Shown here piece by piece: positions 1 through 36,801 of a stretch of DNA of 36,801 nt. Numbering within the stretch: the stretch's first letter is position 1; each line of letters starts with the position of its first letter. The translations under genes and the position numbers were made by a program. The notes beneath the pieces were generated by a model that was given only the letters and a program-made list of their open reading frames with translations, had not been told where the DNA came from and searched no databases. This DNA comes from an uncultured Ignavibacteria bacterium (lineage in GTDB: Bacteria; Bacteroidota; Ignavibacteria; Kapaibacteriales; UBA2268), in the NCBI GenBank assembly GCA_903862655.1, contig CAIOZA010000084.1:1-36801 (forward strand), written 5' to 3'.

Positions 1-198
1 ATAATATATAAAAATAAAAAAAATATTCCTTTCTTTCGCTTCAGTTTCTAATAACCAGTGAATATCAATTCCCAAAAATCTTTTTCCATTGCTAACTACC
101 TGATGAGCCTCTTGTGTGTAAATTTTGACTTTGTAGTTAATATTTTCACATAAAATTTTTTTAATATCTTAATTATTAATAATTTAGTATTTGCATTT

Positions 199-220
199 GG
201 TTACAATAGCGAGTGTAACC
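199..220. promoter_or_regulatory. Inverted repeat upstream of hdrC (candidate operator)
   Basis: A perfect 7-bp inverted repeat, GGTTACA and TGTAACC separated by 8 nt, ends 37 nt before the hdrC start codon. It could bind a dimeric regulator or form a small hairpin in the leader. It does not match the usual Rex (TTGTGA/TTGTTAA type) or FNR half-sites that I know, so the regulator is unnamed. A TAATGTTG motif directly after it (222-229) is one base off the TAnnTTTG promoter element, so a bound protein would cover the promoter. Confidence 0.4.
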
Positions 221-257
221 GTAATGTTGTGAATTAAATATTATTATTAGGTAGATT

Positions 258-836
258 ATGCATCATTCAACAGTTGTAGAAGATATTTCACCTTCTTTGA
301 GGAGGAGAGTTGAAGAGAATGTTGGTGAAACTGTTAATTTATGTTATCAATGCGGGAAATGTGCTGCCGGTTGTCCTCTAAGCGATGAGTTAGACCTTAC
401 TCCAAATCAGATTTTAAGAATGCTTCAGTTAGACATGCCTCAGTTTGAGGATCAAATACTCGGATCGTATAGTATTTGGTTGTGTTTAACATGCGAAACT
501 TGCTCATCGAGATGTCCAAAGAATGTAGAAATTACAAAAATCATGGATTTTCTCAGGCATGAAGCAATCAAGGAGAATAAGGTAAATCCTAAAGCAGCTG
601 ATATCTTAGCATTTCATCACTCGTTTCTTCGATCTGTGAAAATGTCAGGCAGACTTCATGAGGTCAGTCTGATAGCCGGTTATAAAATTAAAACTATGCA
701 TTTGATGCAGGATGTAAATACTGCACCAACCTTATTTTTCAATGGGAAGCTGAGTATTTTACCACACAAAGTGACTAATACCAAAGCTATCCGAAGAATC
801 TTTGATAAGTCAGACAAAATGGGAGATGACTTATGA
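258..836 (+). CDS. hdrC: HdrC-like subunit, two [4Fe-4S] clusters
   Basis: This 192-residue protein is a heterodisulfide-reductase subunit C type iron-sulfur protein. It has two CxxCxxCxxxCP motifs: CYQCGKCAAGCP near residues 29-40 and CLTCETCSSRCP near 76-87. In HdrABC complexes HdrC passes electrons from HdrA to the HdrB active site. It has no signal peptide or membrane helix, so the complex should be cytoplasmic. The start is supported by an AGG element (TTAGGTAG) 8 or so bases upstream. Its TGA overlaps the ATG of hdrB in the arrangement ATGA, indicating translational coupling. It is the first gene of a seven-gene operon. The family call is secure; the HdrC role follows from the adjoining hdrB and hdrA. 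Confidence 0.92.
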   Translation: MHHSTVVEDISPSLRRRVEENVGETVNLCYQCGKCAAGCPLSDELDLTPNQILRMLQLDMPQFEDQILGSYSIWLCLTCETCSSRCPKNVEITKIMDFLRHEAIKENKVNPKAADILAFHHSFLRSVKMSGRLHEVSLIAGYKIKTMHLMQDVNTAPTLFFNGKLSILPHKVTNTKAIRRIFDKSDKMGDDL

Positions 837-1732
837 TAAAAGTAGGTTATTTCCCGGGGTGCTCTCTTCATGGAACTGCAATAGAGTATGAAGAATCATT
901 ACGTTCGGTCTGTGCAGAATTTGATATTGAACTCGTTGAGATTAATGATTGGAACTGTTGCGGAGCTACTGCCGCACACTCCCTGAATCATTTGCTGTCG
1001 ATTGCACTTCCTGCAAGATCATTGGCACTTGCCGAAAGTCAGGAATTCACCGAAATATTAGTTCCATGTGCAGCGTGCTATTCAAGGCTGTTATCAGCTT
1101 GGGCAGACATAACTCAGGACAGTAAAATAAGAAGTAAAGTTTCTGATATTATAGAATTACCCTTGCTGGGAACAGCAAAACCTATTAGTATTCTTGAATT
1201 TATCAGTAGGTATATACTTCCGGAATTAAAAGAGAAAATTAAATATCCGATCTCTCAGAAAGTTGCCTGCTATTATGGATGTCTTCTGGTTAGACCGCCA
1301 AATTTAGTTCATTACGACAGATATGAAGATCCTCTGATCATGGAAGAATTTGTAAAGGTACTTGGTGGAAAACCGATTGAATGGGGATTTAAGACTGAAT
1401 GCTGTGGAGCAGGTTTGTCGGTAACAAGAACTGATTTAGTAGGAAAATTATCCGGGAAAATACTTGAGGATGCAGTTTTGCGTGGTGCAGAAGCAGTAAT
1501 AGTAGCCTGCCCTATGTGTCAGTCTAATCTAGATATGCGTAGAAAAAGTATTAACAATTATCTTGGTGAAAAGGTGGATATACCGGTTATGTATATTACG
1601 CAAGCTATAGGTTTGGCTATGGGAATTGAACCACGAAAACTAGGAACCAAAAAACATTTTGTATCAATGGACAAATTTATTGGAAATTTTAGATTAGGTC
1701 AGGTGGAACATTCAAAAGCAGGGGAGGTATAA
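833..1732 (+). CDS. hdrB: HdrB-like subunit with two CCG domains
   Basis: This 299-residue protein matches the HdrB family, the catalytic subunit that carries non-cubane [4Fe-4S] clusters and reduces a disulfide substrate. Two cysteine-rich CCG domains are visible. The first has PGC, NCCGA near residue 43 and PCAACY near 83; the second has CYYGC near 147, ECCGAG near 195 and CPMCQ near 229. Both CCG signatures are intact, so both clusters should form. Bacteria lack coenzyme M/B heterodisulfide, so the true acceptor is unknown; DsrC-like proteins have been proposed for bacterial homologues, and none is encoded in this window. It overlaps hdrC by 4 nt and is followed by hdrA after a single base. 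Confidence 0.92.
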   Translation: MIKVGYFPGCSLHGTAIEYEESLRSVCAEFDIELVEINDWNCCGATAAHSLNHLLSIALPARSLALAESQEFTEILVPCAACYSRLLSAWADITQDSKIRSKVSDIIELPLLGTAKPISILEFISRYILPELKEKIKYPISQKVACYYGCLLVRPPNLVHYDRYEDPLIMEEFVKVLGGKPIEWGFKTECCGAGLSVTRTDLVGKLSGKILEDAVLRGAEAVIVACPMCQSNLDMRRKSINNYLGEKVDIPVMYITQAIGLAMGIEPRKLGTKKHFVSMDKFIGNFRLGQVEHSKAGEV

Positions 1733-1733
1733 T

Positions 1734-3758
1734 ATGTCTAGGATTGGTGTATTTGTCTGCCACTGCGGCGAAAATATCGGAGCAACTGTTGATTGCAAAA
1801 AGGTTGCGGAGTTGTCAGCGGGATTGCACGGAGTTGTACATAGTGTTGATTACAAATATATGTGCTCTGACCCCGGTCAGACTATGATCAAAGATGCGAT
1901 AAAAGAGAAAAAGTTAGATGGAATAGTGGTTGCAGCGTGTTCTCCAAGAATGCATGAGCCAACATTTCGTAAGGCTGCTCAAGAATCAGGTCTTAATGCC
2001 TTTCTATGTGAGATGGCAAATCTCAGAGAGCATTGCTCGTGGGTTCATCTTAAGGATGATTCTACCACGGAGAAAGCCTTCGAACTAATTCATATGCTTG
2101 TCGAAAAAGTTAAAAAGAATAAACCGCTTTTTCCGATAAAGGTTCCGGTTACTAAGACGGCATTAGTTCTTGGTGGAGGAATTGCAGGAATTCAATCTGC
2201 TCTGGATATAGCAAATTCAGGCCATCAAGTAATTCTTGTTGAAAAGGATCCTTCTATTGGTGGGCACATGGCTCAACTGTCTGAAACATTTCCTACTTTG
2301 GATTGTAGTCAGTGTATTCTAACTCCACGTATGGTCGAAGTAGCACAACATCCAAATATAAAGCTAATTACCTATGCTGAACTCGAAGCTGTTGAAGGAT
2401 TTGTAGGAAATTTCAAAGTAAAAATTCGACAAAAAGCTAAAAGTGTTGACGAAAAGATTTGCAATGGTTGCGGTGATTGTACTACCAAATGCCCCATCAA
2501 GAAAATTCCAGATGAATTCAATGCGGGAATGGGATATAGAGCTGCAATTTATGTTCCTTTCCCTCAAGCAGTTCCGAATAAACCCGTTATCGACAGAGCA
2601 CATTGTACATGGTATTTAAAAGGTGGTAAATGCGGTCTGTGTGAAAAAGTTTGTCCAACAGGTGCAATTAACTATCAGCAAGAAGATGAAATACTGACAT
2701 TCGAAGTTGGAGCTATAGTCGCAGCAACAGGATTCGATATCAAAGGAACAGACTTCTTCCCTGAATATGGTTATGGTAAATATAAAAATGTAATAAATGG
2801 ACTTCAGTTCGAACGTCTTGCTTCAGCTTCGGGACCAACTCTGGGTGAAATGAAGAGGCCGAGCGATGGGAAAACACCAGAAACAATAGTGTTCATTGCA
2901 TGTGCAGGATCAAGAGATTCGGCTAAAGGAATTGATTATTGTTCGAAGATATGCTGTATGTACACAGCTAAACATGCGATGCTTTATAAGCATAAAGTTC
3001 ATAGCGGAAAAGCTTATGTGTTTTATATGGATATCAGAGCCGGCGGAAAAAATTATGAAGAATTTGTCCGCAGAGCCATTGAAGAAGATGATGTATCTTA
3101 TGTTAGAGGCAGAGTGTCAAAGATATATGAACGCAATGGCAAGCTGATCGTAAAAGGGGTTGATACACTTTTAAATTCAATGCCCATGGAAATCGAAGCT
3201 GATATGGTTGTGCTCGCTACAGCAGTTGTTGCTAATCACGATTCAGAACAAATAGCACAAAAAATGCATATAAGTTATGATGCATATCATTTCTTTGCAG
3301 AAGCACATCCAAAGTTAAAACCTGTGGAGACAAATACAGCCGGCATTATGTTAGCCGGAGCCTGTCAGGCACCAAAAGATATTCCTGAATCTGTGTCTCA
3401 GGGTTCGGGAGCAGCATCGAAAGTTTCATGCTTGTTTTCGCAGGATGTTCTAACAAGGGAACCATTAATTGCGGAAGTGAACAGAAGTGCACCACCTTTG
3501 TATTCAACCTGTGTAGGATGTTTCCTGTGCCAGTCTGTTTGTCCGTATATGGCGATTGAAACTGAAGAAATCAGAATGCGAGATGGGAGTTTAATTAAGG
3601 AAGTAGCCAGAATAAATCCCGGACTATGCCAGGGATGCGGTACTTGTGTGGCATTATGCCGATCGAAGTCAATAGACATTCACGGTTATACGCATCAGCA
3701 AATATTCTCAGAGGTAGTTGCTTTATTCAATAGGAGAGAAGAATATGAAACAGTTTGA
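1734..3758 (+). CDS. hdrA: HdrA-like FAD iron-sulfur subunit
   Basis: This 674-residue protein has the full HdrA layout. An N-terminal domain (FVCHCGENIG) is followed by a Rossmann FAD-binding motif GGGIAG near residues 147-152, then the HdrA-specific TLDCSQC cluster motif near 188-194. Two inserted ferredoxin motifs lie near 243-253 (CNGCGDCTTKC) and 290-307 (CGLCEKVC). Two more close the chain near 594-604 (CVGCFLCQSVC) and 632-642 (CQGCGTCVALC). The FAD is the known bifurcation site in methanogen HdrA. Together with FlxA downstream, this predicts that NADH electrons are split here between a high-potential disulfide (via HdrB) and low-potential ferredoxin. It starts one base after hdrB stops and overlaps flxD by 14 nt. 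No expected motif appears to be missing. Confidence 0.95.
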   Translation: MSRIGVFVCHCGENIGATVDCKKVAELSAGLHGVVHSVDYKYMCSDPGQTMIKDAIKEKKLDGIVVAACSPRMHEPTFRKAAQESGLNAFLCEMANLREHCSWVHLKDDSTTEKAFELIHMLVEKVKKNKPLFPIKVPVTKTALVLGGGIAGIQSALDIANSGHQVILVEKDPSIGGHMAQLSETFPTLDCSQCILTPRMVEVAQHPNIKLITYAELEAVEGFVGNFKVKIRQKAKSVDEKICNGCGDCTTKCPIKKIPDEFNAGMGYRAAIYVPFPQAVPNKPVIDRAHCTWYLKGGKCGLCEKVCPTGAINYQQEDEILTFEVGAIVAATGFDIKGTDFFPEYGYGKYKNVINGLQFERLASASGPTLGEMKRPSDGKTPETIVFIACAGSRDSAKGIDYCSKICCMYTAKHAMLYKHKVHSGKAYVFYMDIRAGGKNYEEFVRRAIEEDDVSYVRGRVSKIYERNGKLIVKGVDTLLNSMPMEIEADMVVLATAVVANHDSEQIAQKMHISYDAYHFFAEAHPKLKPVETNTAGIMLAGACQAPKDIPESVSQGSGAASKVSCLFSQDVLTREPLIAEVNRSAPPLYSTCVGCFLCQSVCPYMAIETEEIRMRDGSLIKEVARINPGLCQGCGTCVALCRSKSIDIHGYTHQQIFSEVVALFNRREEYETV

Positions 3759-4197
3759 ACCTAAGATAATTGCTTTCGTTTGTAATTGGTGCACCTATGC
3801 CGGTGCCGATCTAGCCGGCACCAGCCGTTTAAAATATGCTCCGAATGTGAGAATTGTAAGATTCCCGTGTACTGGTAGAATAGATTATCAGCTGATTCTA
3901 AAAGCTTTTGAAAATGGAGCTGATGGAATAATTGTTTCGGGTTGCCATCCCAATGATTGCCACTATACATCCGGAAATTTTTATGCCAGAAGAAGGTGGA
4001 TTGTATTTAAATCATTAATTGATTTTATGGGATTTGATAACCGAAGGATGTACTTTTCATGGATTTCCGCAGCTGAAGGAGCAAAATTCGCATCCTTTAT
4101 CAATGAAGTAACTGATTCGATCCGTAAACTTGGACCTTATACAGATTATTCAAATTTAAGAAAAATTGGTGTAGGTTCAATAGGGGAGGAATTATGA
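3745..4197 (+). CDS. flxD: MvhD/FlxD-like [2Fe-2S] electron-transfer subunit
   Basis: The protein of 150 residues starting at this ATG belongs to the MvhD family (delta subunit of F420-non-reducing hydrogenase), which links an electron donor module to HdrA. Conserved cysteine motifs are present: CNWCTYAGAD near residues 11-20, PCTG, and GCHPNDCHY in the middle, the usual [2Fe-2S] ligand set. I chose the ATG at 3745 because MKQFEPK precedes the conserved region, and GGAGAGAAG lies just upstream; a longer in-frame start at 3718 would add residues with no family match. It overlaps hdrA by 14 nt and flxC by 4 nt (ATGA). In the Flx complexes it docks the Flx NADH-oxidising module to HdrA. Confidence 0.9.
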   Translation: MKQFEPKIIAFVCNWCTYAGADLAGTSRLKYAPNVRIVRFPCTGRIDYQLILKAFENGADGIIVSGCHPNDCHYTSGNFYARRRWIVFKSLIDFMGFDNRRMYFSWISAAEGAKFASFINEVTDSIRKLGPYTDYSNLRKIGVGSIGEEL

Positions 4198-4988
4198 CCG
4201 TTTTAGCTAGAGTAAGTGAGCTATTAGATTCACAACAAATAAATCTTTTCATTGGATATACCCAAAAAGGAAGTATTTGCCCACTATTTTTGAAAGAATC
4301 TGATCAAGTCGATAAACTGATATTTAACGAAGATTGTTTACAGAACCTGGTTCCCTACCTTAATAAACATGAAGTTCAGTCATTTGGAAAAATAGGAATT
4401 TTTTGTACTTTTTCTGCTTTGCGCAGTCTTCTTCAACTAAAGTCGGAGAAAAGATTCAGTAACTTATCAATAATTCCATTTTTAGTAATAAGTGATGATG
4501 AGTTCGTTGAATTTGGAAGTTACGAAGAGATTGAATCTTACATCGAAAAGAATTTCAAAAAGGGCGATGATAATGTTCAAGAGATGATTGACAAAATTAA
4601 TCTGATGTCAACAGAAGAAAAATGGGAATTCTGGACGAACGAATTAACAGGTTGTATAAAGTGTTATGCATGCAGATCAGCCTGTCCTATGTGCTATTGT
4701 GATAAGTGTTCTGTCGAAATTAATAATCCTCAGTGGGTGCCAACGGCTTCACATTCGCAGGGTAATCTTGAATGGCATGTAATGCGTGCAATGCATCTGG
4801 CAGGCCGGTGCGTAAATTGCAACGAGTGTTTCAGAGCTTGCCCGATGGATATTCCACTCAATCTCCTTACGTCTAAAATCAATGCTGATATGGAAGTGGC
4901 TTTCGGTCAGATTCCGGGGACTAAATTGAAATTGGATTATGCAATGTCCTGTTATAAGTTTGATGATAAAGATAACTTTATTAGGTAG
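4194..4988 (+). CDS. flxC: FlxC-like ferredoxin-type subunit
   Basis: This 264-residue protein has an N-terminal half of about 140 residues with no motif that I can name and a C-terminal half with cysteine clusters: CIKCYACRSACPMCYCDKC near residues 155-173 and CVNCNECFRACP near 204-215. These are typical for two [4Fe-4S] clusters, with extra cysteines in the first segment. Similar arrangements occur in F420-hydrogenase beta-type and formate-dehydrogenase beta-type proteins. In the HdrABC-FlxABCD operons described in Desulfovibrio and other anaerobes, the gene after the MvhD-like one is of this kind, so the call FlxC rests on both motifs and order. It overlaps flxD by 4 nt and precedes flxB by 1-7 nt. 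Confidence 0.8.
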   Translation: MTVLARVSELLDSQQINLFIGYTQKGSICPLFLKESDQVDKLIFNEDCLQNLVPYLNKHEVQSFGKIGIFCTFSALRSLLQLKSEKRFSNLSIIPFLVISDDEFVEFGSYEEIESYIEKNFKKGDDNVQEMIDKINLMSTEEKWEFWTNELTGCIKCYACRSACPMCYCDKCSVEINNPQWVPTASHSQGNLEWHVMRAMHLAGRCVNCNECFRACPMDIPLNLLTSKINADMEVAFGQIPGTKLKLDYAMSCYKFDDKDNFIR

Positions 4989-4989
4989 A

Positions 4990-5988
4990 ATGATAATGAA
5001 AAAAATAAAAAAAAGCAACTTTGAAAAAATGGTAAATTCTTTATTGCAATCAGGATCTACTATTATAGCACCTGTACTGAAAAAGGGGAAACACTATTTC
5101 AGCCGGATAGAATCGTTTGATAAGATTTCATTAGATTATTGTCAGACAGTCTTATCACCAAAAGCAGTTTACTTTCCTAGCACAGACAGCTTAATGAGAT
5201 ATGAAAATGAGCATAATAATGTTAAGATAATCGAAGTGGAGGTTCCTAAAAATCCTGTCATTGTTCTAGGAGTAAAGCCATGTGATGCCTATGCACTTTC
5301 GTATTTATCGGAGTTTTTTCTAAAGGAGAATTCTGATACATACATACAAGTAAGAAAAGAAAATACCACAATAGTCGGGTTTACCTGCACACATTCCGAC
5401 GATAAATGTTTTTGTACTTCCTTGAATATCAATCCATTTGATACTAAAGGTACAGACATTCATTTTACGGATATTGGTGAGGAGTACTATGTTGAGTCAA
5501 TCACAGAAAAAGGCAATGAAATTATTAAAAATTTCAATACAATGTTTGAAGATTCTCAAACTATTGATAAAAAGGAGTATTCGAGCAATCCACCAATCAA
5601 ATTTGATTTAGAAAAAATTAGATTGACAGACAAATTTGAATCCTCAGTTTGGCTTGATCAGTCCCTGCTATGTCTGGGTTGTGGTGCTTGTGCGTACTCA
5701 TGTCCAACATGTTCCTGCTTTGATATTCAGGATGAATCCAATCCATATTCCGGAGAAAGATTGCGATGCTGGGATTCATGCGGATTCGGTTTGTTTACTC
5801 TTCATGCCTCAGGACACAATCCGCGACATGATCAAAGCAATCGCTGGAGAAACAGGGTATTTCATAAATTTGAATATTCTGTAAAAAATCTGGGAATAAT
5901 CAGTTGTGTTGGCTGTGGCAGATGTATTCGTGTCTGTCCGGGAGGTATGAATATTTCTGAACATTTGGCTGAGTTAGCCACAATTTAA
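4990..5988 (+). CDS. flxB: FlxB-like (AsrA/sulfhydrogenase-beta type) Fe-S subunit
   Basis: About 333 residues, in the family of anaerobic sulfite reductase subunit A and sulfhydrogenase beta. Visible signatures are GVKPCDAYAL near residue 96 and CTHSDDKCFC near 135, both typical of this family. Two C-terminal ferredoxin motifs follow, CLGCGACAYSCP near 227-238 and CVGCGRCIRVCP near 306-317. It should shuttle electrons between the FAD/NAD(H) subunit FlxA and the rest of the complex. The start is ambiguous: ATG at 4990 gives MIMKK and ATG at 4996 gives MKK, both just behind the flxC stop with an AGG at 4983-4985. A start further upstream inside flxC adds a sequence without family resemblance. 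flxA follows after 10 nt with GGAG in the gap. Confidence 0.85.
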   Translation: MIMKKIKKSNFEKMVNSLLQSGSTIIAPVLKKGKHYFSRIESFDKISLDYCQTVLSPKAVYFPSTDSLMRYENEHNNVKIIEVEVPKNPVIVLGVKPCDAYALSYLSEFFLKENSDTYIQVRKENTTIVGFTCTHSDDKCFCTSLNINPFDTKGTDIHFTDIGEEYYVESITEKGNEIIKNFNTMFEDSQTIDKKEYSSNPPIKFDLEKIRLTDKFESSVWLDQSLLCLGCGACAYSCPTCSCFDIQDESNPYSGERLRCWDSCGFGLFTLHASGHNPRHDQSNRWRNRVFHKFEYSVKNLGIISCVGCGRCIRVCPGGMNISEHLAELATI

Positions 5989-5998
5989 GGAGTTAATA

Positions 5999-6838
5999 AT
6001 GGATCCGCAAAATATGTATATACCTTATTTAATGAGGATAGAGAAGATAATTGATGAAGCACCGGCGGTGAAGACATTCAGACTAAAATTCGTTAATCAG
6101 GAAGATGCTGAAAAATTCAGCTTTGTTGCAGGGCAGTTTGGTGAATATTCTGTATTTGGAGAAGGAGAGTCCACTTTCTGCATCGCTTCATCTCCAACAC
6201 GAAAGGATTATATCGAATGTACTTTTCGTGAAACAGGCAGAGTCACTGCAGCTCTCACAAGTTGTGATGTCGGAGATATAGTAGGTTTTCGGGGACCTTA
6301 CGGAAACATCTTTCCGCTTGAGAAATGGTTCGGTAAGAATTTATTGTTTATTGCAGGAGGTATCGGTTTACCACCCCTACGTTGTGTTATTTGGAATGTA
6401 TTAGACTTAAGAGATAAATTTGGAGATATAACTATCGTTTATGGTGCACGTAAGGTAGATGATTTGGTATATAAGTATGAATTTGAAGAATGGTTGAAAT
6501 ACCCAAACGTAAAACTTGTTACAACTGTTGATCCTGGTGGTGAGACTCCTGAATGGAAGGGTGAAGTTGGCTTTGTACCATCAATTGTTGAAAAAATTCA
6601 ACCCAAAGGAGAAAATTCAATCGCATTAATTTGCGGACCACCGATTATGATAAAATACTCACTGCCATTATTGGAAAAGTTCGGTTATAGTCAGGATAGT
6701 ATTTATACTACTTTGGAGAACAGAATGAAGTGCGGCTTTGGCAAATGTGGTCATTGCATGGTTGGAAATGTCTATGTATGCAAAGATGGGCCTGTATTTC
6801 GATACGATGAATTGCTGTTGTTGCCTGCAGAGTATTAG
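5999..6838 (+). CDS. flxA: FlxA-like FAD/NAD(P)H-binding subunit
   Basis: This 279-residue protein is of the ferredoxin-NADP reductase type found as AsrB, sulfhydrogenase gamma and dihydroorotate dehydrogenase electron-transfer subunits. An FAD-binding barrel (AGQFGEYSV, then GPYGNIFP) is followed by the NAD-binding half with AGGIGLPPLR near residue 118 and CGPP near 219. A C-terminal cysteine set CGFGKCGHC near residues 244-252 plus one cysteine further on will hold a [2Fe-2S] cluster. This is the NADH entry point of the predicted complex. It is the last gene of the operon; a hairpin follows 4 nt after the stop. An association with an alcohol dehydrogenase gene, known in Desulfovibrio, is not seen here within the window. 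Confidence 0.9.
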   Translation: MDPQNMYIPYLMRIEKIIDEAPAVKTFRLKFVNQEDAEKFSFVAGQFGEYSVFGEGESTFCIASSPTRKDYIECTFRETGRVTAALTSCDVGDIVGFRGPYGNIFPLEKWFGKNLLFIAGGIGLPPLRCVIWNVLDLRDKFGDITIVYGARKVDDLVYKYEFEEWLKYPNVKLVTTVDPGGETPEWKGEVGFVPSIVEKIQPKGENSIALICGPPIMIKYSLPLLEKFGYSQDSIYTTLENRMKCGFGKCGHCMVGNVYVCKDGPVFRYDELLLLPAEY

Positions 6839-6842
6839 TAAA

Positions 6843-6866
6843 TTAACCCGGTGAAAGCTGGGTTAA
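6843..6866 (+). terminator. Hairpin after flxA
   Basis: TTAACCC and GGGTTAA form a 7-bp stem that can be lengthened by a G-C and a G-U pair, leaving a 6-nt loop. It lies 4 nt after the flxA stop codon. No good T tract follows (AAATTAAT), so it may stabilise the mRNA end rather than act as a strong intrinsic terminator. Confidence 0.45.
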
Positions 6867-6950
6867 ATTAATATGAAATACGAAAATCAAAAAATAAGAC
6901 TTTCCCTGAAAAATTTCAACCTATAAGACATAGTTTGTCCGCTAAGTAGT

Positions 6951-6958
6951 TATATTTG
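6951..6958 (+). promoter_or_regulatory. Promoter -7 element for the AddB-like gene
   Basis: TATATTTG matches the Bacteroidota -7 consensus TAnnTTTG. A TTTG exists upstream but at a spacing shorter than the usual 19-21 nt, so the -33 element is poor. Transcription would start near 6965, which leaves a leader of about 27 nt before the ATG at 6992. Confidence 0.4.
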
Positions 6959-6991
6959 CATTAATTGAAAACAGAAATTAATGGTATATAT

Positions 6992-9900
6992 ATGTCTCAC
7001 TTGCTTTATAATACTTCTTTTGATGTAAAGTCAATGCCGGAAACGATTGATGATGCCATCCGTTTGGGGATAAAGACAGATAGTATTGGTAATTATATTT
7101 TTATAGTACCTACAGGAAAAATCGTCAGGCATATAAAAAATAAGATAATTTTTGAATATCATAATGCCACGGGTAAACCTCTAACGACGTTGAATGTGTT
7201 CACACTTCAAACTTTTGTAAAATTCATTTTCGATAAATTCGAAGATTCGTATAAGTATCATCTAGTGTCTGATGCATACAGGCTTGCTTTGTTCGAGGAA
7301 GCTGCCGAAAATGCTCAACTGAAATTCTTTTCCCCTCATCCAAAAAAATTATCATCAAATCTTTTGAAAAGGCTCACTGAAGTAGTAATGGGACTGAAAG
7401 AAGATGGAATACTTCCCCAACATTTCGAAAAGAACATTCAGAAAGCTATGCTTGACGAAGCATTCGAGCTGGAGCTGGCAAGGATGACAGATATATATGC
7501 TCTCTACTCCGCTTATGAGCTGATACAAGAAAACAAATTTCTTGATCTACCGGGTATGATCAGTCTGCTTACAAGATGGTTGAATGCGATACCTGAGACA
7601 GATCTGCTTGCCGACAAAATTTTTACGGATAAACCTTTGATACTGGCTGAGGGATTCACAGAGTTCAAGATGCCGGAACTGAACTTTCTGTCAACGTTTG
7701 CACAGACTAAAGTTCCTTTTGCCGTTAATATTGAATATGACGACAGGACTGGACCACTATACACGATACTCGAGGATTCTATAAGCAGATTGAATAATGT
7801 CGGATTCGGACTGAAGGAAACAAGGAATGATTCCAGCGAAACCAAGAATCAAATTACTGAGTTTTTAAAGCATAATTTGTTCAGTAATCAGCCGGATATA
7901 AGTAAGGATTTATCTTCAATTATAAGGATACATGCTTCATACAGCAGACTCGACGAAGTAAGGAACATAGCCAGAATGGTAAAGCATCTGATATTGAAAG
8001 AAGGATACCAACCTGCTGAGATCTGTGTGGCAATGCGGAGTCCAAATCATTATTCAGAGCTTTTCCGCGAAGTGTTTTTCACTCATCAGATTCCGGCGAA
8101 CATAACTGACAGATATGAACTTGCGAAGAGCCCTGTTTCGGTTGGAGTGATTTCGCTGCTGGAGCTGGTTATCAATGGGTTCAGATTTGAAGATTTGGTG
8201 AAAGTGATAAAGAATCCATTCATAAGTATCAGTTACGACGACGGAACTGCTATTGATGCTGACAATCTGATAGCAACGGCTATTGCACTGAGAATCAGAG
8301 GTGGATCTAGGTATGGGAAACAGAACTGGCAAAAGAGAATTAGTGATGCTATTAAGGCTTTGAGTCAGAGAATTGATATATTGGGAGCTGATGAATTCAG
8401 TGAGAATTTTGAGATAATTAAGGCAGAGCAGGAGTTAGTAAAACTGAAGAAGGCATCAGAAGATTTTAATCTGATCGCGGAGTATCTGAATTTTGACATA
8501 AAGAGTTTATCGCCGGACGAATTCGCTCATGTGATTGTCAATCATATCCTGGAGCGATTCCATATTATATCAAATATTGATCATCTGCTGGAAGTTAGCC
8601 TGAACTCCGGAATTGAGAATAAAGGAATCAAAAGCAACGAAATAATGGAGAATGCCGAGAAGTCAGCGAAGTCTCTGGGTGGAATCATTCAGATTGTTGA
8701 TGAAATGAAGTATGTGTTGAACGACAGATTTTCGTCGAGGAAGTTCAGATTTGAGGATCTGGCAGACAGATTCAAGACGAGTATTTCGGGAGCTAAGTAC
8801 CAGACATTTGAGAAAATCGGATATGGAGTAACCGTTACAACGATAGAACAGACACGAAGGATCCCATACAAAGTAATGATTCTATGCGGTGCGATTGACG
8901 GAGAATTCCCTGTTGCATATAAACCTGAGACATTTCTAGGTATGGAATTGCCCGATACAGAGATCAGGCATATATTGTCGGAGAGAATCCAGTTCTATCA
9001 GTTGCTCACGAATGCTCCTGACTTCTTGAACAGCAACGAGAAGCGAATCTTTATAACCTATCCTAAAACATCTGACGACAGAGATCTGGTCAGATCACCG
9101 TTTGTTGATAATTTGATTAAAATTACGACAATGGAAGAAGACGGGAACGTACATGATCTTCAGAAGCTGTCTTCTGCTAATGAGGCAGACGAGTTGAATG
9201 ATGTAGAGAAAAAACAGCTTGCATCAATTCCGTGGATAAATTCTATAGCTTCGGAAGCAGATCTGCAGGATTATTACGGTGTAAATTTAGTAACAGAGCT
9301 TGCCGAACAAACACCTGCAACGGATTATAAGGAAAACATACCTGATAAGTACGAATTCAATTATATCAAAAGGTCATTGTTGACTTTGCCGCCGAAATCT
9401 GAGAAGGTGAAGATAGATTTCGATAAGATGCCGGCAGATATTATTGAAAAGATAGAGAAGTACAATTCACATTCATTCTCTGTTACAGAACTTGAACTAT
9501 ACGCATCATGTCCGTACAAATTTTTTCTAAGATATATAATCGGACTGGGTGAGCCGGAAGAAATGAAGCTGATGTTATCACCGATTGAAAAAGGAGTGCT
9601 GATGCATAGTGCTTTATATATCTTCTACAGTCGGCTGCAAAAATCCGATAGTATTTCTGTGAATTCTGAACCGATACTTGATTGCAAAACTCCCGGACTG
9701 CCATTGGCAATACCAGTTTACTTAAATGAGTATATGTTCGATGATTACAGAACAATGTTCCGTAATATAGTAACAGATTTACTGAATGAGATAAGGTTCG
9801 AGCATCCATTTTTCACATTCGAAGAGGAGTTTATACTCGGCATTGATGGAAGGGGAGGATTAGCCGATATTTGGATGAAAGAGGAATTCAAAAGACTCCG

Positions 9901-10501
9901 AGCGGGATGGGCGTCTGTACCGGTGCTATTCGAATTTAGTTTTGGAATGAAGTCATCGAAAGGAAAGGCATCCATACCAGCAATCGAAATAGCAGACGGA
10001 ATAAAGATTAAAGGAAAGATCGACAGAATCGAGATAGATAATTCTGGAGAGGAGAGGTCTTTCATCATTGCTGATTATAAGACATCCGACGGAGGTCTTC
10101 CTACGAATACAAGTATTATGCAAGGTAAGAAATTTCAGGTACCATTGTATATCATAGCCACAAGACAAATTCTTATGGAACACTACCAAAGCGATATTAA
10201 GTCAGGCGGAGGAGTCTATTATATATTGAATCCAAAGTATAAGGCAGAGGATAACAAGGCAGATGCGATGAAGTGTATTCTCGTTCCTAGGGATACGAAG
10301 CTTTCGGTATTATATGGCGAAAAGAAGTCATCTTCAGTTCTGAAGAAAGAGGAAGTTCTTGAGTATATTTTGAATGACTCGGTTGAATCTGCTATTGGAA
10401 TAGTGAAGAGAATAAGAAATGGAGAATTTGATGTTGAACCGGATAAAACAGCTTGCACCTATTGCTCGTTTGGGTCAATATGCAGAATAAAGGACAGGTG
10501 A
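6992..10501 (+). CDS. AddB-like PD-(D/E)XK nuclease
   Basis: About 1169 residues. The C-terminal third is a RecB/AddB-type nuclease: YASCPYKFFLRY near residue 836, GVLMHSALY, GKIDRIE near 1010, ADYKTS near 1028 and QVPLYI shortly after. The cysteine before the nuclease and the terminal CTYCSFGSIC near 1155-1165 form the AddB-type four-cysteine [4Fe-4S] staple. The N-terminal two thirds look like a degenerate superfamily 1 helicase fold (IFIVPTGK; TTIEQTRRIPYK), but I see no Walker A GxxGxGKT. It probably works in double-strand break processing with an AddA-type helicase-nuclease, which is not encoded here. I prefer the ATG at 6992 over an in-frame TTG at 6965, since the predicted transcript begins near 6965. 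Family confident, exact subunit name less so. Confidence 0.8.
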   Translation: MSHLLYNTSFDVKSMPETIDDAIRLGIKTDSIGNYIFIVPTGKIVRHIKNKIIFEYHNATGKPLTTLNVFTLQTFVKFIFDKFEDSYKYHLVSDAYRLALFEEAAENAQLKFFSPHPKKLSSNLLKRLTEVVMGLKEDGILPQHFEKNIQKAMLDEAFELELARMTDIYALYSAYELIQENKFLDLPGMISLLTRWLNAIPETDLLADKIFTDKPLILAEGFTEFKMPELNFLSTFAQTKVPFAVNIEYDDRTGPLYTILEDSISRLNNVGFGLKETRNDSSETKNQITEFLKHNLFSNQPDISKDLSSIIRIHASYSRLDEVRNIARMVKHLILKEGYQPAEICVAMRSPNHYSELFREVFFTHQIPANITDRYELAKSPVSVGVISLLELVINGFRFEDLVKVIKNPFISISYDDGTAIDADNLIATAIALRIRGGSRYGKQNWQKRISDAIKALSQRIDILGADEFSENFEIIKAEQELVKLKKASEDFNLIAEYLNFDIKSLSPDEFAHVIVNHILERFHIISNIDHLLEVSLNSGIENKGIKSNEIMENAEKSAKSLGGIIQIVDEMKYVLNDRFSSRKFRFEDLADRFKTSISGAKYQTFEKIGYGVTVTTIEQTRRIPYKVMILCGAIDGEFPVAYKPETFLGMELPDTEIRHILSERIQFYQLLTNAPDFLNSNEKRIFITYPKTSDDRDLVRSPFVDNLIKITTMEEDGNVHDLQKLSSANEADELNDVEKKQLASIPWINSIASEADLQDYYGVNLVTELAEQTPATDYKENIPDKYEFNYIKRSLLTLPPKSEKVKIDFDKMPADIIEKIEKYNSHSFSVTELELYASCPYKFFLRYIIGLGEPEEMKLMLSPIEKGVLMHSALYIFYSRLQKSDSISVNSEPILDCKTPGLPLAIPVYLNEYMFDDYRTMFRNIVTDLLNEIRFEHPFFTFEEEFILGIDGRGGLADIWMKEEFKRLRAGWASVPVLFEFSFGMKSSKGKASIPAIEIADGIKIKGKIDRIEIDNSGEERSFIIADYKTSDGGLPTNTSIMQGKKFQVPLYIIATRQILMEHYQSDIKSGGGVYYILNPKYKAEDNKADAMKCILVPRDTKLSVLYGEKKSSSVLKKEEVLEYILNDSVESAIGIVKRIRNGEFDVEPDKTACTYCSFGSICRIKDR

Positions 10502-10635
10502 AACAGTAGAAAGTAGAAAGAAATACATGATTATTGGATCGATCAATATACAGACTGTGTTCTACACAAGCTGAACTCAATAGTTAATGAAGTTTACACT
10601 ACCTTATTATGAGTTATTAATTTAGGAAAATCGCT

Positions 10636-10809
10636 TCAAACTTTCACTTTTTGAAATTTTAGATTTGTTTTTATTGGTTTAAACTTCTTTTTATGATGCT
10701 GATTTTCGTAAAGTTTGATTAGTTCACTAAATTCTTTAAGTTCAACATCAGACCATGGCTTATCAATAACATAAAAGTCGACATTTCTAGATTCTTTAAT
10801 AAGTCCCAT
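10636..10809 (-). CDS. Small hypothetical protein (57 aa)
   Basis: A 57-codon open frame begins MGLIKESRNVDFYVIDKPWS and ends in a lysine-rich tail. An AGGAAAA element lies about 9 nt upstream of the ATG, a better ribosome site than most genes here have. The charged composition with aromatic residues looks like a real small protein. It lies about 95 nt downstream of the orphan HicB-like gene on the same strand and could be co-transcribed with it. I do not recognise a family and assign no function. A toxin or antitoxin role is possible from position only. Confidence 0.5.
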   Translation of the reverse strand: MGLIKESRNVDFYVIDKPWSDVELKEFSELIKLYENQHHKKKFKPIKTNLKFQKVKV

Positions 10810-10903
10810 AATACTTTTCCTATTTAAAATATTGATTTATCAATTTCATAGCACCTAATCAAGAAAAAATTATGTTAGGATAAGGGAAAACATAGAGTAA
10901 ACT

Positions 10904-11155
10904 CTACACCGATGCTAATTCCTTTTTCTTGGTTTTTCTATAATTTATTTTCACAAATTCAGCTAATCTTTGTTTGGGTTTAGGTACATCATATCCTTTT
11001 TCTATCATAAATTCAATGTGATATTTCAAAGCTTCCTTCATGCTCACTTCGCATTCTTCTATAGTATCCCCAACTGCAATGCAGCCTTCGATATCAGGAG
11101 AATAAGCTGAGTAGCCTGTTTTTGTTTTTTCTATTACAATGAGATATTCATTCAT
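10904..11155 (-). CDS. HicB-like antitoxin-fold protein (orphan)
   Basis: This 83-residue protein has the degraded RNase H fold of HicB: YLIVIEKTKTGYSAYSPDIE, then GCIAVGDTIEECEVSMKEAL and the helix of residues 40-55. The C-terminal 25 residues are basic (NYRKTKKK) and show no clear DNA-binding ribbon or helix-turn-helix. No HicA toxin gene adjoins it, so it is a solitary HicB-like protein. It starts 7 nt after the stop of the TPR-CHAT gene on the same strand, which suggests co-transcription. Family call is solid; function unknown in this setting. Confidence 0.75.
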   Translation of the reverse strand: MNEYLIVIEKTKTGYSAYSPDIEGCIAVGDTIEECEVSMKEALKYHIEFMIEKGYDVPKPKQRLAEFVKINYRKTKKKELASV

Positions 11156-11162
11156 TCCCCAC

Positions 11163-13964
11163 CTAATTATTCCCCACTAGTATAAATCCTCCCCAATAAT
11201 AGGGTTTTTCCCAGGTGGAGAGGGAATTGAGCTGTGCCTTGCGGAAGGCATCACGCATTGTCATACCGGAGAAAAGATAGGTATAGAACGATGTCATAAG
11301 CTCCTGTGTAGCTGAGTCGTTGACTTTCCAGAGACTCATCACCAGATTCTTAGCACCTGCTATGAGGAAAGCACGCTGAAGACCATACACTCCTTCACCA
11401 TTGCGAACCTCTCCGAGTCCTGTTTCGCAGGCACTAAGGACAAGTAGGTTCACATCATCGAGAGTAAGGTTTGATGCTTCAAACGCAGTAAGAACGCCAT
11501 TCCCGGATTTATTTCCTGTAAAATCTTTACTGAAAAGTGTATTCGTTGCTCCGGCGAAAAGTAGCCCTGATCTTAATAGCGGCTCTTTTACTGCTTTATC
11601 CATATTGATACCATAGGCATTGGCGGAGAACGTGGTCAAATCCTGGAGGAAGAACCCATGCGTAGCTATGTGAAGAATGTTCGATGATGTTGATTGCTTC
11701 AGATTGGCTTCGTTAGCATCTGTATTCTGGTAAACATGGACTTTTACTTTATTGTCCCTGAGTAAGCTGGAAATTCTATCGGCTTCTTCCTGTGTGCCTG
11801 GAAGTTCCGGGATGTTCTCCTGTAAAATCTTCAGATCATTCTTTGAAATAATGGGATATTTTTCCTCTTGTGATTTAAGTGCCGACAGAACTTCTTCTGA
11901 GAGGGTATATGCAGGATTGCAAAAAAGGCTGGCCGTAGACAAAGGTATGTCCTTATCCTGTCTGTTGATTAGAACTAAAGTATTCGGGACGATAACTATA
12001 TTTTTATCTTCAAGAACGTAGGATTTATCTGGTTTCTGAAGCGTCGAGAGATTAATTTTGTTATAGACACCATCTTGAGAAATAAAGAGAGTTGTCTTGC
12101 CCTGTAGCTCTAAATCTGCTTTTCCCCAGAATGCTGAATAGGAATCTTTGTCTTCGATCTGGAATTTGATACTGTTAATGTAGTTACGGATATAGTATTT
12201 ATCCAGATCATAGCCATTCTTGACAACAACAAGTTTCGGATGATCTTTAGTTTCTGTTGTAACAATGAGAAAAGCATAATAAACTGAGTCCAACCATGAC
12301 TTTTCGAAGAGATTAAAGCGAACAATCTCGATAGCTGCCTGATCAGGCTTTAGACTTTTCTGAACATCTCTCCATGACAGTTTCTTATGATTAAGACTGG
12401 AGCTAAAATCATTAGACTTCTGAGATAATTTCTTTTCGATTGTATTGACTTTTTGTTCGATAGAATTAACACTTTTGCCGGATCTTTCTAGCTCTTTATT
12501 GTTCATCGAGTATAATTTGGAAAGTTCTTCTTTGTTAAAAACCCATTCATTGAAAAGTGATATCAGTTCAGGATTGCGACTGGATAGAATCTGTGTTCTG
12601 ACTTTACGTGAAGCATCGAGCAAGATTGCTTTAGTTGCAATTCTATAGTCGAACATCTTTGCAATAAGGTCTGGATTATCCTGATATCTTGTCATAACGT
12701 ACATATTGAACTGATTGAATCTTTCATTCAGGACTGAGTAGAATTTAGCTTTCTCGTCGTCGCTCATAAATGGGAAATTTATGCTAATTTGCTCCTGATA
12801 GAGATCAAAAGCTTCAAAATAGCGTTTTTCTGCTTCGGGAAATTTACCGAGTTCCTTGAGAACACCTGCAAGATTGTGTACGGAAGTTGCATAGTCGGGA
12901 TGCTTAGGACCATAGATTTGTTCACGGACATTTAAAGCGTTTGAGAGATAGTTGTATGCTTCTTGTGTGTTCCCAATCTGTAGTTCAACTAATCCAAGAG
13001 AGTTTAAACAAGATGCATAGAGAGGATGACCGTTGCCTAAATACTTCTCAGTTTGTGAGAGAACAGATGTGAATAGCTCTTTTGCTTTGTCGAGCTGATT
13101 ATCGTCCCAGAGGATCGTAGCGTAGCTGAAATCATTTTGAATTGATTCAGGTCTGCCGGGAGCGAAGTTATCCTTCTCTATTGTCTTTGCGTTGGTGATT
13201 GCCAATTCAGCTTTTTTAGTCTCACCAAGGTACTTATATGAAGAAGCAAGAGCAAAATAGGCATTTACCAATTCAGGATCCTTATTTTGAGAACCCGATA
13301 AATAGATGGCTATGGCTTTTTCAAGATTTTCTACTGCCTGAGGATAATTGCCGAGTTTGTTATAAAGAATGCCAAGATTCTTCAAAGTTATTGCATAAGC
13401 AAGGCTGTTAGGTCCGGGCACAACTTTGCGGATAGATGCCGCTATATTATATAGTCTTTCAGCGTCCTCATATTCAGCCTGATTGAATGACAGGACTGCA
13501 AGGTTGTGGGCAGATGTCGCAAAGGAACTGTCATTTTCGCCTAAAGTGATCTTTTTTATATCGAAAGCTCTAAGAAGATGCGGTCTTCCTTCACGAATTT
13601 TGCCTACAGCTACGAGCTCAGATCCAAGATTATTCAGAGCTCTTGCAAATCTGTAGCTGGTGTCGCCATAAGCAATTTGTTTGGAATCAACTTCAATGTA
13701 GAAGTACTCGATAGCTTTTTCGAGATTACCTAGTCTATGATAGATTAGTCCGACTAAATTGATTGAGTTGGCATAATTTTTAATGTTTTTCTCGGCACCG
13801 TTTTGTGCAAGTTCAATTGCCTGTAGCGCTTTAGCAAGAGCCTGAGTAAACTGATTTTGTTCGAATAGCTTATCTGCCTGAGAGAAAACATCATTCCAGC
13901 TTTGAGCCGAAAGATTGCAGACAAACATTGAAATAAAGAGTATTATATAAAAAAGCTTTTTCAT
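11163..13964 (-). CDS. Exported TPR-CHAT domain protein
   Basis: About 933 residues from the chosen ATG (MKKLFYI), which gives a clean signal peptide ending near LSAQ; an ATG three codons upstream (13973) is the alternative. Residues 25-400 are tetratricopeptide repeats, seen as recurring patterns such as NLGILYNKLGNYPQAVENLE, then a helical linker. The C-terminal ~330 residues are a CHAT domain, a caspase/separase-like cysteine protease fold. Its histidine box is HIATHGFF near residue 766 and its cysteine box is LSACETGLG near 846, so both catalytic residues are present. The signal peptide puts it in the periplasm or outside the cell. Substrate and trigger are unknown. The downstream HicB-like gene follows at 7 nt. 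Confidence 0.88.
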   Translation of the reverse strand: MKKLFYIILFISMFVCNLSAQSWNDVFSQADKLFEQNQFTQALAKALQAIELAQNGAEKNIKNYANSINLVGLIYHRLGNLEKAIEYFYIEVDSKQIAYGDTSYRFARALNNLGSELVAVGKIREGRPHLLRAFDIKKITLGENDSSFATSAHNLAVLSFNQAEYEDAERLYNIAASIRKVVPGPNSLAYAITLKNLGILYNKLGNYPQAVENLEKAIAIYLSGSQNKDPELVNAYFALASSYKYLGETKKAELAITNAKTIEKDNFAPGRPESIQNDFSYATILWDDNQLDKAKELFTSVLSQTEKYLGNGHPLYASCLNSLGLVELQIGNTQEAYNYLSNALNVREQIYGPKHPDYATSVHNLAGVLKELGKFPEAEKRYFEAFDLYQEQISINFPFMSDDEKAKFYSVLNERFNQFNMYVMTRYQDNPDLIAKMFDYRIATKAILLDASRKVRTQILSSRNPELISLFNEWVFNKEELSKLYSMNNKELERSGKSVNSIEQKVNTIEKKLSQKSNDFSSSLNHKKLSWRDVQKSLKPDQAAIEIVRFNLFEKSWLDSVYYAFLIVTTETKDHPKLVVVKNGYDLDKYYIRNYINSIKFQIEDKDSYSAFWGKADLELQGKTTLFISQDGVYNKINLSTLQKPDKSYVLEDKNIVIVPNTLVLINRQDKDIPLSTASLFCNPAYTLSEEVLSALKSQEEKYPIISKNDLKILQENIPELPGTQEEADRISSLLRDNKVKVHVYQNTDANEANLKQSTSSNILHIATHGFFLQDLTTFSANAYGINMDKAVKEPLLRSGLLFAGATNTLFSKDFTGNKSGNGVLTAFEASNLTLDDVNLLVLSACETGLGEVRNGEGVYGLQRAFLIAGAKNLVMSLWKVNDSATQELMTSFYTYLFSGMTMRDAFRKAQLNSLSTWEKPYYWGGFILVGNN

Positions 13965-14004
13965 ATCATCCATAAGGTAAATAATTAAAGATTCATTGAC
14001 ATTA

Positions 14005-14012
14005 CAAATATA
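14005..14012 (-). promoter_or_regulatory. Promoter -7 element for the TPR-CHAT gene
   Basis: On the minus strand this reads TATATTTG, matching TAnnTTTG. The predicted start, near 13998, leaves about 25-34 nt of leader before the start codon. No TTTG lies at the expected -33 distance. Confidence 0.4.
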
Positions 14013-14051
14013 ATCAATTAAATAATTATATTTTAAAAAAGACTTTTTGAT

Positions 14052-14059
14052 TATTTTTG
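14052..14059 (+). promoter_or_regulatory. Promoter -7 element for the 86-residue gene
   Basis: TATTTTTG matches TAnnTTTG, with a predicted start near 14066 and a ~33-nt leader. It stands divergent to the TPR-CHAT promoter about 40 bp away, so the two could share control. The -33 element is weak. Confidence 0.35.
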
Positions 14060-14098
14060 TAGTGACTTAAGTGGTAAGAATGTAAAGATCCGGTAAAT

Positions 14099-14359
14099 AT
14101 GGAATACTATTATAATATAGATGGTGCTGTCGTTAAGGTTGACGATCTCGATATAGAGATAATGAGACTCATAAAAAAGAATAAAGAATTGTTGCTATTC
14201 GATATATTCCCACGAACTCTGGAGATGTATATAAAATGTCTAAAGATGGGACAACAGAATTTGATTGAGGTTACCAAATTACGACGCAATGATGATTTAA
14301 CCTTGGATTGGGAAGTACGTTTGACAGAATTTGGCAGAAACGTACTTCTGATTAATTAA
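14099..14359 (+). CDS. Small hypothetical protein (86 aa)
   Basis: This protein begins MEYYYNIDGAVVKVDDLDIE and ends LTEFGRNVLLIN. Hydrophobic residues in the middle (LLLFDIFPRTLEMYIKCLKM) alternate with charged ones as in a soluble helical protein. The end, W..RLTEFGR, recalls the wing region of small winged-helix proteins, but that is a guess. It has no signal peptide or membrane helix. It is divergent from the TPR-CHAT gene and runs tail to tail with polA, 15 nt from the polA stop. I do not recognise the family. Confidence 0.6.
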   Translation: MEYYYNIDGAVVKVDDLDIEIMRLIKKNKELLLFDIFPRTLEMYIKCLKMGQQNLIEVTKLRRNDDLTLDWEVRLTEFGRNVLLIN

Positions 14360-14374
14360 AGTATTTGAACTTGG

Positions 14375-17248
14375 TTAATGAGCTGTGAACCAGTTATTGC
14401 CAATGCCAACTTCTACTACGACAGGGACATCTCCTAAGGTCAATGAAGCCTCCATCTCTTCTTTAACCAGCAATTTCAATTTATCAATTTCATCCAATCT
14501 TGCTTCAAAAACCAGTTCATCGTGTACCTGAAGCATCATAAGGGATTTCATGTTATTCTCTCGCATTTTTTTATCAACCCTAATCATGGCAATCTTCATC
14601 ATATCTGAAGCTGTTCCCTGAATCGGAAGATTGATAGCGGCTCTCTCGTCAGAAGTTTTGAGATTTCGGTTTTTAGAATTAATATTCTGGAAATATCTTT
14701 TTCTTCCACAAATGGTTTCTGCATATCCATTCTCTTCTGCGAATTTAATAGTAGAATCAATATATTTGCGAATACCGGGGTATTTTTCAAAGTAATTCGA
14801 GATTATTCCCTGAGCTTCGTTTCGTCCGATTTTGAGTCTCTGCGACAGCCCGAAAGCTCCAAGACCATACATAATACCGAAATTAACAGTTTTTGCGACG
14901 CGACGCATATCTGAATTAACTTCAGTGATTGGAATATCGTAAAGAACTGCTGCAGTAGCTGCATGAATATCATGCCCGTTCTTAAAAGCATCTATCAGAG
15001 AAGAATCGTTGCAGATAAATGCCATAATTCTTAATTCAATCTGAGAATAGTCAGCAGAGAGGATGATGCTATCGGTTGATTGCGAAACAAAAGCTTTACG
15101 GATTTCCTTGCCTAGATCAGTTCTGATTGGAATATTCTGTAGATTCGGATCTGTTGATGATAATCTGCCAGTGCTGGCGATTGTCTGATTGTATGTTGTA
15201 TGAATTCTTCCTGTGGTTGGATTAATCAGCTTAGGCAGAGCATCAATATAAGTAGAACGGAGTTTCTGTAATTGTCTGTAATCGAGCATATACTCTGCTA
15301 TCGGATGCATAGGTGCAAGCTGAGTAAGCACTGAGACATCTGTCGAAAAACCAGTTTTTGTTTTCGAAACAGTCGGAATCATCAGCTTTTCGAAAAGAAT
15401 ATGAGAAAGCTGTTTAGGTGAATCAATGTTGAAATCGGTACCGGCTTCTTCATAAATCTTTGCCTGAAGCTTTTTTGTTTCTGAGTCAATCATGACTGAT
15501 AATCCGGACAGGAGCTTTGTATCGATTGCAATTCCATTGGTTTCCATACGCACCAGAACTTCAATCAGAGGGAATTCGATATCATCAGCAAGTTTGCTTA
15601 GTTTGTTTGTCTCTAAAGCAGGAGCAAGTTTATTCCTTAGTTTCAATGCGAGGTCGGCATCTTCTGCTGCATATATGGCAATAATAGACGGATCAATTTC
15701 ACGCATTGATTTCTGAGTAGCTTTCTTCTCACCGATCAATGATGTAATTGGAATCGGTTTGTAATTTAGCCACTTTTCTGATAGAGCGTTCAGGTTATGC
15801 TGTTCGTCTGAATTGATGAGATAGGAAGCAATCATCGAATCGAATTTGATAGGAGAAACAACTACATCGAATCGATTAAGAATATAAGCATCGAATTTGA
15901 TATTCTGTCCAACTTTGGGAAGATTTGGATCAGTTAGAATATGTCCGATTTTCTCCAGAACTATGCTGAGAGGCAGAAGTTGATCGAAAAACGGTGTATC
16001 TTCGAGAGTAAGTCTGGGCGGTGCTGGTTCTTCACTAAACAGAGTTCCTGCACCAAAGAGACTATCGTCTGCTTTTTGCTTGACTATACCTTTGTCATTA
16101 TAGACAGAAATATAATAGGATTTGTCTTCCTCTGCACAGAGAGCTATTCCGACAATGTCGCAGCTAAGTCTGTCCAGAGCATCAGTTTCGAGATCGACTG
16201 AAAGAATCGAAGCCTTGTCGAGCTCTTTGAGCATTGAGTCTAGCATCTCGAAAGAATGAACATGTATATATTCATGTTTAATAGTATTGACAGTTTGTAG
16301 CTTAGCTTCCTCAGGGATGGGTGATTCCAGGACTAAGTCCGGCTGATATTCGAGGACATTTGTCCCAGATTTCAGAGCTTTTGCCCCCCATTTTTTCCTA
16401 AGAGTGCCGAAACCGGCTTCTGCGAAGAACTTGTCGAGAGAAGAATATTCGGGAGTTTTCCAGTCCAGATCATGGATTGTGATATCCAGAGGAACATCGA
16501 TTTTTATCGTGACCAGGATTTTAGCAAGAAAAGCACTTTCTTTTCCGTCGATCAGTTTTGTTTTGACTGTGGCTTTATCTATCTTTTCAATGTTTTCGTA
16601 AATTCCTTCGACTGAACCATATTGCTGAATCAATGGTATAGCTGTTTTGTCGCCTATGCCTTTGACGCCGGGAATATTATCGGCAGTATCGCCAATCAAT
16701 GCCAGAACATCAATTACCTGATCGGGACGAACTCCGAATTTATCCTTTACGCCATCTATATCAATTATATCAAAAGCTTCATCGGTATTTTTGGAAGGTT
16801 TATATAGCTTAACATGCTCAGTTACGAGCTGATAAAAGTCTTTGTCGGCGGTCAGGCAGGCAACATCAATCTTCTGGTCAGTTGCCGTTTTTGCGAGAGT
16901 TCCGATGATATCATCTGCTTCAAAGCCCGGAAGCTCAACTCTTGGAATGCTTAACAGGTCAAGGAATTCCTTTATCTTGGGTAATTGCGGTACAAGGTCA
17001 TCCGGGAATGCCGCACGATTTGCTTTGTAGGCTGGATACATTATATGCCTGAAAGTCGGCGCTTTTGTGTCGAAAACTACGGCTATATGTTCGGGTGTTT
17101 CCTTTTCGAGCAGGCTAGTAATAATATTACAGAAAGCAAAAAGAGCAAAAGTAGGTTCGCCTTTGGGAGATTTGAGTCCGGATCTCTGCATAGCATGATA
17201 AGCACGGAAAACCACAGACATACCATCGATTAAATATAGTTTATTCAT
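14375..17248 (-). CDS. polA: DNA polymerase I
   Basis: This 957-residue protein is full-length PolA. The N-terminal 5'-3' exonuclease starts MNKLYLIDGMSVVFRAYHAM and carries LTADKDFYQLV. A 3'-5' proofreading domain follows with DLETD near residue 351 (exo I) and YAAEDADL near 529 (exo III, Tyr and Asp kept), so proofreading should be active. The polymerase domain has DYSQIELRI near 733, KTVNFGIMYGLGAFGLSQR near 780 and VHDELVFEA near 909. It fills gaps after primer removal and during repair. It stands alone on the minus strand; no promoter element was clear in the 118 nt upstream. Identity is certain. Confidence 0.98.
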   Translation of the reverse strand: MNKLYLIDGMSVVFRAYHAMQRSGLKSPKGEPTFALFAFCNIITSLLEKETPEHIAVVFDTKAPTFRHIMYPAYKANRAAFPDDLVPQLPKIKEFLDLLSIPRVELPGFEADDIIGTLAKTATDQKIDVACLTADKDFYQLVTEHVKLYKPSKNTDEAFDIIDIDGVKDKFGVRPDQVIDVLALIGDTADNIPGVKGIGDKTAIPLIQQYGSVEGIYENIEKIDKATVKTKLIDGKESAFLAKILVTIKIDVPLDITIHDLDWKTPEYSSLDKFFAEAGFGTLRKKWGAKALKSGTNVLEYQPDLVLESPIPEEAKLQTVNTIKHEYIHVHSFEMLDSMLKELDKASILSVDLETDALDRLSCDIVGIALCAEEDKSYYISVYNDKGIVKQKADDSLFGAGTLFSEEPAPPRLTLEDTPFFDQLLPLSIVLEKIGHILTDPNLPKVGQNIKFDAYILNRFDVVVSPIKFDSMIASYLINSDEQHNLNALSEKWLNYKPIPITSLIGEKKATQKSMREIDPSIIAIYAAEDADLALKLRNKLAPALETNKLSKLADDIEFPLIEVLVRMETNGIAIDTKLLSGLSVMIDSETKKLQAKIYEEAGTDFNIDSPKQLSHILFEKLMIPTVSKTKTGFSTDVSVLTQLAPMHPIAEYMLDYRQLQKLRSTYIDALPKLINPTTGRIHTTYNQTIASTGRLSSTDPNLQNIPIRTDLGKEIRKAFVSQSTDSIILSADYSQIELRIMAFICNDSSLIDAFKNGHDIHAATAAVLYDIPITEVNSDMRRVAKTVNFGIMYGLGAFGLSQRLKIGRNEAQGIISNYFEKYPGIRKYIDSTIKFAEENGYAETICGRKRYFQNINSKNRNLKTSDERAAINLPIQGTASDMMKIAMIRVDKKMRENNMKSLMMLQVHDELVFEARLDEIDKLKLLVKEEMEASLTLGDVPVVVEVGIGNNWFTAH

Positions 17249-17366
17249 AAGCTCAGTAGAAAGTTGAATTTTTTAAAAAATATAAATTCCTCAGTTCTTA
17301 ATTCTTAGTAGTTAAACCCTATCTCATGTGAAAGATAAACCGTTAGCTAAAAGAATAAAATTAATT

Positions 17367-18266
17367 TTAAAGCAAGGAAAAAAAGAAACCCCATATTAAA
17401 ATACCTAGAATTCCAATGTATAACATTATATCGACATCAAAGATCAAAGCGATAAACAGTAAATTAATCATTGTAACGATTAATAAAACTATAAACTTTT
17501 TCGTATTCCTAAATTCGAGATTAAACAATTTATAGTTATCGCGATACAATTCCCTTATCCATTTACCATCTTTGAACGAAATTTCAATTTCTTTTTCTAA
17601 GGAATGTTTTTCTTCATTTAATTTAATAATATTTTTATCTACTAAATCAAATCTTTTCATGTCAGACTGATATTTTGCTATTTCAGCATTACTTTTAATG
17701 AAGTTCTCAATGTCTCTACGGCCAACAAATTTCACAGATCTAGGTCCATTTTTGATTATAATTTTTTCTGTATAACTACTGGAAAAGTCATCTACATTCT
17801 TTTCGGCATGACTTTTTAATAGTTCGCAATGAATCTCATCAAATTTAAATTTATTACCATATTTTTCATTGATTATCTTTGAATTTAATTCAAAATTTTC
17901 TATTCTTTTCATTATTTCTTGCTCAATTACTTCAATTCTTTCTTCAAATTTCTCAATGGTATTTCTCATTGAAGGACTATACTTTAAATCTAATAAATTA
18001 TTAAAAACTATCCTCAATCGATTAAAAAGTGGAAAAAACAAAAGGTAAGGTATCACTATTGCAATTTCAAGCAATGAAAAGTAACCAACAAATACAGCCC
18101 AATATGGCTCTTTATTAATAAATTGCAAAGAATTGTCAGAATCTTTTAGAATGAGAATTAATATTATATTTAACAAAAATATAAATACATTAAAGTATAG
18201 TAATGTTTTTGTGATCAACTCACGTTTTTTTAAAGAAATCAAATTCTTAAGATGTTGTTCATTCAT
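17367..18266 (-). CDS. Unknown four-helix membrane protein with coiled-coil middle
   Basis: This 299-residue protein has two predicted membrane helices near residues 21-42 (LLYFNVFIFLLNIILILIL) and 57-80. A long charged region follows (about 95-235) with coiled-coil character (EKFEERIEVIEQEIMKRIEN; NIIKLNEEKHSLEKEIEI). Two more helices close the chain near 255-297 and end WGFFFSLL. The central domain would face the cytoplasm if both hairpins insert alike. The gene is AT-rich with no operon partner. No family is recognised. Isolated membrane proteins with cytosolic coiled coils can be effectors of defence systems, but nothing here shows that. Confidence 0.65.
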   Translation of the reverse strand: MNEQHLKNLISLKKRELITKTLLYFNVFIFLLNIILILILKDSDNSLQFINKEPYWAVFVGYFSLLEIAIVIPYLLFFPLFNRLRIVFNNLLDLKYSPSMRNTIEKFEERIEVIEQEIMKRIENFELNSKIINEKYGNKFKFDEIHCELLKSHAEKNVDDFSSSYTEKIIIKNGPRSVKFVGRRDIENFIKSNAEIAKYQSDMKRFDLVDKNIIKLNEEKHSLEKEIEISFKDGKWIRELYRDNYKLFNLEFRNTKKFIVLLIVTMINLLFIALIFDVDIMLYIGILGILIWGFFFSLL

Positions 18267-18451
18267 AATGTTTTATCAAAAATTCACTCAAATTTAAAAA
18301 TATAGCAATTCTTAACTTAGAAAAAAAGTAGTTATTAAAGTTGTAAAGTTATAAAGTTCAAAGGAAGTAGACAAAAGATTGAGTTTTTTAGTATATAGTT
18401 CAAAGATACAAATTTAGGTAAAATTAATAAACCTCATCATCTTAGTTGGTT

Positions 18452-18658
18452 TCATATATTTAAAGCTTTGAATAAACCTGAAGAATTTCCTTGAGAATAA
18501 TCTCCATTTCCATGTTCCTCTTTTGAAATTAAAATTTCCTCTTCCAATCTCTTACGCTTTTCTTCAGCAATTCTCTTTTGTAAAATACCAATTAATGTTT
18601 CCTGCTCTTCAAGAGTTAGTTTATCTGCTTCTTCTATTATGTCACTAAATGTGTTCAT
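18452..18658 (-). CDS. Small antitoxin-like protein (68 aa)
   Basis: It begins MNTFSDIIEEADKLTLEEQE and continues with LIGILQKRIAEEKRKRLEEE, a pattern common in short proteins of Bacteroidota and cyanobacteria that often precede RelE/ParE-type toxins. The tail (SSGLFKALNI) is short; relatives that I recall often end in a longer acidic stretch with a conserved hydrophobic end, so it may be shortened. No toxin gene follows within the 185 nt to the next gene. The antitoxin reading is an inference from composition. Confidence 0.55.
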   Translation of the reverse strand: MNTFSDIIEEADKLTLEEQETLIGILQKRIAEEKRKRLEEEILISKEEHGNGDYSQGNSSGLFKALNI

Positions 18659-18820
18659 TGCGTAACCTGATATTAATTAAACGATTAAATGAAAAAACCT
18701 ATTTTTTTATTCAGCTAAATCTAAAGTATTTAAAACTAATAAAAATGAAGGTAAGGACAAGGATTTTTTTGACAAAGTAAAAGATGCTTTCTTCTAAGGA
18801 GTTAAAATTTAAAAATTTAA

Positions 18821-18846
18821 TGCCGTTCAGAGGAATCCGAACGGCA
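18821..18846 (-). terminator. Terminator of the hicB-hicA operon
   Basis: TGCCGTTC and GAACGGCA make a perfect 8-bp GC-rich stem with a 10-nt loop. In minus-strand reading it begins 10 nt after the hicA stop and is followed by TTAAATTTTT, as an intrinsic terminator would be. Confidence 0.7.
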
Positions 18847-18856
18847 GTCATTAATT

Positions 18857-19093
18857 TTAAACTTCTAAGAATGCTTCAAGAAATTCCTCACGAGTTAGCC
18901 CTATCTGTCTGACTATAGCTCTTAATGTACCGCTACTGATAAAATTGTGATTAGGCAAGACAAGCGGAGTAATAGAATCATCCGGATTGATACGTTCCAT
19001 AATGATGTGATTTCCTTCCCTTACTATTTCGAATCCTAAAGACTTAAAGGTTTTTAATCCTTTTTGCTTTGGAACATCGGTTGGGAACTTCAT
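18857..19093 (-). CDS. hicA: HicA-type toxin (YcfA family mRNA interferase)
   Basis: This 78-residue protein matches the HicA fold, a double-stranded RNA-binding-like mRNA interferase. The motif GNHIIMER near residues 27-34 holds the histidine thought to be catalytic, and the family end LPNHNFISSGTLRAIVRQIG and LTREEFLEAFL is complete. Its ATG overlaps the end of the antitoxin gene by 4 nt (ATGA), so translation is coupled. The gene is intact by length and motif, so the toxin is probably functional. It is the second gene; antitoxin-first order is one of the two known orders for this family. Confidence 0.85.
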   Translation of the reverse strand: MKFPTDVPKQKGLKTFKSLGFEIVREGNHIIMERINPDDSITPLVLPNHNFISSGTLRAIVRQIGLTREEFLEAFLEV

Positions 19094-19326
19094 GCAAGAA
19101 CTCCGGTCTCTGCAATAAATGCATCTTCCAGATCATAATCATCTTGAAAATGAGTTTGAAATTCGACCAATCCATAATAGTCAATATAAGCCTGTATTGA
19201 ACTCTCAGTACTTTGAATCGCTTCTATATATGTACTACCCTGACCTACAATCGCACCATTCGAAAATCCGAGAGGATAACCACAGTAGCCATCAGAGTGC
19301 TTTTCAATTATTAATTTTATTTTCAT
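19090..19326 (-). CDS. hicB: HicB-type antitoxin
   Basis: This 78-residue protein has the HicB-like RNase H fold, beginning MKIKLIIEKHSDGYCGYPLG with the segment GAIVGQGSTYIEAIQSTESS. It lacks a C-terminal DNA-binding domain: the end EDAFIAETGVLA is acidic, so autoregulation would need another factor or full-complex binding. It directly precedes hicA with a 4-nt overlap and should neutralise it. No TAnnTTTG element was seen upstream. Confidence 0.8.
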   Translation of the reverse strand: MKIKLIIEKHSDGYCGYPLGFSNGAIVGQGSTYIEAIQSTESSIQAYIDYYGLVEFQTHFQDDYDLEDAFIAETGVLA

Positions 19327-19428
19327 TTTAATATCTATACTGTTGGATAACTATTATTGAAACGATATTATAAAACATAAATTTTAATTTTTGAAGGTAT
19401 AAATTTCCCTATAATCCTTTCTACTGCT

Positions 19429-20331
19429 TTAGTCTTTGATACAGCGAATATAATAACCACTTTCTTTATAATTTCCATAAAAAAAGAAATATTCATACTC
19501 AAAGGATAGTTTTGCCCTATATACAAATGAAAATGGACCTCCATCTAATGTAGATGACCACCAGTGAGCATAGAGTTCAATTTCTCTGAATTCACTATTG
19601 ACATCACGATAACCACCAGGAAGAGCAGTAAAACCACTTTCATTGGTTGCACCTTTATTTGGAGTATACCAGTGTGTTGTGCCTTTCTCTTTCATCTTAC
19701 CTCCTGCCACAGTATCACCACCTAAGTAAGAAGTAAGTGTCCTCCACTCATCTTTAGACGGTATGTGCCATCCATAGGGAGCTAATCCTTTCAAAGAATA
19801 CCAGTTGTATATCTTTCCATAGATATTGCTTAATGTCGAATCATTGTGGTAATAGCACCATGCAGGTGTTGTAAGATCTGGCCAGTAGAAATCCCCAGTG
19901 TATTGAGATATGGAATCACCATTACTAAAATGGTCTAAATCAAGATTTCTGTACATCCAGTGTTGAGTACCAATTGTTACAGCAACGTATTTAGTATAAT
20001 ATAGAATAATACTATCAACTGTGTGAAGCAAGAAATCCCACTTGAAGCCATCATGCCATAGCTGGATTCTCTGATGGTTTACGCTGTCAACCGGAGCTTT
20101 AATGCTATCTATGAGTTGAGCAGGATAATAAAAAGTTTTTCCCTCATTTGAAAAAACCTGCAACTGTAGTGTGTCGGGTGAATTAGGTAATTGGATGTTG
20201 TCAATTTCACTTAAGTTGTAAGATTTAATGCTTCCATCCTGCAGATAGAATCTGACAAGAGGTTCTGCTGAATAAAGAGAGTAAGTACTAATGAAGATAA
20301 CAATCAATAACACTAATAATCTGTAATTCAT
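19429..20331 (-). CDS. Exported FISUMP-domain protein
   Basis: This 300-residue protein has a signal peptide (MNYRLLVLLIVIFISTYSLY, cut near SAEP). Its C-terminal ~185 residues match the Fibrobacter succinogenes major paralogous domain (TIGR02145): IGTQHWMYRNLDL, then YNWYSLKGLAPYGWHIPSKD, WRTLTSYLGG, ESGFTALPGGYRD, WWSST and a final YYIRCIKD. The region before it (25-110) contains two repeats about strings such as IQLPNSPDTLQ, of unknown fold. These proteins are exported or surface-associated; no biochemical role is established. It is separated from the TonB receptor gene by a strong hairpin, so it has its own transcript or is a read-through. Confidence 0.82.
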   Translation of the reverse strand: MNYRLLVLLIVIFISTYSLYSAEPLVRFYLQDGSIKSYNLSEIDNIQLPNSPDTLQLQVFSNEGKTFYYPAQLIDSIKAPVDSVNHQRIQLWHDGFKWDFLLHTVDSIILYYTKYVAVTIGTQHWMYRNLDLDHFSNGDSISQYTGDFYWPDLTTPAWCYYHNDSTLSNIYGKIYNWYSLKGLAPYGWHIPSKDEWRTLTSYLGGDTVAGGKMKEKGTTHWYTPNKGATNESGFTALPGGYRDVNSEFREIELYAHWWSSTLDGGPFSFVYRAKLSFEYEYFFFYGNYKESGYYIRCIKD

Positions 20332-20458
20332 TTCAAACTCCTATTTGATTTTAAGTGCAGATACTATTTCAAATATAGCTTTTTTCGAGGAAAAGTTACA
20401 TGTGAAGAGAAAAAAAATACTTTGACTTAAAATTTGAGTTACATGATTTGATTAATTC

Positions 20459-20491
20459 AGATGTCCAACACCTGTGAAGTGTTGGACATCT
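20459..20491 (-). terminator. 13-bp hairpin after the TonB receptor gene
   Basis: AGATGTCCAACAC pairs perfectly with GTGTTGGACATCT around a 7-nt loop. It begins 8 nt past the receptor stop codon on the minus strand. The T tract is weak (GAATTAATC), but stem strength and position make it the likely transcript end. It is symmetrical and could act on either strand. Confidence 0.7.
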
Positions 20492-20499
20492 AATCTAAA

Positions 20500-22905
20500 T
20501 TAAATTCCTAATTCAATGCCGAAAAAGAAATTGCGTTCGGCGGCGGGGAAGAAGTCCTTGCCTTCGCCTCCGGCATTGAAAAGAGAATTAAATATATTAT
20601 TTGCACTAAGATTGAAACGTATCGACTGCAATGAAATAACCTTATCAAGTTTATATGATATAAATACATTTGAGACAAAATGCGGATCAACTTGGTTGTC
20701 GGCATAATATCCGGAGCCGAGGAATTTGATCAAATCCTGATTTGTACCGAGCAAATCTCCGAAATTGTCCGTTCTGAATGCTCCGACATAAGTGCCTGTG
20801 ATTGAAGCAGAGAATCCTGCAATGCTGTAATCGAGGCGGATGTTTGCCATAAAGTCGGGAAAACCCGAAATCTGATTGTCAGTTAATGAGAGAATGTTTA
20901 CAGCATTTGTATTCGGATCTTGTGATATAATCCAGTCATATTTAATGATTGAATTTTTGCTTATGGTTGCATTTGCCGAGAGCACAAGTTTTGAATCATC
21001 TTTTTCAAAAAGTGTAAGCTTTGCCAGTAGCTCAGCTCCGATATGTCGTGTTCTATCAGCATTTCCTTCGATGGGATTACCAAAGATATCTATCTGACCG
21101 GACTTGACTAATTCATTGTAGTACTCCATCCAGTATAGGTTAAGACCAAACTGAAGTTTATTGGATGTAAAGTTGTATCCTGCTTCGATATCAAGCATTC
21201 TTTCAGGTTTTACAATTGGTTTAGTGAAGTCATAAGAAACTGTTCCGTCAGTATTAACTTTACCTTCGAAAAGAGGACTTGCACCGAAATAGGAATCATC
21301 TGCAGCATAGAGGTTTCTCATCCTTGGTTCACGAGATGTTATCGCTGTAAATGCATAGACAGAATTGTTATCATCGATCGTATAGTTAGCACCAATGCGG
21401 GGATTGACAAAAAGATAATTGAGATTCACTATATCACCGCCATTGCCTACTGTTGCTCCGTTGATATCTTTATATATAGTGTTGAGATTGCCGGATTTTT
21501 CTCCATTAATTGAGTACTTTTGACTGACGACCTGAGCTTCAAGATTGATACTAAGCTTGGGTGTTATGTCATATCTTTCGCGGGCGAATATTGAGAATGT
21601 ATTTCTCAAGCCATTATAGAAGTAAAATTTATAGTCAGGATTGTAATCAGATGGCAGATTGTCTGCATAATTGATTTTTGCATAATGCTCTGACCGATGG
21701 AAACGCAATTCAGCACCGAGAAGCAGCTGACCGTCTGCGTGATCGATCAGAACTCTTGGAACCCAGCCGAACTGCTTATTCGCTACTATAGCTCGGATTA
21801 CAGTATTACCGGGATTGGCAGTTGGATGAAATCCTTGATTGGATGTAATTCTCAGCATTGTTGTGTCAGCCCATGATCCATCGTAATCGAAGAAGCCGTC
21901 ACCCTGATAGTAGAAGAGAGATGAGAGAATATGAACTTTTTCGCCAGGCTGCCAGTCATTAAGAATTTCAAAATGCGGCTGAGAGAAGTTTTCGATTTCC
22001 TGCGGACGGCGATCTCCTGAGTAGGAAACGGTTTTACCTGTTGAATCATAAGCCCAATAGCTAAGATTCTTTCTGCGGAGAGTAGGATCGCTATTCCATG
22101 ATTTGGGCGAACCCTGATAAGCCAGACCATCGGAAACAGGTCCGCCGAAAACATTTATCTGAGTTGTAAGATTGCTGTCGAATCTAACGGCAGAAAGGAA
22201 ATAGCTATTCAGATCGGCGAATGAACGGTCACGATATCCGGCAGAGTAAATTCTTGAAAGCCGCGCATAAAAAGAGTAGTTTCCAGTAAGACCGGAGGCT
22301 ATCTCGATTGATTGTTTGTTAATATTTGCCTGAATCTTATTGTCAAACTGCTGAAAGCCCATGCCCGAAGAAATCATTATACCATGTTTTGTTGTATAAT
22401 TTGATGTAGATAGATTAATACTTCCACCGATAGCTGCTGATCCGTAGTTTATTAGACCGGCACCCCGCTGAACCTGAATATTATCCAGACTTGAGGTCAG
22501 ATCGGGGAAATCAATCCAGTAAACGTTGTGATCTTCGGGATCATTTTGAGGGATACCATTTATCATTACAGAAATTCTACGCTGGTTGAAACCGCGCATA
22601 GTGAGGTTAGAATATCCTACAGAATTACCATTCTCCGAGTAGAAAATTACTGAAGGGATTCCACTCAAAAGAGCCGGTATATCCTGAGTTGAATAATTCT
22701 TTTCTATCTCGGCTTTTGAAATCTCCGAAAAAGGAATTGGAGATTCTGCATTTGCTCGAGTTGAAGTAACTGTAACACTCGGGGTAGAATAGGATTTCAC
22801 CGAGTCAGGTTTAACAAATATTTCTGCTGAAACATTCTGAAGGTTTAAAGCCCATAAAATGAGTATAAGAGCCGGACGTATGCGATATATGGTTAAAAAT
22901 TTCAT
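20500..22905 (-). CDS. TonB-dependent receptor, probable thiamine/precursor importer
   Basis: This 801-residue protein is an outer-membrane TonB-dependent receptor. The N-terminus has a signal peptide (about 27 residues, to NVSAE) and a TonB-box-like PSVTVTSTRA near residue 43. A plug domain follows (TMRGFNQRRISVMINGIPQN; VQRGAGLINYGSAAIGGSIN), then a 22-strand-type barrel of repeated aromatic-rich strands, ending in a strand close to FFFGIELGI. Energy comes from TonB-ExbB-ExbD, not encoded here. The leader of the mRNA carries a TPP riboswitch (23084-22998), so the cargo is probably thiamine or a related pyrimidine/thiazole compound. Similar TPP-controlled receptors are known in Bacteroidota. 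No periplasmic binding or inner-membrane transporter is linked. Confidence 0.93.
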   Translation of the reverse strand: MKFLTIYRIRPALILILWALNLQNVSAEIFVKPDSVKSYSTPSVTVTSTRANAESPIPFSEISKAEIEKNYSTQDIPALLSGIPSVIFYSENGNSVGYSNLTMRGFNQRRISVMINGIPQNDPEDHNVYWIDFPDLTSSLDNIQVQRGAGLINYGSAAIGGSINLSTSNYTTKHGIMISSGMGFQQFDNKIQANINKQSIEIASGLTGNYSFYARLSRIYSAGYRDRSFADLNSYFLSAVRFDSNLTTQINVFGGPVSDGLAYQGSPKSWNSDPTLRRKNLSYWAYDSTGKTVSYSGDRRPQEIENFSQPHFEILNDWQPGEKVHILSSLFYYQGDGFFDYDGSWADTTMLRITSNQGFHPTANPGNTVIRAIVANKQFGWVPRVLIDHADGQLLLGAELRFHRSEHYAKINYADNLPSDYNPDYKFYFYNGLRNTFSIFARERYDITPKLSINLEAQVVSQKYSINGEKSGNLNTIYKDINGATVGNGGDIVNLNYLFVNPRIGANYTIDDNNSVYAFTAITSREPRMRNLYAADDSYFGASPLFEGKVNTDGTVSYDFTKPIVKPERMLDIEAGYNFTSNKLQFGLNLYWMEYYNELVKSGQIDIFGNPIEGNADRTRHIGAELLAKLTLFEKDDSKLVLSANATISKNSIIKYDWIISQDPNTNAVNILSLTDNQISGFPDFMANIRLDYSIAGFSASITGTYVGAFRTDNFGDLLGTNQDLIKFLGSGYYADNQVDPHFVSNVFISYKLDKVISLQSIRFNLSANNIFNSLFNAGGEGKDFFPAAERNFFFGIELGI

Positions 22906-22997
22906 AATAACTCCACGGATTAATAGTATAAGGAAACCGTTGAATCACTGATCACATTGAATAATTGGGCGCATGGAATAGATATAAGGGAATTTTT

Positions 22998-23084
22998 CCG
23001 TGTTTCCTACGCCGGCATTACCCGGATCAGGTTCGAGGAGTTTTTTCTCAGCCTTGCCTTCCCGGACAAAGCACCTCCAACGGT
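22998..23084 (-). promoter_or_regulatory. TPP (THI-box) riboswitch
   Basis: Read on the minus strand, the segment contains the conserved THI-element pieces in order: GGAGGTGC, CTGAGA, CGAACCTGATCCGGGTAAT and GCCGGCGTAGG. P1 can be formed by CCGT near the 5' end and ACGG at the 3' end. It lies 92 nt upstream of the receptor start codon, on the same strand. The aptamer core is complete and should bind thiamine pyrophosphate and lower expression when it is plentiful. The sequence between aptamer and gene would act as expression platform; a GGAG sits near the start codon. Confidence 0.95.
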
Positions 23085-23088
23085 CATA

Positions 23089-23096
23089 CAAAACTA
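23089..23096 (-). promoter_or_regulatory. Promoter -7 element for the TPP-riboswitch transcript
   Basis: In minus-strand reading this is TAGTTTTG, matching TAnnTTTG. Transcription would start near 23082-23084, exactly at the 5' edge of the TPP aptamer. No TTTG is present at the -33 distance. Confidence 0.5.
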
Positions 23097-23452
23097 TAAA
23101 AAAATAATAAAGGAAAAAAGTGAGTTTAAAAAATATATTTTCTAAAAGATGATAAGAAATTTGCTCAAATATGGTTATATAAGGAAAAAATTATTTGCAT
23201 TGTTTATTGAGTTTTTGTTTATTTGAATTATTGTTCGGTTGATTTATAATTGAGTAAATCGATAAAATTTATATATATGCCTTTGAAATAGCAACTGTTA
23301 AGACTTTCTTGGAATTGCTTTTTGGGAATTAAAGCACTGAATCGTAACTGAATATATAATCGCAATAATTTTTTCTAAAAAAATCAAAAAGTTTGAAAAT
23401 TTCTTTGACAATTTTTTGACAAATGAATGACATTTTCATTTTACTTGATTAT

Positions 23453-23460
23453 TAATTTTG
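23453..23460 (+). promoter_or_regulatory. Promoter -7 element for the secreted nucleotidase
   Basis: TAATTTTG matches the consensus exactly, and is the same octamer as in both rRNA promoters. The predicted transcript has a leader of about 50 nt. The -33 element is weak. The rest of the 430 nt between the riboswitch and this gene (23085-23516) is AT-rich and shows nothing else. Confidence 0.45.
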
Positions 23461-23516
23461 AATAAAAGTTTTGGGTTAAACTCAATAAATTTATCAAACA
23501 TATTTTAGGGTGCATT

Positions 23517-25412
23517 ATGAAAAAGTTTTTACAATTGTTTGTTCTATTATGTGTAGCCGTCTCTGTGTCGTTGTCGTTACCAATTGATACGATAACTGTT
23601 CTTCATCTTAGCGATACACATTCCAACATGGTAGCCGGCGGTAGCCGCGATCAGAACCTCGAAGGTTCGATCGGTGGTGTTGCCAGAGCAGTATCGGTCA
23701 TAGGTTATATTCAACAGCAAAATCCAGATAAAACAATGCTTCTGCATTCGGGCGACTACACAACAGGAGATTTACTTTTCAATTTCTATTTCGGGGTTCC
23801 CGAGCTAATGATTTACAAATCCCTTAATATGGATGCTCTTACTTTGGGTAATCATGAGTTTGATTTATATGCAAGCACGCTTGAAATGGCAGTAGCTACA
23901 GCATTCAAAGATGGAGGATTCCCATTGCTTTCTTCTAATCTCGAAATTCCAAAAGATTCATTAACAACTTTAAAGAGTTTTATTAAGCCTAATGTAATCA
24001 AAACGTATGGCAATACAAAAGTAGGTGTATTTGGATTGACTTCACCGATAGCTAATATGATTGCATTCCCTGCACCTGCAACAGTAAGTGATGCCGTAGT
24101 TCAATATACTATTAGTGCTGTAACAGAATTAAAGGCTCAGGGATGTCAGATCGTTATTATGTTGTCACACATGGGGATAGATAATGATACCACAATTTTG
24201 AAATATGTTCCCGGTATTGATATAGTAATTGCTGGTCATGATCACATGATCCTTGACAAAGAAATTAATTTTGACAATGGTACAAATACAACAAGGATCG
24301 TAGAAAGCGGACCATTTTATCAGCATGTAGGTCAGATTGATCTGATAGTTGATAATGGTAAGATCAAAAATTTCCATTATACAAATCATTATCTGGATAA
24401 AAATATTCCTGAAGAACCAACAACTAAAGCTACTGTACAAGCAATCGTTGCCGATCAGGAAAGTAAATATCCAATAAAACTATTTACACAAAAAGTTTGT
24501 GAGGCAACTGAAAATTATGAGGAAATAGCCGTTAACCGACTTAAAAAAGGTTATAACGAGACACCAATTGCTAACTTAATTAATGATTCATATCTTGCGG
24601 TAACAGCAACAGATATCGCATTAACAGCAGGTACATTAACAGCAGAGCCACTTTATAAAGGTCCACTCACGGCTAATGATTTATACAGAATGTTTGGATG
24701 TGGATTTAATACTTTTAACGGATTAGGCTATAAACTAACTACATTCAAAATGTATGGAGCCGCTATTATGGGAGTTTTGCAATGGTCTCTCGATCAGATC
24801 GGATCTAATGATGAGTATATGTTAATGTCAGCAGGTATGAAATATCATTATGAAACGCAATACTTGAAACAATTTGACAATTCATATACAGTAAAGGGAA
24901 AATTGTTAAGCGTTGAAGTTGGTGGCAAACCATTAGAATTAGATAAACAGTATTCAATTACAGCAAGCGAATTTGTTCCTTATTTTCTGACTCAATTTTT
25001 ACAAGTTCCACTTGACAGTCTCAATTATGTGGAAGGTGTCTCTGATATGGATGCGATACTTGCTTATGTTATGAAGAAAGGTTCTATTACGCCTAATGTT
25101 GACGGAAGAGCTATCTGCGATGCAGTTACAAATGTTGAAGATATCTATGAAGCAACTGATATGAACCTAGCAGTTACTCCTAATCCCGTTGTAGATATTT
25201 CTACTTTATTCTTCAATCCAAAAGAGGGTGGAAATGGTAGCATAACAATAATTGATGCAATGGGCAGGGAAATTTACAGAGAAGATTTGGGGTATCTTGC
25301 TGCCGGAGCACAGACAAGGAGCTTCAGTACATCGAAATTCGCACCGGGTGTGTATGTTATTCAGATCAGAAGCGGGAAAAGTGTAACAACTAAGAGTTTT
25401 GTGAAGATATAG
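23517..25412 (+). CDS. Secreted 5'-nucleotidase/metallophosphatase with T9SS tail
   Basis: This 631-residue protein has a signal peptide (MKKFLQLFVLLCVAVSVSLS) and the UshA-type calcineurin-like fold. Metal-binding motifs are HLSDTHS near residue 30, HSGDYTTGD near 77, GNHEFD near 112, SHMG near 221 and AGHDH near 241. A 5'-nucleotidase C-terminal domain covers about 330-540. The last ~80 residues, from TPNPVVD near 556 to the terminal VKI, are a Por/type IX secretion sorting domain (IIDAMGREIYRE, FAPGVYVIQI), so the enzyme is carried across the outer membrane or attached to the surface. It probably frees nucleosides and phosphate from outside nucleotides. Some members of this family act on other phosphoesters. 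The gene converges on the YyaL-type gene across a strong terminator. Confidence 0.92.
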   Translation: MKKFLQLFVLLCVAVSVSLSLPIDTITVLHLSDTHSNMVAGGSRDQNLEGSIGGVARAVSVIGYIQQQNPDKTMLLHSGDYTTGDLLFNFYFGVPELMIYKSLNMDALTLGNHEFDLYASTLEMAVATAFKDGGFPLLSSNLEIPKDSLTTLKSFIKPNVIKTYGNTKVGVFGLTSPIANMIAFPAPATVSDAVVQYTISAVTELKAQGCQIVIMLSHMGIDNDTTILKYVPGIDIVIAGHDHMILDKEINFDNGTNTTRIVESGPFYQHVGQIDLIVDNGKIKNFHYTNHYLDKNIPEEPTTKATVQAIVADQESKYPIKLFTQKVCEATENYEEIAVNRLKKGYNETPIANLINDSYLAVTATDIALTAGTLTAEPLYKGPLTANDLYRMFGCGFNTFNGLGYKLTTFKMYGAAIMGVLQWSLDQIGSNDEYMLMSAGMKYHYETQYLKQFDNSYTVKGKLLSVEVGGKPLELDKQYSITASEFVPYFLTQFLQVPLDSLNYVEGVSDMDAILAYVMKKGSITPNVDGRAICDAVTNVEDIYEATDMNLAVTPNPVVDISTLFFNPKEGGNGSITIIDAMGREIYREDLGYLAAGAQTRSFSTSKFAPGVYVIQIRSGKSVTTKSFVKI

Positions 25413-25438
25413 GTCGATTATTTTAATGCAGAAAATCT

Positions 25439-25478
25439 AATGAAGAATCTAATCATATTTAGGGTTAGATTCTTCATT
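25439..25478. terminator. 14-bp bidirectional terminator hairpin
   Basis: AATGAAGAATCTAA pairs perfectly with TTAGATTCTTCATT across a 12-nt loop. It lies between two convergent genes, 26 nt after the nucleotidase stop and 17 nt before the stop of the opposite gene, so it can serve both transcripts. Confidence 0.75.
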
Positions 25479-25495
25479 TCGTTATAAATGACGGA

Positions 25496-27529
25496 CTAAT
25501 AGGTTATCTGCTCCAGTGCTTTTGATGCTTCAGTTACAGGCATTTTGCATAACTTGTCTTTGCAGATGTAGATCGTTGTCTGACCTTGAATTAGTTTATC
25601 TTTGAGTGAAGGCAAAGTTCCTTCATCCTTTCCACCTGCGAGGAAAACATTGGGCAGATAGTTCTGATCGAATTCTTTTCGGAGATTCTCACAATCTTCG
25701 CCGTCGATTGCAACTAAATAAGTTCCATAAGTGAACCATGCGAGAAGGATATCCCAGTTTGCGAAGAATGAGCCTCCGGATTCAAGTCTGTTGTGAACAT
25801 TTTCTAACATTCTTCGTGATCTGCTGATATAGTCATCGTTATAGAAGTATTGCCCCAGCACGTAGAGATTCTTTGCCATTGTTGAATTGGCGGCAGGAAT
25901 CACGTTGTCGGAAAGCTCCATTGTTCTGGCGATAAGCTCAGGATCCATATCTGATGTATAGAAGAACATTCCGCTATTTGAGTCGGCAAAGTGAGAGATA
26001 GTATATTCAGTAAGACTCTGTGCCAGATAGAGCCACTTTTCGTCAAATGTTGCCTGATAGAGTGCAATTAAAGCCTCGATAGTGAATGCATAATCGTCCA
26101 AGAAGGCGTTGATTGTTGCTTTCCCATTCTTATAATTACGGTACAATCTATTTTCATCGGTTTTCAGTTTTGTGCTGATGAACTCGGCTGTTTGCAGTGC
26201 TGTTGAGAGATAATCTGGGTCTCCGAAAACACGGTAGGCATCCACATATCCTTTGAGCATAAGTGCATTCCATGAAGTTAGAATCTTATCGTCAAGTCCG
26301 GGATGAATTCGTTTTTCACGGACTTGGAGTAACTTAGTCTTTGTTTGCTGAATTATATTCGCGAGTTCAGTTTCAGATATTCCGTGTTTATCTGCGAAAG
26401 CCTTGTCAGTTGTGGATTTGAGGAGTATGTTCTGACCGTGTTCCCAGTTACCTTGATCGGTAACGTTGTAGTAATCACACATCAAATCTGCGTTTTCGCC
26501 GAGAATTTCTTTCAATTCGCTTTTCGTCCAGATGTAGAACTTCCCTTCGACTCCTTCGCTGTCGGCATCAAGAGAAGAATAAAAGCCATTTTCGGGAGAG
26601 GATAATTCTCTTTTGCAGAATTCGAGAGTTTCATTAACTATCGTTTTGTAAACCGGATCTTTGCAAAGCTGATAAGCAGATGAATAGAGGCTTACGAGTT
26701 GAGCATTGTCATAAAGCATTTTCTCGAAATGGGGAACTTTCCACTGAATATCGGTCGAATATCTTGCGAAACCGCCGCCAATCTGATCATAGATGCCGCC
26801 GTCAGCCATTTTGTCCAGAGTGATTTTTACTGCAAAGAATGCATCTGCTGTTCGAGTTAGATAGAAATAATTGAGTAAAAACTGATAGCCGACCGGCAGG
26901 GGGAATTTCGGTGCACGCTTGTGTCCGCCCAGCTCAAAGTCAATACCTGTCTTCCAGTTATTGAAAATCGCATCCAGATTGCTTATGTTAAATTCGCTGA
27001 TTTCCTGTGATGAATAAAGCAATTCGCTTGCTTTGACGCCATCGGTGAGGGCTTTTGCCTGTTCTTCGGTTTTGTCGGGATTCTGTTTGACGAAGTTCGC
27101 AACCTGAGACAGCATATCGAGCCATTGTGCCTTGGGGAAATATGTTCCTCCATAGATTGGTCTTCCGTCGGGCAGAGCAAGGCAGTTCAGGGGCCAGCCT
27201 CCGTTGCCGTTGATGAGCTGGACGGCGGACATATAGACACTATCGATATCAGGCCGTTCTTCGCGGTCAACCTTGATGGAGATAAAATTCGCGTTCATGA
27301 ACTCAGCCACTTCTTCATCTTCGAAGCATTCGTGCTCCATGACGTGGCACCAGTGGCAGGCTGCATAGCCGATGCTGATGATGAGAAGTTTGTTTTCGCT
27401 GCGGGCTTTGTTCAGAGCTTCTTCACCCCAGGCATACCAGTTAACGGGATTGTGGGCATGCTGAAGAAGATAAGGACTGGTCTCGTTGACGAGATTGTTA
27501 GTATATTTATGATTTATATTGTTTTCCAT
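25496..27529 (-). CDS. YyaL/DUF255-type thioredoxin-domain protein
   Basis: This 677-residue protein matches the YyaL/spermatogenesis-associated protein 20 family. The N-terminal thioredoxin-like domain opens with the family signature [20 protein letters not shown] near residue 15 and has a CHWCHVM motif near 59, plus DREERPD and [10 protein letters not shown]. An (alpha/alpha)6 barrel like that of N-acylglucosamine epimerases fills the rest ([37 protein letters not shown]). The reaction is not established. It is cytoplasmic, with no signal peptide. It faces the nucleotidase tail to tail. Identity of the family is secure. Confidence 0.93.
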
Positions 27530-27549
27530 AATTTCATTAAATTTATTGT

Positions 27550-27573
27550 AGGGGCGAACGGCTGTTCGCCCTT
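27550..27573. repeat. Palindromic short repeat (REP-like)
   Basis: GGGCGAAC and GTTCGCCC form a perfect 8-bp stem around a 4-nt loop (27552-27571), extendable by two weak pairs at the outside. It is far more GC-rich than its surroundings. Such GGGGCGAAC...GTTCGCCC palindromes occur as dispersed repeats in many bacterial genomes, so this is probably one copy; only one is in this window. Confidence 0.5.
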
Positions 27574-27603
27574 ATGTTCGAAAAAAATATTGCAGAATTA
27601 ATA

Positions 27604-27630
27604 AAAACCCTTCGGCGAGGAAGGGCTTTT
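27604..27630 (-). terminator. Terminator downstream of the broken RelE toxin
   Basis: CCCTTC and GAAGGG form a 6-bp stem, with flanking AAAA and TTTT able to extend it past one bulged C. On the minus strand it ends in GGGTTTTTATT. It lies about 60 nt after the toxin remnant and would end that transcript before the YyaL-type gene. Confidence 0.65.
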
Positions 27631-27688
27631 GAGTTAAACTATCTGATGACAATAAAAGTTTTGTTGTTCACTGTACTCCGGAATTCAA

Positions 27689-27894
27689 TTATTTTTGTTT
27701 TGGAAATATTTTATAAATATCTTTTCTATGAGAAATTACAATAAGTCTTATTACATCGGAGCTTATCAGTTCAAATCCTAAGCGGTAATCTCCAATCCTT
27801 ATTCTGTAATAATCTTCTCTAATCTTAATAATATTTTGGATTCCCGGATATTATCAATACTTTTCAAAAATGATTTGTCAAATTCTAATCTCAT
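27689..27894 (-). pseudogene. Broken RelE/ParE-type toxin
   Basis: Frame 1 starts at the ATG at 27894 (overlapping the antitoxin stop as ATGA) and reads MRLEFDKSFLKSIDNIRES, then meets a stop after about 31 codons. A second frame restores the family: KIREDYYRIRIGDYRLGFEL and IRLIVISHRKDIYKIFPKQ, the hallmark C-terminal half of RelE-like toxins, ending in TAA at 27689-27691. The whole is 206 nt against about 255-270 nt for intact members, so roughly 50-60 nt of the middle are missing and the frame is broken there. The toxin is very probably inactive. It is missed by a simple length filter because both pieces are short. Confidence 0.75.
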
Positions 27895-28088
27895 TTTTTA
27901 TGTAACTTATCGAAAATCTTTTCTCTGCTTACCAATTCATCAGTTTTAACATTATTCATTAAATCGCCCAAAGCAATGTCTTCAATAATATCATTGCTAG
28001 CATCATATACTTTTCCACCTAATTCTTTAGCTAGATTAGCGATTAACCTGCTTTTTCTTTTATCAGACTGTATTACTAAAGTAGTCAT
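27891..28088 (-). CDS. Antitoxin of the broken RelE pair
   Basis: This 65-residue protein starts MTTLVIQSDKRKSRLIANLA and continues KELGGKVYDASNDIIEDIA, ending in KLHKK. The small size, the N-terminal basic segment and the acidic middle, with the 4-nt ATGA overlap to a RelE-type gene, fit a type II antitoxin. The family is not one I can name. The antitoxin frame is intact while the toxin is broken. Confidence 0.65.
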   Translation of the reverse strand: MTTLVIQSDKRKSRLIANLAKELGGKVYDASNDIIEDIALGDLMNNVKTDELVSREKIFDKLHKK

Positions 28089-28338
28089 ATTTTCTTTTCT
28101 TTTTTTTAAAATAAGAACGTAAGTTTTTTGATAATATTTTACAATGATAGCCCGTCATCAAAGCATGAAAACCAGATTTTCCACCTGCAACAAGATTAAT
28201 ATACCAGTTAGCACCACCTTGAGAGTTAAAAAGAATAAAAGATGTTGGAGAAGTTGAATAATTGTAATAAATTTCGATACGGTTGCAATTTAAATCTTTA
28301 AGAGTAGTTATTATAAAAATAAATTTAAACAGAATTTC
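28063..28338 (-). pseudogene. Possible gene remnant (open frame without start)
   Basis: A minus-strand frame stays open for 92 codons between a TAA at 28339-28341 and a TGA at 28063-28065. It contains gene-like strings such as CNRIEIYYNYSTSPTSFILF and GGANWYINLVAGGKSGFHAL. No ATG, GTG or TTG stands at its beginning; the only ATG lies late (MTGYHC). Its end overlaps the antitoxin gene in another frame. It may be the C-terminal remnant of a lost gene. No family is recognised, and chance in AT-rich DNA is possible. Confidence 0.25.
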
Positions 28339-28350
28339 TTAGGAACGATT

Positions 28351-28542
28351 ATGAGAAAAATCATTCATTTCAATATATCAAAGGGCGATCAGTACTATGC
28401 TGCTGAATGTAATGAACTGCCTATTGTTACACAGGGTATAACATTAGATGAAACTATAGCGAATATTCAGGAAGCTTTGCAGTTACATCTTGAGGATGAG
28501 GATTTATCAAAGTATGAAATAAAAATAAGTGAACTAAAATGA
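28351..28542 (+). CDS. HicB-like protein (orphan)
   Basis: This 63-residue protein reads MRKIIHFNISKGDQYYAAEC, then LPIVTQGITLDETIANIQEA, which is the compact HicB-type fold: two strands, a GxT..E helix of about 15 residues and LHLEDE. There is no HicA gene next to it and no DNA-binding tail. The stop codon overlaps the ATG of the first lipoprotein copy as ATGA, so the two were translationally coupled. It is the third HicB-like gene in this window. Role unknown. Confidence 0.7.
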   Translation: MRKIIHFNISKGDQYYAAECNELPIVTQGITLDETIANIQEALQLHLEDEDLSKYEIKISELK

Positions 28543-29067
28543 AAAAATTAGTAATTTTCTGTTTAATGGCATTAGGACTAATCTCATGTGGTGAAGATAA
28601 ATGGAAAGATTATGGGAAATGAAATAAAATTATTGGACAAAGTTCAAGTACAGAAATATATCTATATAATTGAATTATTTGTTTTAAATCAAATAGAGGG
28701 AAATATTTTTGATGACTTATATATTCAAATTAGACGCGACGATTCATATTGGATGTCTGGTGCATTTGATAGGAGGATTGAAGAAATATTGAGTACTTTT
28801 TTTCTAGATATTGATGAGTATGCCCCTGATGAATTATTTGATCCGAATGATAAATTTAATATAAATGAAGCCGAGTTAAGAAAAAGAGCAAATGAGGTAC
28901 TAATCAAATTGAAAAAATTAATAGAATAAGAAAAGTTTCCAAATACAGATATTATTATTTCCAACATTTAAATGCAATTAATTTATCCTGTATATTTTAA
29001 ATATAAATTTTTTATAAAGATAGAACTTGGTGTTCCAGTAAATTTAAAATTAGATTTTGAGAAATAG
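28539..29067 (+). pseudogene. Disrupted first copy of the lipoprotein array
   Basis: The 5' end (28539-28622) encodes MKKLVIFCLMALGLISCGED then a stop, almost the same as the start of the intact gene at 29095 (MKELVILCLMAFGIISCGED). The 3' end (about 29017-29067) encodes ELGVPVNLKLDFEK then TAG, matching the last 14 residues of the intact copies (ELGVPVNLKLKFEK). The middle (about 28616-28930) holds an unrelated 105-codon gene. So this copy has lost its centre and only its two ends remain. The N-terminal piece still encodes a lipoprotein signal with a Cys at residue 17. Confidence 0.8.
28612..28929 (+). CDS. Unknown acidic protein (105 aa) inside the broken lipoprotein gene
   Basis: From ATG 28612 the protein starts MGNEIKLLDKVQVQKYIYII and continues with SYWMSGAFDRRIEEILSTFF, then an acidic stretch DEYAPDELFDPNDKF and a final helix rich in lysine. 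A GTG-started longer form (28588) overlaps the lipoprotein remnant and is less likely. No signal peptide. The size, acidity and position resemble the immunity proteins found among small accessory genes of Bacteroidota, but I have no family match, so this is only a suggestion. Confidence 0.6.
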   Translation: MGNEIKLLDKVQVQKYIYIIELFVLNQIEGNIFDDLYIQIRRDDSYWMSGAFDRRIEEILSTFFLDIDEYAPDELFDPNDKFNINEAELRKRANEVLIKLKKLIE

Positions 29068-29099
29068 ACAGTACACTCAAATATAAAGGTTGATATGAA
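29056..29099 (+). repeat. Linker repeat, copy 1
   Basis: A 44-nt segment spanning the end of the broken first copy, its stop and the start of the next gene (TTTGAGAAATAGACAGTACA then CTCAAATATAAAGGTTG and ATATGAA). It differs from 30248-30291 at 4 positions. The shared gene-end plus intergenic linker shows that a whole unit was duplicated. Confidence 0.85.
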
Positions 29100-29655
29100 A
29101 GAATTAGTAATTTTATGTTTAATGGCATTTGGTATAATATCATGTGGTGAAGACAAGTGGAAAAATTATGGCGGAGGATATGAATTAGGATATTTTGATA
29201 TAAATGTCGATACACAATGTTGGATACAACTTAATATTGGCGAAGTAATTTATGGAGGGGACACTAAAGAAGAACAAATTCGAAAAGGTAAATGGATAAA
29301 ATTTGTTGATAGAAACAATTCCATCGATTCTTGCATTGTAGGGAAAGGAGGTGCAGTCATTGACTCTTATGTAGATGATGCCATTTTTGATAATAAATTT
29401 ATCTTGGTCGATCAGAAGGATCTTGATAGTATCTTTGGACCTTATAAAATTCACATTGATCAAAATAATGATACTTCTTCAATACGTAAAATACCTGAAT
29501 CAATGGAAGGAATTGAGATAAGTAATTTTCATCAATATTGGATAATTAACAAGAATATTGATTATGTCTATGGTCCTTTTCGCAAGGAAGAATATCTCCA
29601 GAAAAAGAAAGAACTAGGTGTTCCGGTTAATTTAAAATTAAAATTTGAGAAATAG
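29095..29655 (+). CDS. Small lipoprotein of tandem family, copy 2
   Basis: This 186-residue protein starts MKELVILCLMAFGIISCGED; the Cys at residue 17 follows ISC, a lipobox, so it is anchored in a membrane. The body has strings such as FILVDQKDLDSIFG, then HQYWIINKNIDYVYGPFRKE and finally ELGVPVNLKLKFEK. The C-terminal half is nearly the same as in the next gene. It overlaps the open frame of that gene at the end by a few bases but its true start is 29663. I do not know the function; related single lipoproteins occur in tandem arrays in Bacteroidota. Confidence 0.75.
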   Translation: MKELVILCLMAFGIISCGEDKWKNYGGGYELGYFDINVDTQCWIQLNIGEVIYGGDTKEEQIRKGKWIKFVDRNNSIDSCIVGKGGAVIDSYVDDAIFDNKFILVDQKDLDSIFGPYKIHIDQNNDTSSIRKIPESMEGIEISNFHQYWIINKNIDYVYGPFRKEEYLQKKKELGVPVNLKLKFEK

Positions 29656-29662
29656 GTTAGAT

Positions 29663-30259
29663 ATGGCATTGACAGAAAAAACCAAAAAAATCATTAAAAC
29701 AATATTATTAATTTATTCTGCGATTTTATTAATTATTCTATCTCTATATTTAATCCAAATATATTATTTTGAAAAATTAGATAGATTTGATGGATATAGA
29801 ATTTGGGAACCTAACTATCTGGATCGAAGTTTAAGAATGGATAGAGGTGATTATTTTCACCCTGATGAGACATATGAGGATGAACGTAGGAAAGGGATAA
29901 AAGTAACATACATTCGTAATAATGATTCATCAGTAAATTTTATAGGTAAAGATATGTCTTTAATTGATGAATATATAGATGATGCAGTTGATAATAAAGA
30001 GTTTATTTTAGTTGATCAAAAGCCCTTAGATAGTATTTTCGGTAAAATTGAAGAACAATATATTAACGATAAAATTGATCATGTCGGAAGGAAAATTTTT
30101 CCTATGAAAGAATTAATTAACGAAAGTAATATTCATCAATATTGGATAATCCGGAAGAAGTTAGATTATGTTTATGGTCCTTTTCGCAAGGAAGAATATA
30201 TCCTGAAAAAGAAAGAACTGGGAGTTCCAGATAATTTAAAATTAAAATTTGAGAAATAG
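29663..30259 (+). CDS. Membrane-anchored paralogue, copy 3
   Basis: About 198 residues from the ATG (MALTEKTKKIIKTILLIYSA). Its N-terminal half is different from copy 2: instead of a lipobox it has one membrane helix (ILLIYSAILLIILSLYLIQI), so it is an integral-anchor version. The C-terminal half matches copy 2 closely: FILVDQKPLDSIFGK, NIHQYWIIRKKLDYVYGPFR and ELGVPDNLKLKFEK. A TTG-started reading from 29645 is a few codons longer and unlikely. Only 7 nt separate it from copy 2, so they form one transcript. Function unknown. Confidence 0.75.
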   Translation: MALTEKTKKIIKTILLIYSAILLIILSLYLIQIYYFEKLDRFDGYRIWEPNYLDRSLRMDRGDYFHPDETYEDERRKGIKVTYIRNNDSSVNFIGKDMSLIDEYIDDAVDNKEFILVDQKPLDSIFGKIEEQYINDKIDHVGRKIFPMKELINESNIHQYWIIRKKLDYVYGPFRKEEYILKKKELGVPDNLKLKFEK

Positions 30260-30291
30260 ACAGTACAAGCACATATAAAGGTTGAAATGAA
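30248..30291 (+). repeat. Linker repeat, copy 2, ending at an orphan ATG
   Basis: This matches 29056-29099 with 4 differences in 44 nt. It runs through the end of copy 3 and ends with an ATG (30287-30289). That ATG is where the next array member should begin, but instead the 63-bp dispersed repeat starts there, overlapping the linker by 2 nt. Confidence 0.8.
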
Positions 30292-30352
30292 TACTGAATG
30301 CGCTTCGCAGTCTTTCGGAACTCACGGTCGCTCCGCTCCCTCAGAATGACCA
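30290..30352 (-). repeat. 63-bp dispersed repeat, copy A
   Basis: Reverse complement of 31510-31572 with about 5 differences. The element is GC-rich (for example GCGCTTCGCAG and CTCACGGTCGCT) and lies in reverse orientation at the other end of the lytic transglycosylase gene. It has no open frame of its own. It looks like a small mobile or REP/MITE-type element. The remaining stretch to the next gene (30353-30528) shows nothing else. Confidence 0.85.
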
Positions 30353-30528
30353 ATTCGATAGTTCTCACACAGTCTCATCCGAAGAAAAAACAGACTGGGT
30401 GCTGGATTATTACTAATGAATATTCTGATATTTCGTGTTCAATCAACCCTCATATTTTACACTTCTAGTATTTATCCTATCTTTTTATTATATTGAATAT
30501 CTATATTAATTAAATCTTGGTGGTAAAA

Positions 30529-31437
30529 ATGAAACTGTTTTTTGGAATATTGTCAGTAATGCTATTGTTCATCATAAATTGCAGTGAGACTAAGGAAACT
30601 AGTTCAACCAGTACATCGAAGATCACTGAGAGCACTCAGAGCGAGTTCTATCAGTATCTGTCTAAGGTGAAACTGCCCGATAAGCTCAGCTTTTGCGGTG
30701 AATCGGTACCTCTGGATATAGAAGAAGTCCACGAGCGCGCCGAGAGGGAATTTTACATGATGCTTCAGCAGCCCGGACAGATAATACTCTACATCAAGCG
30801 TGCCGGAAGATATTTCCCGATGTTCGAGAAGATACTGAAACAGCAGGTTGCACCAGACGATCTGAAGTATCTGTCGGTTGCCGAAAGTGCACTGTATATG
30901 GCACGTTCATCAAAAGATGCTGTTGGTTTGTGGCAGTTCATGCCTGCAACTGCTAAATCAATGGGACTGATAGTAACCGAAAGCGTTGACGAAAGAAGAA
31001 ACCCCGAAAAAAGCACAAAAGCCGCGATAAAATATCTTAAGCAGGGATATGATTCTCAGAAATCGTGGATGCTCGCTGCGGCAGGCTACAACATGGGTCA
31101 CGAGAATCTGAAGGATAATGTATCGTTCCAGAATTCGAAGGATTTCTTTGAGTTGTTCCTGAATGAGGAAACATCGAGATATATTCTGAGAATTGCGATA
31201 ATCAAGGAATTGATGGAGAATGCGGCGAAGTATGGAATAGAAATTCCGAAAGAAGATCTGTATAAGCCGGATAATTTTAAAACTGTGAAAGTGGATGGAG
31301 CTATTGGCAGTATTGCCGATTGGGCGAAGGACCACGGAACTACTTATAAATATGTGAAACTTCTTAATCCGTGGATTCTGAAGCGTGAGCTGCCTGCACC
31401 TCCGAAGGGTTCGGAGTGGGAGATAGCGGTGCCGTAG
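30529..31437 (+). CDS. Lytic transglycosylase lipoprotein (SLT type)
   Basis: About 302 residues from ATG 30529; the in-frame open region begins a few codons earlier but MKLFFGILSVMLLFIINCSE gives a proper lipoprotein signal with Cys at residue 18. The SLT domain spans about residues 110-240: LKYLSVAESALYMARS holds the catalytic Glu, GLWQFMPATAKSMGL is the conserved GLxQ-type motif, and AAAGYNMGHENLK the AYNxG-like element. A short tail follows that ends with a LysM-like region (WAKDHGTTYKYVKLLNPWI), so it is MltD-like. It cleaves peptidoglycan at the outer or inner membrane. Base composition is higher in GC than the array before it. Confidence 0.88.
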   Translation: MKLFFGILSVMLLFIINCSETKETSSTSTSKITESTQSEFYQYLSKVKLPDKLSFCGESVPLDIEEVHERAEREFYMMLQQPGQIILYIKRAGRYFPMFEKILKQQVAPDDLKYLSVAESALYMARSSKDAVGLWQFMPATAKSMGLIVTESVDERRNPEKSTKAAIKYLKQGYDSQKSWMLAAAGYNMGHENLKDNVSFQNSKDFFELFLNEETSRYILRIAIIKELMENAAKYGIEIPKEDLYKPDNFKTVKVDGAIGSIADWAKDHGTTYKYVKLLNPWILKRELPAPPKGSEWEIAVP

Positions 31438-31477
31438 GGACAAGGGACAAGGGGTTAGGGACAAGGGAAGTAATACA

Positions 31478-31506
31478 TGGATTCCTCACTGCGTTAGGAA
31501 TGACAG
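31478..31506 (+). repeat. Short palindromic repeat, copy 1
   Basis: Begins TGGATTCCTCACTGCG and ends AGGAATGACAG; 29 nt, with ATTCCT and AGGAAT able to pair. Differs from copy 2 at two bases. A third, shorter relative (ATTCCT...AGGAAT, 31618-31636) follows. All lie between the transglycosylase and dnaG genes, next to the 63-bp element. Confidence 0.75.
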
Positions 31507-31509
31507 GAA

Positions 31510-31572
31510 TGGTCATCCTGAGGGAGCGAAGCGACCGTGAGTTCCGAAGGACTGCGAAGCGCATCCAGTATT
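31510..31572 (+). repeat. 63-bp dispersed repeat, copy B
   Basis: Inverted partner of 30290-30352. The shared sequence includes CCTGAGGGAGCG and CGTGAGTTCCGAA. With copy A it flanks the transglycosylase gene, but the copies are too far from the gene boundaries for exact target-site reading. No transposase is present nearby. Confidence 0.85.
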
Positions 31573-31581
31573 AATGCGGTC

Positions 31582-31610
31582 TGGATTCCTCACTACGTTC
31601 GGAATGACAG
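31582..31610 (+). repeat. Short palindromic repeat, copy 2
   Basis: TGGATTCCTCACTACG to GGAATGACAG; 29 nt, 27 of 29 identical to 31478-31506. Each copy is an imperfect hairpin. They may also act as transcription end for the gene upstream. Confidence 0.75.
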
Positions 31611-31665
31611 AGTAAAGATTCCTGTATGCGCAGGAATGACAGCGTGATAATAATAAGAAAGATAA

Positions 31666-33558
31666 ATGAATAATTGGGATGATGTAAAACGGAGAATACT
31701 GGAAACCGCCGACCTTGTAGAAATAGTCGGCGATGTGGTTGATTTGCGTCATCGCGGAGCCAACTTCGTTGGGCTGTGCCCGTTCCATACCGAAAAGACA
31801 CCGTCATTCGCAGTTTCAAGTGATAAGGGTATTTACAAGTGCTTTGGATGCGGTAAGTCGGGGAATGTTATTTCATTCATGACAGATTATCATGGTATGG
31901 ATTATAGCGAAGCGATAAAGGAACTTGCTAGAAGATATGCGATACCACTGCCGGAACAAACAAAATCTAAAAAGCAGAAGGAACAGATTTCTAAGCGTGA
32001 ACTTGTGATGACTGCTCTTGATGAGAGCGGAAAGTATTTCATCAAGATGCTTGGAACTACATCGGGTAAGACCGCTCTCAGTTATATCAACAAACGGGGA
32101 TTCAGCAAGGAAACACAGAAGGAGTTCATGATAGGACTTTCACCAACAGGGTGGGACAACCTGAAACTAGAGCTGGAGAAAAAGGGATTTTCTGATCAGT
32201 TACTACTTGAAGCCGGATTGCTTGTCGAGCGTGATGGTGGCGGAGGATTTTATGACCGTTTCCGCGAGAGGCTTATGTTCCCGATTCAGGATACATTGGG
32301 TAAGATAATAGGTTTCGGAGCAAGGCAGTTGATAGATGATAAGAATCAGCCAAAATATATAAATTCACCTCAGACAATAGTTTACGATAAGAGCAAGGTT
32401 CTATACGGATTGTTCCAGGGGAAAAATGAGATCAGGTCGAAAGGTTATGCAATTCTTACGGAAGGATATGCCGATGTAATTTCTCTTTATCAGGCAGGAT
32501 TCAAGAATTCAATAGCATCCAGCGGTACTTCACTGACAAAGGATCAGCTGATTCTTCTGAAACGTTATTGCAAGAAATTATACATTGTTTACGATGCAGA
32601 CTCAGCAGGTATTAATGCGACTCTCAGAGCAATTGATCTCGCTCTGGAGGAAGGTTTCGAGCTTTGGGTGGTAGCACTTCCAGGCGGAGAAGATCCGGAC
32701 AGTATAATCAGGGAGCATGGGAACAAGTTGTTCCAGGCTTATATTAAGGATGCACAGTCATTCGTAGAATTCAAATATAATTATTACAAAAAAGAAGATA
32801 AACTCAGTTCTCCAGCTGATATGTCACATTTGATCAGGGATATTATTGGGAATATTGTCAAGATTCCGGACAGGCTTCAGCATGATGCTTATATTAGTCG
32901 TTTAGCGGCACTACTAAACCTTTCAACCAGACAAGTTGAGAGAATCTACAAAGAAAAGGGAAAACTTGAGAGCGAGCTTGCAAAGAGTGGAAAATCAACT
33001 CCCAAGCCACCTGTTGAGCAACAAAAGCCGAAAGTCGAAGACAATAATGAGATCAAAGAAATTGATGACAATTTTGTGCCGGATTACTCTTTGCTTTTAA
33101 CTGAGGAAAAACTTATACTAAAGAGTATGGTTCTAAGCTCTGCTGTGGCGGATTATCTTATTGATACAGTAGAAGCTGACGATGATCGTTTTATAACAAA
33201 TGAGGCAAAGAGACTGTTCCATCTGCTTAATGGATTAAGGACAGAGGATGATGATTTGATAAAAAGAATAGTCAGTGACGAAACAGTTCATCCTAAAGAT
33301 GTTGAGTTTTTTAGTTCTCTGGTTCTTGAAAGTAATGAAATAAGCGATAATTGGAAGAATTTCTCAAAGGGAGTTGCTGTTTTTGATTTGATAAAACCTG
33401 TAATGGATTCATTAATTAAACTTGATTTATTGAAATTGGACATTGAACTTGAAAAACTAACAAGTAAAATAAAGGAAAGCCTGGGGTCTAATCTTGATTT
33501 ATTGGTGAAACACACTGAATTAAGCCAGAAGAGGAAAGAACTAACAAATAGATTTTAA
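31666..33558 (+). CDS. dnaG: DNA primase
   Basis: This 630-residue protein is DnaG, which makes RNA primers for replication. The N-terminal zinc-binding domain has CPFH near residue 38 and CFGCGKSG near 59. The RNA polymerase domain follows with the FIGLSPTGWD to IIGFGARQL region, and the TOPRIM core has ILTEGYADVISLYQAGF near 264 and IVYDADSAG near 307. The C-terminal helicase-binding portion (from about 470) is lysine- and glutamate-rich and typical in length. The start MNNWDD lies after repeats and its leader. The ybbR-type gene begins directly after its stop, so the two are probably one operon. Confidence 0.97.
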   Translation: MNNWDDVKRRILETADLVEIVGDVVDLRHRGANFVGLCPFHTEKTPSFAVSSDKGIYKCFGCGKSGNVISFMTDYHGMDYSEAIKELARRYAIPLPEQTKSKKQKEQISKRELVMTALDESGKYFIKMLGTTSGKTALSYINKRGFSKETQKEFMIGLSPTGWDNLKLELEKKGFSDQLLLEAGLLVERDGGGGFYDRFRERLMFPIQDTLGKIIGFGARQLIDDKNQPKYINSPQTIVYDKSKVLYGLFQGKNEIRSKGYAILTEGYADVISLYQAGFKNSIASSGTSLTKDQLILLKRYCKKLYIVYDADSAGINATLRAIDLALEEGFELWVVALPGGEDPDSIIREHGNKLFQAYIKDAQSFVEFKYNYYKKEDKLSSPADMSHLIRDIIGNIVKIPDRLQHDAYISRLAALLNLSTRQVERIYKEKGKLESELAKSGKSTPKPPVEQQKPKVEDNNEIKEIDDNFVPDYSLLLTEEKLILKSMVLSSAVADYLIDTVEADDDRFITNEAKRLFHLLNGLRTEDDDLIKRIVSDETVHPKDVEFFSSLVLESNEISDNWKNFSKGVAVFDLIKPVMDSLIKLDLLKLDIELEKLTSKIKESLGSNLDLLVKHTELSQKRKELTNRF

Positions 33559-34533
33559 ATGAAAAACAGACTGAAAAAAATAGCTAAAATAGTATTATCA
33601 AAATCATTCATTGGATCGATTGTGTTCTCTAGTGCACTATGGCTCTATACAACGCTCAATAGTGAATCTAGTGCACATTTGAATGTACCCCTTAAAATTA
33701 CACTTCCACCAAATCGAGCAATAGAGAATGATATTAACAAAGAAATTTCAGTTAAAGTGAAAGGTAGTGGCTGGCACTTGCTTAACGCATTGTATTTCAA
33801 TCAAACAAACCAATGCCTGATTGATCTAAGCGGAGAGAACATTAAGGATAGTATAATTGAACTCAGCAGAAGTGATTTTATGAAGAATCTGCAAAGTATG
33901 AACAATCTCGAACCTTTGGACATTGAAGATCCCAAATTTTTATTTGTTAAATCAGGAAAAGTTGGCCAGTACTCTATACAGGTTGAGCCGGATGTCATTA
34001 TTAATCCTAGAGAAGGTTTTATGGTTGTTGGTGAAATTGTAACAAAGCCGGATCTGATTAATATCACTGGGAATGACAAAATAGTAAGAAAAATTCTTAA
34101 TTGGAGAACTAAAAAACTGGTATTTAATGATGTATTTGAGCCACTAGCTAAGGTTGTTCCTTTGTCAGACTCACTAAAGAACATTATAAAGTTATCAGAC
34201 AATAAGGTAAAAATTGTCGCCGATATACAAAAAGTAACCGAAATCAAGCTATTGGACATTAGAATCAAATTTACCGGATCAGATTTTCCTAAGGATCATA
34301 AAATCATTCCATCTACAGTTAGTATCACTATTAGGGGTGGCATAGATCAAATAAGCACATTTGATCGTGAAAGTATAAGTGCAATAATAAATACAGCCGA
34401 TATTCAGTCTGATTCACTGGGCTTTTTAACACCAAAAATAAGTGTACCTCCAAATATCAAAGTTTTATCAATTGATCCACCTTTTGTCCGTCACGTAAAA
34501 CGCACGTCAGTAAATGCTGAGAAAAGATTCTAG
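33559..34533 (+). CDS. YbbR-domain membrane-anchored protein
   Basis: This 324-residue protein has an N-terminal anchor (FIGSIVFSSALWLYTTL) and repeated YbbR-like beta-rich modules after it: HLNVPLKITLPPNRAI near residue 38, KLLDIRIKFTGSDFPKDH near 229 and a closing ISVPPNIKVLSIDPPFVRHV. In Firmicutes YbbR (CdaR) regulates the diadenylate cyclase CdaA; no cyclase gene is in this window, so the role here is uncertain. The ATG follows the dnaG TAA without any gap. Most of the chain should lie outside the inner membrane. Confidence 0.8.
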   Translation: MKNRLKKIAKIVLSKSFIGSIVFSSALWLYTTLNSESSAHLNVPLKITLPPNRAIENDINKEISVKVKGSGWHLLNALYFNQTNQCLIDLSGENIKDSIIELSRSDFMKNLQSMNNLEPLDIEDPKFLFVKSGKVGQYSIQVEPDVIINPREGFMVVGEIVTKPDLINITGNDKIVRKILNWRTKKLVFNDVFEPLAKVVPLSDSLKNIIKLSDNKVKIVADIQKVTEIKLLDIRIKFTGSDFPKDHKIIPSTVSITIRGGIDQISTFDRESISAIINTADIQSDSLGFLTPKISVPPNIKVLSIDPPFVRHVKRTSVNAEKRF

Positions 34534-35402
34534 TTCTGCGATCTGTGACTATACACCTCTTCTGTTTATCTTCCCAACATAGAACTACAAAGCTAATCAA
34601 GGCTCTCATTTTACACATTTATTGTGTAAGTCATATTTAAATTAAAATTAAAATAGATAAGTTCATGACATTTAGAGAAGTCATTCTGTATACTAGATGT
34701 TTAGCTCATTAATTTGCAATAGCTGGTGTGGTGGTGATTCTCCACACTTATTCGGCGTACTGTTTCTTAGAAACCTGAAGCCACGGTAGTTCGGCTTTGA
34801 AGTTGAACTTTTATGATAAAATTGTAGTAATCATAATCCTAGTTATATTAAGTATAAAAAAATTCATCTTGTCTGATAAAGATAGAACCTGGAAAATTTA
34901 CTAGAAAATAATTAATTATGTAATATATAAAAAAAATATTTAAAATGATTGTAACAGTTGAGCATATGCGGAATCACAAGGATTTCTAGATTAAAATTAT
35001 TTAGATTTTTCAAAAGAAAATAAGGGGATAATGATCACTTGAGGTTAGTTTTCAAAAATTAAAAATAATTATGAATAAATTTTACGTATAATAAGCATTC
35101 ATGTGGTTAATGAGGAATTGTAAAAGAAATAATCTCAGTAAAATTAGTGAAATATTTTAGAGTAAAATTGAAAAATAGGTTAAAATTTAAAATTTTAGGT
35201 AGATATTTAGTTCGGTATCTAGTAAAAACGAGCAAAAAAGAGAAAATAAAAGCATAAAAAAAACTTGATTTTTAAATTATATTAGAATGTGGAAAAATAT
35301 TTTTTAACAATAGAAATACCTCTAGATGTTGATTTATAGCGCAGATAAGGGGATTGTATGTAGGTTTCGGAAAGAGCAAACAGAAAATAATATTAAATAT
35401 AA
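34534..35402. other. Gene-free AT-rich region before rRNA promoters
   Basis: About 870 nt without a credible gene. One patch, 34726-34797, is richer in GC and holds three small hairpins: GTGTGG/CCACAC (34726-34747), GTTTCT/AGAAAC (34762-34774) and AAGCC/GGCTT (34778-34797). These could be a structured RNA, a terminator for the ybbR gene or decay of an old repeat. No tRNA was found. Confidence 0.4.
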
Positions 35403-35433
35403 TTTGGTAATTAGAAAAAATCCCGTAATTTTG
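35403..35433 (+). promoter_or_regulatory. rRNA promoter P1
   Basis: TTTG at 35403-35406, a spacer of exactly 19 nt, and TAATTTTG at 35426-35433, matching the Bacteroidota promoter TTTG-N19-TAnnTTTG. Transcription would start near 35440, about 315 nt before the 16S. Confidence 0.75.
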
Positions 35434-35481
35434 TAGTCCCTTAAAGATAGGGGGATAAAGAATAATAGAATTGTTTATCAC

Positions 35482-35492
35482 GTTCTTTGAAA
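35482..35492 (+). promoter_or_regulatory. boxA-like antitermination site 1
   Basis: GTTCTTTGAAA, preceded by TATCAC, resembles the rRNA boxA (consensus near TGCTCTTTAACA) recognised by NusB-S10. It lies about 42 nt after the P1 start. Confidence 0.65.
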
Positions 35493-35599
35493 GTTAGAAA
35501 AAAAAATACGACTAAGAAAAAAGATACAGCTGAAAATTACGAAGGTAATGGGTTCAGAAATAGAAAAAAAACAAATTTTGTTAAGAAATTAAAAATAAA

Positions 35600-35631
35600 T
35601 TTGCACAGTATAAAAAAATGTCGTAATTTTG
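35600..35631 (+). promoter_or_regulatory. rRNA promoter P2
   Basis: TTTG at 35600-35603, a spacer of 20 nt, and TAATTTTG at 35624-35631. It repeats the P1 layout about 198 bp downstream, including the octamer. Transcription would start near 35638, about 118 nt before the 16S. Confidence 0.75.
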
Positions 35632-35649
35632 AAATCTAACTTTTGACAC

Positions 35650-35660
35650 GTTCTTTGAAA
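35650..35660 (+). promoter_or_regulatory. boxA-like antitermination site 2
   Basis: GTTCTTTGAAA, preceded by GACAC; the 11-nt site is identical to site 1. It is about 12 nt after the P2 start, so transcripts from P1 carry two copies and those from P2 one. Confidence 0.65.
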
Positions 35661-35755
35661 ATAGGGAGTACAAAAAATAAGAAAAAAGCAATTTTTAATT
35701 TGAGTAGCCTTGAGATCAACTCCGATATATAAAATAGGAAACAAAACTAAAATAT

Positions 35756-36801
<1,046 letters not shown>

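What the first reader, a model, noticed from the sequence alone, without database searches (positions are those of the whole stretch)
28539..30291. Tandem lipoprotein array in which one copy had its centre swapped for an unrelated gene
Three paralogues lie in a row. Copy 1 keeps only its lipoprotein signal and its last ~14 residues, while the middle holds a new 105-codon gene. Copy 2 is whole and copy 3 has exchanged its lipobox for a membrane helix while keeping the same C-terminal half. A shared 44-nt end-plus-linker repeat marks the unit of duplication, and a leftover ATG after copy 3 marks a lost fourth member. This resembles recombining immunity-gene arrays, where common ends let the cores be exchanged.
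Basis: partly seen in the sequence, partly recalled or inferred. Interest (0 to 1): 0.65.

Follow-up and report, generated by a model that had tools for sequence, protein, structure and literature searches.

The report
Orphan immunity-gene islet with swapped middle
A small AT-rich patch between housekeeping genes holds leftover antidote-type genes, two of them related to lipoproteins that sit beside Rhs-type antibacterial toxins elsewhere, and an unrelated colicin-immunity-like gene sits in the gap of a broken copy; this is a modest new example of known immunity-gene arrays.

Summary
The array is real. A 77-nt lipoprotein-gene start (68/77 identical to copy 2) precedes an intact 105-codon gene; then come a tail remnant with linker (68/79 identical to copy 3's) and two whole paralogues. 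The 105-aa protein matches Pfam PF09204 Colicin_immun (E 6e-20) and is 51% identical to a protein in a distant genome of the phylum. The paralogues are divergent DUF3997-like proteins; two of seven related places elsewhere lie directly behind an Rhs tip, and those two tips are homologous. Neither this tip nor a colicin D domain was detected in the window's genome, so the genes look like orphan immunity genes. Exchange is supported for the 3' ends of copies 2 and 3 (silent-site jump, permutation p 0.0016) but not shown for the swapped centre: the linker suggests the tail belonged to a copy-3-type gene, so a deletion across a two-gene unit is likelier. The 'leftover ATG' coincides with the start of a dispersed repeat and is no evidence of a fourth gene. 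Immunity function is inferred; PF09204 also occurs outside immunity, and five of the seven places show no Rhs tip. No strain comparison was possible.

The parts
27689..27897 (-). Remains of a RelE-like partner of the RelB-like gene, spread over two reading frames (broken)
   Evidence: Open stretches 27689-27850 and 27799-27897 in different frames; the RelE label is recalled, no library was searched with it
27891..28088 (-). RelB-like antitoxin
   Evidence: PF18506 RelB-like E 4e-4, 20.6 bits, below the cut-off of 27
28351..28542 (+). HicB-like antitoxin with no hicA behind it; its stop overlaps the ATG of the copy-1 fragment (ATGA)
   Evidence: BLASTP 7e-10 (single comparison) to the HicB of contig C60, itself PF15919 E 1e-10 with a HicA neighbour; own Pfam hit to HicB only E 0.088, below cut-off
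28539..28622 (+). Copy 1 (X1) start: 27-codon lipoprotein-signal ORF
   Evidence: 68/77 nt identical to copy 2; homology starts at the ATG and ends at 28615
28612..28929 (+). 105-aa PF09204 Colicin_immun protein; its ATG lies inside the copy-1 fragment
   Evidence: PF09204 E 6e-20, 72 bits, cut-off 22; 51% identical over 102 aa to the L106 protein, aligned from residue 1
28930..29015 (.). 86 nt without detectable origin
   Evidence: Similarity to copies 2 and 3 reached by 223 and 22 of 300 shuffles
29016..29067 (+). Tail remnant of a paralogue (last 16 codons and stop)
   Evidence: 46/52 and 45/52 nt identical to the tails of copies 2 and 3
29068..29094 (+). Linker, as behind copy 3
   Evidence: 23/27 identical to 30260-30286; next best places in the window 18/27; behind copy 2 only 6/27
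29095..29655 (+). Copy 2 (X2): DUF3997-like lipoprotein, 186 aa
   Evidence: lipobox read by eye
29506..29655 (+). 3' exchange block of copy 2
   Evidence: 86% over 150 nt to 30110-30259; identical-codon share 21/44 before and 33/38 from codon 138 on, permutation p 0.0016
29663..30259 (+). Copy 3 (Y2): same family, N-terminal hydrophobic helix, 198 aa
   Evidence: 52% identical to copy 2 over its residues 44-186
30110..30259 (+). 3' exchange block of copy 3
30260..30286 (+). Linker behind copy 3
30287..30378 (+). Dispersed repeat that ends the array and starts with the 'leftover ATG' (3' end approximate)
   Evidence: 42 places listed in the genome, itself included; 11 of the 41 others start at 30287

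Best explanation
This is an orphan immunity islet. Copies 2 and 3 are immunity-type proteins of a DUF3997-like family that elsewhere can follow Rhs toxin tips. One is anchored as a lipoprotein and the other by a membrane helix, so both should hold the C-terminal domain outside the cytoplasm (inferred), where they would bind an incoming Rhs toxin that acts on the envelope (inferred). The array grew as a two-gene unit, X (lipoprotein) then Y (helix-anchored) then linker (inferred). One older unit lost everything between about X codon 26 and the last 16 codons of Y, and a colicin-immunity-domain gene came to lie in the gap, joined at its start codon. Paralogue 3' ends have exchanged sequence (statistical evidence, one pair). 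The cognate toxins were not detected in the genome, so the genes would protect against neighbours or kin rather than self (inferred).
For: PF09204 over the cut-off and a full-length relative with 51% identity. All 7 members of the paralogue alignment match DUF3997 at E up to 0.1, best 3.4e-6. Lipoproteins of the family lie directly behind Rhs tips in L035 and L040, and these two tips are homologous, E 9e-11 in a single comparison. The own genome carries an Rhs locus but no Colicin_D match at E up to 10 and no relative of the paired tip at E up to 0.001. Silent-site jump. The linker lies behind the tail remnant and copy 3, not behind copy 2. A second tandem array of the family with about 865-nt units, whose longer repeats are 92-94% identical, is in another genus. 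GC3 is about 0.20-0.25 in the islet against 0.47 in YyaL and 0.50 in MltD (DnaG 0.37).
Against: Only 2 of 7 related places outside the genome have an Rhs tip next door; in 2 of the other 5 (G010, G021) the upstream side lies at or near a contig end. The 6 genomes of 296 with DUF3997 over its cut-off showed no Rhs in about 3.2-kb loci by a recalled motif. PF09204 is also the C-terminal domain of a bacilliredoxin (PMC8301015, passages read), and its nearest relative found here is not beside a toxin in a 3.3-kb locus. The two-gene unit rests on a 27-nt linker, because the tail itself does not decide between X and Y (46 vs 45 of 52). No structure of useful confidence was obtained.
Confidence: 0.6

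Rival explanations
1. Gene graveyard: a decaying AT-rich patch where remnants of toxin-antitoxin and toxin-immunity modules linger without function.
For: Broken RelE-like frames, HicB-like gene without hicA, truncated X1 and tail remnant, a dispersed repeat at the array's downstream end.
Against: Three frames of 105, 186 and 198 codons are intact; the PF09204 protein is 51% identical to a distant relative over 102 of its 105 residues; third positions between copies 2 and 3 vary more than second positions in residues 89-142 (identity 0.46 vs 0.71).
Confidence: 0.22
2. Cassette exchange as in TipC: the centre of copy 1 was replaced by homologous recombination through the shared ends with a donor array that carried the colicin-immunity gene between the same ends.
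For: Shared 5' (77 nt) and 3' (79 nt) ends flank the foreign gene; exchange at 3' ends is visible; tipC genes recombine through conserved 5' and 3' blocks (PMC9484751, abstract and section 18 read).
Against: No donor found: PF09204 once over its cut-off in the genome, in 1 of 149 relatives searched and 2 of 395 of the phylum, the window's own genome being one each time. The tail's linker points to a Y gene, not an X gene.
Confidence: 0.12
3. The 105-aa protein is not an immunity protein but a PF09204-domain protein with another role; its presence in the array is chance. (Independent of the other rivals.)
For: AbxC carries the domain and NCBIfam AbxC matches weakly over that domain (E 4e-4, far below its cut-off); the G393 relative stands with no toxin seen beside it; no Colicin_D domain in the genome.
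Against: It lies in a patch otherwise made of antidote-type genes; ImmD is named as the major immunity protein of Tox-Colicin D (PMC3482391, passages read).
Confidence: 0.35
4. Metagenome misassembly joined pieces of different arrays.
For: The genome is in 148 contigs and the array holds repeats.
Against: The copy-1 region shares exact runs of at most 20 nt with the rest of the array, and copies 2 and 3 share at most 28 nt; the joins keep an open frame whose first residue aligns with a methionine of its distant relative.
Confidence: 0.03

Closest known systems
TipC lipoprotein immunity arrays (Streptococcus T7SS, PMC9484751; abstract and section 18 read)
   Same: Tandem paralogues with a lipoprotein signal, conserved ends and a more variable middle, recombining with each other
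   Different: No sequence link was tested; here the linked toxin is Rhs-type, one paralogue is helix-anchored, and one gap holds an unrelated gene
Heterogeneous polyimmunity loci (PMC3482391; passages read)
   Same: Unrelated immunity-type genes side by side without their toxins
   Different: Very small; DUF3997 appears in 0 papers of the library, this one included; that paper calls Imm65 the only immunity protein in its collection that appears to be a lipoprotein
Colicin D immunity domain (PF09204, ImmD)
   Same: Domain match over model positions 3-88 of 88
   Different: No colicin D domain detected in the genome; the domain also occurs in AbxC
Orphan immunity arrays of V. cholerae T6SS (PMC5361080) and rAID clusters of gut Bacteroidales (PMC12247911, preprint); abstracts read
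   Same: Immunity genes kept apart from their toxins
   Different: No secretion cluster recognised beside it; a recombinase was not searched for by model

Membership tests
Heterogeneous polyimmunity locus | Several structurally unrelated immunity genes in one cluster | tested here: inconclusive
   One PF09204 gene and two DUF3997-like genes; immunity role of either not shown
Heterogeneous polyimmunity locus | No cognate toxin in the cluster | tested here: met
   No Rhs core match on the window's contig; no Colicin_D match (E up to 10) and no relative of the paired tip (E up to 0.001) in the genome
PF09204 Colicin_immun | Match over the curated cut-off | tested here: met
   72 bits against 22, model positions 3-88 of 88
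Colicin D immunity protein (functional sense) | Colicin D-type tRNase encoded with it | tested here: not met
   No Colicin_D match in the genome
DUF3997 (PF13162) | Match over the curated cut-off | tested here: not met
   Copy 2 18 bits, copy 3 15.9 bits, cut-off 25; own genome no match at E up to 0.001; but all 7 aligned family members match at E up to 0.1, best 3.4e-6
Rhs-linked immunity protein | Gene directly behind an Rhs tip | tested here: inconclusive
   Not so in the window; 2 of 7 related places elsewhere
TipC-type recombining array | Exchange between paralogues through conserved end blocks | tested here: inconclusive
   3' block of copies 2/3: permutation p 0.0016; one pair only, no strains
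rAID cluster | Associated recombinase | not tested
   None recognised by eye among the window's 28 ORFs of 100 aa or more; no model search made

The most novel reading that the evidence does not exclude
The DUF3997-like proteins are a new envelope immunity family for an unnamed Rhs toxin tip, deployed as a pair, one lipoprotein and one inner-membrane-anchored, so that one toxin is met at two places. The pair is the unit that duplicates, loses its middle and takes in foreign immunity genes joined at start codons, with antitoxin halves of toxin-antitoxin pairs (HicB, RelB) collected in the same antidote-only islet.
Probability: 0.17. Interest if true: 0.6.

Novelty: new member of a known kind. 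Interest (0 to 1): 0.4.

Why it matters
It ties a family without assigned function (DUF3997-like) to Rhs toxins and gives a testable toxin-antidote pair in a little-studied lineage. It also shows a natural joint in which an immunity-type gene is fitted at its start codon into a broken paralogue, which bears on how immunity arrays gain unrelated members.

Tried and rejected
Leftover fourth gene: not supported, the ATG coincides with the start of a dispersed repeat; something may still have followed copy 3's linker. Empty-site test: MltD was found in 38 of 54 genomes of the family, window included; I compared 30 of the 38 loci (29 relatives and the window's own), and none of the 29 showed any of the window's other eight genes within the roughly 1.5 kb of flank held, not even DnaG, so no empty site could be read. 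Strain variation: none of the other 53 family genomes shares the genus. Toxin tip in the phylum: 2 of 395 genomes hit, both in long repeat-type proteins that are not Rhs by eye, rejected. Weak family hits in G045, G049, G005 and G006 (E 6e-5 to 5e-4) cover model positions up to 107 at most, so miss most of the C-terminal block; they were dropped, leaving seven places (G010, G046, G038, G095, G021, G106 and JAUZOY010000027.1, the last). Structures: mean pLDDT 45.8 and 40.4, so no fold search was made. Plasmids: no relative of the 105-aa protein, the L040 tip or copy 2. Viral contigs: none for the 105-aa protein. Solved structures: nothing convincing; hits to superantigen chains at E 0.4 are taken as chance. 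Control: PF09204 is over its cut-off in 1 of 14 control genomes (Deinobacterium chartae), a lineage where the domain belongs to a redox protein (for Deinococcus).

Full report
What is there. The window is the whole contig C84 of a genome of 4.07 Mb in 148 contigs. Between a YyaL-like gene (25496-27529, -) and an MltD-like gene (from 30529, +; both labels recalled) lies an AT-rich patch: GC 0.25-0.32 in 500-nt steps and third-position GC 0.20-0.25 in its genes, against 0.47 and 0.50 in the two flanking genes and 0.37 in DnaG beyond. In it lie, in order, a RelB-like gene with broken RelE-like remains on the minus strand, a HicB-like gene, the start of a lipoprotein gene, the 105-codon gene, a tail remnant with a linker, and two whole paralogues.

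Chance. The start fragment matches copy 2 at 68 of 77 nt and then drops to 21 of 60. Tail and linker match copy 3 at 45/52 and 23/27. No shuffle of 300 reached the score of the region holding the tail (28930-29094) against copy 2 or copy 3. The 105-codon gene itself has no similarity to the copies above shuffles.

What the genes are. The 105-aa protein matches PF09204 Colicin_immun with 72 bits against a cut-off of 22. It is the only hit over the cut-off in its genome and in 149 relatives, its own genome included; in the phylum 2 of 395 genomes have one, this one and G393. The G393 protein is 51% identical over 102 residues and aligns from residue 1 of ours, so the gene was probably joined at its natural start. 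G393 shows no toxin next to the gene in a 3.3-kb locus, and the domain is also known from the bacilliredoxin AbxC (PMC8301015, passages read), so the immunity label is likely but not secure.

The paralogue family. Copies 2 and 3 match DUF3997 below its cut-off (18 and 15.9 bits against 25), but all seven aligned members of the family hit it at E up to 0.1, best 3.4e-6. In 123 genomes of the order, 11 have a hit at E up to 1e-3, the window's own among them. Four of the other ten are weak and miss most of the C-terminal block; I dropped them. Counting JAUZOY010000027.1, seven places outside the window's genome remain. In two of the seven the gene directly follows an Rhs tip: L035, with an Rhs core at E 1e-14, and L040, with only the end of the core at the contig end, E 0.036. 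Those two tips are homologous to each other, E 9e-11, and have no Pfam match at E up to 0.05. In two of the other five (G010, G021) a contig end lies at or near the upstream side; in three (G038, G095, G106) no Rhs gene was seen by eye in the stretch fetched. G010 holds a tandem array of its own with units of about 865 nt, whose longer repeats are 92-94% identical. In G038 the gene is in two pieces with a transposase-like ORF between them (label recalled).

Exchange. Among codons for identical residues (M and W left out) copies 2 and 3 share the same codon at 21 of 44 places before copy-2 codon 138 and 33 of 38 from there on; scanning for the best breakpoint in 5000 permutations gives p 0.0016. 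Protein constraint alone does not explain shared silent choices, so the 3' block was probably exchanged or converted more recently than the rest. Local codon constraint is not excluded, and this is one pair of genes.

How the centre was lost. The linker stands behind the tail remnant and behind copy 3; behind copy 2 only 6 of 27 positions match. The simplest ancestor is a unit X (lipoprotein), Y (helix-anchored), linker, present twice. In the older unit a deletion runs from about X codon 26 into the last 16 codons of Y, and the PF09204 gene fills the gap. The tail sequence itself does not decide between X and Y (46 vs 45 of 52), so this is an inference from the linker. Two joints lie at start codons: the homology of the copy-1 fragment begins exactly at its ATG, which overlaps the stop of the HicB-like gene as ATGA, and the PF09204 gene begins where that homology ends. 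A third, the end of the linker homology, falls at the ATG that opens the dispersed repeat. The HicB of contig C60 overlaps its HicA by four bases in the same way as the first joint (coordinates).

What ends the array. From 30287 the sequence is a dispersed repeat: 42 places were listed in the genome including itself (61 candidates, 40 scored), and 11 of the 41 others match from exactly 30287. Of nine other copies read, three have ATGAA at this point, three ATTAA or ATCAA, and three neither. The 'leftover ATG' is therefore not evidence of a fourth gene, though something may once have followed the linker.

Function. Shown: family matches, neighbourhood of Rhs tips in two genomes, exchange signature, no detected colicin D domain or paired tip in this genome, and an Rhs locus on contig C60. 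Inferred: copies 2 and 3 sit in the envelope and neutralise an Rhs toxin acting there; the genes are orphans that protect against others. The closest working model is TipC, a lipoprotein immunity family with conserved ends and a more variable centre that recombines between tandem copies (PMC9484751, abstract and section 18 read).

Novelty. Polyimmunity loci are known (PMC3482391, passages read), as are orphan immunity arrays (PMC12247911 and PMC5361080, abstracts read). The library held no paper with DUF3997 and none with Rhs, Bacteroidetes and 'lipoprotein immunity' together; other wordings were not searched. The finding is a small new member of a known kind with an unusual joint.

Noticed in passing
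L045 (G000 contig C60) 8299-13861: Rhs locus with two cores over the cut-off and a third fragment, successive tips and short genes between them, some with signal-like starts; the tips show HExxH-like stretches (motif recalled, read by eye). A HicA/HicB pair lies just beyond it.
   Followed up: partly
27689-28088: RelB-like gene with a RelE-like partner split over two frames, next to the array; with the HicB-like gene the patch holds mainly antidote halves.
   Followed up: partly
30287-30378 and 31510-31575: Dispersed repeat family, 42 places listed in the genome (query included); the two copies here flank the MltD-like gene in opposite orientation.
   Followed up: partly
17367-18266: AT-rich 299-aa minus-strand ORF (GC about 0.23-0.25) with no Pfam hit except one at chance level (E 0.07); a second AT-rich patch in the contig.
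   Followed up: no
L036 (G038:C2) 9915-11635: A family member lies in two pieces with a transposase-like ORF (label recalled) between them.
   Followed up: no
L034 (G010:C746) 6400-8261: A second tandem array of the family in another genus, with a spacer element present three times about 870 nt apart, suggesting a third unit beyond the contig end.
   Followed up: partly
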